Assembly (NCBI GenBank): GCA_039105265.1
Contig: JAPFFF010000005.1
Span: 5,317,501 to 5,381,500 of the forward strand
Source of the DNA: Tritrichomonas musculus
Lineage: Eukaryota > Parabasalia > Tritrichomonadida > Tritrichomonadidae
DNA: 64,000 nt
Reading direction: 5' to 3'
Positions within the stretch are counted from its first letter, which is position 1; every line of letters begins with the position of its first letter. Shown here one piece after another: positions 1 to 64,000 of this stretch. Under the pieces are notes generated by a model. It was not told where the DNA came from. It was given only the letters and a program-made list of their open reading frames with translations, and searched no databases. A program made the translations under genes and the position numbers.

Positions 1-2407
1 AAATTGTATCTGTCTGGGTATAAGCCATCATTTGCTGTAATATTGGCATTCCTCCAATTGGTTCTAATTTTGTAGAAGATTGAGACTGTGTTTGAATAAA
101 CCAGCCATATGGAACGCCATATTTGATATTGAAGTTATTCAAAGGCATGGATCCCAAATTGAAAATTGATGCACGAATCGCAATTTGCTTCTGGTTCTGA
201 GGATTTTTTCTTATTTCAAAATAAATGACATAATCGGGGGTTCTTAAACCTTCAACCGCACCAGGTGGTGGTTTAATCTTTTCAGCACTTGATTGTTCCT
301 TTTGTGTCAAATCAATTGGACCATTCTGTTCAATTGCTCCAGAATTATTAGTGCCAGTAACACCACTGATGGAATTAGTTGCAACTGTAGATATTGAATT
401 ATGAGAAGATATTGTAGATGCTCCAGTTGAATCCAAGCCAGATGAAGAAGGAGGAACTAATGAAAGGATATCATCAACAGCACTTGTATTGTTAGTAGCA
501 GATGTTGCGTTATTCTGTTGTTCGTTTTGCGAAGGAGCATCGAGAATTAATAATAAATCATCTTCATCATCGTCGTTTTTGTTTGTATTTGCTTTGTTGT
601 TTGAGTATGCATTTAAATTTGTAATTGAATTGGATTTGAAATTAGTAACTGAAGATGAAGCTGACATTGAATTATCGTTTGGTTCGTTAGATGAAAGAAT
701 ATCTTCACAAACATCATTCATCTCAACAATTGCACTTATTTCTCCGGCTCTTTGTTGAACATCAAGATTTGAGTTTGTCATCAACGGTTTCAAAAGTTCA
801 ACTAACTCTTGTTTCTTACTGAAACGAACTGCTAGTTTTCCAAGAGCTGTGATTATGTAGCCTTTTGTAGCAGGAGTAGTTTGTGGCATTAAAAGAACAC
901 GCGATAAGCTATCAAAACCTCCACCATTTTCATCATCCCTAATCATGTATTCACCAAGAACCCATGCAGTGACTTGCATTAATGCTTGATCATCGCTGAA
1001 ATTTAGCATTGAAGCACCAAGTTGATGAACTGCATGTTGTTGAAGTTCAGGAGTTCGAGAGATGAGACGACAAAAATTGGTTATAATGTCATTTCCGACA
1101 TAATTTCCATTATCAATGAGAATTCTATGAACCATGTCAAATGTCCACATGGAATTTGGCGAGAATCTTTGAATGGCAGTAAAAATTTTGCCAACAAGTT
1201 CGACACGAAATTCGCTATCTGCAAGCTTGACATAATCTAAAACTTCTGGAACAAGAGATTCGACGTTCTTTTCGTCGACAAGAGCTGAAACCACATCAAG
1301 TGCGCGACGACGAATTGAGCTGTCACGATGAGAAAGGCACTTGACAACTTGAGTTTTGTATCTTTGAAGAGCGATCGTATCAACGGAAGTACGGCCAACA
1401 ATTTCTCGACCTGAATATAAAATGCGTGAATACACTGAAAGAGCTGAATAAAGTACATTGGCCTCTTTGAATTGAAACAAACGGCCGATCTGTGAAAATG
1501 CGAGACCTCGAAGAGAAGGTTTTTTAGCTGTTAGAACTATAGTATCGACGGCTTGGAACAATAAAGATCGCCCGCTGTTTCGCCGAATATCAACGCCAGT
1601 TGTTATAGATTCAAGAACATCATCTAATTCATCACTAGGTCGATTTAAAATTCCAAGTATCTTCATTAAACGAAACTGGAGGAAAGGATCATTGAAAACT
1701 GTAAATTGAAACTCACGAGATGCTTTTGATTGATTCAATTGGCGTAATATTTTAGTAAAAGCAGGAACGTAGCGAAGCCAAGCGGATTTCATGCTAGGTT
1801 TGGCTTGAATAATATTGTCCATTAAATTAATTGCGGCTATTACAACGCCATGTGAACCATTTTTTAATAACTTATTGACAATTGGCTTAAATGTATCAGC
1901 AACGTCTGGAACTCTTTGAACAATTCTACAGGCAGCCATTGCACTACGTTTCATTACCAAAGAGCTCGGTGATTCAGAAAGTCGAATAATATGAGACGTC
2001 ACTGCTTGGCATAATTCAACAGAGCCCATATTTGCAATAAAGCTTAAAGCGAGGCATTGAACATGTGGATCTTTTGATTCGAGATCTTTTGTAATTGTAT
2101 GCGTTATAAGTACGGTTAATTCTGATTGTTCATCTAAAATAACTCCTGCTGCAACATATCCGATTCTTTTGTAACTAAGCCGTTCTTGACTCATTAGGGT
2201 TATTGCTTCCATTTGACCATAACTAACATTTTCACCATAAATGCAGAGAAAAAGAAGTTTGGCAACGATTCTTGGACGCATTGTGGGATCACATTCACGA
2301 ACATAAGATCTCATGTTCGCTTGTTCACTATGGATAAGAAACTTTTCATGTTCGATTGTGTCAGCGAGACGTACTGAAGAAATGAAATCATTTAGTTCTT
2401 GAGTCAT
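1..2407 (-). CDS. AP1G1: AP-1 gamma-adaptin-like clathrin adaptor large subunit (C-terminus beyond window)
   Basis: The frame is open from an ATG at 2407 to the left edge, about 802 codons, so the stop codon lies outside. It begins MTQELNDFISSVRLADTIE and continues with the adaptin N-terminal trunk, including RPRIVAKLLFLCIYGENVSYGQ-type and SYKRIGYVAAGVILDE-type blocks that parallel the gamma-adaptin trunk (RIGYLGAMLLLDE in animals). A low-complexity Ser/Asn/Asp hinge lies around 350-750. The last about 90 visible residues (FNLGSMPLNNFNIKYGVP and after) look like a gamma-adaptin ear. The expected role is cargo and clathrin binding at the trans-Golgi or endosome as part of AP-1. The trunk order and ear argue for gamma rather than beta or delta, by family comparison from memory. 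Adaptins of this class are about 820 residues, so only a short end is missing. The upstream sequence on the coding strand reads CCATTTTTTAAATTTAATG, near an initiator motif. Confidence 0.85.
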   Translation of the reverse strand, partial: MTQELNDFISSVRLADTIEHEKFLIHSEQANMRSYVRECDPTMRPRIVAKLLFLCIYGENVSYGQMEAITLMSQERLSYKRIGYVAAGVILDEQSELTVLITHTITKDLESKDPHVQCLALSFIANMGSVELCQAVTSHIIRLSESPSSLVMKRSAMAACRIVQRVPDVADTFKPIVNKLLKNGSHGVVIAAINLMDNIIQAKPSMKSAWLRYVPAFTKILRQLNQSKASREFQFTVFNDPFLQFRLMKILGILNRPSDELDDVLESITTGVDIRRNSGRSLLFQAVDTIVLTAKKPSLRGLAFSQIGRLFQFKEANVLYSALSVYSRILYSGREIVGRTSVDTIALQRYKTQVVKCLSHRDSSIRRRALDVVSALVDEKNVESLVPEVLDYVKLADSEFRVELVGKIFTAIQRFSPNSMWTFDMVHRILIDNGNYVGNDIITNFCRLISRTPELQQHAVHQLGASMLNFSDDQALMQVTAWVLGEYMIRDDENGGGFDSLSRVLLMPQTTPATKGYIITALGKLAVRFSKKQELVELLKPLMTNSNLDVQQRAGEISAIVEMNDVCEDILSSNEPNDNSMSASSSVTNFKSNSITNLNAYSNNKANTNKNDDDEDDLLLILDAPSQNEQQNNATSATNNTSAVDDILSLVPPSSSGLDSTGASTISSHNSISTVATNSISGVTGTNNSGAIEQNGPIDLTQKEQSSAEKIKPPPGAVEGLRTPDYVIYFEIRKNPQNQKQIAIRASIFNLGSMPLNNFNIKYGVPYGWFIQTQSQSSTKLEPIGGMPILQQMMAYTQTDTI

Positions 2408-2691
2408 TAAATTTAAAAAATGGGTTACAATCAAGGTCAATTTTTTTGAAAAAATCGAAAATTGAATAGAAAATGATCGGTGTATGAATGATTTTTATTT
2501 GTTGAACCAAATAATATTTTTGTAGAAGCATGAACACAAGATTAGAATAAAGTGGCAATTTAAAAAAAGAAGCTTATCATTGCTAGAAGTAAAACAAAAG
2601 TATAAAATCATATCATATAATAAAATCATATCATATAATAAAATCTAAAAAAAAAAATCCAAATTAAAAAATAATAAAAAATCAAACTCGT

Positions 2692-3018
2692 TTAGAGAAC
2701 TTGGAAAACTGCACCATTAGCGTCTCCACCAAGAACGATTGCGCAAGCAAGACGAGCGCCAGCTGGAGCTCCATCGAGTAATTCCTTTTCGTCATCTTCA
2801 GCTTCTGGGACAGTTCCAGAAACAACCTTGACTCTGCATTTTCCGCAGGCAACGTTTCCATTGCATGTGCCAGATGCATCCATAATGCCAGCTCCTGTAA
2901 GAACTTCGAAGAGGTTTTGGTCATCTTCATATTCAACTGTCTTCTTTTCTCCACCCTTGGCAATTCCAACGATGCTTCCGAAACGTGCGAATGACTTATG
3001 AGCGAAACAAAGAGCCAT
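2692..3018 (-). CDS. fdx: hydrogenosomal [2Fe-2S] ferredoxin
   Basis: A 108-residue ferredoxin. Electron carriers of this class accept electrons from pyruvate:ferredoxin oxidoreductase and pass them to hydrogenase in the hydrogenosome; in T. vaginalis they also activate metronidazole. Cluster ligands are visible as Cys52, Cys58, Cys61 (TCNGNVACGKC) and Cys92 (RLACAI), the adrenodoxin-type C-X5-C-X2-C...C spacing. Residues 1 to about 21 (MALCFAHKSFARFGSIVG) are short, basic and hydroxylated with Arg near the end, like trichomonad hydrogenosomal presequences. An in-frame ATG at 3105 would add 29 residues, but I choose 3018 because it restores the normal length and presequence and sits 12 bases from a TCATTTTT initiator. 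The acidic EAEDDEKELLDG stretch matches the family closely. The gene is 285 bp downstream of the adaptin start on the same strand, with a MITE just upstream of it. Confidence 0.93.
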   Translation of the reverse strand: MALCFAHKSFARFGSIVGIAKGGEKKTVEYEDDQNLFEVLTGAGIMDASGTCNGNVACGKCRVKVVSGTVPEAEDDEKELLDGAPAGARLACAIVLGGDANGAVFQVL

Positions 3019-3022
3019 TTTT

Positions 3023-3031
3023 AAAAAATGA
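3023..3031 (-). promoter_or_regulatory. Inr-like core promoter of ferredoxin
   Basis: The coding strand reads TTCATTTTTTAAAAATGG just before the ferredoxin ATG. TCATTTTT fits the trichomonad initiator consensus TCA(+1)YWW. With the A as +1 the leader would be about 11 bases, which suits the very short leaders known in trichomonads. Inference from motif and position only. Confidence 0.6.
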
Positions 3032-3108
3032 ACTGAACCTATTATCTGTAAGAAAAAGTTTAGCTTGAAGTGATCAAGCCTTCTCTCAAAATTAAGAGAA
3101 ACCATTTA

Positions 3109-3393
3109 CAGTATAGTAAAAAAATATGAAATCGTCAAAAAATACTAAAAAAGTTGGAAAATACACTTTTTCAAAGAAATAAGGCCAAATTTGCTTGGCT
3201 AATTCTTTTTATCGTCATTTGAAAAAATGGATTTTCGAACTTTTTCGTAAAATTCAAAAAGCTGGAAAAGCTACTTTTTCAAATGACGATAAAACAATAT
3301 TTACTCAAAAAAATTGAGTGTTTATTATGAAAAAGCTTGTTTTCCAACTTTTTGAATAATATTTTTACGTTTTCATATTTTTTTACTATACTG
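3109..3393. mobile_element. 285-bp TA-flanked MITE upstream of ferredoxin
   Basis: The element starts CAGTATAGTAAAAAAATATG and ends with the exact inverse, CATATTTTTTTACTATACTG, and both ends abut a TA dinucleotide (3107-3108 and 3394-3395). This is the layout of a Tc1/mariner-type non-autonomous element. A second inner pair, TTTTTATCGTCATTTGAAAA and TTTTTCAAATGACGATAAAA, adds internal foldback. There is no coding potential. It ends about 90 bases upstream of the ferredoxin ATG, so it lies within or next to that gene's promoter. Confidence 0.8.
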
Positions 3394-3396
3394 TAA

Positions 3397-4690
3397 TTTT
3401 TGTTTTTTCAATTATTCGTTTCTCCACATATGCATCTATTATCACCTGATATGAAAGAAAAAGAACATATCAGGTAATAATGATAAAGGAGGTACTATAT
3501 AAATGATGTTGAAAAGGGAGATATATAATTGATATATTCAAACGAAAACCGTTAATAACTGACATTATTTTAGAAAAAAAATCAGTTACCATTTGAAAAT
3601 TTTAAAATGAATTTTTATAGCTCTAATGTCTATAATTGTTTTATGGTATCTTTTTATTTTAAAATCGAATTTTTTGAAATACGATAATTTAGCCATTCAA
3701 AAATAAAAATCATAAAATTTACTGATAAAAGTCTGTTTTCTACTTTATTTTTATATTATTATAATTTATGTTAATTATAGATAAAGTTATTTAAGCATTT
3801 ATTGTTTTATATTGATTTTTAATCATAATAAATATCAACATTATTTTTATATTTCTTCCTATCAATTCTTATATTTCAGTAAAATATATTTTTTATTTTA
3901 ACTTTTTGCAAAGAAAAAAAAAAAAAAAAGGTTAAAGTTATTAATTTTATATTGAATTTAATAATTTACATTATTTGAAATAAGAATTATTTATATTTAA
4001 TATAATAAATCTATATTGTAAAAATTTATTTTGATTAAATAAAGGATCTCAATATATTAAGATTTATTTTTTTAAAAAAATATTAGAATAATTTATTTTG
4101 AAATAACATTCAAATTTTCATTGAATTTTGTCTTTCAAAAAATATCATTAAGGGTGTAGTATGAACACTAATATCTGGATAAATAAGTAGTATATAACTA
4201 TTATATTATATATTCAATGATTATGATTTTCATAAACATAAAATATTATGTTATTAAATAAAAAACAATTTTTTATTATTGTATATTTATAAAACATTAA
4301 TTGAATTAATAATTGCTTTTTTGAATAAATAAAAAAGGAATTATTTGAAAAAAAAATTGAATTATTCATTTTTCAAATGAGAATATCTCATTAAAAATTA
4401 AATATAGAATTGTTTAAATATCCATATATCCAGATGTTATTTCAATAAAATAAAAATAGATTGTAAAAGAATCAAAATTATAATTTTCTGGAAAATGAAG
4501 ATAATATAAGCAAGATGTGATCATGCAATATTTTATTTATTTATATGAAAAAATATTATAAAATCAAATTTTTAATATATAAGTATTCCTATAAAAGTTA
4601 TCTATTATAAAAACATGTTTTTTTAAAGCGCTTTGAAATTTTGTTACAAATGAATTAAAATTGATTAATAAAAAACTTTTTTTAATATTG
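3397..4690. other. AT-rich intergenic DNA, no gene seen
   Basis: Very AT-rich sequence with long A and T runs (for example A17 near 3914) and a few weak direct repeats. No open frame with coding character, no tRNA-like fold and no clear element ends were found. Confidence 0.5.
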
Positions 4691-5065
4691 TAAGAGAAAA
4701 TGTGCTTATAAACCCACAAAAAGTTTAACTTTTTCTTTATTTATAAAGTCGTATAAACAAAATTTGAAACAAAAAAAAATATTTTCAATAGTTAAAAAAA
4801 TAATTATATTTTAATCTTTTTATGGTACATAATTTTTACCGATACTTACCGCCATCCGCGGGGTCTCGACTCGGCTTCGCCTCGCTCGACGCCCGCTAGG
4901 CGGTATGTAGTCTCGGTAAAAATTATGTAAAAATATAAAAAGATTAAAAATTAATATTTTTATACATATGAAAATATTTTTTTTTTGTTTCAATTTTGTT
5001 TATACGACTTTATAAATAAAGAAAAAGTTAAACTTTTTGTGGGTTTATAAGCACATTTTCTCTTA
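4691..5065. repeat. near-perfect 375-bp hairpin element with GC-rich core
   Basis: The left arm begins TAAGAGAAAATGTGCTTATA and the right arm ends with its inverse TATAAGCACATTTTCTCTTA. The arms pair, with small gaps, almost to the centre, where TTACCGCC near 4848 faces GGCGGTA near 4901. The unpaired centre (about 4853-4900) is strikingly GC-rich with repeated CTCG/TCG steps, unlike all surrounding DNA. A direct repeat of the form AAAAAACTTTTTTT lies on each side (about 4672 and 5070) and may be a target duplication. No ORF. Read as a foldback-type non-autonomous transposon; a structured RNA is the alternative. Confidence 0.65.
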
Positions 5066-5529
5066 TTATAAAAAACTTTTTTTAAAATAGAATAAAAAAA
5101 AAAATCTCTCTGTCAGATTAAACTTCTTTGTGAGTAAAAAGAATAATGCTGCTTTATGATTTCATTCATCAAAAATTAAATGACTACATGGATCTACAAA
5201 TAGTCCGTTAATCAAGAAAAATTGAAAAACTATGTAGTCCTTCAATATGAAAAATGAATCAATTATTCATTAAAAATTCGAATCTATGAATTTTAATAAT
5301 TAACTTGACAGAGCCATTTTTGGGATTTTGGAAATATTTATAAAAAAATGATATCAAATTTAATTTCCTTATGATAAAAACTTCATCTGATTTTTTTATA
5401 TGTATAAAACATTTCAAAGTGAATATGTGTATAGATATTTTTTAAAAAAAGTTAATATTCATATGTTCAAAACTACGATTTAAAGTCTAAAATTTTGAAA
5501 GATCATTCAATTTTCTGAACATTCGTTTA

Positions 5530-5954
5530 TTAATAAAAATTTTTATTCTAAAAGCAAGAGACTGCAAAGCTGCTAAATATGATGTTAGGCAAGATTAAAA
5601 TCAGGACAGTGAATAGGAATATGCCAATTTTTTCGCAAAACTGCTATGATTATATTAACGATGTATAAGTAGATAAATATTATGAAGGAGCAAGAGTAAT
5701 ATTTCTAAAATTGCTGAAAAAGTATTCATAAATAGCTGGAAAACCGTTGACTATTAGTTAATTGATTCGAAAATCATAATCAACGAATAGTGTAAAATCT
5801 GGCATGTAATGGAAGTCAAGTTGTTATATGCATCTATACAAATATGAACCACTGGTTTTTGTCCGTATTTTATTTTAAGTATTGTTTCAAATTTGTTGGA
5901 ATAAAGCCATGTAATATGAAATTGACCAATAATGATTAATTTTGTATCGATCAT
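5530..5954 (-). pseudogene. degenerate unidentified reading frame
   Basis: A 66-codon minus-strand frame from an ATG at 5954 (MIDTKLIIIGQFHITWLYSN) stops at a TAA near 5754. The same frame continues with protein-like composition down to about 5530, broken by three more TAA and one TAG but no frameshift that I can see. I do not recognise the product. It could be the remnant of an element-borne gene, or chance open frame in AT-rich DNA. Confidence 0.25.
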
Positions 5955-6177
5955 GATTCAAAAATATTGAAAAAATCTATTTAAAATATTTGAAAGTTTT
6001 GTCATAATCAATTCAATTTTTAAAATCATAATTTCTTATTTATAAAATTATAAAATTATTATATATTATATTTATATATTTTAAAAAATTTTTTATATAA
6101 TATAATTCGATAATTTTACTAATAAATCACTTTTTAATGAGATAAACTCATTCATACTGCACCCTTAAAATAATGTG

Positions 6178-6549
6178 TAAACTAAGTTTTTTAATTTGTC
6201 CCTTCTTATCGTCCTCTCAAATTTGAATAAAGCTAAATATTTTTTTTTAAGTTATTAAGGCATGAATACCTTCATTCATTTCAGGTCGAGGCTCCCGCTA
6301 TTACCTTAACCAATTGGGCTTAGCCCTCAAAGGCTCCCAAAGCTATTTAAAAGGTATTTTTCCTGAATAAAAAACTTTTTTATATTCTTTTTTTTTTATT
6401 TTCATCTTCTCAAAATTGAAAGATATGGTATTTTAAAAAAAATAATTTGTCCCTACTTATCGTCCTACTTTCTGAAGACTCATAGAAAATTTGAATTAAA
6501 AACTCTCAATTTTTTTGTGAATAAGGTAATAATTAAAAAACTTAGTTTA
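6178..6549. mobile_element. 372-bp MITE with 19-bp terminal inverted repeats
   Basis: The ends are TAAACTAAGTTTTTTAATT and its inverse AATTAAAAAACTTAGTTTA; the outermost TA may belong to a TA target duplication. Two internal near-copies of TTGTCCCT(T/A)CTTATCGTCCT occur at about 6197 and 6448. The centre (6285-6345) is notably GC-richer, with a small stem of the form TTGGGCTTAGCCC. There is no coding frame. Confidence 0.7.
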
Positions 6550-6552
6550 TCT

Positions 6553-7679
6553 AAAGGTAGGTCAACATAAAATATTCTATTCAATTTTAAAAAAAATAAT
6601 CCATGAATATCTTTATAAGAATTAGAGTATATTTTTAAATATAATATTTATTATCTTTTAAATAAATAAAAATAGCATTTTGAATAATTTAAAAATTAAA
6701 AAAAGATTTTATTATAGTTTTATTGATGTTTTATTTTTTAATCATTCTTTTTCTCTAAATTCACAGATTAAAAATGGAAAATATTTTACTATTATCTTTA
6801 TAAGGAAAACTATTACAAAATTTATTTTATATTATTTCGATTCCAACGCTGGATATAAAAATATTTAAGGTTTTTTAATTCATAAAATTGAATTGATATT
6901 CATCGTCTTCATGTTGATAATTGGCTTGATTTAAAAATTGAATTGATATTTCTTCGGTCAAAATTAATAAAATGGAAAAAATGCAAAATTTAGCAGATGA
7001 AATTGAGCGTTTAAAAGAAGAAAACTTGAATTTACGTAGAAAATTTTTAAGTATTATTCCACCTAATAACAAGCTATCACCTACATTCTATTCTGATTAT
7101 ATGACGATGAAATAATGCTAAATAAAAAATAAACTTATTATAAAATTATGTATTTTGAATTGAGCAATAAAGTCCGGTAAATTGAAAATCCGGGCAAGTC
7201 CGGTAAAAATAAATTGATAAAAAATCGAAACAGTCACGTAAATGATCATAATCTGCAGCATTTTAAGTAATAAATCAAAGAAATCTTTAATATTGAGCAT
7301 ATTTCCTGAAAATATAATAAAATATTAAGATATATATGATGAAATTGTTTTTCATTAATTTTTTTAACAAATTAATTATTATTTTCTACATATTTTATAT
7401 AATATAATATTGCTTATTTATAAGATTTATATTTTGTTAATTCAGAGATAAGTGCAAATGTTTTTTTTTTATTCTATTCAATTTTTACCTATTCAATTTT
7501 TAGGAAATTAATGCCCTCCGAAATAAATATTTTAAATTTTTCTTTATATGATTAAAATTATTTTTTCGTTGTCGGTGGAAAATTAATGATTTTTTATATA
7601 GAATATATGTTATAAAAACCAAGCAGTAAAATCCACTAGAAATCATTTTTCATCTATATAGGTGAGTTGACCTACCTTT
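6553..7679. repeat. possible 1.1-kb element bounded by a 14-bp inverted repeat
   Basis: AAAGGTAGGTCAAC at 6553-6566 is exactly inverted as GTTGACCTACCTTT at 7666-7679. The left copy begins four bases after the preceding MITE. The enclosed DNA holds the small zipper-like frame at 6972 and otherwise AT-rich sequence. No target duplication could be read, so the mobile origin is uncertain. Confidence 0.35.
6972..7115 (+). CDS. short leucine-zipper-like ORF (47 aa)
   Basis: An ATG-to-TAA frame too short for ordinary gene finders. Its first 30 residues (MEKMQNLADEIERLKEENLN) form a clear amphipathic heptad with Leu/Ile spacing typical of a bZIP zipper or short coiled coil, followed by LRRKFLSIIPPNN and a tail ending YSDYMTMK. 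Codon composition looks more coding-like than its surroundings. No basic DNA-binding region precedes it; the frame is closed by a TGA at 6939. It is probably the surviving 3' end of a zipper-type gene within the repeat tract, or a genuine micropeptide. Function unknown. Confidence 0.3.
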   Translation: MEKMQNLADEIERLKEENLNLRRKFLSIIPPNNKLSPTFYSDYMTMK

Positions 7680-7849
7680 GTGTATCTTTATGATTTTTAT
7701 GAATAATAGATATATATTTATTGACAGCAATTGATAACACAAATAATAATGCCAATTCGAATAGTAATTGTTCTTTCGAAGATTGGCTAATTGAATTGAT
7801 TTTCAAGTATTGTTGTAATCAAATAAATAAAAATAGGAGATTGAGCAAT

Positions 7850-8430
7850 TTAAAAATATAAAGGCATTAATAACAATTTATAAAATAAAGTATTAAAAAA
7901 TCAATGTAAATAACTAATGAGAAGAACAGGCACCTTTTAATTTTTCGGTAATCCCAACACAAAATTCATAGGAGTATTTTTCTCTTTATTATTATCCTCG
8001 CTCTGGGTTGAATTTTCTGCATTCTTCTTTTTCTCTGCGTTAAATCTCTTCTTCAAGACTCTTCTCACGAGTGCTGGCATTTCACACAGATCTGTGAATG
8101 AAAAGATGAACAATGAAGATGATGCATTTTGAGCTCTTGGGAATTCGTTAGGCTTTAAATCGACGAAATCACAAAATGAATATTTTTTAAAGTCTGCTTC
8201 TTTAAATGTTTGAAAAAGTGGAATTGGAAAACCAGTCAAACGTTCAAAACCGTCAACAAAACTAATAACTTTATCTCCACTTCCAAACGATGTGAGCATG
8301 TCATTCAAAAGTTCTCGAGTTCTTTGTAATGCTTGTGTATTTTGTGTTGTTGTTTGTGTTGTTATAGATCATAACTATGCTTGGCTTGTATCAGAATAAT
8401 ATTGAACAGGTGATGCTTATTAGATATTTT
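7850..8430 (-). pseudogene. truncated duplicate of the 3' end of the large TPR gene at 22-28 kb
   Basis: This stretch copies about 21975-22780 nearly base for base. The longest open part (7937-8308, 123 aa) matches the C-terminus of the large TPR protein but lacks an internal block of 23 residues (the SDYPFSFFLFVPVAV segment), an in-frame deletion. The terminal codons differ, so it ends LGLPKN. Beyond 8330 the copy jumps over about 200 bases of the parent, from the LQRTRELL region to the VINNNT/Ser-Phe region, and then fades near 8430 next to an A17 run. The homology includes the parent's 3' flank (TAAAGGCATTAATAACA). A DNA-level segmental duplication is more likely than a retrocopy, because the flank beyond the stop is included. 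Not expected to be functional. Confidence 0.85.
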
Positions 8431-8608
8431 TCAAAAAAAAAAAAAAAAAGGGCGTGTATCAATTGATACAATGAAGCTTTGACATGTATTTTCTATTTTT
8501 AAATAATATAACATAAAACTCTAATAAAGTGTCAAAGAAAAAGTCTTGTTACAAAACATGCAGGATTTATCTTAATGTCAAAAAAAAATTGTATGCTTAT
8601 TTGGTTAG

Positions 8609-9262
8609 ATGTTAAAATTTTTTGAAAAATCATATCACATTTATATGAAATCAAGAACGAATGATAGACTTATAATATTTATAAGGCACAATGAATTGAA
8701 GAAAGCGCCAATTACTCATCAAACACAGAATATGAGAGACAACATTAATTCTAGAATAAGATATCTCGGGAAAAAATTTTATGAAGTCAAAAAGATTTTT
8801 GAGCAAATGAACATACACAGAGATATTTTATTTCAAGTGGGAAAAGATTTGGAAAAAGAATTTCAAGACATCAAGGTTGGAATTAAACTGGCAGCGACAA
8901 GCAGGCGTATGAAAGAGGCGCTCCTATGCTGGTTTTGTGATTACTTTTATGATGAGATCATAACTCCTAATTCTCCTATTCTAATTAAATTAAAAGCTGC
9001 TCAATTACAATATGATATCAATGTTATACAAAATAAAATAAAATCATCAAGTTCAGTCAATACAAGTCCGAAAACAAAAGTTGCTGATACAGGAAAATTG
9101 CGAAAAAAGCAAAAAAAATCTGAAAAAAGAAATTCATTTGCACTTCAACTGAAAGCCAATGAAGAAATAGACAATTTCAATTTCTCTAACATTTATAATG
9201 ATAATAGTGATGAAGAAAACAGCAGTGTATCAGAAAATTTTGTTTATAATTTCAACTTCTAA
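8609..9262 (+). CDS. hypothetical protein, 217 aa
   Basis: Not recognised. The frame starts at ATG 8609. Residues about 40-145 are helical and charged (LGKKFYEVKKIFEQMNIHRD, KEFQDIKVGIKLAATSRRMK) with Leu/Ile spacing suggestive of a helical bundle. Residues 146-190 are Ser/Lys-rich (KLRKKQKKSEKRN) and could hold a nuclear localisation signal. The C-terminus is acidic and Asn-rich (NDNSDEENSSVSEN). No signal peptide or membrane helix. The non-repetitive coding character over 650 bases in AT-rich DNA supports a real gene. The next gene on this strand is about 960 bp downstream. An alternative start at the second Met (residue 13) is possible. Confidence 0.6.
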   Translation: MLKFFEKSYHIYMKSRTNDRLIIFIRHNELKKAPITHQTQNMRDNINSRIRYLGKKFYEVKKIFEQMNIHRDILFQVGKDLEKEFQDIKVGIKLAATSRRMKEALLCWFCDYFYDEIITPNSPILIKLKAAQLQYDINVIQNKIKSSSSVNTSPKTKVADTGKLRKKQKKSEKRNSFALQLKANEEIDNFNFSNIYNDNSDEENSSVSENFVYNFNF

Positions 9263-10207
9263 TAATTATTATCATTCCATTTCTATCTTTTCTTTTCTTA
9301 ATAAACCTTACTTATTTTAATCAATTTGGTATTATATGTTATAAATATGAGGAAAGTCTAAGGCTATAGCCATTTGTTAAGAAGTGCAGCTGCAATTCTT
9401 CTCAATTTTCACAAACAATATAGATACACAACTTGCAGATTTGATAATCTCATCAATATAAATGCTTTTCAAATCATTGAATGATAAATTTATAACTCAA
9501 AATGGTAATAAATTGAATAAAATGTTTATTTTTTGTATTGCAAAGATAGTATTTGGTTTGAAAAAGCGTAAACCAACCATCAATTTATCACAAAATCAAA
9601 TGTAAAATGGAAATTTCTGTGTTTATATGGCTAAATAAAGCATTATTATAATAAATTAAGATGGAAAACGTTATTATTTATTTATCCGTTTTTGATCTTC
9701 TTTCGATTAACGAACAATGCATTGCATAAGAAAACAAATTAGAGACACAAGTAAATATTACTTAAAAATCTTCATGAAAAGTAAAGGTCAATATTTGAGC
9801 TTGAATATTTATCTCTTTGGTTTTTGAGATTACTCTGAATTTTTATCAAAAATAGCAATTTAAATAAAAATGATTTTTTTTTAATATTAATCATTGTTAT
9901 AATCAATATAAAGCTATGTCAAATTATGCAGCAAATATTGGATAATTCAAAAACTTGTGATAAATTTATGTAGTATTAACAAAAGTGTTCCAACCCACTA
10001 AATATAAATTTGAGATACTCAATAAATTTGAATGAAATTGAAAGGTTTACATTTGTAAAATAATATTTTGAATGATTTCAGAAGGATTTTGTAAAAAATA
10101 ATAGTTCTCTCGTGTTTTTTGTTTATTAATATCTATAAAATCGCATGACAAATTTTTTTCTTTTTTTATATTTTTTTCTGATAAAAGAAAGGCCAAAAAT
10201 TTAGCAA
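9263..10207. other. intergenic DNA, nothing recognised
   Basis: About 0.95 kb of AT-rich sequence between the 217-aa gene and the BspA-like gene. No open frame of note, no inverted-repeat ends and no RNA gene were found. Its right end carries the core promoter of the BspA-like gene. Confidence 0.5.
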
Positions 10208-10221
10208 TCACTTCACTTTTT
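10208..10221 (+). promoter_or_regulatory. tandem Inr-like motifs of the BspA-like gene
   Basis: TCACTTCACTTTTT carries two overlapping TCACTT motifs ending two bases before the ATG at 10224. Both fit TCA(+1)YWW and would give leaders of about 9 or 14 bases. Confidence 0.6.
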
Positions 10222-10223
10222 AT

Positions 10224-13200
10224 ATGTTTAAGATTATACTTCTTGTTGCCCTTTCATTAGCTGCCGAGCCATTGTGTCCTGACACTCCAAAGGCAGTCAA
10301 AGTAACTGGTGAAACAGTTGGCGACGGTGCTTATTCGGACTGCATCAACATTACATCTTTGACGATCGGTAGTACAGTTAAAAAAATAGGGAAATCAGCA
10401 TTCAAAGGTTGCACTGAAATAGAAGGAGAAGTAGTTATTCCATCCTCTGTCACAAGAATTGAAGATAATGCTTTTGAAAACTGTTGCAAAATAACAGCGT
10501 TGGATTTCAGTTCCGCCACTAAATTGGAATTCGTAGGTGTTTCAGCATTTGAAAACTGCATAAAAGTAGGAAGTTTGGCGATTCCTAGCACTCTTGTTAA
10601 CATTTCAAAAAGAGCATTTTATAACTGTACTGGTATAACACATTTAACACTTCATGATGATATGGAATCCATTGATGATGAAGCCTTCTACAACTGTGAG
10701 CAATTGCAGTTATCTGCAGCTATTCCAACTTCGGTAAAAACAATTGGTAATTATGCTTTTTATAATTGCAAGGGATTTTATACGTCAAGGTCACTTAGTT
10801 TTGGTCCCGATTTGCAAAAAATTGGTGATTATGCCTTTTACAATTGGGAAAATGTCGGTGGTTTTTCCTTTTCAGACGGCCTAATCGAAATAGGTGACTA
10901 TTCATTTGCCAATGTTAAATGTGAATCTTGTTCAAGTAGTTATTTATCAATTCCAAGTTCTCTCAAACGAATAGGTGATTATGCTTTTTATCAATATGAT
11001 AAATTTTCTTCAATTGATTTTGGCTCAAATCTTGAAACTATTGGAAAGGCAGCTTTTGCAAATGCAAGTTCAACAAGTTCTTATTTGTCATTAAATTTCC
11101 CTTATTCTCTTAAAACAATTGGTGATTACGCATTTCAGCGGTTCAAAACTATCTATTCACTTGCATTAAGAGAGAATTTAGAAACAATTGGTAACTATGC
11201 ATTTGCAGATTGCACTTTTTCTAGCTCAAGTATAAGTTTAAATTTCCCAAGTTCTGTGCAAAAAATCGGAGATTTTGCTTTTTATAAATTTAAAAACATA
11301 TATTCAATAAGATTTAACCCATATGGTATGCTAAAAGAAATTGGGCAGTATGCATTTGCAGAATGTTCTCCGTATTATAGTTATAATAGTCTTCAAATCA
11401 ACTTTCCAGAAAATTTAGAAGTTATAAATGACTATGCCTTTTATAAATTCCAGAGATTATCAACTTTAAGTTTTGGTCCAAAATTAAACAGAATTGGTAA
11501 TTACGCTTTTGCTGAACCATTAAATAGCCAAAGCGGATATCTTTCCATAACTTTTCCAAATTCAACAAAAACAATTGGCGATTATGCCTTTTATGAATAT
11601 AAAGATATCTCTAGAATAACATTAGGCATAAATTTAGAAACGATTGGCAGATATGCCTTTGCCGAATGCACTTACTTAAATGGATATGACACATATCATT
11701 ATCCAAATAATCGATATTACTATCAAGATAGAAATGGCCTTGTAATCCCAAATTCAGTACGCCAAATTGGTGATCATGCTTTTTACCAATGCACATACAT
11801 ACGTTACTTATATTTAAGCTGTAATCTTCAAGTAATTGAAAATAACACCTTTTATGGTTGCAGTTCAATTCAACAGCATGTTGCAATTCCAGATTCATGC
11901 ACCACCATTGAAGAATCTGCATTTGAAGGTTGTGAAAATATTGAATTTTTATCGTTTGGCAAAAGCCTTGTTGAAATTGGAGATAATGCCTTCAAAGGAT
12001 GCACAAATCTGTATGGTCCTTTATTGATTCCTGATTCAGTAGAAAAAATTGGTAAAAATGCGTTTTTACAATGCCAAAGTATTAATTATTTGCATGTTGG
12101 GAACAGAGTCACTGAAATTCAAGATGGTGCTTTTCAAGATTGCAAGGGAGTAAACTTTATGACTGGTATTCCAGTAAATCTCACTGTTTTAGGTGATAAT
12201 GCATTCAATGGCTGTAGTTCAATGGTTGCTGATATTGTTATTCCAGATGGTGTGATAAATATTAGTCAAGGTGCTTTTCAAGATTGCAATTCGATTACTT
12301 CATTAAAAATTGGGAAAAATGTTCAAGATATTGGTGATTTTGCTTTTTCTGAATGTAAGAATATTAAATCGATTTCAGGTGCATTTGAAAGCCTTAAAAC
12401 TATTGGTCTTAACGCCTTTTTTAATTGTGAAAGAATGGCAGGAAATATCGTGTTTCCAAATGCAGTCGAAATAATTCCTAATTATGCATTTTTTGGATGC
12501 CGTTCATTAAATTCTATTAAGTTTGGAGACTCATTACAAGAGATTGGAGATTATGCCTTTTATTATTGTATTAATTTGACAGGAAAATTAGATTTGCCTT
12601 CTACTCTTTATTCTCTTGGAAATTATTCTTTTTTCGGATGTTATAATTTAACAGGAGTACTATCTATCCCGCCTTATGTACAAGAAATTAAAGAATATAC
12701 TTTTTATTACTGCAAAGGAATTACTGAGCTTCAAATGACAAACAATATCACTACAATTTATCAAAGTGCTTTCTGTAACTGTGAAGAACTTACTTCAATA
12801 ACTTTTTCAGACAATTTATCAGTTATTAGTGATTATGCATTTGCATATTGTTACAAATTGCAGTCAATTGAACTTCCCTATAATTTGACAACAATTAGTA
12901 GATACGGATTTTACGATTGCAGTTCGGTTTCATCTATTGTATTTAATGATAATGTTACCGATATTCAATATAATGCATTCGCATATTGCACAACCCTTAC
13001 TGAGTTAAAACTCCCAGACCAATTAGAAGAAATAAATGAGAGAGTTTTTGCATCATGTACGAATCTTCTTACTATTAGTTTTCCTGCCAATTTAACTAAA
13101 ATAAATTCATATGCTTTTGCTGAATGTGAAAACTTAACAACACTTCAATTTACTGATAAATTAGATACTATAGGTGAATATGCATTCTCTAGTTGTATCT

Positions 13201-16200
13201 CCCTTACAAAAATCACTTTCAATATTAACTTGACAACCATTGAAAGTTATGCATTTGAGCATTGCACTAAATTGGATAATCTTGAATTAACCGACAATAT
13301 CTCAACTGTTGGATCGTATTCGTTTTGGCATTGCGAATTGCTTTCTACATTGACATTCCCTTCAAAACTTAAGAGTATTGGAGAGTATGCATTTGCTTTT
13401 TGTATCGATTTACAGACATTAGATTTGCCAGCTGAATTGACGTCGGTAAGTGTAGGATGTTTCTTTAACTGTAGTAAGCTCGATACCATCGCATTTAATA
13501 ACAAAGTTAGAAGTATAGGTTATCGTTCTTTTTATAATTGCTTTACAATAAAGAACTTAGTTTTCAATAACGATATTAGTACCATAGGTGAATCAGCATT
13601 TCAATTTTGTTCAGGTATTGAAACAATAACTTGGCCAACGAGCTTACAATCACTTGGTGAACTGAGTTTTGCAAATTGCACAACGATTAAATCATTAGTA
13701 TTTCCAAATAATCTTCGAACAATTGGATCTAGTGCATTTGCTGCATGCACAAATGTCGAAAGTGTCGTACTAGGAACATCAGTTTCAACAATAGATAGTT
13801 TTGCCTTCGCTTATTGTCATAAACTGCTAACAATTAGACTTACTGATTCTCTTACTAGTGTTGGAGATTATGCATTTCGTGAATGCATTGGACTTACCAA
13901 ATATACAATTGCATCAGAGTTGGATGATTCTATTTTTGGAACTGGTGTATTTTATAATTGCTCAAACTTAACAGAAAAAGTTACTTTCCCATCTAAATTT
14001 ACATCAATTCCAGATGAATTTCTCTCGCACTCTGTAGGATTAACCGAATTTGAAATTCATAATAAAATAGAAAATATTGGATTTGGTGCATTTGATAGTT
14101 GCATAAGATTGACAAAAGAAAACTTAACATTTTCTAATAAACTTTTATACATAGGCGATTCAGCATTTCGTAACTGTACCAATTTGAAAGGTCATTTAAT
14201 CCTTCCAGATTCACTTTGGTATATTGGAGCTCATGCATTTGAATTTTGCACAGGATTTAAGAACACTTTAGAAATACCAGGCTCAATTAAAAATATTTTT
14301 AATAATACATTTGCTCAATGCAGAGGCTTTTCATCATTAATATTGCATGAAGGATTGCTTCAAATTTACAGTTCAGCATTTTATAATTGCACAGGACTTG
14401 TTTCAAGTTTAGAATTCCCTTCATCTTTACATTATTTAGAACCATATGCCTTCTACAACTGCACAGGAATTACTGGATCTCTTAATTTATCAAATATTGA
14501 ACGAATCATTGGAAGGTATGCATTCTATAACTGTATAAAATTAAAGGGAACTTTAACACTTGGAGAAGGTGTTACTACTGTTGGAGAATATGCTTTTTAC
14601 AAATGTTCTGGCTTAAGTGGTCAAATTTACTTATCAAGATATATTTCTCAAATTGAGCAATACGCATTCTATGGATGCTCAAATCTTGAAGGTCCATTGA
14701 ACTTTTCATCAAATCTTGAAGAAATTGGAAATTTCGCCTTTTATAGATGTACTTCGCTTAACGGATTTTTGCATCTTGGATCTGACATAAGTAACATTGG
14801 ATCTTATGCCTTTTGTGGATGCTCAAAAATAAAAGGTGTCCTAAGAATTGGTTTGCACTCAAGATGCTACATTAATGATTATGCTTTCTCTGAATGCACA
14901 GGATTTTCAGGTTTGATTCTTTATAATGTCTCTCATGTTGGCAAATTTGCTTTTAATCGATGTGTTGGATTCAAAGATTCACTGATATTTGAATCTTATT
15001 ATTATTATAATAATAATTATGAAATGGATATAGATGATTACGCATTTTATAAATGCACAGGTTTTAATGGAAACTTAACATTGCCTAATTATCTCTCTTC
15101 GATTGGAAACTATGCATTTTATGGTTGCACAGGATTTAAAGGTAATTTAGTAATACCACCAAAGACTGAATACATTGGAGATTATGCATTTGCAAATTGC
15201 AATAACTTTTCGCCAAACTTAACATTAGCATATTATGATAAATATTATGATTTAATAACAGAAGTAAAGCACATTGGCGATTATGCATTTTACAATTGCC
15301 GAGGACTTACTGGAAACTTGATTTTGTCAAATGATTTGGTCTATATTGGAAAAAGCGCCTTTGCTGATTGCTCATTCAATGGTGATTTAACAATGTTTGA
15401 TGGATATAATTTGCACATTAATCAGTATGCATTTAACAATACAAAATTTGCGACATTAATTTATTGGGGTTATGTAGAACCTTCATATTCACATCCAATT
15501 GGTTTAGATGCAAATATAAAGATTTATGCACCAAGGATTCTCGAAACATGTGAAAAGCATACCTTTGCTTATAGGAGTCCAAGCTTTTGTTCCTATAATG
15601 TATTCAATAGTAATATTCAACAATCAAATGATGATGATGATAAAGTTGAAATTAATATTAAATTTAATGAAGTTCAAGAATATGTAGCAAGATTTAGTGA
15701 AGAAGTTGAAGCACAAAAGAATAAAGATTTTGAAAACAAAACCAATGAAATCAAACTTGATATAACTGATATACCAATTGAAGAGGAAATTCCACTCCTG
15801 ACTGATAAATATGGAGAAAACGATATTATAAAATTCAAAGGAAAAGACAATTTCAAGCTTAAATACGATGGTGGAAATGTAAAATTAGCTTTGGACCAAT
15901 ATGGGTACTCAAACGCTAAATGTACACTAAAATTAAATCAAGCTGATCCAAAAATATCATTTGCTAAAAATAGTGTTTCTAGTATTTATAATTTAGACAC
16001 GAGCTCAAATAGTGTAAACTTTGATTCATTATCAGAAATTGGAAATGGTGATCTTACTATTAATGTTCCAAAAGGCGTTAATTCAGTAACAATGAAAGAG
16101 CTTGTTCTATCTTCCAATGGCAAATTAAACATTAACAAATGTCAAAAGAGTGATTGGAATGATTGTACTGCAATACCTGTTGATGTTAACAATATAACTG

Positions 16201-16811
16201 CTCAAAATAATGATGGTTATCCATTCAAAATGAGTAACATTAATGTTAATGGTCAATTTAATGTTAAGCAAACAGCAACTGTTGAATTTGGCGATAATGT
16301 TTCTTTAACCGAATCTGACATTATTTATAAAATTGATGAATTGAATTTTGCTGGTTCTTATCCAGTATTTTCTGGCGAAACTAAGACAGTTCCAAGAGAT
16401 TTCTATATAAAATTGCCCGAAGATCTCTCCAATATCAATCTTAGTCAAATTGGTGATATTGTTCTATTTAAGGGTAACTTTAGTTGCACTGAATGGCGTG
16501 ATAAAGTTCATTTTGATTATGGCAAAAAATACTTCAATTATACAGATTGTGTGCCTGAAAGTGAAACCGGTAACTTTGCAAGTTTACTTGAAGATAACCA
16601 AGTATTAAAACTCTTCGCTAACAAAGAATATGAAAATGATTTCGGTAAAACTGTTTGCAGCAAGAGTAAAAAATTAAGTGGAGGTGCAATTGCAGGAATT
16701 GTAATTGCATGCATCGTTGCAGTAGCTGCAATTGTTGTAGGTGAATACTTCTTAATTATGCACTTTAAGAATAAGGAGGATGCCAGTGAAAAAGAAGCTG
16801 AAGAGCCATAG
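10224..16811 (+). CDS. giant BspA-like leucine-rich-repeat surface protein (2195 aa)
   Basis: Residues 1-16 (MFKIILLVALSLAAEP) are a cleavable-type signal peptide. From about residue 30 to 1790 the protein is an unbroken array of roughly 23-residue BspA/TpLRR (LRR_5) repeats with the recurring pattern L..IG.YAF..C..L......P..L. Residues 1790-2150 are non-repetitive, with paired Cys (CTLKLNQ, KCQKSDWNDC, SCTEWRD, DCVPES), likely a membrane-proximal domain. A single helix at about 2153-2181 (AIAGIVIACIVAVAAIVVG) is followed by a short charged tail (KNKEDASEKEAEEP). This is a type I membrane protein with a large ectodomain. BspA-like proteins are hugely expanded in trichomonads and are linked to adhesion to host cells or bacteria. 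At 2195 residues this is a long member. The start is set by the signal peptide and the promoter motif. No frame breaks. Confidence 0.93.
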   Translation: MFKIILLVALSLAAEPLCPDTPKAVKVTGETVGDGAYSDCINITSLTIGSTVKKIGKSAFKGCTEIEGEVVIPSSVTRIEDNAFENCCKITALDFSSATKLEFVGVSAFENCIKVGSLAIPSTLVNISKRAFYNCTGITHLTLHDDMESIDDEAFYNCEQLQLSAAIPTSVKTIGNYAFYNCKGFYTSRSLSFGPDLQKIGDYAFYNWENVGGFSFSDGLIEIGDYSFANVKCESCSSSYLSIPSSLKRIGDYAFYQYDKFSSIDFGSNLETIGKAAFANASSTSSYLSLNFPYSLKTIGDYAFQRFKTIYSLALRENLETIGNYAFADCTFSSSSISLNFPSSVQKIGDFAFYKFKNIYSIRFNPYGMLKEIGQYAFAECSPYYSYNSLQINFPENLEVINDYAFYKFQRLSTLSFGPKLNRIGNYAFAEPLNSQSGYLSITFPNSTKTIGDYAFYEYKDISRITLGINLETIGRYAFAECTYLNGYDTYHYPNNRYYYQDRNGLVIPNSVRQIGDHAFYQCTYIRYLYLSCNLQVIENNTFYGCSSIQQHVAIPDSCTTIEESAFEGCENIEFLSFGKSLVEIGDNAFKGCTNLYGPLLIPDSVEKIGKNAFLQCQSINYLHVGNRVTEIQDGAFQDCKGVNFMTGIPVNLTVLGDNAFNGCSSMVADIVIPDGVINISQGAFQDCNSITSLKIGKNVQDIGDFAFSECKNIKSISGAFESLKTIGLNAFFNCERMAGNIVFPNAVEIIPNYAFFGCRSLNSIKFGDSLQEIGDYAFYYCINLTGKLDLPSTLYSLGNYSFFGCYNLTGVLSIPPYVQEIKEYTFYYCKGITELQMTNNITTIYQSAFCNCEELTSITFSDNLSVISDYAFAYCYKLQSIELPYNLTTISRYGFYDCSSVSSIVFNDNVTDIQYNAFAYCTTLTELKLPDQLEEINERVFASCTNLLTISFPANLTKINSYAFAECENLTTLQFTDKLDTIGEYAFSSCISLTKITFNINLTTIESYAFEHCTKLDNLELTDNISTVGSYSFWHCELLSTLTFPSKLKSIGEYAFAFCIDLQTLDLPAELTSVSVGCFFNCSKLDTIAFNNKVRSIGYRSFYNCFTIKNLVFNNDISTIGESAFQFCSGIETITWPTSLQSLGELSFANCTTIKSLVFPNNLRTIGSSAFAACTNVESVVLGTSVSTIDSFAFAYCHKLLTIRLTDSLTSVGDYAFRECIGLTKYTIASELDDSIFGTGVFYNCSNLTEKVTFPSKFTSIPDEFLSHSVGLTEFEIHNKIENIGFGAFDSCIRLTKENLTFSNKLLYIGDSAFRNCTNLKGHLILPDSLWYIGAHAFEFCTGFKNTLEIPGSIKNIFNNTFAQCRGFSSLILHEGLLQIYSSAFYNCTGLVSSLEFPSSLHYLEPYAFYNCTGITGSLNLSNIERIIGRYAFYNCIKLKGTLTLGEGVTTVGEYAFYKCSGLSGQIYLSRYISQIEQYAFYGCSNLEGPLNFSSNLEEIGNFAFYRCTSLNGFLHLGSDISNIGSYAFCGCSKIKGVLRIGLHSRCYINDYAFSECTGFSGLILYNVSHVGKFAFNRCVGFKDSLIFESYYYYNNNYEMDIDDYAFYKCTGFNGNLTLPNYLSSIGNYAFYGCTGFKGNLVIPPKTEYIGDYAFANCNNFSPNLTLAYYDKYYDLITEVKHIGDYAFYNCRGLTGNLILSNDLVYIGKSAFADCSFNGDLTMFDGYNLHINQYAFNNTKFATLIYWGYVEPSYSHPIGLDANIKIYAPRILETCEKHTFAYRSPSFCSYNVFNSNIQQSNDDDDKVEINIKFNEVQEYVARFSEEVEAQKNKDFENKTNEIKLDITDIPIEEEIPLLTDKYGENDIIKFKGKDNFKLKYDGGNVKLALDQYGYSNAKCTLKLNQADPKISFAKNSVSSIYNLDTSSNSVNFDSLSEIGNGDLTINVPKGVNSVTMKELVLSSNGKLNINKCQKSDWNDCTAIPVDVNNITAQNNDGYPFKMSNINVNGQFNVKQTATVEFGDNVSLTESDIIYKIDELNFAGSYPVFSGETKTVPRDFYIKLPEDLSNINLSQIGDIVLFKGNFSCTEWRDKVHFDYGKKYFNYTDCVPESETGNFASLLEDNQVLKLFANKEYENDFGKTVCSKSKKLSGGAIAGIVIACIVAVAAIVVGEYFLIMHFKNKEDASEKEAEEP

Positions 16812-17712
16812 GATTAAAAATATTATTATAAACTTTTTGGAAATTGGGTACACTTTTCATAATTCAATTGATTTTAATAAAAAAAAAATTATTTTTTTGC
16901 ATTTTACATAAATTTTTCGAAACTTCTATTAATATATAAATCGTTATTATATCTATATCAAAGAAAATTAAGAAATTTCATGTTTTTTGTATATTTGAAT
17001 ATTGAAATATTTTAATTGGTCCAGACTTTTGAATAAAAATATGAAAAAGCGTCAAGAAATAATAAAATCTTGCTAAATAATATATTGTCAGACTATATTT
17101 TCTCAATTTGATATTGGAAAAATTCTTTTCTGCATTGGAAAAATGGATATTTTTTAATAGTGGAAAAATGCATTTTGATCATGAAAAATTCATTTCGATA
17201 GTAGAAAATACTCTTTGATCATGAAAAATTCTTTTTGATAGTGGAAAATTTTTTCGATGAAAAAATCCTTTTGATAGTGGAAAATTTTTTTTGAGAGTGG
17301 AAAATTCTTTTTAATAGTAGAAAATTTAAGCAAGAACTAAATCAATATAATGATTTACTTGTATGGGTGAATATCATATTTAATAATCTTGATTAAGGAT
17401 AATCTATTAATAAGCAGGAACCAAATTATTAAATGATTTATCCTGAAAATTAATTATATCTTTTTAGCTCAAATCAAAATGATGATTAAATAGCCCCTAT
17501 TTTGGAGGGGAAAAAAAAAAATAGTGACTAATGAACTTTTAGAATTTTTCAATAGTTTAAATAAACTTTTTGAGAAATACAAAAGAATAATTGTTCTTTA
17601 AAAAAAGCATAATTGAGTATTTTTTCATAAAAAAGGTTGATTTAATTATTCGAATGGCCTATTGGGCTTCCTAAATTTATATAATAGAGGATTTAATGGT
17701 TAATACCAGTAT
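16812..17712. other. intergenic DNA with a degenerate minisatellite
   Basis: AT-rich 3' flank of the BspA-like gene. It contains the GTGGAAAA minisatellite listed separately and no gene. Confidence 0.5.
17125..17325. repeat. degenerate GATAGTGGAAAATT minisatellite
   Basis: About eight variable-length units built on GATAGTGGAAAATTCTTTTT recur with spacing of about 20-30 bases. No reading frame spans it. Confidence 0.7.
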
Positions 17713-18190
17713 AGACTTGTTATTTTGAGAATCGATATCAAAAACGTCACTTTTTTACATCTGATACTCGATTATCAGTTTAAAAATCTGATATCGAAAT
17801 TATCGATTATCAAGATATCAGATATGAAATGTGATATAAAAATAATTGTTAACTTGATATCAATTACCGAGATCTCGAGATCTCAAACAGATTTATCTTT
17901 TTTTTATAATTGGTATTTGTGATTTTATAATATTTAAAAATAAATAATATAATATATTGATGTTTATTTTAAGATTAAAATCAAAAAATACATTCTTTTT
18001 TATGAAATATTTGAGAATGAATTACGATCATATATTTATCAAAAAGTTTAATTGAAAATTCTGATATCAAAAGCTGAGAAAAAACATTCTCGATCTCTGA
18101 AATCAATCTCGAGAATCTGTGCATATTTATGTATCGATATCAAAAAGTCAATCAATTATCGATCTCGAGAATCGGAGAATAACAAGTCTA
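17713..18190. mobile_element. 478-bp MITE, copy 1, with 8-bp target duplication
   Basis: The ends are TAGACTTGTTATT and the inverse AATAACAAGTCTA. They are flanked by the perfect direct repeat TACCAGTA at 17705-17712 and 18191-18198, a target-site duplication. The inside is dense in palindromic GATATC, ATCGAT and CTCGAG steps, including the 16-bp palindrome GAGATCTCGAGATCTC. The 65-codon frame at 17725 recurs in every copy because the element recurs; it has no domain and I do not call it a gene. An 8-bp duplication suits hAT-like transposition, but the transposase family is not proven. Another copy of identical length lies at 53704. Confidence 0.9.
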
Positions 18191-18321
18191 TACCAGTATT
18201 AAATAAGAAAATAAATTTTTTTTAATTAGTTAAAAAAGCATGAATGGATTCATACTTTATTTTCTTATTTACAGAACTTTATGAAAAAATATTAATCAAA
18301 TAATGATCTCAATTCTAAGAA

Positions 18322-18474
18322 TAGGCTGATTATTCTCCGATTCTCGAGATCGATAATTGATTAACTTTTTGATATCGATGCATAAATATGCACTGATTCT
18401 CGAGATCGATTTCAGAGATCGAGAATGTTTTTCTAGTCTTTTGATATCAGAATTTTCAATTAAACTTTTTGATA
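18322..18474 (-). mobile_element. 478-bp MITE family, copy 2, outer fragment (interrupted)
   Basis: Reverse-oriented end portion of the same family, beginning TAGGCTGATTATTCTCCG (a diverged terminus) and running through the TCTCGAGATCGATAATTGAT core. It stops abruptly inside CTTTTTGATA, where another element is inserted. The rest of the copy resumes at 21043. Confidence 0.8.
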
Positions 18475-18525
18475 TAGGGAGTCCAACGATAGAAATTTTT
18501 TTCATATGAATAAAAATAAAAATAT

Positions 18526-20346
18526 TTAAGGTTCTCCTTTCAAATTCATAAGATTAAATTCAATGAGATTTCACAAATAAAATATACATAAATATCGTTT
18601 TTAAAAATGAATTAAAATATAAAATTTATATAGATATATATTTCATATGATTTAATAAAAATATATTTATGAAATCTTACCGATTTTGTTTTTTTACAGA
18701 TAGAAATCATAGAATTAAAGATTCAATAAAATTTTGAATAAAATAAGATTTAATCGTTGAGGCAAAATATTTTTATTTTTCACCAAAACTTTTTCCGAAA
18801 AATGCTCTATTGAATTATAGTTGGTGGACATAATTCTGTTTTGGAGACATAATTATGTTTTCACATCATTTCTATATATTCAAATTGGACTTTTAAAAAA
18901 ACAATTGTAGAACAATTAATATCATATTGGATACATTCTATTCCCCGATTTTCATTCACTTTTATCAAACTAAATTTGATCATAAATATGATATCGAATT
19001 TATAATTTCTGAATATTTTTTTATTATTTGAAAAAAATTATAATTTACTTTTCATCTATAATTAAAATGTATCATTATTATTTATTGAAATAAAATAGAT
19101 AATATAAAAAAATGGTTTCATTTTCATTTCACTACTCAAAAAACTCATTTCATATCACATTTCATTCTTTTACAATAAAAAAAAGGTTGTTTTAATTTGC
19201 TCTAACATAGTTATTATTTTAGAATATAATGTATATATTATATTTTAGAAAAAAATTTATTGAAATAATAATTATATAAAAAGAAAAAGTGTTTTCGAAA
19301 TATGACAAAAATCATTCATACAAAATTACTAATTTTGAAAAATGAGTTTATTTTATTTCAAATTAGATGCAGTATTAATCAACTATATGATGCATATAAT
19401 ATATTAAATATATTAATATGGTTGAAAAAGAATCAATCTTGGAAAAATTTCATTTTTCTTTTTTTCATTCAAAATCATTCATAAATCACTCATGCATAAT
19501 TGATATGATTTCAGAATTACATTATTTGATAATACATACAATGAAATATATTATTAATCCTCTAAAAATCATTGTTGCCCATCAAGATTTCAGGTTTTTC
19601 TAAGAAATATACAAATTTAACTTTTTTATTTTTTCTATTATAATAGCATTAAAAATAGCAATTAATCAATAAATATTAGGTAAGTATAGAAGAACTATTA
19701 AAATAATGAAAATAATTTCTCAATGTCTAAAATTGAAAGTCTTTTTAAGTTATTTCAGAAGTTACTCTTTTTCATTAAGGTAATAGATCTTGAGTAGAAC
19801 CGCCAATTTTATTCTTTCAATATCATTATACTATATGCATTATATCAAATATTTAAATAAAAATTTAAAAGTTTTTATTTTTTATTGGAAAAAAACAAAA
19901 AAGTGATATGATTTTTAACTTTATTTTGTGCATCAAAATTTTCTTATATGAAAGTTTTTAGATATCAATTATCTGAAAAAATTATATCATTACTGATTAT
20001 GAATTAATGATATTATTATTAAATCCCAAGTTTCAATTATTGAGAATAAAATAAGCATTTTGACTTTTTTTTTTCATTAATGGCAAAATTTCATATAAAT
20101 CACAAATATAATAGCTCATTTAATTAAATAATGATGTACATAAAATACATTAATAAAGTATATAATATTATCAAATTATCTTTAAAAAGTATTGAGAAAA
20201 ATGTGTTTTATTTTTGTGTACCATTCAAAAAGTTGAGCAAACATGATTATGTCCCAAAAACATAATTATGTCCACCAACTATATATATTCTATGAGTTAA
20301 TTCAATATTGAATAATATACATTTTTTTAGGGAAGGAGAACCTTAA
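18526..20346. mobile_element. TTAA-bounded 1.8-kb inner element
   Basis: The ends are TTAAGGTTCTCCTT (18526-18539) and the exact inverse AAGGAGAACCTTAA (20333-20346). A TTAA at each outer end is the target signature of piggyBac-type elements, though no transposase remains. A related end (TTTAAGGTTTTTTAATTCATAA) appears near 6864. Confidence 0.55.
18818..20281. mobile_element. mariner-like 1.46-kb innermost element, transposase decayed
   Basis: The ends are TAGTTGGTGGACATAATT and, inverted, AATTATGTCCACCAACTA, each next to a TA dinucleotide (18816-18817 and 20282-20283). A second inverted block (TTGGAGACATAATTATG near 18840 facing CATGATTATGTCCCAA near 20241) extends the termini to about 40 bases. 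Size and termini fit a Tc1/mariner-type element, but the interior has no recognisable transposase frame. Confidence 0.65.
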
Positions 20347-20407
20347 TTAAAAATAATCTATAAATCATTTTATATATAAATTATATTTTATTTTTGAAAA
20401 TTATCTA

Positions 20408-20906
20408 TCAGGAGTCGAGAGTGCTCTTTTTTAAATTTCTGAAGCTTTGTTTGAAATAATCAAAAACATTTCACATATAAACAATGAGGAAAATGATAGA
20501 TTAAATAAACACATATATACAAAAATTGATTAAATATTAAGAAATTGATAAAATGTCGTTAAATAATGAAAAAATGTTAATCTTATTGATTCAAATTAGA
20601 AAATTCAATTTTTATTTAATTAAATTTGAATTTTTCGCTGTAGAAATAGAAATAAAATCTAATTAATGAATATTAACATACCAAGAATGTATTTTTAAAA
20701 TTGTTGATATTTGATAAACAAATATTTCTATTGAGTAAGCTATTATACTTCATGAATACTTCTTAACTATTATTTAATGATAAAAATCAAAAAATCTGAA
20801 AAAATATTATAAATTGGTACTCGAATAACAACTTTATGATAAAAATAGAGAAAAAAATGTTTAAACAGAGTCTGTGAATTTTTAAAAGGGAAATCTCGAC
20901 TCCTGA
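20408..20906. mobile_element. 499-bp MITE with TA flanks
   Basis: The ends are TCAGGAGTCGAGA and the inverse TCTCGACTCCTGA, each flanked by TA (20406-20407 and 20907-20908). It lies inside the 2.57-kb element but outside the TTAA-bounded one. No coding content. Confidence 0.7.
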
Positions 20907-21042
20907 TAGACATTTTGGGAAAATAAATATACCAATATTTATGATTAATTTTATGTATATTAATTATGATAATTTTATTACTAATATATAAAGAATTAAT
21001 TTGAATTAAATTTTCTGAGCAATTTAATCGTTGGAGTACCTA

Positions 21043-21345
21043 TTTTTTGATAAATATATGATCGTAATTCATTCTCAAATATTTCATAAAAAATAAGCAT
21101 CAATGAATTCTATTATTTATTTTTAAGTATTTTAAAATCACAAATATCAATTATAAAAAAAGATAAATCTGTTTGAGATCTCGAGATCCCGGTTACAGAT
21201 ATCAAGTTAACAATTATTTTTATATCACATTTCATATCTGATATCTTGATAATCGATAATCTCGATATCAGATTTTTAAACTGATAATCGAGTATCAGAA
21301 GCAAAAAAGTGACGTTTTTGATATCGATTCTCAAAATATCATTTT
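21043..21345 (-). mobile_element. 478-bp MITE family, copy 2, second fragment
   Basis: Continuation of the interrupted copy from 18474: it resumes at TTTTTTGATAAATATATGATC and runs to about 21345 with GATATCGATTCTCAAAAT. The outer end is diverged (ATTTTCAGACTG) compared with the other copies, so the duplication at its own borders cannot be read. Confidence 0.8.
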
Positions 21346-21475
21346 CAGACTGAAAATTTCATTTTTATTTTTTTGCATGTAACATATTCCCTTATAAGAC
21401 AGAAATGAAGAAATTAATAAAAAAAAATTTAGTCATTTCTAAGAAAAGTATTAATCAAAAAAATGATAGATAGAA

Positions 21476-21907
21476 TAAAGGACATATCTCCCTACTTTTT
21501 ACGGTATTCAAATTTGTTTGAACATATAGAATATTTTCTTAGAATAATTCAAAATTGAATGTTGTTAAAGGTAGGGAAAAGTGTCCTTTTTTATGTCTAC
21601 CAAAAAAGGGATGATTATTTTCTTCTGAAAAAGTGGTCTGTGGTATAAAGAATTCTTCAAACATTTTACATAAAAAGTTGTGAAGAATTTGTGTTTTGAT
21701 TCAAAAAGTGGTATTTTTGAGAAGATAAAATTTTTATAGCATAAACAATGATGTTTGATATTATAAAACTTAGGTATATAAACTGCGAGTCATTTTTGCA
21801 TACAACACAATTTTTTCTGAGTAGTATTGAATAATAGAAATAATAAAAAATTTTCAATAATAAATTGAAAATTGAATTGTATGCAAAAATGAAAAACAGT
21901 TTATATG

Positions 21908-21910
<3 letters not shown>
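21476..21910. repeat. two small imperfect inverted repeats
   Basis: First pair: GGACATATCTCCCTACTTTTT at 21480 faces AAAGGTAGGGAAAAGTGTCC at about 21567. Second pair: ATATAAACTG...CATTTTTGCATACAA at about 21775 faces TTGTATGCAAAAATG...CAGTTTATAT at about 21878. Both look like short hairpin MITE remnants. No gene. Confidence 0.5.

Positions 21911-21912
<2 letters not shown>

Positions 21913-21941
<29 letters not shown>
21913..21941. repeat. A29 homopolymer
   Basis: A run of 29 adenines about 80 bases past the stop codon of the large TPR gene. It is on the wrong strand to be that gene's poly(A) tail. Confidence 0.9.
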
Positions 21942-21945
<4 letters not shown>

Positions 21946-22021
21946 TAGACTATGATTGAAAAGAATTTTACAAAACATATAAAGGCATTAATAACAGTTT
22001 ATAAAATAAAATATTAAAAAG

Positions 22022-25000
22022 TCAATGTAAATAACTAATGAGAGGAACAGGCACCTTTAAATTTTTCTGTAATTCCATTTGTAATTCCAACACGAAATTC
22101 ATAGGAGTCTTTTTCTCTTTATTATCTCCGTTCTGGGTTGAATTCTCTGCATTTTTCTTTTTCTCTGCGTTAAATCTCTTCTTCATCACTTTCAATGCAT
22201 CTTTCGTCACTGCGACGGGAACAAAGAGGAAGAAGCTGAACGGGTAATCTGACAAGACTCTTCTCACGAGTGCTGGCATTTCACACAGATCTGTGAATGA
22301 AAAGATGAACAATGAAGATGATGCATTTTGAGCTCTTGGGAATTCGTTAGGCTTTAAATCGACGAAATCACAAAATGAATATTTTTTAAAGTCTGCTTCT
22401 TTAAATGTTTGAAAAAGTGGAATTGGAAAACCAGTCAAACGTTCAAAACCGTCAACAAAACTAATAACTTTATCTCCACTTCCAAACGATGTGAGCATGT
22501 CATTCAAAAGTTCTCGAGTTCTTTGTAATGCTTGTGTATTTTGTGATATAATTGGATGCTCATCGCATTCGTAGCCATAAACATTTTGATTCCCTGATTC
22601 GTAAACGCAATTCAAGTTATTTGATACAAACTTGCTATTTTCGCTAGATGAATAATCATCCTCATTATCAACGCCAACACCAACAGAGTTGTTATTATTA
22701 TTACTACAGCTAAAAATGCTGTTTGTGTTGTTGTTTATAACAGGGCTTGGTTTGTATCGGAAAAAGATTGAACGTGTGAAGCTCGTTTGAGATGTGTTGT
22801 TTGTCGTTAGAAGCATCATTTGCATCAAGAACGGACAACGAATTGTAAAACAATTCGGAAAAAAGACTTCAAAAGGAATAAATTGCATGTTATGTGATGC
22901 AATGAAAATTAATTTCATTATTCCATCCGAGTTTGAATTCAATGTGTTAAAAATGCTGTCATTATCATTGTCAGTTGAATCTTGATCGCGATCTGTACTG
23001 TCCAAATTGGAAGTTGATTCTTTACTTAATGAATACATCTTTGAACTTGAGTTCATATCTTTGTCTTTCTTTGGAGATTTTGAATCTTTTTTGGTTAATT
23101 TTATAGGTGACGTATTATGACGTGAAGACGACTTTGAACTCAAGTTTACGTTAGAATTCGATGTTGTTGTTTGTAAAAGAGAAGATGATGATGAAGTTGT
23201 CGCTTCAATTGAATTAAGAAGTTCTTTGCCAAAAAGTGACTTGGCAGCGCTTGCCAGCAAATTAGAATTAATTGACATTGCCTTCTTTACCTTTTTATTA
23301 TCATTATACAAAAGCAAAGAAGCGCAGAATTCAATGAATTTTCCACTAAACAAACAATTTTTCAAATCACAGACGAATTCATAACTACTTTTTCCTTCAA
23401 TATTAATGTTGACTATTCCATCGCCGTCGTTTGTAGAATCCATGCAACTTCCATGATACGTGTATCCATTTCCACCTCCGTAAATCAGGCCAATGCTTCC
23501 TGTGCTGTTCGAGTTATTCAAATCAATATCATTCGTAGCCAATTGTGTTGGATAAGGATATTCAACACGATGCATGTAGCCTGTCGAAGGAACGTAAACG
23601 ACAATGTGATTAAAAAGACGTTGTACAAAGATCGCTCCTGCAGCTTCTGGTTTACAACGTTGTAGGAAAGAGAAGGTTGTATCTGGAGGTAATTGTGATG
23701 AATTCTGACGTCTTGTATTTTCAGCTATTGTGACGATAGAGATACAAATTTTTCTATTGCGATTCCTCATTTCATCAATTGTTATTTTTTCTTTATTATA
23801 TAGTTTTATGTTGGCTGTAATGAAGTCCAAACATTCCGATATTCGAAGACTTTCTGAATACAAATGTGGATTGTCATCAATGATTCCATTCGATTGAAGT
23901 ATCGGGGCAAAACTTGGAAACTTAGGATTTTCTAATTCTAATAAAATGGATGATAATTCGATCGATGGTTCAAGTGACTGTAGGTTCCTTGGTTCAATGT
24001 TTCTAAATCGATTATTTAAGACACATGAAACATCATTATAAATGTCAAATGCTAAAAGTCTATCATTTATAAAGGCTGGATCGAAGTAAGTCAATGTCAT
24101 GCACATCTTTTCGAGCAAGAATTTAATATATCGAAGCTTCTTCAGGCTTATGTCAATTGGAATAAGATGACAGCCGCAAACAAAAAATTTCTGGAAGTTA
24201 TTAAAAGCATAATCAAACTTCGTTTGTGCTATGTCTTTCATTCCTTTAGCTATATTATGAGCAGCAGACAAAATCTCCAAATGAATGATGTAAATAGGAT
24301 CAAGAATTCTAGATGTTAAAATATCAGTTTTTGACATTATTTCATCAATTTTACCAATATAAGGATTATGGGTCACTTTGTTATCGTTGTCATTCTCATT
24401 ATCATTAACATTATCGTTATCGTTTTCTTTGACTGTAAAAGTGACGAATGAATCAATAATGGTATAAAATGATGGTGGATCAAATCCATGAAAATGTGTT
24501 AATAAAACAGGTGGCTTCATTTTCATTTCTACTTTTTTGACATTTAAATCAATTCCCTCATTTTTATTGTTTTCTTCATCATCATCTGAAGAAAAGTTTA
24601 ATCTTTTAGATAACTTTTTATCAAATTGTTCTGTACTGTTTTCGTCTTCTTCAGCTTCTATTGTTGAGTTCTTCAATGTGTCTGGATAAGTAATAAGCAA
24701 GTCAAGCATCATTAAAGATGTCTTTGCTAGCTTGTTTGATGAAGATACACGAACAAAACATGATCGTGCTGCTGAAAAACTAATGAAAGCTAATTCAGCA
24801 AGTTCTTCTTTGGTGTACCATTTATTAGAATCATATTCAACTTGGAATGGAAGTTTAGGAAATCTTAATTTATCATGTTGAAGAATTTTAGGATCTCTTT
24901 CTTTTTCTTTCAATTTTTTCTCTTTCTTTTCTTTCTTCTCTTTTTCAATTCTCTCTTTGATCTCCTTCATTTTTTCTTTCGAGTTCTCGTTTGCAAGATT

Positions 25001-28000
25001 CGGTGATGATATTGATATCGGACACGTGTTACTCAATGGAGAACTGAAATAAAGAGGGCCTTCATTCCCTGGCAATTCGAAAAGATTAACTTGGCCTTGA
25101 CAGTTATAAGCAGCCATTGTTAAAGCCATTCCTCGATAGAAAAAGCCACAGCCGAGTTCTTTTGTGTTCTGGCTTGAACAAGAATGAATGAAGAGTTCGG
25201 AATATATAAAAGCTTGTCGAAATTGGCCTCTTTCAAGAAATGTCCTAGATAACAATCGAAGTGTAGCAGTATTTGGATCAAAATTAGAAGCTGAAAGCAT
25301 CGAAAAATGAGAGCTTAAAGAAGGTCTCAAACCGAAATAAGAACTAGAATTCGAAACTTGGCTTTTAGTGGCAGTTTTAGCACGTTGTCTTGAACCTGTT
25401 ATTTTTCCAGTTGACGAAGAAGGAGAAATATAAACAGAATTGTCACGTGGAGAAGTATGTTGTGTTAACAAAGTTGAAATAAAATCACGAATGGATGCAT
25501 TTGCAACGTATTTTGGAAGTTCAATTGAAGGAGCCACTTCGAGGACCTGATTCAAGTTATTCTCTTGATAACCGATGTAAGCCTGAGTGAAAAGGAGCAA
25601 CTTTTTCATAGAGATGTTTGAACTATCCATAACTTTTTCAATGAGTCCGTTTGCTTGACTGAAAAAATTCTTCTTGCTCAACAAACGAGAAAGCATCGTT
25701 GCTGACAAAATTGTCGACAGGTTCTTTCGACATGGCTTAAATTCATTGATTGTTGTCGATAAACGTGGCGCTCTTAGACGAGGTATTCGAAGTGATCCAA
25801 GTGCAATTGCATCCATTTTCTCCCTCTTCTTTCCAACAGGAATGTCGTATGTCAGATAAAGAAGATATGTTAATAATTGAATTGCCAATGAAATGAAGCT
25901 GTTTTCAATGTAGATGGATGCGATAACTTGTCCAATGTACAATGCTTCATCAACATAGCCATGAGCTACAAAACTTTTCAATGTTTGATTGTAGTGAAAA
26001 ATGGCTCGAACAACATCGTTGTTTTTCGATGCAATTTGAGCAATTCGTGATGAATAAGAAGCATTTCGAATATCAGATAGAAAAAAGTTATCTAAAACAT
26101 GTGCTGCATAATAATAACGATTCAGTTTCTCAAGAAGTTCGCCAAAGAAAAGAAGAGCAGATCGAATACATGGCAATTTTCTCACAAAAGGAACATTCGA
26201 TAAGAAGACATAAAGTGCTTCAAATGCAAAACTACATGACAAATCAGGATTCTTCTCAGCAAGATTGACAGCCAATGCAAAAGCAATACGAAAGCACATG
26301 TAAGGTGAGAAGCAATTCGTCGTGTATTGCCAGAATAAGAATGAAGCTCTCCAATGAGCATCACAAATGTTCGATTTACGATCAACGTCTTCAACTTGAA
26401 CAGTGTAGTACTCAAGAGACAAAGGAGACCTCGAATGAATAATCAATTCATAGTCAATAACCGCCATAACCGCTATAAAAGTGTCAGGAATATTAGGAGT
26501 CAAAGTTGGCTGCTTTCGCTTCTTACTAGCTTCAAGTCGATGCGGTTCAACTAACTCAAAATCAAATTTGTAGCTTTCTAGACGATTCTTGAAATAGGTA
26601 AGCGTCCTTTGGGTCCTCATTCGGTCATCATGTCGTAATCCCTGGTGTGCGTCCTTCTCGTAAGCAATCAGTTTCGGGTAGAGGTTAGACTTGACTTTTC
26701 TGTTGTCGTCGTTTATGTAAAAAGTGTGCAAAATTGGCAAATACAAGGAATAAAAAGGCGGTGTAACTGTTGTTGGCAATTTTTGAATGAATATTTGGTC
26801 ATCTATGCTACTTAGTAATGAGAAGTAAAACTCGGCTGTCTCTTCAAATGGAGTTCCTTCATCGCTTTGGTTCGCATTTGGTGCAATTGGACTCGATTTG
26901 TAAGAAGGCTTTCCATGTTGCTTATTTTGCTTTGCTTGGTCATCATAGTCAGTCGAAGCTGGCTGATTTATGATGGCCGAACTTTTGATAATTTCAGGAC
27001 GATCACATCGTATTGAAAATATCCAGTTCTCAAAAGTTGTTGGCAACATTTGATCGGTCCCATCTAGGAACAAATATGTGGACATTTGTGGTGGCTCTCT
27101 AAGAATGATATTCTCATACCGATTGGCGGGTTTACTCTCTAGATCAAGTGGGTCCTCAATGGTCTCTGTCTCGTGGAGCGTGATGAGGGCTTGGCCTTTC
27201 GTTTGGGCTTCTTTTAAATGCATAAAAAAACTGTCATCTGAGAGGCTGTCGCTATCGAAATCAAAGGCAAACTTATCTTGGGGCTTGGTATTAGTATTAG
27301 TATTATTTTTAAGATTATTTAGATTTACGTTTTGATCATTAAAATCATCTTCAAAATCATATTCACTATCATCTTCATCATTTTGGCTATTTAAATAGTT
27401 CTCATTGTATTCGTTGAGTTTTTCTTCGTTTGATTTGTTTTCATCTTTCGATTTGTTGTTTTCTGTGGACTTTTTATTTTCTGTTGATATTTGGTCGGAT
27501 GTTACAGAACTTTCGCTTGATTTTGTATGACTGATCCTCTTGCGTTTTTTGGGTTTTTTATTTGGATTCATATTTTCATCGGCTTCTGTATCTGTAAGAT
27601 TGGATAAACGTTCTTCTTTGTTTCCAGTCTTAAAAAAGTGAAAATCATCTGAATCATTATTTGTGTTTATAACAGTGATAAGGTCTTCAACGCGTGGACA
27701 ATATGGCTGAAAACTGGTTAGAACAGATTCTAAAAAAGGATTCGAGGGAAATTCATTTATCAAATCTAGGCAAAATCTGTATATAATATCTGGAACTGTA
27801 AAATGAGGAAATAACGTAGCTAAAGGAGCGGGAGTTGGAAATTTAATGTATTCTTGTAATGAAAGTACTTCGTGATAAAGATCTGATTGTCTTTCAATAT
27901 TTGTCTCGGTATCTTGATTAACAAGCGCAAAATGTAATAAAGATAGAATTCGTGAATCAAGCTTTTTTTCGGTATAGTCCCAGAGACCGTCTTTTTTACC

Positions 28001-28438
28001 TGTTTTTATGTATTTAATTAATTCGATTTGAGCGAGAATCATGTCAGGAAAATTTTTCGAATTATATGAGATAATAAAATTGTAGAGTTCATCGGAATTT
28101 GGGCCATTAATGTCTTTTGAAAAATCTAATAAAGCGCGTGAAAGATCATCTGGCACTATAGTCTTTGGAATAAAATAGATATCGGATGTAAAAATTGTTG
28201 GAATGGTATAATTTTCGAGATTCGCAAGTATCGGTGAAAAATAAGGTGAAATTTCGCTGAAATTCTTGATTAAACCTGGAGTAGACTCGATTTTAATCGG
28301 TGTTGGCGTAATCTGTCTAATTTTTAAAATTCCATCTTTTAAGTCGTCTGAAGCAAAAATATCTGTTTCGCTGTCACTTGTAGAAATATGATCAGCATCC
28401 GTTCGGAGTCCAATCAACACGTTTCCTCGATGCTGCAT
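22022..28438 (-). CDS. very large TPR protein with CHAT-like C-terminus (2138 aa)
   Basis: Start set at ATG 28438 (MQHRGNVLIGLRTDADHI); the open frame extends 34 codons upstream but contains only a TTG. Residues about 290-420 are acidic, Asn/Ser-rich with a basic KKPKKRKR cluster. Residues about 650-1000 hold helical TPR-type pairs (RYYYAAHVLDNFFLSDIRNA, DEALYIGQVIASIYIENSFI). Around 1190-1220 is a Lys/Glu-rich coil. Near residue 1850, LIFIASHNMQFIPFEVFF resembles the conserved strand of CHAT (caspase/separase-fold) domains, and the last 150 residues could complete that fold, but I do not see the usual His-Gly and Cys-Ser-Gly catalytic motifs, so it may be inactive. TPR-plus-CHAT architecture suggests a scaffold, possibly axonemal or separase-like; this is inference. 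A partial duplicate lies at 7850-8430. Many Asn/Ser/Asp tracts are low complexity. Confidence 0.82.
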   Translation of the reverse strand: MQHRGNVLIGLRTDADHISTSDSETDIFASDDLKDGILKIRQITPTPIKIESTPGLIKNFSEISPYFSPILANLENYTIPTIFTSDIYFIPKTIVPDDLSRALLDFSKDINGPNSDELYNFIISYNSKNFPDMILAQIELIKYIKTGKKDGLWDYTEKKLDSRILSLLHFALVNQDTETNIERQSDLYHEVLSLQEYIKFPTPAPLATLFPHFTVPDIIYRFCLDLINEFPSNPFLESVLTSFQPYCPRVEDLITVINTNNDSDDFHFFKTGNKEERLSNLTDTEADENMNPNKKPKKRKRISHTKSSESSVTSDQISTENKKSTENNKSKDENKSNEEKLNEYNENYLNSQNDEDDSEYDFEDDFNDQNVNLNNLKNNTNTNTKPQDKFAFDFDSDSLSDDSFFMHLKEAQTKGQALITLHETETIEDPLDLESKPANRYENIILREPPQMSTYLFLDGTDQMLPTTFENWIFSIRCDRPEIIKSSAIINQPASTDYDDQAKQNKQHGKPSYKSSPIAPNANQSDEGTPFEETAEFYFSLLSSIDDQIFIQKLPTTVTPPFYSLYLPILHTFYINDDNRKVKSNLYPKLIAYEKDAHQGLRHDDRMRTQRTLTYFKNRLESYKFDFELVEPHRLEASKKRKQPTLTPNIPDTFIAVMAVIDYELIIHSRSPLSLEYYTVQVEDVDRKSNICDAHWRASFLFWQYTTNCFSPYMCFRIAFALAVNLAEKNPDLSCSFAFEALYVFLSNVPFVRKLPCIRSALLFFGELLEKLNRYYYAAHVLDNFFLSDIRNASYSSRIAQIASKNNDVVRAIFHYNQTLKSFVAHGYVDEALYIGQVIASIYIENSFISLAIQLLTYLLYLTYDIPVGKKREKMDAIALGSLRIPRLRAPRLSTTINEFKPCRKNLSTILSATMLSRLLSKKNFFSQANGLIEKVMDSSNISMKKLLLFTQAYIGYQENNLNQVLEVAPSIELPKYVANASIRDFISTLLTQHTSPRDNSVYISPSSSTGKITGSRQRAKTATKSQVSNSSSYFGLRPSLSSHFSMLSASNFDPNTATLRLLSRTFLERGQFRQAFIYSELFIHSCSSQNTKELGCGFFYRGMALTMAAYNCQGQVNLFELPGNEGPLYFSSPLSNTCPISISSPNLANENSKEKMKEIKERIEKEKKEKKEKKLKEKERDPKILQHDKLRFPKLPFQVEYDSNKWYTKEELAELAFISFSAARSCFVRVSSSNKLAKTSLMMLDLLITYPDTLKNSTIEAEEDENSTEQFDKKLSKRLNFSSDDDEENNKNEGIDLNVKKVEMKMKPPVLLTHFHGFDPPSFYTIIDSFVTFTVKENDNDNVNDNENDNDNKVTHNPYIGKIDEIMSKTDILTSRILDPIYIIHLEILSAAHNIAKGMKDIAQTKFDYAFNNFQKFFVCGCHLIPIDISLKKLRYIKFLLEKMCMTLTYFDPAFINDRLLAFDIYNDVSCVLNNRFRNIEPRNLQSLEPSIELSSILLELENPKFPSFAPILQSNGIIDDNPHLYSESLRISECLDFITANIKLYNKEKITIDEMRNRNRKICISIVTIAENTRRQNSSQLPPDTTFSFLQRCKPEAAGAIFVQRLFNHIVVYVPSTGYMHRVEYPYPTQLATNDIDLNNSNSTGSIGLIYGGGNGYTYHGSCMDSTNDGDGIVNINIEGKSSYEFVCDLKNCLFSGKFIEFCASLLLYNDNKKVKKAMSINSNLLASAAKSLFGKELLNSIEATTSSSSSLLQTTTSNSNVNLSSKSSSRHNTSPIKLTKKDSKSPKKDKDMNSSSKMYSLSKESTSNLDSTDRDQDSTDNDNDSIFNTLNSNSDGIMKLIFIASHNMQFIPFEVFFPNCFTIRCPFLMQMMLLTTNNTSQTSFTRSIFFRYKPSPVINNNTNSIFSCSNNNNNSVGVGVDNEDDYSSSENSKFVSNNLNCVYESGNQNVYGYECDEHPIISQNTQALQRTRELLNDMLTSFGSGDKVISFVDGFERLTGFPIPLFQTFKEADFKKYSFCDFVDLKPNEFPRAQNASSSLFIFSFTDLCEMPALVRRVLSDYPFSFFLFVPVAVTKDALKVMKKRFNAEKKKNAENSTQNGDNKEKKTPMNFVLELQMELQKNLKVPVPLISYLH

Positions 28439-28540
28439 TTTTTTTGGACTTAAAATGCTTTTAAGAAGAATTGAATATAAATTCAGGAAATTATTTAATT
28501 TAAAAGGTATGGGTTTTGCCTTGAACGATAATGTTTTCAA

Positions 28541-29578
28541 AGATTACTGAATTTAACTTTTTATGTAAAATCATTCCAACGTTTTATTATTTTCAATAAC
28601 GCTTTTTCAAAGGTCTGGTCTGAAGTGATTAAATTGGATTTATTAAATAATATTGGTTTATATTTGAAGAAGAAAAAAGTCGATTAAAAATAAACTTTAT
28701 TTTTGAAATTTATAAGACGTTTGGAATTAAATTATTCAAATTTTCAGAAGGTTTCTTTTGAAAATGTTATGAAAGTTTTTTTAAAAAAACTCATATTTAA
28801 CAAACAATTTTCCATTTTTTGAGAGTATCTTATGTTAAATTGTAATATATTGGATCTTATAGTAACTTTTAATGTTTAATTTGTGTGTGTTTATGAGCAT
28901 ATAATCGAAAAAAGAGTTATTATAACAATTGTTTTATTTAAATATCTTTTGAAAAATGGTGAAAAAAAAATATTGGCATATCTCATAAAATAAATTCAAT
29001 TTTTAAAATTACTATAATAAAAATGGTGAAAATATATTTATATATTTAATATTTAAAATTAAAATAAAAATAAATTAAAAATTAATGAAATAAAATGCTT
29101 TTCATTTTTCTTTATTCTTTAGAATTGGCATTTTGTAAAGTATTTAAAAAAAAAAAAATTGTACGTTAATCTATCTTAAACTAATTCATAAAATCCATTT
29201 ATTTTTTTGAGAGTAGTATGGTTTACAACTGATTCATGAATTAATTATATTTTTCCATCTTTTAATGAATTTCCTTTGCAATTCTGCCTAATATGGTATA
29301 AATTTGAAGTAAACTAAATAAAAAGTTTTAAGGGTATAGTTTAAATTATTTTTTGAAGTAATTCAGAAGATTTTATATTTTTATATTTTATTCAATATTG
29401 AATTAAAAAAATATTCATTCACAATTTACAATTTTTTATGAGATATGCCTAAACATGAATATCATGAGTTGCTTTAAACATTTAGCAATTTTAAAATAGC
29501 CAAAGAGATGATAAATATTAATATAAATCAAAATTTTAAAATCTTAAAATAGTATAGTATATTATTTTAAATAATATA
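28541..29578. other. AT-rich intergenic DNA, nothing recognised
   Basis: About 1 kb between the upstream end of the large TPR gene and the Mutator-like element. No coding frame, hairpin ends or RNA gene were found. Confidence 0.5.
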
Positions 29579-29960
29579 ATGGCTAATAAATTTTTCAACA
29601 CAAACTCGCGCCCACTTTTTGAAAGCAAGGTTGCAAATAACAATAGAAAAAAAATTGAATAAAGATGATTATTTTTTGAATAGATTATACAAAAAGTGAT
29701 ATCTTTTTCAGGGAATATACAAATGTTGATCGTATAGGTAAAAAAAATGTTAAAAATAATTTTCAACAAAAACCCCGCTATTTTATGATATGTTTAATTT
29801 ATTATATTAATATCTAATCAACGTTCTTGAAAGGACATCAGTTGCCTTAGCAAAACAGGCGTTTGTTTCTAATATGAAACAAATTATGGTTTGAAATTAG
29901 TATAATAATTAAACATATTGTAAATAATATGAAATTCTTTGTATATATCAGGGCCATTTT
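29579..29960 (+). repeat. left outer terminal inverted repeat of the Mutator-like element
   Basis: Near-perfect inverse of 38358-38740. Includes CAACACAAACTCGCGCCCAC near the tip and GATATATCAGGGCCATTTTA-type sequence at the junction with the array. The open frames at 29536(-) and 38549(+) are the same repeated DNA, not genes. Confidence 0.9.
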
Positions 29961-31860
29961 ATATCAGTTATAAACGAGGATTCTAGCAACAATTAAGCAT
30001 CTTATACGTTGTTTAAATATCTCACTCATGCACTTCTCTCAGGCTAATTATCTTTTTAATATCAGTTATAAGACAATCAAATAAGGCGTTGTATCAGTTA
30101 TAAACGAGGATTCTAACAACAATTAAGTATCTTATACGTTGTTTAAATATCTCACTCATGCACTTCTCTCAGGCTAATTATCTTTTTAATATCAGTTATA
30201 CGACAATCAAATAAGGCGTTGTATCAGTTATAAACGAGGATTCTAACAACAATTAAGCATCTTATACGTTGTTTAAATATCTCACTCATGCACTTCTCTC
30301 AGGCTAATTATCTTTTTAATATCAGTTATACGACAATCAAATAAGGCGTTGTATCAGTTATAAACGAGGATTCTAACAACAATTAAGTATCTTATACGTT
30401 GTTTAAATATCTCACTCATGCACTTCTCTCAGGCTAATTATCTTTTTAATATCAGTTATACGACAATCAAATAAGGCGTTGTATCAGTTATAAACGAGGA
30501 TTCTAACAACAATTAAGCATCTTATACGTTGTTTAAATATCTCACTCATGCACTTCTCTCAGGCTAATTATCTTTTTAATATCAGTTATACGACAATCAA
30601 ATAAGGCGTTGTATCAGTTATAAACGAGGATTCTAACAACAATTAAGCATCTTATACGTTGTTTAAATATCTCACTCATGCACTTCTCTCAGGCTAATTA
30701 TCTTTTTAATATCAGTTATACGACAATCAAATAAGGCGTTGTATCAGTTATAAACGAGGATTCTAACAACAATTAAGTATCTTATACGTTGTTTAAATAT
30801 CTCACTCATGCACTTCTCTCAGGCTAATTATCTTTTTAATATCAGTTATACGACAATCAAATAAGGCGTTGTATCAGTTATAAACGAGGATTCTAACAAC
30901 AATTAAGCATCTTATACGTTGTTTAAATATCTCACTCATGCACTTCTCTCAGGCTAATTATCTTTTTAATATCAGTTATAAGACAATCAAATAAGGCGTT
31001 GTATCAGTTATAAACGAGGATTCTAACAACAATTAAGCATCTTATACGTTGTTTAAATATCTCACTCATGCACTTCTCTCAGGCTAATTATCTTTTTAAT
31101 ATCAGTTATACGACAATCAAATAAGGCGTTGTATCAGTTATAAACGAGGATTCTAACAACAATTAAGTATCTTATACGTTGTTTAAATATCTCACTCATG
31201 CACTTCTCTCAGGCTAATTATCTTTTTAATATCAGTTATACGACAATCAAATAAGGCGTTGTATCAGTTATAAACGAGGATTCTAACAACAATTAAGTAT
31301 CTTATACGTTGTTTAAATATCTCACTCATGCACTTCTCTCAGGCTAATTATCTTTTTAATATCAGTTATACGACAATCAAATAAGGCGTTGTATCAGTTA
31401 TAAACGAGGATTCTAACAACAATTAAGTATCTTATACGTTGTTTAAATATCTCACTCATGCACTTCTCTCAGGCTAATTATCTTTTTAATATCAGTTATA
31501 CGACAATCAAATAAGGCGTTGTATCAGTTATAAACGAGGATTCTAACAACAATTAAGTATCTTATACGTTGTTTAAATATCTCACTCATGCACTTCTCTC
31601 AGGCTAATTATCTTTTTAATATCAGTTATACGACAATCAAATAAGGCGTTGTATCAGTTATAAACGAGGATTCTAACAACAATTAAGTATCTTATACGTT
31701 GTTTAAATATCTCACTCATGCACTTCTCTCAGGCTAATTATCTTTTTAATATCAGTTATACGACAATCAAATAAGGCGTTGTATCAGTTATAAACGAGGA
31801 TTCTAACAACAATTAAGTATCTTATACGTTGTTTAAATATCTCACTCATGCACTTCTCTC
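29961..31860 (+). repeat. 130-bp tandem array, left arm (about 14.6 copies)
   Basis: Head-to-tail units begin at 29961, 30091, 30221 and every 130 bases to 31781, the last being cut after CATGCACTTCTCTCA. Units are almost identical; only a few positions vary (AAGTATC or AAGCATC; TTATACGAC or TTATAAGAC; CTAACAAC or CTAGCAAC). Each unit contains the 11-mer TATCAGTTATA twice. Confidence 0.97.
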
Positions 31861-32132
31861 ATACTAATTTTCTTCTAATAACAGTTCAATATCTCAAATT
31901 TACTTCATTTAGATAAAAAATCTAATAATTCTTACTTTTATTTTTTAGTTAAACATTCTTTTATTAATTTGACATATACTCTAAAATTTGATCATTATTC
32001 AAATTCAATTTTATATATTTCTTTCTGGTAGATAATTATCATTTATTTAAAGATTTCTCTTTACCATTGTTTTTTTAAATAAATGATTTTTCTTATTTAC
32101 ATTAATTTGACCAAAATTTTTTGTCAAATTTG

Positions 32133-34343
32133 ATGTTTCAAAAGCTTCCAAATCAAGAAGATTCAAATGAATATTTCCTAAAACCATTGAATCCACAGCT
32201 ATTAAAGGAAAATAAAAATCGAGAAAAATCCAAAAATGTTATTGAGCTGGTGCCTTTTGATAATGATGAATTTAATTTTATTTCATTTATCGATTTTGCC
32301 TACGCAGTTCATGAAACTTTTATAGTTATCGATATTAAACATACAAAAAAAGAAACGACAACAATAGAACTAATGAGAAAAAAGAGACAGTCTTTTGTTC
32401 AATCAATTTTTTATGATTTTCGAATTGAAATTGCAGATAAATTTAAAAGTATTCATGTTTTTATTAAGAATAATATGACAAATTTTGATTACAAAATCAA
32501 AGATGGTATTGAATGTATCAGGTTGAAATGGAGTAAAAGATTTAATCCATTTTTTAAAGCTATTGAAATTGGTCAATTACAAAAAAGTTCTTTAATCTAT
32601 GAAACAGCTATTTTCTTTTCTAAAAACGCAGAACTCTGTCCTCACTGCATTTTGATATTTTTTATGAAAATCGCTAACACAAAAACAGATTTATTTGAAA
32701 AATGCATTAACAATCAAAATAGTATTGAAGATATATTGTTTTATTGTCCTGGATTTATTCAAATTAATTGCTCTAAAAATGATATCAATGATATCAGAAC
32801 GATATCAATAATTTTTCCATGGACATTTCCATTAATAAATTTATTTCATTATATTGAATTGGACGGTTCTTTTCGTGCTGTAAAACCTTATACTTTCTGC
32901 GTGGCACAAGGAATCATTTTCAATGAATCTTTTCCATTCGCCATTACCATCACTCCATCTGAATCTACTGAATTGTATTCCATGATTTTTGACAGAATTA
33001 ATGAAATCACTCAAAGCAAAATTAACTGGAGCGGAAAGTTGATATTATCCGACATGGGAACAGCTCTAAAATCAGTTTGCGATCATTACAATTTCATGCA
33101 ATTCTTCTGTCATCGCCATATAATTGAACACTTTGGTTCAAATTCTGTTCTTGGAAATTTGTGCAGGAAAATCTTAAAAGCTTTTGATCCAATTGAATAC
33201 GGCCAAATATGTATTGAAATTAAAGAAATACTCGAATGCTACAAAAAAGAAAGGCAAACACAAAATGCAACTAATCAAGATACAGAAAACAAAATTAAAG
33301 ATTTAGAAATAATGATTAGTGGTGATAATGGAGATGTCAAGAGTAATTATTTTTATTTGAAATGGGCGCTATGGGTTCGCGGAAGTTATCACGTTGGAAG
33401 ATGCACAAATCATAATGAGAGCTTTCATTCTGTAATAAACGGCACATTGAATTACACTAAATCATTCAAAAAAAAACTTTCAAATTTAATTCAACAAACA
33501 CTTAAGCACTGCTCAAATTTGAAGAAAAGGAAAGGTACATCAATAAAAAGAAAAGTGAAAGCAATAATTCAATTTGTTATAAATAAAACCAAGAATGTTT
33601 CTTTTAACATAATGTGCTTATGCGATGAAAATTGTCATTGTAATGAAGGAGAATATAATAAACAAATATATGGAGCTGAAATACCTTGTACACATCAAAT
33701 TTTATTACCTGCCAAAGCAGAAATTGAAATGATTATCAAAAAACTTACCAATAATAAAGATGGAATAACAATAAATTGTTTAGTTTATTCAATACTTAAT
33801 TACTGCAAATTTTTCAAACGTATTTATGAAGTAAATTACCAAAAACTTGCTGATGACATAATCAAAAATACGAATTTCAATTTTTCAATTCAGTTTAATC
33901 AAAATGATTTTATTCAAATTATAGCTGCAATCTTAAAATGCTTTCGATTTGATTTCCCTGAGGTTCCTGTTATTGATCAAATCTATGATCATGCTCATGA
34001 AATAAAGTACACCTATTTTGATCCCTCAGAAAGACACCCCGAAGAACAATCGAATAATCATGAGCAATATTTTATAAAGGATGATGAATCTGATTATTTT
34101 CAGCATTTCCAAGTTGGTTATGAAAATAAAGGGAAAGAAATACTTTTTGAAACGATCAATGAGGTTTTGAATGTATACCCAGAAATTATACCTCAAAACT
34201 CAGCATATGAATTGTGTATTGATGAGTTTTTGAAATATATGGTTGAAAAAAATGATGATATTGCAAAATCGATAGCAAAATTCAAGATTGCATGTTGGAA
34301 GAAAGCAGATAAATTGATGCATTTGAATAGATTTTTTACATAA
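32133..34343 (+). CDS. Mutator-like (MULE) transposase
   Basis: A 736-residue DDE transposase, intact. First ATG is 32133 (MFQKLPNQEDSNEYFLKPLN); a TTG four codons earlier is not used. The catalytic core is visible: IELDGSFRAVKPYTF (first Asp, about residue 246), LILSDMGTALKSVCDHYNFM (second Asp, about 307), CHRHIIEHF (the MULE C-x-x-H element) and GRCTNHNESFHSVINGT (Glu of the triad, about 428). An N-terminal region before the core and a Cys-rich segment (CLCDENCHCNEGEYNKQIYGAEIPCTH in parts) may bind zinc or DNA. It lies alone between the two satellite arms, which would be its substrate. The lack of frame damage suggests recent activity. Confidence 0.88.
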   Translation: MFQKLPNQEDSNEYFLKPLNPQLLKENKNREKSKNVIELVPFDNDEFNFISFIDFAYAVHETFIVIDIKHTKKETTTIELMRKKRQSFVQSIFYDFRIEIADKFKSIHVFIKNNMTNFDYKIKDGIECIRLKWSKRFNPFFKAIEIGQLQKSSLIYETAIFFSKNAELCPHCILIFFMKIANTKTDLFEKCINNQNSIEDILFYCPGFIQINCSKNDINDIRTISIIFPWTFPLINLFHYIELDGSFRAVKPYTFCVAQGIIFNESFPFAITITPSESTELYSMIFDRINEITQSKINWSGKLILSDMGTALKSVCDHYNFMQFFCHRHIIEHFGSNSVLGNLCRKILKAFDPIEYGQICIEIKEILECYKKERQTQNATNQDTENKIKDLEIMISGDNGDVKSNYFYLKWALWVRGSYHVGRCTNHNESFHSVINGTLNYTKSFKKKLSNLIQQTLKHCSNLKKRKGTSIKRKVKAIIQFVINKTKNVSFNIMCLCDENCHCNEGEYNKQIYGAEIPCTHQILLPAKAEIEMIIKKLTNNKDGITINCLVYSILNYCKFFKRIYEVNYQKLADDIIKNTNFNFSIQFNQNDFIQIIAAILKCFRFDFPEVPVIDQIYDHAHEIKYTYFDPSERHPEEQSNNHEQYFIKDDESDYFQHFQVGYENKGKEILFETINEVLNVYPEIIPQNSAYELCIDEFLKYMVEKNDDIAKSIAKFKIACWKKADKLMHLNRFFT

Positions 34344-34452
34344 GAGTTAAAAAATATTAATAAAAAAATAAAATAATAAATATTAATATATCATTTAATT
34401 AAAAATAAGTGGAATATTACAAATATTTTAATGATCTAATGTTATAATAATT

Positions 34453-37400
34453 GATATAACGCCTTATTTGATTGTCTTATAACTGATATTAAAAAGATAA
34501 TTAGCCTGAGAGAAGTGCATGAGTGAGATATTTAAACAACGTATAAGATGCTTAATTGTTGTTAGAATCCTCGTTTATAACTGATACAACGCCTTATTTG
34601 ATTGTCGTATAACTGATATTAAAAAGATAATTAGCCTGAGAGAAGTGCATGAGTGAGATATTTAAACAACGTATAAGATACTTAATTGTTGTTAGAATCC
34701 TCGTTTATAACTGATACAACGCCTTATTTGATTGTCTTATAACTGATATTAAAAAGATAATTAGCCTGAGAGAAGTGCATGAGTGAGATATTTAAACAAC
34801 GTATAAGATACTTAATTGTTGTTAGAATCCTCGTTTATAACTGATACAACGCCTTATTTGATTGTCGTATAACTGATATTAAAAAGATAATTAGCCTGAG
34901 AGAAGTGCATGAGTGAGATATTTAAACAACGTATAAGATGCTTAATTGTTGCTAGAATCCTCGTTTATAACTGATACAACGCCTTATTTGATTGTCTTAT
35001 AACTGATATTAAAAAGATAATTAGCCTGAGAGAAGTGCATGAGTGAGATATTTAAACAACGTATAAGATGCTTAATTGTTGTTAGAATCCTCGTTTATAA
35101 CTGATACAACGCCTTATTTGATTGTCGTATAACTGATATTAAAAAGATAATTAGCCTGAGAGAAGTGCATGAGTGAGATATTTAAACAACGTATAAGATA
35201 CTTAATTGTTGTTAGAATCCTCGTTTATAACTGATACAACGCCTTATTTGATTGTCGTATAACTGATATTAAAAAGATAATTAGCCTGAGAGAAGTGCAT
35301 GAGTGAGATATTTAAACAACGTATAAGATACTTAATTGTTGTTAGAATCCTCGTTTATAACTGATACAACGCCTTATTTGATTGTCGTATAACTGATATT
35401 AAAAAGATAATTAGCCTGAGAGAAGTGCATGAGTGAGATATTTAAACAACGTATAAGATGCTTAATTGTTGTTAGAATCCTCGTTTATAACTGATACAAC
35501 GCCTTATTTGATTGTCTTATAACTGATATTAAAAAGATAATTAGCCTGAGAGAAGTGCATGAGTGAGATATTTAAACAACGTATAAGATGCTTAATTGTT
35601 GTTAGAATCCTCGTTTATAACTGATACAACGCCTTATTTGATTGTCTTATAACTGATATTAAAAAGATAATTAGCCTGAGAGAAGTGCATGAGTGAGATA
35701 TTTAAACAACGTATAAGATGCTTAATTGTTGTTAGAATCCTCGTTTATAACTGATACAACGCCTTATTTGATTGTCGTATAACTGATATTAAAAAGATAA
35801 TTAGCCTGAGAGAAGTGCATGAGTGAGATATTTAAACAACGTATAAGATGCTTAATTGTTGTTAGAATCCTCGTTTATAACTGATACAACGCCTTATTTG
35901 ATTGTCGTATAACTGATATTAAAAAGATAATTAGCCTGAGAGAAGTGCATGAGTGAGATATTTAAACAACGTATAAGATACTTAATTGTTGTTAGAATCC
36001 TCGTTTATAACTGATACAACGCCTTATTTGATTGTCGTATAACTGATATTAAAAAGATAATTAGCCTGAGAGAAGTGCATGAGTGAGATATTTAAACAAC
36101 GTATAAGATACTTAATTGTTGCTAGAATCCTCGTTTATAACTGATACAACGCCTTATTTGATTGTCTTATAACTGATATTAAAAAGATAATTAGCCTGAG
36201 AGAAGTGCATGAGTGAGATATTTAAACAACGTATAAGATGCTTAATTGTTGTTAGAATCCTCGTTTATAACTGATACAACGCCTTATTTGATTGTCGTAT
36301 AACTGATATTAAAAAGATAATTAGCCTGAGAGAAGTGCATGAGTGAGATATTTAAACAACGTATAAGATGCTTAATTGTTGTTAGAATCCTCGTTTATAA
36401 CTGATACAACGCCTTATTTGATTGTCGTATAACTGATATTAAAAAGATAATTAGCCTGAGAGAAGTGCATGAGTGAGATATTTAAACAACGTATAAGATG
36501 CTTAATTGTTGTTAGAATCCTCGTTTATAACTGATACAACGCCTTATTTGATTGTCGTATAACTGATATTAAAAAGATAATTAGCCTGAGAGAAGTGCAT
36601 GAGTGAGATATTTAAACAACGTATAAGATGCTTAATTGTTGTTAGAATCCTCGTTTATAACTGATACAACGCCTTATTTGATTGTCGTATAACTGATATT
36701 AAAAAGATAATTAGCCTGAGAGAAGTGCATGAGTGAGATATTTAAACAACGTATAAGATACTTAATTGTTGTTAGAATCCTCGTTTATAACTGATACAAC
36801 GCCTTATTTGATTGTCTTATAACTGATATTAAAAAGATAATTAGCCTGAGAGAAGTGCATGAGTGAGATATTTAAACAACGTATAAGATGCTTAATTGTT
36901 GTTAGAATCCTCGTTTATAACTGATACAACGCCTTATTTGATTGTCGTATAACTGATATTAAAAAGATAATTAGCCTGAGAGAAGTGCATGAGTGAGATA
37001 TTTAAACAACGTATAAGATGCTTAATTGTTGTTAGAATCCTCGTTTATAACTGATACAACGCCTTATTTGATTGTCGTATAACTGATATTAAAAAGATAA
37101 TTAGCCTGAGAGAAGTGCATGAGTGAGATATTTAAACAACGTATAAGATGCTTAATTGTTGTTAGAATCCTCGTTTATAACTGATACAACGCCTTATTTG
37201 ATTGTCGTATAACTGATATTAAAAAGATAATTAGCCTGAGAGAAGTGCATGAGTGAGATATTTAAACAACGTATAAGATACTTAATTGTTGTTAGAATCC
37301 TCGTTTATAACTGATACAACGCCTTATTTGATTGTCGTATAACTGATATTAAAAAGATAATTAGCCTGAAAGAAGTGCATGAGTGAGATATTTAAACAAC

Positions 37401-38357
37401 GTATAAGATACTTAATTGTTGTTAGAATCCTCGTTTATAACTGATACAACGCCTTATTTGATTGTCGTATAACTGATATTAAAAAGATAATTAGCCTGAG
37501 AGAAGTGCATGAGTGAGATATTTAAACAACGTATAAGATACTTAATTGTTGTTAGAATCCTCGTTTATAACTGATACAACGCCTTATTTGATTGTCGTAT
37601 AACTGATATTAAAAAGATAATTAGCCTGAGAGAAGTGCATGAGTGAGATATTTAAACAACGTATAAGATACTTAATTGTTGCTAGAATCCTCGTTTATAA
37701 CTGATACAACGCCTTATTTGATTGTCTTATAACTGATATTAAAAAGATAATTAGCCTGAGAGAAGTGCATGAGTGAGATATTTAAACAACGTATAAGATG
37801 CTTAATTGTTGTTAGAATCCTCGTTTATAACTGATACAACGCCTTATTTGATTGTCTTATAACTGATATTAAAAAGATAATTAGCCTGAGAGAAGTGCAT
37901 GAGTGAGATATTTAAACAACGTATAAGATACTTAATTGTTGTTAGAATCCTCGTTTATAACTGATACAACGCCTTATTTGATTGTCGTATAACTGATATT
38001 AAAAAGATAATTAGCCTGAGAGAAGTGCATGAGTGAGATATTTAAACAACGTATAAGATGCTTAATTGTTGTTAGAATCCTCGTTTATAACTGATACAAC
38101 GCCTTATTTGATTGTCTTATAACTGATATTAAAAAGATAATTAGCCTGAGAGAAGTGCATGAGTGAGATATTTAAACAACGTATAAGATACTTAATTGTT
38201 GTTAGAATCCTCGTTTATAACTGATACAACGCCTTATTTGATTGTCGTATAACTGATATTAAAAAGATAATTAGCCTGAGAGAAGTGCATGAGTGAGATA
38301 TTTAAACAACGTATAAGATGCTTAATTGTTGCTAGAATCCTCGTTTATAACTGATAT
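34453..38357 (-). repeat. 130-bp tandem array, right arm (about 30 copies)
   Basis: The same 130-bp unit as the left arm but inverted, about 30 head-to-tail copies to GTTTATAACTGATAT at 38357. Three positions vary in combination (GTCTTAT or GTCGTAT; AAGATGC or AAGATAC; TTGTTAG or TTGCTAG), and one unit near 37370 reads CCTGAAAG. Confidence 0.97.
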
Positions 38358-38740
38358 AAAATGGCCCTGATATATACAAAGAATTTCATATTATTTACAA
38401 TATGTTTAATTATTATACTAATTTCAAACCATAATTTGTTTCATATTAGAAACAAACGCCTGTTTTGCTAAGGCAACTGATGTCCTTTCAAGAACGTTGA
38501 TTAGATATTAATATAATAAATTAAACATATCATAAAATAGCGGGGTTTTTGTTGAAAATTATTTTTAACATTTTTTTTACCTATACGATCAACATTTGTA
38601 TATTCCCTGAAAAAGATATCACTTTTTGTATAATCTATTCAAAAAATAATCATCTTTATTCAATTTTTTTTCTATTGTTATTTGCAACCTTGCTTTCAAA
38701 AAGTGGGCGCGAGTTTGTGTTGAAAAAAATTTTAGCCATT
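38358..38740 (-). repeat. right outer terminal inverted repeat of the Mutator-like element
   Basis: Inverse of 29579-29960 with a few indels in homopolymers near the tip (GAAAAAAATTTTAGCCATT against AATGGCTAATAAATTTTTC). Confidence 0.9.
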
Positions 38741-38858
38741 CACTAACCAAATAAATTTAAATTCGATGTATAATCAAGATTAAACTTCCATTATAAGAAT
38801 AGATCTTCATGGATTTTAATTCTAAATCATATAAAGCTGACATTTACTTAGTATCTAA

Positions 38859-40320
38859 CTAAAATAGAAATAATTAGTCAAGATATTTATCTTAAAATAT
38901 AAAAAATGAGAAAATTTCTGAGAATATCAAGATCTATATCAGAAAATAAATGATATAGTCGATTGCTATTTGAAAACAAGAGCAAATGAAATAAAATGAA
39001 ATTTGAAAAAAATAAAAAAGTTGTTTTCAATGAGTGTTTTTTATTTATTCAGGTACTTTTTGTATGAATATTTTGCTTTTTGTTTGATATTGGTAGTTTT
39101 TCAAAGATTTTAACGTAATTTTAAGACGTTAATTTTTATGAAAATTTGGTGTTCAAAACGTTTAATACACAATTTTAAAGAACTTGGTGAGCTTTATTCG
39201 GGATAAACGAATACATATTACGCAATTTTGAGTAAAGAAAAGAATAACGATTAGAAATATGAAATTGACCTACAAAAAATGGTCAAATAAAAAGATCTGA
39301 CAAAATATTTTTCCTCTATTTATTTTTTAATTTTTAATATAAAGTTAAGATGTACGTAAAAAATTGTCTGACCAGTTTTTTTTATTTGTTCCAAAAAAAT
39401 TTCTATACCTAATTATGATTCAAAACTCAATAACAACAAAAGGAAAAAATAAATCCTCCGGCCAAATCTAATATTTATATATATATATTTGAAATCAATC
39501 ATAAAATCTTCTAAAATGCTTAGATTCACCTCATTTTCAAGCTTTTTTAAAAAAATATGAAAATTCAATGCATTTTATATTTTTGATTATTGAATTTGAA
39601 AAGAATTGAATAGAATATAAAATGAAAAATACTATTTTCTCCGTAGCCATGAATATAAATTTTTGTCATTTGATTTTTGGTATATGAAAATTAAATCAAA
39701 AAATATTAGATTTAGCCGGAGGATTTATTTTTTCCTTTTGTTGTTATTGAGTTTTGAATCATAATTAGGTATAGAAATTTTTTTGGAACAAATAAAAAAA
39801 ACTGGTCAGACAATTTTTTACGTACATCTTAACTTTATATTAAAAATTAAAAAATAAATAGAGGAAAAATATTTTGTCAGATCTTTTTATTTGACCATTT
39901 TTTGTAGGTCAATTTCATATTTCTAATCGTTATTCTTTTCTTTACTCAAAATTGCGTAATATGTATTCGTTTATCCCGAATAAAGCTCACCAAGTTCTTT
40001 AAAATTGTGTATTAAACGTTTTGAACACCAAATTTTCATAAAAATTAACGTCTTAAAATTACGTTAAAATCTTTGAAAAACTACCAATATCAAACAAAAA
40101 GCAAAATATTCATACAAAAAGTACCTGAATAAATAAAAAACACTCATTGAAAACAACTTTTTTATTTTTTTCAAATTTCATTTTATTTCATTTGCTCTTG
40201 TTTTCAAATAGCAATCGACTATATCATTTATTTTCTGATATAGATCTTGATATTCTCAGAAATTTTCTCATTTTTTGATATTTTAAGAAAAATATCTCAA
40301 CTAATATTTATATTTTAGCA
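38859..40320. mobile_element. 1.46-kb palindromic (foldback) element
   Basis: Two arms of about 600 bases, roughly 38859-39475 and 39698-40320, are inverse copies with near-perfect pairing; only the central 220 bases are unpaired. The arms meet the centre at ATCCTCCGGCCAAATCTAAT and its inverse TTAGCCGGAGGAT. There is no ORF. The outermost 40 bases of each arm are more diverged. It begins about 120 bases from the right end of the Mutator-like element. Read as a non-autonomous foldback transposon; no target duplication could be assigned. Confidence 0.82.
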
Positions 40321-41230
40321 AATTTTAAAATATTTACTGATATTTCCAATTATATATTCACATCCAGCAAATTATTTTAAACAATTATTGGTAAATTGTT
40401 AAATATTTGATTATGTTAAAAATCTATCTAAAAGTTTGCAATTATGTATGATATATTGTGAAATCATTAAATCTACTAGCTTTTAGTTGTTATATCAAGA
40501 TCTCTAAATCAAGTTATTTAAGAAAATACTCTATTTTCGAAATTCTCTCAAATTCTACAATTATAGATATCAAAATGTCAAAGGATATAAAAACAAAAAA
40601 ATATAATATACGATATTATAAATAGAAATCTTATATTATGCTCGATATATTAAATATTCATATTTTATACATATATTCAAATTTGACTGTATAAAATCAT
40701 ATAAAATAAAATCTCAGAAAATTGAGAATCATTCAAAAAAGAATTCAAAAAAAAACTTAAAGAACCAGAGAAATGATTTCTCGCATTTTTTGAAATTTTA
40801 TTTGATAAATCGCAATAACATTTAAAATTATTAGTTTTGTACGGAGGAAATTTTTTTTTGTTGAGTCTTTTTCAATATCTCAAATAATTATTAGAAAATA
40901 ATTAATTTAGAATAAAATAAAAAAAATCCTCCGGACATTTCTTTGTGCACATTCTAATTTTATAAAAAGAATTTAAAAAAAAGCAACAGAGAAAATTTTT
41001 TTCTCATATCGAATAAGCCCACTTTTTCAACTATACCCTTAACGGTAAAATTTATTATTTTTTTTCAATAATATATCTCAAGAAAAAATGATTTATTCTA
41101 TTAAAATTATTAAAAAAAATAATTTTTAATAGACAATTAACATAAAAGCAAAATATATTTTTAAAAAATCATATTGTTAATGAGAAAAATTGATTTTTAT
41201 AATAGATGATTAAAAATAATGTAAAGCAAT
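40321..41230. other. AT-rich intergenic DNA with a small TCCTCCGG hairpin
   Basis: No gene. GTACGGAGGAAATTTTTTT at 40839 faces AAAAAAATCCTCCGGAC at 40921, a 98-bp hairpin that shares the TCCTCCGG core with the centre of the neighbouring palindrome. Confidence 0.5.
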
Positions 41231-43713
41231 TGTTTTATCAGCACAGCGAATTTTAAATTATCAAATGAAAATTTGGGAAAAGGTATTTTTGGTACTGCTT
41301 ATATTGTCAAAAATCTTACTGATCAAGAAAGCTATGTGGCCAAAATATTAGATTCCATCGCAGAATTCGATTGAGAAATATTCAAGATCAATTCTTGCGC
41401 ACTTTCTTAATTATACACAAATTAAAGCGTTCAACAATCGCCAATGTCAAAGGAATTAATTTTCAATCGCTAATTGATCGATCAAAGATTGGGCCAACAA
41501 TTATAACCGAATATTTTTCAGATGGTTCTTTAAAAAATAAACTTAGCAGAGAAAATAATTTCATCGACTCAAATTGGAATTCAACGCAAAAACATATTAC
41601 ATTGGGAATCGCAGACGCAATGAGATATTTACATCATAATCAGATATATCATCTAGATTTAAAACCAGAGAATATTCTTTTCGATAATAAATTCTACCCA
41701 CACGTCTGTGACTATGGATTATCCGCATGTTTTCCTCAAATATTCAAAAATTCAATTGATTTGGCCATGAAAAGTGAAATTAATTCACTTCTATATACGT
41801 CGCCAGAACTGCTAAGTGGAGAAGAATCAAGCAATCAAGCTTCAGATATCTACTCATTTGCATTTCTAGCTTTTTCAATTGTCACAGAAAAAGTTCCATT
41901 TTACAATCATGATACATCGATCACATCACCTGATTTTATTCACAAAATTAAACTTGACTATCGTCCAATTTTCACTGATGATTTCACAAAGAAAATGAGA
42001 GAGTTGATTTCTCGCTGCTGGAGTCCAAAAGTTGAAGATCGTCCTTCATTTGACGAAATTTTTGAGCAGCTTTCAACTGACTTTTCATATTTCAAAGAAA
42101 CCGTTGATCATAATTCAATTCAACACTATCTCAATCAGCTTTCCTGTGAAGAAGGGAAAGGCGGCAATAATGAAAATAATACACAAAAAGATGAAATACA
42201 AAAATGTATTCAAAAAGTTGATAAACCGCAAAATGACTCTGAAAAAGTTGATGATTTGAAAAAGTCAAACATAGACTATGTCACTGCTATCCACGCTCTC
42301 CATGGAAACGAAAGAGAACGAAATTCCAAGCAAGCTTTCTTATCATTGAAGAAGTCATCAGAAGAAGGAAGAAGATAAGCTTCGTATCTTCTTGGTCTTT
42401 TGTATGAAAACGGTGACGGTTTTGAGCGAAACTTAGAAGAAGCAATGAAATACTATCAAAGGGCGTCAGAACAAGGCGATTCAAATGGATTCAATCGGAT
42501 TGGATTTTGCTATGATAATGAGAAAGAATATCCGAAAGCGATTGAAAATTACGAGAAAGCAACCAAGATGGGAAACTTGTTTGCCCTGAACAATCCTGGC
42601 TTCATGTACAGCAATGGGAAAGGAGTTGATCAGGACTATTTGAAAGCGATTGAATACTTTCATAAAGCTGCCGATCTTGGACTCCCAATTGCAATGAACA
42701 ATCTTGCCTTTCTTTATGAAAGAGGGAAAGGAGTTGACCAAGACTACTCGAAAGCAATAGAATTGTATGAAAAAGCCATCTCATTTGAAGTTCTAGATGC
42801 GATGAACAATCTCGTCTTTTTGTACGACAAAGGACGCGGTGTTAAACAAGACTATTCAAAAGCATTTGAATTGTATCAAAAAGCTGCAGCTCTCGGCGAT
42901 TCAACGGCATTCGCAAACATCGCAATTCTGTATGAAGAAGGGAAAGGAGTAAAGCAAGATTATTCAAAAGCTGTTGATTATTATCAAAAAGCTGCAGGCC
43001 TTGAATCAGCAAAAGCTTTGAATCACCTCAGAATTCTCTATCGTAAAGGAACACCTGCTTTTCAAAGGGATTATTCAAAAGCTTTTGATTATTATCAAAA
43101 AGCTGTCAATCTTGGTTTTCCTGATTCTTTTTATAATTTGGGTCTTCTTTATTTAAATGGTGAAGGTGTCGATCAAAATTTTTCAATGGCTATTGAATTA
43201 TTTCAAAAAGGTGCAGAACTTGGAGTTTCTGATGCTTTCTTTAATATCGGGCTCCTTTATGAAGAAGGAAAAGGTGTCACTCAGGATTATTTAAAGGCTG
43301 TCGAATGCTTCCAAAAAGCTGCTAGCCATAATCAGCCAAACGCATTGCATAATCTGGGTATTATTTATGAAAAAGGAAAAGGTGTTAAGCAAGATTATCA
43401 AATGGCAATCGATTACTATTTAAAAGCTGCTGATCTTGGATTTCCAGCTTCTTTCTATCAGCTTGGTTTATTGTATGAGAAAGGATTGGAGGTTGAAAAG
43501 GATTCCACAAAAGCAATGGAATGTTATCAAAAGGCTGCAAATCTTGGACTTCCTGCAGCATTCTTTAATTTGGGTTTACTTTACGAATCTAGTATTAAAA
43601 AAAACTTATCAAAGACAATTGAATGCTATAGAATTGCTGCTGATCATGGATTTCTAGATGCTGAAAAGAAATTAAATGAACTACAGACAGATTTATCTAA
43701 TGGTTCACAATAA
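41231..43713 (+). pseudogene. broken tyrosine-kinase-like kinase / Sel1-repeat protein gene
   Basis: Three pieces of one gene. (1) 41231-41370 encodes the kinase glycine loop and Lys (LSNENLGKGIFGTAYIV...YVAKIL) and ends in TGA after AEFD. (2) In another frame, 41371-42378 carries the rest of the kinase: HLDLKPENILFD (catalytic loop), DYGLS in place of DFG, SPELLSGEES and the C-lobe RCWSPKVEDRPSFDEI. (3) After an in-frame TAA at 42376-42378 the same frame runs to 43713 with about ten Sel1-like repeats of about 36 residues (KGVDQDYSKAIELYEKAA). So one frameshift and one nonsense codon separate parts that make single proteins in trichomonads and Entamoeba. Pieces 2 and 3 have no ATG at their first codon (TTG). 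Sequence between breaks is otherwise intact, so inactivation is recent, or these are assembly errors. Confidence 0.85.
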
Positions 43714-43896
43714 GAACTAACATATATTATATTTGAAAACTAATAAAATAAAATTTTACATATTTTTTTATGTGAATTTTTTTATCATGTATATATATAT
43801 AAAAGTAGTTATTATGATCTTTCTTAAACATGTTTTTTTTTTAAAATGCAAAATAAATATATATTAAAGATATCTATTTTATTTCAATACCAGTAA

Positions 43897-43968
43897 TCTC
43901 TTGTAGTGTAGTGGTTATCACATGGGACTCTGAATCCCGGAATGGAGGTTCGATTCCTCCCGAGAGAA
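43897..43968 (+). tRNA. tRNA-Gln (CTG anticodon)
   Basis: A complete cloverleaf: acceptor TCTCTTG/CGAGAGA with discriminator A, D arm TAGTGTAGTGGTTATCA, anticodon stem TGGGA/TCCCG around loop CTCTGAA giving anticodon CTG, and T arm GGAGGTTCGATTCCTCC. A box and B box promoters are intact, there is no intron and no encoded CCA. It is followed at once by a T9 tract. Confidence 0.95.
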
Positions 43969-43971
43969 AAA

Positions 43972-43980
43972 TTTTTTTTT
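43972..43980 (+). terminator. RNA polymerase III T-tract terminator
   Basis: Nine consecutive T starting four bases after the tRNA end. Confidence 0.85.
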
Positions 43981-44209
43981 ATAAAACTAAACCTTTCAAA
44001 AGAGATTTTGACTTTATATTTTTTCCAAATATATTTTGGCTAAAAAAAATATTTGTATCCTAAAATTTTTTTTGAAAAATTTATCAACTATGACAAAACT
44101 TTAAGTTCAAAAAATTCAAAATAATCTGAGAGATCATTCAATAATTGAATTGATTTATTAGGCCATCCAAAATTTCCATTAAAAGTGCCACTTTAATTTA
44201 AATCGCAAA

Positions 44210-46579
44210 ATGGTTCGTGGCCTCACCGTAGGAATCTTACATAACGACTCGCAAGAAAAACCAGAAATCACAGTTGATCAACTCCCCCGTAAAGGAGCAA
44301 ATCCTCGTGTTATTATTGATGGTGTTTCACTCGCATATCAAGTATTGACACCAGAATCAAAAGATCATTCTTGGGAATTCTTAAATGGTGGTAATTATAA
44401 ACAATACTCTACAAAAGTTTTGGAATTTGTTGAACTCTTAAAGCATTATGCACTTGAAGTGGTTATTGTTTTTCCACTTGCAGAAGGAACACCTCCAATC
44501 AGTGAACAATCAACATCTAGATGGAATCAAAAAGCAGTCGAAAAACTTCGCAGAGTTCAACGCGCTAGGAATTTACTTGAAAAAGGAACATCAACTTCCA
44601 GAACACTACAAGAAGTATTGCCACCATTTATTATTTCTGAAATCACCGAAACCTTGAAATCAGCTAAATACGAAGTCATCTTTACCCGAAATAACGTTAC
44701 AAGATTCGCATCTAAATACGTTTTCAGTGGAAAAGCTGATGCCGTTATTGGCCAAAACAGTGATTATCTTATTTTCAAAGGTGTAAACTATATTCCACTT
44801 GACTCAATTTACAAGAACACAGAACAAATTCTCTGCTTTGATCTTTTAAGTCACGATATCGCTGCCAAATTAATCAAACTTGAAGACCCTAACAAAATGT
44901 TTGAACTTTCTGTTCTTCTTGGAAATCCATTTACTGAGCCATTTGTTGTTAGCAAATATCCAATCTTCCAATGCCTCCATATCAAATTAAATCCAAAATA
45001 CCCAGCAGCTCTTGTTAATGGAATTGTTGCCTTTTTGAACAATCCTGAATTCATATCTATTGAAGAATCTTCTCCAATTAAAGAAATGGTTCAAGCAGAT
45101 GCCGAATTTAAGCAAGCAATTGATCATTCTAGAGAATTTTTCAACATCGAATCTGAACTTGATCCAGAAGGTGACAGCGACGTTGTCAAAGAAACATGCG
45201 AAGGAAAACTCCCACTTTGGGCCCCAGCTGTTTTCGAGAATGGTGACTTTTGGTATGATCCTGTCGTTGATGACTATGAACATGAGGTTAAGACAGCATC
45301 AATCACTGAACCATTACGTAAGTTCTTTTATTCCATTTTGAAACGAGATAAAGTTGTCGAACACATTCCAGCAAAAGATTCAATTGACACTAAAGAAGTT
45401 ACCGCTGAAGCTGGATTTCCAGATTACAAGAAATTATGGGGAATGAAAGCCAAGAAAGCTAAGAATCTCGAAAAAACATATCAAAATATAGCACGATGCC
45501 TTTTCCCATCTGACCACAAATTCCCAGACAAGGAACCACTTGAAAAATTAGGAGAACCATTTATCACAATTGGTCTCACTCTCCGTTATATTGTTTCAGT
45601 TTGCTTTACAGACAATCAAGCTTCAAATACACTTCTTCCAGAAAACGGACCTGAAGATCTTAAAAAGTTAAAGGTTGTCGGTGCTCCTCCACTTGATCTT
45701 TTTGAACTTAAATCTCTTGCAGCACTTGCATTAATTCTTAACTCTGGTGTTAGTAGCAAGTTTTCTGCACCATCTTTCAAGCCAAAACTACGAAGAATCA
45801 AAGTCACAGCTTACTATCAAGCTGTCATTCAACATTTAATGTGGTTACAACAACTCATGGGTGTTGAATACAAGGTTGAAAGATTTAAGCCAAGTCGTCT
45901 CTATGATGGTGAAATTTTCGCAGCAATTTATGAATCAATGGGTGAAATCAATAGTGACAAATTCCTTCAATATTTCGATGATGAAAGTGCTTCTAAAATC
46001 GCCAAAGCAGCTGAAGAGAAACTTCCAGTTTTCTTAAATGCAGTTCTTGCACCATTCCCTAAGGATATATTCGAAGCATTTGTTAGTACTCCACGTTACA
46101 TAGCATCCAACGTTTTCGATGAAACAAAACCAGTTCAACAAGAAGTTATTGTCGTACAATCCAAGTTTGCTGGTCTTCTTAACAGTGATGATGATGATGA
46201 ATTCTTAGAAGAAGAAGACGATGGAATGGGAAATTCAGTCGGAGCTCAACCTTTACCACCACAACCTGCTCCAGCTCCTGCACCAGCTGCAAGTGCACCA
46301 CCTCCACCACCACCAAGAAAACAACAGAAGAAGCCCGCTAAAGTTGAGGATGACGATGATGATATGGAAGCCTTCTTAATGGCACAAGCTGCAAAGAATG
46401 CTAGTGCAGGTGGACCACCAAAGCCAAAAACAGTTCAACAGCAGAAGCCACAACAAAAGAAGAAGCCTCATGTCAGAAAACTCGAGGGTGGAATGACAAT
46501 CAACAACCCAACATTCAACAAAGAATCTAAACAAGAATTCAAGAGGCAACTTAAGCAACAAGGATACGATTATAACTAA
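44210..46579 (+). CDS. asteroid/FAM120-like protein with XPG-type PIN domain
   Basis: 789 residues. The N-terminus resembles the FEN1/XPG nuclease fold: MVRGLTVGILH, VIIDGVSLAYQ (an Asp-containing strand, residues about 33-43), and near residues 170-190 FSGKADAVIGQNSDYLIF, the XPG-I strand with its conserved Asp pair region. Some FEN-family acidic residues appear to be replaced (GKAD where nucleases have E-A-[DE]), as in FAM120/asteroid relatives that are thought to be non-catalytic RNA-binding proteins. The middle is helical. The C-terminus has an Asp/Glu tract, a Pro/Ala-rich stretch (QPAPAPAPAASAPPPPPPRK) and a basic Gln/Lys end. The start has CCACTTTAATTT about 18 bases upstream. Probably an RNA-associated or post-transcriptional factor; family placement is from motif memory. 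Confidence 0.72.
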   Translation: MVRGLTVGILHNDSQEKPEITVDQLPRKGANPRVIIDGVSLAYQVLTPESKDHSWEFLNGGNYKQYSTKVLEFVELLKHYALEVVIVFPLAEGTPPISEQSTSRWNQKAVEKLRRVQRARNLLEKGTSTSRTLQEVLPPFIISEITETLKSAKYEVIFTRNNVTRFASKYVFSGKADAVIGQNSDYLIFKGVNYIPLDSIYKNTEQILCFDLLSHDIAAKLIKLEDPNKMFELSVLLGNPFTEPFVVSKYPIFQCLHIKLNPKYPAALVNGIVAFLNNPEFISIEESSPIKEMVQADAEFKQAIDHSREFFNIESELDPEGDSDVVKETCEGKLPLWAPAVFENGDFWYDPVVDDYEHEVKTASITEPLRKFFYSILKRDKVVEHIPAKDSIDTKEVTAEAGFPDYKKLWGMKAKKAKNLEKTYQNIARCLFPSDHKFPDKEPLEKLGEPFITIGLTLRYIVSVCFTDNQASNTLLPENGPEDLKKLKVVGAPPLDLFELKSLAALALILNSGVSSKFSAPSFKPKLRRIKVTAYYQAVIQHLMWLQQLMGVEYKVERFKPSRLYDGEIFAAIYESMGEINSDKFLQYFDDESASKIAKAAEEKLPVFLNAVLAPFPKDIFEAFVSTPRYIASNVFDETKPVQQEVIVVQSKFAGLLNSDDDDEFLEEEDDGMGNSVGAQPLPPQPAPAPAPAASAPPPPPPRKQQKKPAKVEDDDDDMEAFLMAQAAKNASAGGPPKPKTVQQQKPQQKKKPHVRKLEGGMTINNPTFNKESKQEFKRQLKQQGYDYN

Positions 46580-46922
46580 GGAAAATAATTTATCTTTCGT
46601 TTTATTTTGGGTTTTTTATATAAAATTAACATTAAAATAATGTTCCATTTATTATAAAAAATATCTTGATTAAAAAAAACAAATATTTTTGATATTTTAA
46701 TGGATCTCTGTTGTCCAATTCCTGAAATTTGCATCAAAGTTACAAAGAAGGGGAAAAAAAAAAATAATTATATCATCATATCGTAAAAAAATCTTTGAAA
46801 TTTGATCAATGTTTTTTCATATTATTGTATTTCAAGTTGAAATAAAAGTGCGGATAGTGAATTATTACATTCACTAGCTTTTTTTTTTTTTTTGGATTGA
46901 GATCTTCCATTGATAAAATGAA
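46580..46922. other. short intergenic gap between convergent genes
   Basis: 343 bases of AT-rich sequence holding both 3' flanks, with a T15 run near 46880. Nothing else seen. Confidence 0.5.
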
Positions 46923-47951
46923 TTAAAGTTCCCTATCTGTATGAATTAAAGGAGTGTATGGACCTGCTTTTTTAAATACTTTGAGAACATTTAAGCTTGA
47001 TCTAAGAATATCTCTTGTTGCTAACTTTTCTTGTGTTTTGTTGAGTGCATTTCTAATTTTCCTTTCTTCACTTTCAAGGGCCCCTTCGCCATTTCTAATT
47101 ATTCTTTTCATCAGAGCAATGTAATATTCAGATCCTTCTACTTTTTTAGCTTCTTCAATCATATCAAATTTATCATTTTCTTTCATAAAACGTTGAACTA
47201 TCGGGTATAAGGAAGGAATAACTCCAGCAAGTTTATTGAGACTTCCATCAGGTGATCGAAATTCTTTTAAAATATTATTTGAAAAATTAAGTAAATCAAC
47301 AAAATTCCTAGGTCCAAGATAATCGGTATATTCATTATCATGATAAGCGCGCAATGATGGAACATATTCAACATTTCGACTCAAACAAAACTCAATATTC
47401 CTTTTGCAATCTATAAAAGCTACACCAAATTTTGGCTTGCTTGAATAAATAAAAGCAATTTGTTGCAATTGTGGAATCATTAAGTCCGACACTTTGTCAG
47501 AAATCTCTAAAAAAGCAATTAGTGACGATGATTTAGAATCGATGTATTTATCAAATGTATTAGGATGTAATTCTTCGTATGAAGTTTTTATATCAATTCT
47601 TTTTTTATCAGTATTTGATTCAAAAAAATTGACAAGATCAAATGCAATTGGTTCACCTTCAAAAATATGATAACTAGGTTGAATCATTAAAAAACTATTT
47701 CCAGAAGAGCAATATTGATAGCATGTATTATTGTTATCTGTATTGGAACAATTGACAAGGAAAAAATAGATATCGGGAATGATTTTGGAACATAAATTAA
47801 TTTGTTTGATTGTTTCTTTTGTTCCTTTTTTTAAATCATTTTTATAACAATATATAACAAGAGGGGAGAAACTTTTATTTTGTAAATCATAGTTTTTGTT
47901 GAATTCAATGACAGTTGAATGAGAAAGATGAAATAAAAAATATAAAAACAT
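46923..47951 (-). CDS. PDI/thioredoxin-fold ER protein with ERp29-like C-terminus, lacking CxxC
   Basis: 342 residues. The N-terminus MFLYFLFHLSHSTVIEF is a signal peptide. Two thioredoxin-like domains follow (about 18-115 and 125-230); the second shows the fold signature AFIDCKRNIEFCLSRNVEYVPSLRAYH with the cis-Pro (VPSL). Neither has a CxxC redox motif, so disulfide exchange is unlikely. Residues about 235-325 (GSLNKLAGVIPSLYPIVQRF, SEYYIALMKRIIRNGEGALE) match the helical ERp29 C-terminal domain found in some protist PDIs. The end is DREL, a weak KDEL-like retrieval signal. Likely an ER lumen chaperone or escort protein. Converges on the asteroid-like gene. Confidence 0.75.
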   Translation of the reverse strand: MFLYFLFHLSHSTVIEFNKNYDLQNKSFSPLVIYCYKNDLKKGTKETIKQINLCSKIIPDIYFFLVNCSNTDNNNTCYQYCSSGNSFLMIQPSYHIFEGEPIAFDLVNFFESNTDKKRIDIKTSYEELHPNTFDKYIDSKSSSLIAFLEISDKVSDLMIPQLQQIAFIYSSKPKFGVAFIDCKRNIEFCLSRNVEYVPSLRAYHDNEYTDYLGPRNFVDLLNFSNNILKEFRSPDGSLNKLAGVIPSLYPIVQRFMKENDKFDMIEEAKKVEGSEYYIALMKRIIRNGEGALESEERKIRNALNKTQEKLATRDILRSSLNVLKVFKKAGPYTPLIHTDREL

Positions 47952-48839
47952 TTTGAATTATTTTTTTATGTAAATTTTTAAGAGTTAATATGGTCGCAAA
48001 GAATGAGAATTGCAGTTCCAAATATTTCAAGAACATAGGAGTGTTTTAATTGTTAACCAGGAATTACTTCCTCAATGCCATTTAGAACAATGCCGAGGTA
48101 CCGATATTGATAGTAAAATAAAAATGAGGTAGTAATGAAATTGGTAATGTAGACATTACCTTTTCAAAAAGAAAGAAAAAGATGAATACCATTTACAGCT
48201 CATTATTGACTGTATTGTACTTCCTGATGAGTAATTTTAATAAAAATACATTGGGTGTCATTTTTTACAATTATTCATGAATGCTCAAAATATACTTATT
48301 TGTCATTCATAATGATATTTCATAAGATATCTGGTTAATTCTTGACAGGTATAAAAGGAGAATAAATACCAAGTTTAGTACTTCATCTTTTTTGTGAAGA
48401 ATTAAATAAATATTTTGTTTATTCCTTGGCATTGTTCTCACAAACCTTTCGATATAGGTAAGGCTTTGTGGCATTCAAAAGAAAAAATTAATGATTTTAT
48501 ATAACAACCATCAAATTATACAATCTAGAGATTAGAAAAAAAAAATATAGATCCATTACAAGCCACTCAACAAAGAATCATCATTATTTCATCAAATATT
48601 AATATTAATAATGATATAAGGCTTGACTCCAAACTACAACGCCGAATAGTTGTTATTCCTCTTTTTATTTTTAGTGGGTTTTTTTTTTCATTCAACATTA
48701 GTAATGCACTTTCAAACTGATTTTTTTCCCACATTAAATCAAAATGAGGGAGTTCCAAAAGAAAGAGGTATTGCAATTAATTCTCAAACACTTGCTTTGT
48801 ATATTATCTACAATCTCTGAACCTAGTATTTAATTGCTT
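47952..48839. other. intergenic DNA, probably the decayed 5' part of the pogo-like gene
   Basis: Only short open stretches (for example LNQNEGVPKERGIAINSQTL near 48735-48790 on the plus strand) remain. These may be the worn N-terminal half of the following transposase relic. No clear gene. Confidence 0.35.
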
Positions 48840-49990
48840 TCTCATATTATTTCAGCATGTAAACCGTAAGGCCAAAGATTTGATTAGAGGAATTGCCAAG
48901 TTATCATCATATCTGTTGATGGCGACAAAGCATATGACAAGAAGGCGACAGAAGTATTTAATCTTTACAGTCAAGTATAATCATTCCAAACATCAGCTAG
49001 GTAGAAAGCATATTCAATGAAAGCAAAGAATATGTTTGCTAATAAATTATTTACCAACAATTTTTCACTTATTTTATATTTTTTTTTATATCATGAATCA
49101 AATTCAGAACTTTTAAATAACCAGTAAAATATGACAGTCGGGGTTTCACAACACACTACACTAATAGAAACTCACATACTTGGTCGTCATCGTTATGAAA
49201 ATAGACATTTCGTCTTGCAAAAAAGAAAAGATTTTTGACCATCACGTGAAGCTATAAATTACATGTATATAGTCAATATTTAGACACTTATAGATTACGC
49301 TTGTCATCATTCATCAATAGCATCATATCAACTATAATTAATTTGATGAAATATTATTGAATGGTAACATAAATGAAAAGATTAACTGAAAGAGTTGATT
49401 ACACACATATACCAAAGGAATACGTAGGAAGATGGAATACATGAATAAAGTTTTCTTTTTGCCTGCCTACTCTAGCAACCAAACTCAGCCACTTGATTTA
49501 GGTATTTTCCACCTCTACAAGGATAATGTAAGAAGTATTACTCTAAATGACAGTGATAGTGATTAAGCGATTAAAGAGCTAAGCCGAGATCACTTTATTC
49601 TTCCTTTCAAAGTGTCTCTACATTGGAGCACATTCACGGTGCTTTGAAACAGCAGGAGCTGTCTACGAATTACCAAATAAGACCATTTATTCAATCATCC
49701 ATTGGTCCAAAGATTTTGTACAAAGCTATTAGAATCTCCTTTAAAGAGAGAGAAAAAATAGGAATTAAAAAAAGAGAGAAGCTTTAAGTTCGACGATATA
49801 AATGGTAAAAATCCGAAATCTTTAGAGAAAATCCTCAAAAGCTTTAAGAAAGTTCCTCAAATAATTGATCTAGTAAAAAATACTAACCCAAGATTAATGG
49901 AACTGTTTCTAATGGCAATCGTCTTAAAGAGAAGATAATTAATTTCTCATCAAAAGGCTCATCAAAAAAAAAAAAAAAAAAAAAAAGGAC
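48840..49990 (+). pseudogene. pogo/Tigger-like DDE transposase relic
   Basis: Plus-strand fragments in several frames, separated by stops and shifts. ISVDGDKAYDKKATEVFNLY (about 48910-48970) looks like an acidic strand of a DDE core. FFLPAYSSNQTQPLDLGIF (about 49455-49512) is the well-known pogo/CENP-B-type DDE_1 signature (LP.HSS...QPLD.G.F). Farther on, AGAVYELPNKTIYSIIHWSK (about 49651-49710) resembles the C-terminal helix region of these transposases. A terminal SSKGSSKKKKKKKGRPKK tract contains an AT-hook-like GRPKK. Stops include TAA, TAG and TGA. Not functional. Confidence 0.6.
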
Positions 49991-49999
49991 GTCCTAAAA

Positions 50000-50864
50000 A
50001 AGAAGATGTATAAGTGGTTGACTTCAATTATTATCATTCATCTTTCTTTAGAAAGCTGAACCTTGAACTGGAGTCACTTGGCTTATTATGATAAGTTAAT
50101 AAAGAGATCAAGTTATATATTTGCTTGTTTTTTTAAATGTTTTTCTTTGATTCGTTTTCAATGGGTTCGACAAATCTTCCCGGCATAATAGTTGATCAAA
50201 TAAAGTTGTTCCTCCTTGCTCTTTTTTAGTTCAAACGTTTTTATTTGAGTCAAATTAGACATTTTAATTATTTAGCATAATAAACAAATTCAATCTCTTA
50301 AATTGCATTTTTGGAGGAAACTCTATTTATAATTTACAAAACAATTGAAAAACTTTTCTCACCAATGCCAGTAGTAGATGAGCCTGCAGGAAAACGTTTA
50401 AAGCTGAGAGAAAGTAGAGAAACCAGCCTATTCAATACTATTAACTTCAATTGAAACTTAAGTTGCAAATCCTATAAAATACAATTTCATTTAAAGCTCA
50501 TTAAATATTCCAAATGAGCAAGGCTATTAAATCATGATGGAAAAATAGTTCAAAAGCCTGCTAATGAATTTAGAAAACAAGAAAGTAATTGAAAAAGCTT
50601 CAATTCTAACACTTGCTTCATAAACAAATTCTCCTTGGTATTTCAAACTAACATTTTTGTGCTTGGATCTATTGTAGGAGCTCCAATTATATGATTTCAA
50701 ATGCTCCATTCAAATTTCTATCAATCCAATAATAATAAGAACAATAACGATAATAAATCATATATAATCATTGAATAACTATTATTATTTTAAGTTTTAT
50801 TTCAGAAAAAATTTTTTAAATTTCAATATTTCAAATTGTATTTTAATGTAACTTTTATTTAAGA
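50000..50864. other. no intact feature
   Basis: AT-rich sequence with worn coding-like fragments around 50330-50470 (plus strand) that I could not assign. Confidence 0.35.
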
Positions 50865-52088
50865 ATGAATTGGTATATGATTTTCTATATCTATTAAATA
50901 CTGTTTATATTCTTCTGCTGCTTTTTCTTCCACTTTTTAAATATGGTCGAAATAATTATCTTCATTTTTTTTGTTCTTTAAAAAAGATTTTGAATCAGAC
51001 TGAAATTGTTCTAATGCTTCGACATTAACTAATGGAAGATTAAGCTGTTCATATAACTCCTTTAACCAAAACTTACCTTCATTCTTATGTAATATTGCAC
51101 AATATATGCGAATATCTGAGGTATTTCCCAAATTAAATTTTTTTGATAAATACTTAGCTTTTAAAGCGTGAAAATTTTCGTTGAAACCTGTTGAATGTCT
51201 TCGTTCGAAATTTAATGTAATGTCATTGCAGAAAGCAATTACTTTGTCTAAAGCTTCAATTGCGTCTATGTTGTGCGAATACTTCCATGGATGTTTTGTT
51301 AGTGATCTTCCTAATTTGAGATATGAGTCAAAATAAATTGTTTCATCTCTTGAATTTGCTTGAGTTTTTCAACTTTTTCGGTATCATCGTATAAAATATA
51401 TTTTAATTGCTTTAACACTTTTGGACAAATACCGTAAAACATTTTTTTGTGAGGATGTATTTACTTTTTGAAATTATCTTCAAAATGTATTAAAAGGTGA
51501 TTTGGATCAGGAGTAACTTTGATAGTCCAGCCACTGTTTCTAATTATGCTATCGATTTGCACATCTCCGTCTTTAACGATCTCATTCAATTTACAATAAC
51601 TTCTCAAACGAGGTAATATTTCGACAAATTATTTCTCCTTCAAGTACAGGAGCTTAAACCGTAGTATTTCCTTGTTTCTTTTCACTTTTTCTGATGATCA
51701 AGACGAAATCTATAATCTTCTGTGTTTCGATACAAATTATATCATAAATCAACAGTTTACGGTCTTGTTTGTGATCCCACGATCCGTCCATACAAGCTGT
51801 TGCCTTTTCTGGCATTTCTTCTCTTGCTTTAGCTGTAGAATTTGCAACAAGTTTTTGAACTATTGGATTAATCATTTCTAAAGCTAAATGGAGGAAGTAA
51901 TATGTTGGTGGATGATCTCCGATTAAAATAGAAAAATCCTGGCTTAACGATTCTGGAAATCCACAATATAATAGCGCAATTACAAAAATAAGTGCTCTCC
52001 TTATATTTTCATTTCTTTCATTTTCTCGATTGTTTTCTTTGTCCTTATATTGTTTTAGATTTAATTCTTTCTTCTTCAAACGCGGCAT
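50865..52088 (-). pseudogene. second Mutator-like transposase, frameshifted relic
   Basis: Read from ATG 52088 (MPRLKKKELNLKQYKDKENN). The ORF extends to an ATG at 52208 only through a repeat unit. Open parts: the N-terminal domain (ALIFVIALLYCGFPESL), the first catalytic block ATACMDGSWDHKQDRKLLIY (about 51765-51820), then a TAA after GNTTV (51654). A shifted frame encodes IVKDGDVQIDSIIRNSGWTI (about 51500-51570). A third shift gives FERRHSTGFNENFHALKAKY (about 51140-51230), the N-E-x-x-H type block of MULEs, and the last open piece covers 50865-51131. At least three in-frame TAA and two frameshifts. It is unlike the intact transposase at 32133, so a different MULE family. Confidence 0.75.
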
Positions 52089-52121
52089 GGATTGTTCTAA
52101 ATTAATGTTCAACTTAATTTC

Positions 52122-52607
52122 GATAGATTTCCCTACTTCCACTTTTTGTCCAAATTTTAAAAAGTTATATGACCACTTCCACTTTTTGTCCATTTTTTTG
52201 TATTCCATATTACACTATATAATAAAAATCTAATAATAAAAAGCTTATAATATTTATAATTAATTTATAAAACGTAAGAATTATCATTTTTTCTTGTAAA
52301 AATCAGTAAATTAAAATGAACATTCAATCATAATAACAATTTTGAGTGTTGAATTGCATAAGTATGGAATTCTGCAATGACATATTACATATTTTTTACC
52401 TCATTTTGAACCAAAAGAGTTGAGATAAGAATTGAGATATGATTAATCTTGCTTGCTTTTGGGAAGTTTGATCAACAGATCACGTCTAATGTGTGCAAAG
52501 ATATTATACCGAAAGTATAAAGTCACAAATGCTTACAAAAACTGTAATCTCGCACAGAAAAAGTTAAACTTTTTTTTGGACAAAAAGTGGAAGTAGGGAA
52601 ATCTATC
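52122..52607. mobile_element. 486-bp segment bounded by perfect 30-bp inverted repeats
   Basis: The left end is GATAGATTTCCCTACTTCCA followed by CTTTTTGTCC; the right end (52578-52607) is its perfect inverse. A partial direct copy of ACTTCCACTTTTTGTCCA recurs at about 52177. It abuts the 5' end of the Mutator-like relic, so it is either that element's terminal repeat with a rearranged inner copy, or a separate MITE. No target duplication seen. Confidence 0.65.
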
Positions 52608-53695
52608 TTTATTTCAATACCTCCTTAAAATATTGAAATATTTTGTATTATTTTATTCATAAATTCAAAGCTTTTTTATCGTTCTCTTTGAAAAATCATA
52701 AAACTCTGTATAAATATAATTGAATTTTAATGAAAATTTTTGAAGTCGAAACTTTTGTTTCTTGTCATGACAAAAGTTTATCATTCAATTTTGAATGGTT
52801 TACATAGACAAGTCTTGTCAAAACTTGTTTAGACAAAAGAGAATTTGTCTTGGGCAATTTTTACATTCAATTTTTAATACTTTTAAGCAAATTTCTTTCA
52901 TTTTTTAACTCCCACTTTTTGAGTATGAGACAAATTTCGAGACAAAAGTTGATTTCATGATTATACGTTAGAGACAAATGAAAATGCTTAGTTTAATGTT
53001 AATGAATCTCATGATTACCTAGAAATTCACAGAGATTTTTAAAACTCTTTTATAACGCATGAAAAAGCGTTTTGTTTTGAAACCACAATATTATTCAACG
53101 TAATATATCATATTTTTCCAGCAACTATCATTAAATTAATACATATAAATGAAATATATCAAAATTTGGAAAAATGAAGATCCCACTAAAGAAAACTTGA
53201 ATTTATATTTTCTAACCATTGATACTCATTATTCCTTCATTTACTTAATATTTTTTGTTAGTTTCCAGATTTTATATCATTTTAATCAAATTGTCTTAAT
53301 TTTTTTTTTGTATCTATTCTGACTTTTTTATTGTCATGAGCATACGATGGTGAAGATTTATGATTAGTTTGAATTTTAAATTGATTAGCTTTTTACACTT
53401 TTTTTCGATGAGAGGAAATCTTTAAAATAAATATCTAATATCTCAATAATTTGAGTTGAAATTTGAATTTTATAATATTGATCATATATATCAACATTTG
53501 CTATATATAAGTTATCAGCCATATTAGGAAACTATCGTCCATTTTTGAGAAAAAGTTTTTTTAATTACCTCGTTAAATTCATTTTTTAACAATTTATTCT
53601 ACAGCCAATATTAAAAATTATAAATTTTAAGTTTAAAAAATAATCTTTACTCCATGCCATATATTTATGTATACATTTGTTTTCGATCAATATCT
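52608..53695. other. AT-rich intergenic DNA, nothing recognised
   Basis: About 1.1 kb without coding frames. Several GACAAA(A/T) motifs recur between 52750 and 52980 (for example ATGACAAAAG, TAGACAAAAG, GAGACAAATT), a loose degenerate repeat. Confidence 0.45.
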
Positions 53696-53703
53696 ATTAT
53701 AAG

Positions 53704-54181
53704 TAGACTTGTTATTTTAAGAATCGATATCAAAAACGTCACTTTTTTGCATCTGATACTCGATTATCAGTTTAAAAATCTGATATCGAGATTATCGATT
53801 ATCAAGATATCAGATATGAAATGTGATATAAAAATAATTGTAAACTTGATATCAATTACCGAGATCTCGAGATCTCAAACAGATTTATCTTCTTTTATAA
53901 TTGGTATTTGTGATTTTATAATATTTAAAAATATATAATATAATGTATTGGTGTTTATTTTAAGATTAAAATCAAAAAATATATTCTTTTTTATGAAATA
54001 TTTGAGATTAAAATACGATCATATATTTATCAAAAAGTTTAATTGAAAATTCTGATATCAAAAGCTGAGAAACAAAATTCTCGATCTCTGAAATCGATCT
54101 CGAGAATCTGTGCATATTTATGTATCGATATCAAAAAGTCAATCAATTATCGATCTCGAGAATCGGAGAATAACAAGTCTA
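53704..54181. mobile_element. 478-bp MITE, copy 3, with 8-bp target duplication
   Basis: Same family and exact length as the element at 17713. Ends TAGACTTGTTATT and AATAACAAGTCTA, flanked by the perfect direct repeat ATTATAAG at 53696-53703 and 54182-54189. Only scattered substitutions separate it from copy 1, so both are recent insertions. The 94-codon frame spanning its left end is not a gene. Confidence 0.92.
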
Positions 54182-54649
54182 ATTATAAGAACAATTGAAA
54201 AATATGCTATTATAATATACAGCAATAGTTAATTTTTTTAGAATAAATAATACTAAATATATAATCTAAAAATTAGATTTAAATATTAATATACAAAAAT
54301 AATATTAAGATATTTATATTTTATAATAAAATTTTAATTTCTTTCAATTCTGCTGGATAGATATAAAAAATATAATAACTTTCATCAAAGTTATAATTTA
54401 TTTAAATAGTATTCATCTACTTTTGTTTTCATTATAAATTAAAATTAAATACATATTATAAGGCTAAAATACAAAATATTTAACCCGATAATATATTCTG
54501 GGCTCATCTATTTATATTTGAAAAATCAACAAGATTCAATGGCTCAGAAATTTGGCAGAATTTTCATTCATTTTTTTGATTGACATATTCAAAAAATAAT
54601 TTCAATTTTCAAATGAATCAAATTATAAACACCTCAATTCCAAAACTAA

Positions 54650-55686
54650 TTTAAAGTTAATATTAATTCACCAAACTTGTATAAATACAAACAAATCATA
54701 GATGATGTGATTGATTCTGAACTATTATCTCTACTCGAAGCTTCTACCTTTTTTCAATATTATTTGAAATTATCCACCCAAAATGAAAAAGATCATGCAC
54801 TTTCTAAAGAAATATCCGAAAATGTTGACAAATACTTATCACAATCTTCAAAAGTACCACAAATCCTTGAACTCTACTCATTACTATTCCCAAACAAGAA
54901 GTGCTAAAGAACAGAGGAAGATCTTTATGAAGGATTTGTAGGAGTTGGAAGATGGAGCAATAAATCCTAAGAAGAGTTTTATAACATTGGTATGAAGGCC
55001 TCAGATATTATTACACAACGATTGTAAGAACTTGTTAATTACTATTATCACAACCTATTTCAAAATGAATATGACAAAGATGGTTTAAATTTTGGGATTA
55101 TCGGTTTCCTTTTTTACTTATTATACGAAAGAATTCTTCCTCATCATGACGGAAATGGAAGAATTGGCCGATTGCTGTTCTTTGAAAATACATATCAGCA
55201 TGTGTATTATCCATTTTCTGAAATGATTTCAAAATTAAGAATGCCAGAGTTATATCAAAATATTTTTAACAAAATTTATTTCTCATACATCCACAAGACT
55301 GTTAATGAAATTAAATACCCAAACTTAGAAAACTAATACACTCTGAATGTTAATGATGAGCTATTGCAAGACATAGTCAAATGCTTATGCATTTGTAAAG
55401 AATTAAAGTCATTATTTACCATCTTTAAAGATACATCAAATAAGAATAAAATTGTAACAAAATTGTCAAAGGTCAAATTAACAAAGTGATACAATTATTA
55501 CAAATAATTGATAATGAACAACAATAGCAAATTTTTGACCAAAGTGGCTTTAATGCAGAGAATAACAACTTAATATTGGATTTATCAAACAAAAAGTAAA
55601 CACAATCTTTTAAGAATGAATTTTTAATGCCATTTTATAACTTTTCAATAGATATTGTTTCCTCAATAAGAGAATTGGTTTCCTGA
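54650..55686 (+). pseudogene. Fic-domain (AMP-transferase-like) gene, interrupted by TAA/TAG codons
   Basis: One frame stays protein-like from about 54650 to 55450: a helical N-terminus (IIDDVIDSELLSLLEASTFF), EEDLYEGFVGVGRWSN and the Fic loop LPHHDGNGRIGRLLFFENTY (about 55138-55200). TAA codons break it at 54905, 54968, 55025 and 55334. A one-base shift near an A run at about 55458 moves the frame; it then runs on through a TAG at 55525 and a TAA at 55597 to a TGA at 55684. Fic proteins transfer AMP or similar groups to target proteins using a His that opens the HPFx(D/E)GNGR loop; here the equivalent position is Leu, so even an intact product would probably be inactive. The first codon is not ATG. 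Best called a pseudogene; an origin from a genome reading TAR as Gln is a speculative alternative. Confidence 0.75.
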
Positions 55687-55689
55687 TAT

Positions 55690-56228
55690 CAAATGCATGA
55701 TGCATGCAATCTTTTTGGCATGAGATTTTTATTAACTACTGCCAAATTCATTTTTTTTTAATTCAAAATCATATATTTTCACAGGCTTTAATTGGTTGTA
55801 TTGGTTTGACCTCAACCATGAACTTTTTTCTTCAGTCTTTTGATTGATAAATAATGCTCAAAAATTAAAAGGAAATCATTTAATTTAAAATTAAGTTTTA
55901 ATTTAATTTTAATATCATTTTTCACAAGCTGTCACATAAGCTATCTATAACTTATAACTATTTATCTTATATCTTAAATCAAAACTAAAAACAATAAACT
56001 TAAAGAACAAATTTTATAGTCCATTAATATAAGTCAAAATCATTTAAGATGAATATCATTATCTCATCCGTAATGAAATTTAGGTTATTAATTTCGCTTA
56101 ATCGTTTTTTTGTAATTAGCGAACGTTTATATCATCCGTTAATTGCAAATATTTTAATTTAATTGAAAATTTGAATGAACATACTTAACGTAAATAATTC
56201 AAATTATTTCGAAATCTTCTAATCAAAA
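55690..56228. other. intergenic DNA, nothing recognised
   Basis: AT-rich 5' flank of the coiled-coil gene; no element ends or RNA genes found. Confidence 0.5.
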
Positions 56229-58064
56229 ATGGACCTTAAAGATATCCTTCCCGACGAATATTTCCCAACAACACTTGCAAACGCAATTCCAGCACTCGGG
56301 CCGCGCTCGTTCCATCGCCCACGAGTTGATAATCTTGCTTCATCCATCGACACTCCAATTTCTCGCCGTATTACAGATAAATCACTTCTTGCTTCGCTTC
56401 ATCGAGATACATCTATTAAAATTCGCCAACCATCGCCATCAGGGTCAACAACAGGTTCAAGAGCATCAAAAACTTCAAAAGCTTCAAAAGCAACTAAAGC
56501 TTCAATATCATCGAAATTAACTTCCAAAAAATCGAATCCGTATGCACCAGAAGAAACACCTAGGTTTCCAAAATATGATGTTCCACCTCATAGAAGGAAA
56601 ACACCCGAACCAGAATTATCAGAACTGACACAAGATTTCATTGAAGATCCAAACGAAAATGTTCCAGACAACATTGAAGATTGTCGTCTTATAAAATCGG
56701 ATCTTAAAAAGCTTCGAACTTATCAAGTTGATCAAGATCAATACGAAAAGGCTCTCGAAACACATCAGCTTATTGCAATAATTGATGCTAAGATATTTGA
56801 GCTTGATCAATATGATACCACCTTATCTGATTTGAGACATTCTGTTACAAAACACCAGGAAATTGAACAAGTTGTTGCAACATATCTTGCTGAGTGGGAT
56901 AAAACTTACGAAGAATTTATTGAAACAATGCAAAATGAACTGAAGAAAATTGAAGACAAAAATCGTGCCGAATTGGAAGAATTCGACAAAAGCATCCCCA
57001 GAGGATTAACAATTGAATTTCGAAAACCTTCTCAACGCCTTCTTAATTTACGCTCTGCAGAAAAGAGATTAGCTTATTCCAATCAACTTCCTTTTGCTCT
57101 CCAACTTAAACAGCGTGCTGATTTGATTGAACAGCAAGAAGCAGAACGCCAATACTTAAAACAAGTTAAAATTTTTGAAGCTAGGCGAGAACGACTTATT
57201 AAGGCTCAAAATGACAGAATTAATGCTTTCTTGGAACACATTAAATCAATGCGAAATGTAATGATACAAGCTCGAAATAAGACTGTAGGAGGCTATTTAA
57301 AGAGACTCAATTATATTGATAAAGACATTGATGAAATTGCAGAACGAACGAATATAGATGTCGATGCAATTTGTAAATCCAGTATTGACAATGACAGAGC
57401 AGAGTTCGTTAAGCAAGAAGAAATGATGAATCCAATTCCACTTTTCCAACCTGGAATGGCATTTGCAATATCAAGAAAGAAAATTCAAGAAGAAGAAGAA
57501 AGAGAAAAAGAAAGAGAAAAACAAAAAGCTGAAAAAGCTTCACGTCCTCGTCGTCCTCGCAGAAGGACACAATCCAAATTCTCTGAATCTCAAAACAGCC
57601 AAAATGCTGAAAATCCAGAAAATCAAGAAAATTATAATCCAGAACAAGGCGATGAAAACGCTGAACAAGATGGACAGCTTGAACAAGTTATAAGAATGCC
57701 TGGCGAAGCTCTCCTTGGCTCGCCAGAAGACCAAAACCATAATGAAGAAGAAAACGAAAATGAAAATCATAATGAAGAAGAAAATGAAAATGAAAACCAT
57801 AATGAAGAGGAAAATGAACATGAGGGCAATAATGAAGAAGAAAATGAAAATGAAGAACATAATGAAGAAGAAAATGAAAATGAAAATAATGATGAAAATA
57901 ACGACGGCGAAAATGATGCAGAAGAAGACGCAAATGATGAAAACGGAGAAAATAATGATAACGAAGAAGAAGATAATAATGAAGACGAAAGTCAAAATTC
58001 ACAGACTCAACCTGTGTCTTCGAATCCTAGACGTAAAATTAATGGCAACAAAACTATTCATTGA
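56229..58064 (+). CDS. coiled-coil protein with acidic repeat tail (611 aa)
   Basis: Residues 1-130 are Ser/Pro/Lys-rich and probably unfolded (PSPSGSTTGSRASKTSKASK). Residues about 150-410 are long charged helices with heptads (LRTYQVDQDQYEKALETHQL, KQRADLIEQQEAERQYLKQV), a coiled coil. Residues 415-450 are Glu/Lys-rich, then basic (RPRRPRRRTQSK). Residues about 500-590 are a tandem array of ten-residue units NHNEEENENE, encoded by a 30-bp repeat at about 57736-57890. No signal peptide or membrane helix. The frames opposite the acidic tail are shadows. I do not recognise an orthologue; trichomonads have many such coiled-coil proteins linked to cytoskeletal structures, which is only a suggestion. 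Start ATG follows TCAAAA. Confidence 0.8.
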   Translation: MDLKDILPDEYFPTTLANAIPALGPRSFHRPRVDNLASSIDTPISRRITDKSLLASLHRDTSIKIRQPSPSGSTTGSRASKTSKASKATKASISSKLTSKKSNPYAPEETPRFPKYDVPPHRRKTPEPELSELTQDFIEDPNENVPDNIEDCRLIKSDLKKLRTYQVDQDQYEKALETHQLIAIIDAKIFELDQYDTTLSDLRHSVTKHQEIEQVVATYLAEWDKTYEEFIETMQNELKKIEDKNRAELEEFDKSIPRGLTIEFRKPSQRLLNLRSAEKRLAYSNQLPFALQLKQRADLIEQQEAERQYLKQVKIFEARRERLIKAQNDRINAFLEHIKSMRNVMIQARNKTVGGYLKRLNYIDKDIDEIAERTNIDVDAICKSSIDNDRAEFVKQEEMMNPIPLFQPGMAFAISRKKIQEEEEREKEREKQKAEKASRPRRPRRRTQSKFSESQNSQNAENPENQENYNPEQGDENAEQDGQLEQVIRMPGEALLGSPEDQNHNEEENENENHNEEENENENHNEEENEHEGNNEEENENEEHNEEENENENNDENNDGENDAEEDANDENGENNDNEEEDNNEDESQNSQTQPVSSNPRRKINGNKTIH

Positions 58065-58285
58065 AACCATTTTTTCCCATACAACTTATTCTATGTAATA
58101 TCATCATTTTTATGTAAAGATTTAAAATATATATTTGATTTTTGCATTGCTTTTTTTGCTTTTACTGAAATATGAGTTTTTTTTTTGTATCAAAACAATG
58201 AAAAAACTTGTTATAAAATTCAATACAAATGTATAGTTTCAAATCTACTTTCTTTCAAAATTAAGAACCATTAATAAAAAATTAC

Positions 58286-59731
58286 ATGCATCCTCTGAAA
58301 AATACATCACCAACATTTATCAAAATTCAAGATATGAACAATAAATATTTCTGCTTTATTCAAACTTTAACTCTTATCCTTTGCTGCTTATCGTATATGC
58401 TTGTCTTTTTTTATCGTTATACACCAACTGTTTTAACAAATCAATTATCTAAATCATTAAATGTAACTAAAGATCGAATATCTGTTTTTAGTTCAATGTA
58501 CTTTTGGACATATGCAGCAATGCAACCTATTGGTGGAATTTTATCTGATGTTCTCAGTCCAGGAAAACTTATTTCTTTATCAACACTGATTTCAGCAACA
58601 GGATCAATAATGATGGGCGAATCCAGCAATTTTGGTTTAGCATGTTTTGCTCGTTGCTTAGTTGGCGTTGGATGCGGTCCAATTTTTGTTTCATCAATCA
58701 GGTTAATAGCAAACTGGTATTCACCTACAGGATATGCAATAGCTAATGGAATTCTTCTCACAATGGGTGCTACTGGAGGATGCTTAGCTCAAGGTCCTTT
58801 ATCAACGTTATGTGAAGTAATTGATTGGAAATGGGCTTTTCGAATCTCAACAATTATAGGATTTTTCATTTCAATTATTTGCTTCTTTTTCATTAAGACG
58901 AAAGCATCAGATTATGGATTTGATACACTAGAATATCTTAAAATTGAATCCAAAAAGGAAGAACCCAAAGAATTTAATTTAGCATCTGCATCATTAATCG
59001 ATGATGTTGATGATAATAATTATAATCCACTTCATAAACATAGCATTTGCCAAAGCTTAAAAAATAATGTTAAACAATCATTTGAAAATTTGAAGATTGT
59101 GATAAAAACACCACAAGTATATGTTTTTATTATATGGGATATATTCGCTCCATCATGTTATTACAATATGGCTGGCCTTTGGGGAAGCAGATACTTCCAA
59201 GAAGTAATGGATGTTAAGAAAAAGACTGCTGATTATTGGATTCTTGTTATTTCTTTATCAGTCATTGTCGGAGGATTGCTCTTTCCACCGATATCTAATC
59301 TTACTCACTCTAGAAAATGGGTTCTATGCATATCAACTTTCATTGGAATGCTTTCTGCACTTGGATTTGTTTTTATCAACCATAATATAGGATCATGGTC
59401 AGTTCTAATTCTAATGTTTTTATTTGGATTAGGGTCAAATGGTAATATACCAATTTTAAATACATTGATCAAGGAGACAAATTACGATGTAGCTGGAACA
59501 ATGCTAGGATTTATCAACTTTTTCCCTTTCTTTTCAACAGGTATTCTACAGATTTTATCACCAGTATTTATTAATTGGGCCGAACCAAAAGATCATTCTC
59601 CTGACATTGACACTCATTCACCTCGAGCTTATCAATATGGCTTATGGCTCACTATTACAGTATACTTAACAATTTCAACCATTTCCACTCTATTTATGAA
59701 AGAAACATATAAAGGGAATAATCATGATTAG
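58286..59731 (+). CDS. major facilitator superfamily transporter (481 aa)
   Basis: About twelve hydrophobic helices in two halves, with a soluble loop at about 225-265 (KIESKKEEPKEFNLASASL). The MFS signature between helices 2 and 3 appears as GGILSDVLSPGKLI (G-x-x-x-D-x-x-x-x-G-[KR]). Helix 4 has ARCLVGVGCGPIFVSSIRLI, and helix 5 the Gly-rich GILLTMGATGGCLAQGPL. The length is normal. Substrate unknown; organic anions, sugar phosphates or peptides are possible. The start at 58286 has CCATTAATAAAAAATTAC before it; a second Met at residue 17 (MNNKYFCFIQ) just before helix 1 is an alternative. It follows the coiled-coil gene by 222 bp on the same strand. Confidence 0.88.
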   Translation: MHPLKNTSPTFIKIQDMNNKYFCFIQTLTLILCCLSYMLVFFYRYTPTVLTNQLSKSLNVTKDRISVFSSMYFWTYAAMQPIGGILSDVLSPGKLISLSTLISATGSIMMGESSNFGLACFARCLVGVGCGPIFVSSIRLIANWYSPTGYAIANGILLTMGATGGCLAQGPLSTLCEVIDWKWAFRISTIIGFFISIICFFFIKTKASDYGFDTLEYLKIESKKEEPKEFNLASASLIDDVDDNNYNPLHKHSICQSLKNNVKQSFENLKIVIKTPQVYVFIIWDIFAPSCYYNMAGLWGSRYFQEVMDVKKKTADYWILVISLSVIVGGLLFPPISNLTHSRKWVLCISTFIGMLSALGFVFINHNIGSWSVLILMFLFGLGSNGNIPILNTLIKETNYDVAGTMLGFINFFPFFSTGILQILSPVFINWAEPKDHSPDIDTHSPRAYQYGLWLTITVYLTISTISTLFMKETYKGNNHD

Positions 59732-59833
59732 CTACATAATATTTAGGCTTGTTAAAAAAAAAATCATTGAAAATAATTCTATAGTTCTTTTTGAAAAAGT
59801 TTCAGGTAATATGAGCCATTATTAAAAATTTTA

Positions 59834-59839
59834 TCATTA
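59834..59839 (+). promoter_or_regulatory. Inr-like motif of the serine hydrolase gene
   Basis: TCATTA four bases before the ATG at 59843; fits TCA(+1)YWW, leader about 7 bases. Confidence 0.5.
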
Positions 59840-59842
59840 GAA

Positions 59843-60439
59843 ATGAAGTTATTTGGGCTTCATGGCCACTTACAGAATTCCAAACTTTTTAAAGGGAAAA
59901 TTGGTGGCTTGCTTCATCAGTTCAAGAAAATTGGTGTTGAAATTATTTTCATTGACTCTCCATATGTTTGTCCTGAAAGCACAGAAGACCCTCCTCTTCG
60001 TACTTGGGCACAGAATAATTCAATTAAAGAAGCTGAAGATTCAATAATAGCAGCTAAGGAAGCACATCCTGAAGTTTGCGGTTTTTTCTGTTTCTCTATG
60101 GGATCAATGCTCGCACTTCACCTAGCAGCACATGCTGCTACACATCAAGATTCTCCTTTTTCATGGATAAAACTTATTGTTGCAGTATCAGCACCTTATC
60201 CAAAACCGGATTCACCTTTACTTGATAGCTTGCCATGCAAATGTGAAATTCCAGTTCTTTTTGTCATTGGAAAAAGTGATGAAATCGCACTACCAGATTC
60301 CCAGAGAAAGTATTTGGATTCTTTTCCAAATGCAACAGTTTTTGAACATGACGGAGGGCATTACGTTCCTGGAGCCAGGCAATATGTACAAACATATGTG
60401 GACTTTTTCACGAAATGTAAAGAACAAATAGAAGAATAA
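59843..60439 (+). CDS. FSH1-family serine hydrolase (alpha/beta fold)
   Basis: 198 residues, near the 200-240 of FSH1/OVCA2-type hydrolases. The start MKLFGLHGHLQN is the family's LHG...QN oxyanion-loop strand. The nucleophile elbow is FCFSMGSML with Ser85 (F-S-x-G-[AS]). The acid is Asp146 in VIGKSDEIAL and the base His173 in HDGGHYVP, completing the triad in the right order. No signal peptide, so cytosolic. The natural substrate is unknown; relatives are small-ester hydrolases. It sits 111 bp after the MFS gene. Confidence 0.9.
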   Translation: MKLFGLHGHLQNSKLFKGKIGGLLHQFKKIGVEIIFIDSPYVCPESTEDPPLRTWAQNNSIKEAEDSIIAAKEAHPEVCGFFCFSMGSMLALHLAAHAATHQDSPFSWIKLIVAVSAPYPKPDSPLLDSLPCKCEIPVLFVIGKSDEIALPDSQRKYLDSFPNATVFEHDGGHYVPGARQYVQTYVDFFTKCKEQIEE

Positions 60440-60866
60440 ATAATTTGATTGTTTTAATGAACATAAAAAATATGTTATTAATTGAAATCATGATAGTTTT
60501 TTTCTTTTGACAAAACAGAAGCTGAATATTTATAATGTAAAAAAAACAGAAGCTGAATAATGTGAAAGTTTCATATTTATTTTTTATTTGAAAAAACTTT
60601 CACATTATTTTTTATTTCATTCAAAAAATTGAATTTTCTTATGAATTAAAAAACATCATATTTTTCTTCAATTTTTAAAATTCATCAAGAGCATCAGTAT
60701 ACTGACGTCTTTGTTTCTTTTTCATATTCAAAGATTTTAATAAAAGAAGATTTTATTTGAATATAAACGGTTCTTTTCAATTGCCATTTTTGTAAAAAAA
60801 TTAAATTCAAAGTTAAAATAAATTCAATTAACGTCCCAATCATCTCAAAATAAAAAAATATTCAAA
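60440..60866. other. intergenic DNA with a short hairpin
   Basis: GTGAAAGTTTCATATTT near 60560 faces AAAACTTTCACATTATTTTT near 60593, a small stem. TCATCTCAAAA at about 60840 could be an initiator for the next gene. Nothing else seen. Confidence 0.4.
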
Positions 60867-61049
60867 TTGAAGGGCAAATCAAGAGGTAGACGGATTTTAA
60901 GTCCGACAAAGAACAATAGGAATATTAAAAAACAAAATAATACAAAGTTATCATTGAAGAAATCGTTCTCATCTCCTAATCCAACTCTTTCAAATCTTCC
61001 CACTAAAAGGAATGCGCGAACTTTACCAAAATCAGAGATTGAATTAAAT

Positions 61050-62342
61050 ATGGATAAAACGGTTACCTTTTCTACTCATTTTAGGAATTCTGATGAAGAA
61101 ATTGAAATTTATGGTTCGAAAACTCTGACTGAAGTGTCATTAAAAGATGACCGAAACCTCCTAATTGAGAAGTGTAATGAATGCTCAAAGATATGTGATT
61201 TTACTTCTGACAAAAAAGATATTAAAGCTAAATCAATCAAATCAACATTATTGAAACAAATTACTTCTTCTTTTTCGAACCCACACATTTCACGAACTCT
61301 ATCAAATGATGTCATTAAAAGCTTTTTTTATATGATTGGAAAAAACATTTTTCGTACATTTCCAATTATTAAACACTACGGCCCTTCAGATTTTAATGAT
61401 TCAATCTTTGATTCTGCATGGCCTCATATTTCACTTGCTTATGAATGTCTAAATGCATCATCAAACTCACCTTCTCTTAAAGAATTTCCACCAAAATTCC
61501 TTTCTAATTTGGTAGATAATACTTTATCACCTGATGAAAGGGAAAGAAAAGAAGCAAAAGCAGTATTGAACAATATATACAACAGATTTCCATCATCTAG
61601 ATTGGTAATAAGGCATAGATGCTCATATATATTTATTAATCAAAAATGCTCATCTGAGCTTCTTGATTTTTATTATACCGTTGTTTCTGGTTTCAGTCCA
61701 CCACTAAAAAACGAAACGATTATTAAGTATCAACATGAGATTTTACCATTACATTGCTTATCCAATTATTCATCTTATTATAATTATTTGGTACAGGTTG
61801 TTTATCGGTTTATAGCAAAATCAGAAATACTTCTTCAATATACTCTTACTTATCTGAATAAACATTGGCCATGCACTGATAGAAAAAAACAAACCTTATT
61901 TTTGAGAGAATATGAAGACTTAGTTGTCAATTTTGATAATCGAATGAATAAAGAAATGGCTTTTCAGTTTTTTAGGAAAATTAACGAATGCATAACAAAC
62001 GAATCTACAGATATAGCTTGCACTGCACTTGAAATTTTACAGAATCCAATGCTACATTTTTTTGTAAAAAATAATGCAGCAAATCTTTATTTTATGCTCA
62101 TTATTTCGATTTCTACAGTTGCAACTGAACATTGGAACGATGATACACGTGATATGGCAAAAACAACATTAGAAGTTTTGAATCAAATAGAACCAAACGC
62201 ATATCGGAAAGCAGCAGCAATGCAAAAATCAATAAAATCAATGAAAACGCCTTTTTGCGGAATACCTAAAACCAAATGGAAGAAATTAATAGGTTTAGCA
62301 AAATATTATGACACTGGCAATTTACAATTTGATATTTTGTGA
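61050..62342 (+). CDS. PP2A regulatory subunit B56 (B') family
   Basis: 430 residues from the first in-frame ATG. The body is a B56 HEAT-repeat protein: SAWPHISLAYECLNA (B56 WPHLQLVYEFF), DERERKEAKAVLNNIYNRF (DPRERD...LHRIYGKF), HRCSYIFINQKC, GFSPPLKNETIIKY (GFALPLKEEH), EILPLHCLSNYSSYYNYLVQ (VLLPLHK..SL..YH.QL) and HWNDDTRDMAKTTLEVL. Such subunits target PP2A to substrates. The open frame reaches back to 60822 and encodes a Lys/Ser-rich segment (SRGRRILSPTKNN) with no ATG; only a TTG occurs, at 60867. So the N-terminus may start at 61050, use a non-ATG codon, or have an upstream exon. Divergence from animal B56 is strong but the order of blocks is kept. Confidence 0.85.
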   Translation: MDKTVTFSTHFRNSDEEIEIYGSKTLTEVSLKDDRNLLIEKCNECSKICDFTSDKKDIKAKSIKSTLLKQITSSFSNPHISRTLSNDVIKSFFYMIGKNIFRTFPIIKHYGPSDFNDSIFDSAWPHISLAYECLNASSNSPSLKEFPPKFLSNLVDNTLSPDERERKEAKAVLNNIYNRFPSSRLVIRHRCSYIFINQKCSSELLDFYYTVVSGFSPPLKNETIIKYQHEILPLHCLSNYSSYYNYLVQVVYRFIAKSEILLQYTLTYLNKHWPCTDRKKQTLFLREYEDLVVNFDNRMNKEMAFQFFRKINECITNESTDIACTALEILQNPMLHFFVKNNAANLYFMLIISISTVATEHWNDDTRDMAKTTLEVLNQIEPNAYRKAAAMQKSIKSMKTPFCGIPKTKWKKLIGLAKYYDTGNLQFDIL

Positions 62343-62741
62343 ATTATCATGTAATAAAAATTTTTTTTGATAAAAATCCATTTTTTAATCTTTGATAAAA
62401 ACTGTCATAACCAGATTTTGGTTACCAAAACTTTTAGAGTCTTTCTTAATCACTCGTTTCAAGTGAGAACATTCATATACTCTTTTATTCTAAAAAAACG
62501 TTTTTTTCTAATTTCATCGTTTTTTGATTGAATTGAATTCATTCCTATTTTTTTTAACATTACAAAAATATTATTATACCATTAAAATAATATAATTTTA
62601 GAAATATGTAATTTCGTAAGGATAAAAAAAATTTTATTTCTTCAATTTTTCTTTAAAAATTATATTAGTTTATATGATAAAAATTTTTCTGAAGTTTATA
62701 GTGAAAAACCGCTTTCAAAATTTAAAGTTTTCAATATCATT
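62343..62741. other. intergenic DNA, nothing recognised
   Basis: AT-rich gap of 0.4 kb holding the next gene's promoter at its right end. Confidence 0.5.
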
Positions 62742-62748
62742 TCACTTA
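62742..62748 (+). promoter_or_regulatory. Inr-like motif fixing the start of the last plus-strand gene
   Basis: TCACTTA fits TCA(+1)YWW and lies 3 bases before the ATG at 62752, giving a leader of about 8 bases. It lies inside the longer ORF, which argues that the ATG at 62674 is not used. Confidence 0.6.
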
Positions 62749-62751
62749 CAA

Positions 62752-63855
62752 ATGGATGATCTTTTATCAAAACTCAAATTTACTGTTAAAGACCACGAAA
62801 TCCAAATATCAGGAACTTACAAGGCAAAAGCTGAATTACGAAAAGAGCTTCTTAAATTCCTAAAACAACCTGAAGATACTCAATTTGATTCAATTAACAT
62901 AATGTCAATAGTACCTGATACACCGTTTTACAGAAGAGTTCGCCGTTATCTTTCTTTGTGCCTTGATGTTCCAAAAGAAGACGTTGATCCCGAGTCTATA
63001 ATTGAATTTCATGCAGATTGGCTTCGAAAAGACTTATCTGCTCCAAGCCTTGAAAAATTCGTTCAATCACCTTTTGAAATTCCTTTTCCATTTGCTGCAT
63101 TTTTAATTGAAACATTTAGCAACAATCAACCCAAACATTTTCAGACTCAGTTTTCAAAACAATTTTTATTCCAAAAGACCATTCTTAATCTAAATCTTCT
63201 TGCCCCATTACCAGTAGCTTTTGAGTTTATTCAACAAAAATCAACAGTTCAACTTTCATTTGCTGATACTCCTTCAACCACAGCACAGCAAATATACAAT
63301 CAAGTAAAATTAGCATTGAACATTTTCAATACTGTTAAGCCAATTACTATTCGATTTTCCGATGTTTGCTCTGAACACTCAACTCCTGAATTTTTAAGAA
63401 AACTTAGTGAAGATTTTGAATGCGTTATATTATTACAATACTTCGGCCGCAAAGATCCCAAGATCGATTTGGTTACATTTGACCTATATGTACTTCCTTC
63501 TCGTCCTGGAAAAGATTATCGTGAAACTCTTATAATGAAGTTTAAAGATGTTTTTGATAAGTACTTCAATGCAAAACATTGCCCCAGGTGTGGTAAGTTC
63601 TTCCCAGTAATCAGTTCTTCGAATGAGGAGTGTGGAATCAATGAACACGAAGGAAATCAAATTCCTTTTGATGATGGACAATTAGAACATGTTGAAACTT
63701 TAGAAGATGGCACAACAATGACATTAGTTAGATTTGAATGCTGTGGAGAAGTTGAGAAAGGCTCAACCCCCACAGAATTCATGAAATTCGGTGATCTTCA
63801 TATTCCAGAAGAAAATCCCAAAGTATATTCTGCATTTAATTCACAAACGTATTAA
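62752..63855 (+). CDS. hypothetical protein with zinc-binding-like Cys pairs (367 aa)
   Basis: Start at MDDLLSKLKFTVKDHEIQIS; the ORF runs 26 codons farther upstream, but the promoter motif and the AT-rich composition of that part favour 62752. Not recognised. Residues 1-280 look like a globular mixed alpha/beta protein (SISTFDSINIMSIVP-like and FPFAAFLIETFSNN stretches). The C-terminal third carries CPRCGKFFPV, then EECGINEHEG and FECCGEVEKG, a set of Cys and His that could hold one zinc ion, like a C4 or C3H ribbon. No signal peptide or membrane helix. No family assigned. Confidence 0.75.
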   Translation: MDDLLSKLKFTVKDHEIQISGTYKAKAELRKELLKFLKQPEDTQFDSINIMSIVPDTPFYRRVRRYLSLCLDVPKEDVDPESIIEFHADWLRKDLSAPSLEKFVQSPFEIPFPFAAFLIETFSNNQPKHFQTQFSKQFLFQKTILNLNLLAPLPVAFEFIQQKSTVQLSFADTPSTTAQQIYNQVKLALNIFNTVKPITIRFSDVCSEHSTPEFLRKLSEDFECVILLQYFGRKDPKIDLVTFDLYVLPSRPGKDYRETLIMKFKDVFDKYFNAKHCPRCGKFFPVISSSNEECGINEHEGNQIPFDDGQLEHVETLEDGTTMTLVRFECCGEVEKGSTPTEFMKFGDLHIPEENPKVYSAFNSQTY

Positions 63856-63966
63856 AAAATACTTACAAACTTACCAAATAATAAAATATCATAAATAAAA
63901 TATAAAATATATAAAGAATAATAATAATATAATTTTTATTTATTTTGAACAAATATTACAGCGCTA

Positions 63967-64000
63967 TTACTCGCCAGAATCAAATAACGATTCAACGAAA
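63967..64000 (-). CDS. possible 3' end of a convergent gene (partial)
   Basis: On the minus strand the frame entering from the right edge reads FVESLFDSGE and stops at TAA (63967-63969). A short acidic C-terminus next to a convergent gene is plausible, but ten codons cannot prove it. Confidence 0.3.
   Translation of the reverse strand, partial: FVESLFDSGE

Follow-up and report, generated by a model that had tools for sequence, protein, structure and literature searches.

The 64,000-nucleotide stretch of Tritrichomonas musculus DNA that we analyzed (the window) contains an element, E5, in which an intact gene for a Mutator-like (MULE-type) transposase lies between two arrays of a 130-bp unit. 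The arrays face each other and are enclosed by outer inverted repeats. The features of the element and its flanks are:

29581..38737, no strand: whole element, 9,157 bp, with ends GGCTAA...TTAGCC; the copies on C7 and C1 stop at the same motif
29581..29961, plus strand: left outer inverted repeat, 381 bp, with the tip core TCGCGCCCACTTTTTG
29962..31781, plus strand: left array, 14 full units of 130 bp (from Tandem Repeats Finder and the unit register)
31782..31886, plus strand: diverged partial unit, 105 bp, at the inner end of the left array
32133..34343, plus strand: intact MULE-type transposase, 736 aa, with D244, D307 and E429 and a CxC-x15-CxH finger at residues 501-521
34457..38356, minus strand: right array, opposed to the left one, with 30 full units of 130 bp
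38357..38737, minus strand: right outer inverted repeat, 381 bp
29328..29582, no strand: left flank, part of a high-copy repeat that was the insertion target
38738..39340, no strand: right flank, the same high-copy repeat, continued

The ends of the element were reset here to GGCTAA at 29581 and TTAGCC at 38737. The original prediction placed an intact MULE transposase between opposed 130-bp arrays of about 15 copies on the left and 30 on the right, and this arrangement was found, with 14 full units plus the 105-bp remnant on the left and 30 units on the right. The predicted outer inverted repeats are also present, with a length of 381 bp rather than 382 bp. Tandem Repeats Finder reports a period of 130 on both sides (29962-31886, 14.8 copies, 99% matches; 34447-38356, 30.1 copies, 98% matches). 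In an inverted-repeat scan, 29578-31874 pairs with 36444-38740 at 99% complementarity, giving arms of 2,297 nt, and the left and right outer repeats differ at 3 of 381 positions, all near the tip. From the outside in, the arms consist of the 381-bp outer domain, the array of 130-bp units and a short, arm-specific inner end. E5 thus has the hallmark of foldback elements: long inverted arms that contain tandem repeats in variable number. As single-stranded DNA, a single unit folds no better than shuffled sequences (two units tried). No tRNA or known RNA was found in the units by ARAGORN or Rfam (11 loci each), and an exact 32-base unit pattern had 0 matches in viral contigs.

Judged by motifs and homology, the E5 protein is a putative MULE-type transposase of a divergent kind. 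The Pfam MULE family (PF10551) is its sole Pfam match at E<=0.01 (E=9.8e-5), at 23.2 bits against a curated cut-off of 27.6, and 7 of 19 aligned proteins, the E5 protein included, match PF10551 at E<=0.01. In the alignment of these 19 sequences D307 is invariant and E429 nearly so, and D244 lies within ELDxSF. Among 21 homologues, the first aspartate motif of the DDE triad is found in 17, the second in 20 and the glutamate motif in 20; those with a missing motif (P0015, P0019, P0020 and P0021) are partial or distant proteins of 429 to 688 aa. The E5 protein also contains C501-x-C503-x15-C519-x-H521, a pattern present in 18 of the 21 homologues, which we take to be a SWIM-type finger from its CxCx(n)CxH form. 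The Pfam SWIM domain had no reported match to the E5 protein or the aligned homologues. SWIM-type CxCx(n)CxH fingers are listed for many MULE groups in the available portion of PMC6446971. The PHD finger that marks Rehavkus elements had no Pfam match in the E5 protein at E<=1, and the FLYWCH finger that marks Phantom and Tm1 (and is absent from some Phantom members) had none in the E5 protein or the aligned homologues. An AlphaFold model of the transposase has a mean pLDDT of 82.5, and a PDB fold search with the transposase gave no significant match (best E 0.17). The top rows of that search include integrases and RNase H-like and terminase nucleases, none of them significant. A protein from another source, P0001, is 97.6% identical to the E5 transposase over 736 aa, and a close relative therefore exists outside the T. 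musculus assembly. One homologue is annotated as Tritrichomonas musculus M9Y10_016305.

The assembly that we searched comprises 193.40 Mb in 746 contigs; the published T. musculus assembly is described, in the accessible part of PMC11978803, as 193.49 Mb in 756 contigs. A search with the outer domain identified three complete copies of the element, E5 in the window and two others:

C7:2507373-2513930: E7, 14 units left and 10 right
C1:3457508-3461061: E1, a partial unit left and one unit right

Since E1 carries single or partial units only, it has no tandem array. Diverged outer-domain matches also exist, with two ends at C23 (69-70%), one at C79 (78%) and some shorter ones. Within 9.5 kb of the C79 end, both an array and a transposase match are absent. 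A satellite occurring apart from the element, the case that would speak against the original prediction, was looked for genome-wide. The 130-bp unit gave 72 matches, a lower bound from the best candidates scored, and all 72 lie inside E5, E7 and E1. Thus, the array travels with the element. Perfect 9-bp target duplications flank two of the three copies, E7 (ATAATCTAT) and E1 (AATATAAAC); our criterion for MULEs was a duplication of 8-11 bp. In addition, CAAAAATAA flanks both ends of a related element on C40, and a related C6 element has the 8-bp target duplication AATTTTAT. The claim that a Mutator-like element owns its satellite is therefore upheld by the three copies, each at its own site and two of them with perfect 9-bp duplications, and the claim that the array can change in size by unit counts of partial/1, 14/10 and 14/30. 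The further suggestion that the element could seed satellite DNA found no support: no free array turned up among the best candidates scored in the genome search. These results show that the arrays belong to the element and that their copy number varies among copies that are otherwise nearly alike.

Insertion of a transposon into an existing 130-bp satellite could also place arrays on both sides of a transposase, and the arrays would then be host DNA. Such insertions may happen in this genome, as at C100, where 131-bp arrays in the same orientation border a 665-aa MULE on both sides. However, the E5 arrays are opposed and end in outer inverted repeats, and among the best candidates scored we found no array of the unit outside the element. 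Moreover, both arrays at C7 sit within the 9-bp target duplication, which refutes a host origin. Array orientation and target duplications rule out insertion into a host satellite, and we give this origin practically no chance.

The junctions of E5 itself are unusual. No target duplication is present at its ends, and none was found shifted within 3 kb of either flank. At C54, the sequences matching the two E5 flanks sit 65 bp apart. Among the 40 right-flank matches listed, 24 outside the window begin at the first base of the query; every one of these pairs with a left-flank match, and the spacing between the query ends is 70 bp in 24 of 24. E5 replaces about 65 bp of the target repeat rather than duplicating 9 bp. 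At the left junction, the GG at 29581-29582 is common to the flank and the element tip. Because a duplication is lacking and about 65 bp of target are missing, insertion was non-canonical or the site was altered afterwards; an aberrant, repair-assisted insertion and a later deletion are both possible. The lack of a duplication would also be expected if the assembly had misjoined the arms or misjudged the array lengths, and the mean PacBio read length, 8.9 kb, falls just short of the 9.2 kb of the element (PMC11978803, in the part available). However, the arrays, at 1.9 and 3.9 kb, are each shorter than the average read, and E7 displays the same layout independently. Furthermore, both flanks of E5 derive from one repeat in the correct order and orientation and are therefore not two unrelated ends. 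We consider an assembly artefact very unlikely.

E5 and E7 both encode an intact transposase, with 2 of 736 residues different, and their internal DNA differs at 4 of 2,570 positions. Despite this near absence of point mutations, their right arms contain 30 and 10 units, a gap of 20. The E1 transposase is broken (two frames, one stop), and its internal DNA differs from that of E5 at 72 of 2,552 positions, with 18 gap columns. We compared 68 full units (44 from E5 and 24 from E7), excluding partial units and the E1 unit. Seven of the 130 positions are variable, and three of these are common. Within one copy, the left and right arms have similar variant frequencies at the three common sites (p 0.16-1.0). 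Between E5 and E7, the comparison gives p 4.5e-6 at site 25, p 1.1e-3 at site 37 and p 0.23 at site 110; units are not independent observations, and these p values serve as a guide only. All four combinations of variants are present for each of the three site pairs. This pattern is consistent with recombination or conversion, both among units and between arms, as if the arms of one copy were homogenized together while the copies came to differ from each other. The succession of variants from unit to unit is no more alike in the two arms than in shuffles (E7, p 0.13; E5, p 0.50), which gives no support for copying of long blocks between arms.

We conclude that E5 is very probably a potentially autonomous, foldback-type Mutator-like element with three-layered inverted repeats and a variable array. 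We postulate that the transposase acts on the conserved tips and that the array might grow, shrink and become homogenized across both arms by recombination or gap repair. Units would exchange with other units, and one inverted arm with the other. E1 may indicate how an array begins. Its right-hand unit starts with TATCAGTTAT, and TATCAATTAT follows the unit. The seed was probably a single unit bordered by this 10-bp near-repeat (TATCAGTTAT/TATCAATTAT), and slippage between the near-repeats would yield a tandem duplication of the observed period. The last part of the unit is missing from the left arm of E1 and from the inner left ends of E5 and E7; the right arm therefore probably served as the template for the full units of the left arms.

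If an older array had collapsed in E1, the outcome would look the same as growth from a single unit, and change may have run in either direction. One possibility is that an old array is ancestral and has been kept for a function, for example as extra binding sites for the transposase, with E1 as a collapsed product. Recombination within an array would leave exactly one unit, and many related families likewise carry arrays in their arms. The C23 unit is similar to the terminus of its element (p 0.004), a similarity expected of secondary binding sites. In contrast, the similarity between unit and terminus is not significant in E5 (p 0.29), C40 (p 0.68) or C6 (p 0.67). The units of different families are also unrelated (z -1.2 for the 130-bp unit of E5 and the 132-bp unit of C23), and an array of exactly the E5 unit is therefore not ancestral to the clade. 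We regard an ancestral, functionally retained array as possible, albeit unlikely. GGCTAAT occurs inside the E5 unit. The idea that units are copies of the element tip was tried in four families and rejected: GGCTRA is present in two of the four units (E5 and C23), and the alignment beats shuffles in C23 alone.

To place the element among its relatives, we tabulated 21 loci of the E5 transposase group, the window included, with transposases 30-100% identical. The loci were chosen by protein similarity and the best 61 of 492 candidates were scored, so the locus counts are not genome-wide frequencies; two overlapping stretches (L015 and L033) were not counted again. With uniform thresholds, some array is present at 20 of the 21 loci. 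Matched inverted arrays on both sides occur at 12 of the 21, in nine unit families with unit lengths of 130; 48; 121 with 81/41; 127-129; 120; 41/123 with 57; 121; 131; and 33 bp. Other loci of the group have other arrangements:

E1: single units only, no array
C23: 132-bp unit, 2.7 copies in one arm and part of a unit in the other
C50 and C507: 126-bp array, on one side only within the stretches fetched
C21: 131-bp array, on one side only within the stretch fetched
C19: 33-bp array, on one side only within the stretch fetched
One C17 locus: 135-bp array on one side, 33-bp array on the other
C4: 64-bp unit facing itself on one side, 348-bp array on the other
One C5 locus: 911-bp inverted repeats, with an unrelated 60-bp array outside them only

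No array is present at a 22nd locus (L016), whose related transposase is a fragment (163 residues, 37%). In pairwise comparisons of 18 units (14 from the group and 4 from other MULEs), the C40 unit proved to be the C21 unit (z 81); the next-best pairs, with z of 4.6 and lower, were treated as unrelated. GGCTRA and the core TCGCGYCCACTTTTTG recur in the tips of families with 37-63% identity between their transposases. The tip core TCGCGCCCACTTTTTG is common to E5 and related families, with one C/T change in C23. The C23 outer domain aligns lengthwise with that of E1 and is then followed by a different, 132-bp unit. The position of the array is thus conserved and its sequence is not.

As a control we examined eight loci of other MULE families, hand-picked from 142 PF10551 rows, none of which matches the E5 transposase at E<=1e-3. 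An array is present at all eight. Four (L039, L040, L042 and L044) have arrays on both sides, with an inverted match in 0 of 4, and three (L038, L041 and L045) have an array on one side, with the midpoint of the stretch standing for the gene in this test. At L038, the short inverted repeats of the element do not enclose the array, and it may not be part of the element. In a separate comparison of the C100 locus described above (L043), the two 131-bp arrays matched as direct repeats and not as inverted ones. Three further loci without a match to the E5 transposase (L012, L013 and L014) have no array. Over the rest of the window, 1 of 18 tiles contains an array, a 30-bp one, at uniform thresholds; these tiles measure 3 kb, against 3.6-13 kb for the loci, and the background of 55 kb is small. 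Arrays thus seem to be linked to MULEs generally in this genome, and mirrored arrays to the group of E5.

Transposons with tandem repeats inside inverted arms are already known. The following comparisons refer to the available parts of the papers cited. In Tetris of Drosophila virilis (PMC4079207), 220-bp tandem repeats in variable number lie between an outer and an inner domain, and the target duplications are 8-10 bp long. Its three-layered inverted arms with variable repeat number are like those of E5, and part of its repeat is common to its outer domain, which may be compared with C23 here. Unlike E5, no transposase was found in Tetris, and the alleles compared carry three and four repeats, far below the counts in E5. 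The Tetris unit also forms longer satellite-like arrays, whereas no free array of the E5 unit was found among the best candidates scored. Rehavkus-1_TC of Tribolium is 9.5 kb long and has a 164-bp satellite in its inverted termini, mostly as 5 and 8 monomers (PMC10218199), and Rehavkus elements have 9-bp target duplications and PHD-finger transposases (PMC6446971). The layout, with satellite arrays in inverted termini, and the 9-bp duplications resemble those of E5 and its copies. However, the E5 protein has a SWIM-type motif instead of the PHD finger, and the hosts of Rehavkus are arthropods and annelids whereas that of E5 is a parabasalid. The Mutator/Foldback element Tm1 of root-knot nematodes has arms of 1-9 tandem units, unequal ends and 9-bp target duplications (PMC3169594). 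Like E5, it has a Mutator-type, transposase-coding member and variable arm length; its unit, in contrast, is mostly 14 bp and its arrays are much smaller, and its transposase, of 496 aa, has a FLYWCH finger and introns, whereas the E5 protein has no FLYWCH match.

In the parabasalid Trichomonas vaginalis, TvMULE1-4 and MULE-Tv are likewise MULEs with target duplications, of 9-11 bp (PMC6446971) or 10-14 bp (PMC2725143), in the parts of these sources available. Their terminal inverted repeats, given there as 20-38 bp or as 31 and 100 bp, differ from the arms of E5. The word "tandem" does not occur in PMC2725143, and neither "transpos" nor "MULE" occurs in the main text of the T. musculus genome paper (PMC11978803). 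We found no trichomonad element with such a layout in the open-access literature, as far as its available text goes; Repbase and subscription papers lay outside this scope. The original prediction had held the layout to be exceptional. It is less unusual than that: arrays near transposases are common in this genome (20 of 21 loci of the group and 8 of 8 other MULE loci), and inverted arms with tandem repeats have been published for Tetris, Tm1 and Rehavkus-1_TC. The finding is real and well supported, and it is more general than had been supposed. The novelty lies in the host group, in the array sizes followed copy by copy, and in the turnover of units across a clade together with its transposases. 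Existing descriptions of parabasalid MULEs, with inverted repeats of 20-100 bp, apparently miss this group, to judge from the parts available.

The origin of satellite DNA is an open question, and here an element has been caught with one (or a partial), ten, fourteen and thirty units together with its transposase. As this element illustrates, mobile DNA can make and remodel satellite DNA. How such arrays arise, grow and turn over within a mobile element can thus be tested directly by comparing isolates.

Unit lengths often fall between 120 and 135 bp, both in the group of E5 (130, 132, 126, 121, 127, 135, 120, 121 and 131 bp) and in the other MULEs (123, 131, 126 and 126 bp). Lengths outside this range are 33, 37, 48, 51, 52, 57, 60, 63, 64, 96, 238, 271 and 348 bp. 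We view the preference for 120-135 bp as a lead. It is conceivable, if rather doubtful, that each MULE lineage independently makes a new array from its own arm, that a constraint of transposition or repair sets the unit at about 120-135 bp, and that exchange between the arms keeps the arrays mirrored; the satellite would then be a functional, renewed transposon end. Our results also suggest that arrays of about 120-135 bp units can mark the ends of MULEs in this genome.

The array unit of one relative of the window element E5 (L037, C7:2920300-2925900) is 121 bp long and includes CCTGG-TTCGAAT-CCAGG. This motif resembles the T-arm of a tRNA or the B box of a polymerase III promoter; ARAGORN and Rfam gave no match on L037. 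In a second relative (L011), the 132-bp unit at L011:2252-2602 (C23:1795751-1796101) is similar to its own element's tip across 38 columns of the alignment (shuffle test, p 0.004). A likeness between unit and tip is also reported for Tetris, a Drosophila virilis element with tandem repeats inside its inverted arms (PMC4079207).

Among the matches listed in a genome search with the outer domain of E5, 29 of 40 were confined to 63-64 bp of the tip, with ~80% similarity. The two examples that were fetched (L013 and L014) are ~1.6 kb long, with GGCT tips and inverted repeats of ~520 bp; neither contains arrays or matches the E5 transposase. These are probably non-autonomous relatives. A related transposase fragment (163 residues, 37%) lies at L016:2891-3352, and no array was found near it in the stretch fetched (C3:684500-692700).

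Arrays occur near the MULE gene at all eight sampled loci of other families (L038-L045), where they are one-sided or unmatched. At L043 (C100:56050-62050), 131-bp arrays lie on both sides of a 665-aa MULE in the same orientation, as if the MULE had inserted into a satellite or had spread one. The PF10551 search of the genome also matched a 665-aa frame on contigs C28, C403 and C267.

E5 itself is inserted into a copy of another high-copy repeat (window 29328-29582 and 38738-40318), and among the matches listed, both flanks are found together at 24 further places in the genome. Part of the sequence of this repeat is present as an inverted copy at window 40004-40318. Elsewhere in the window, positions 10224-16811 encode what was judged by eye to be a very long BspA-type leucine-rich repeat protein.
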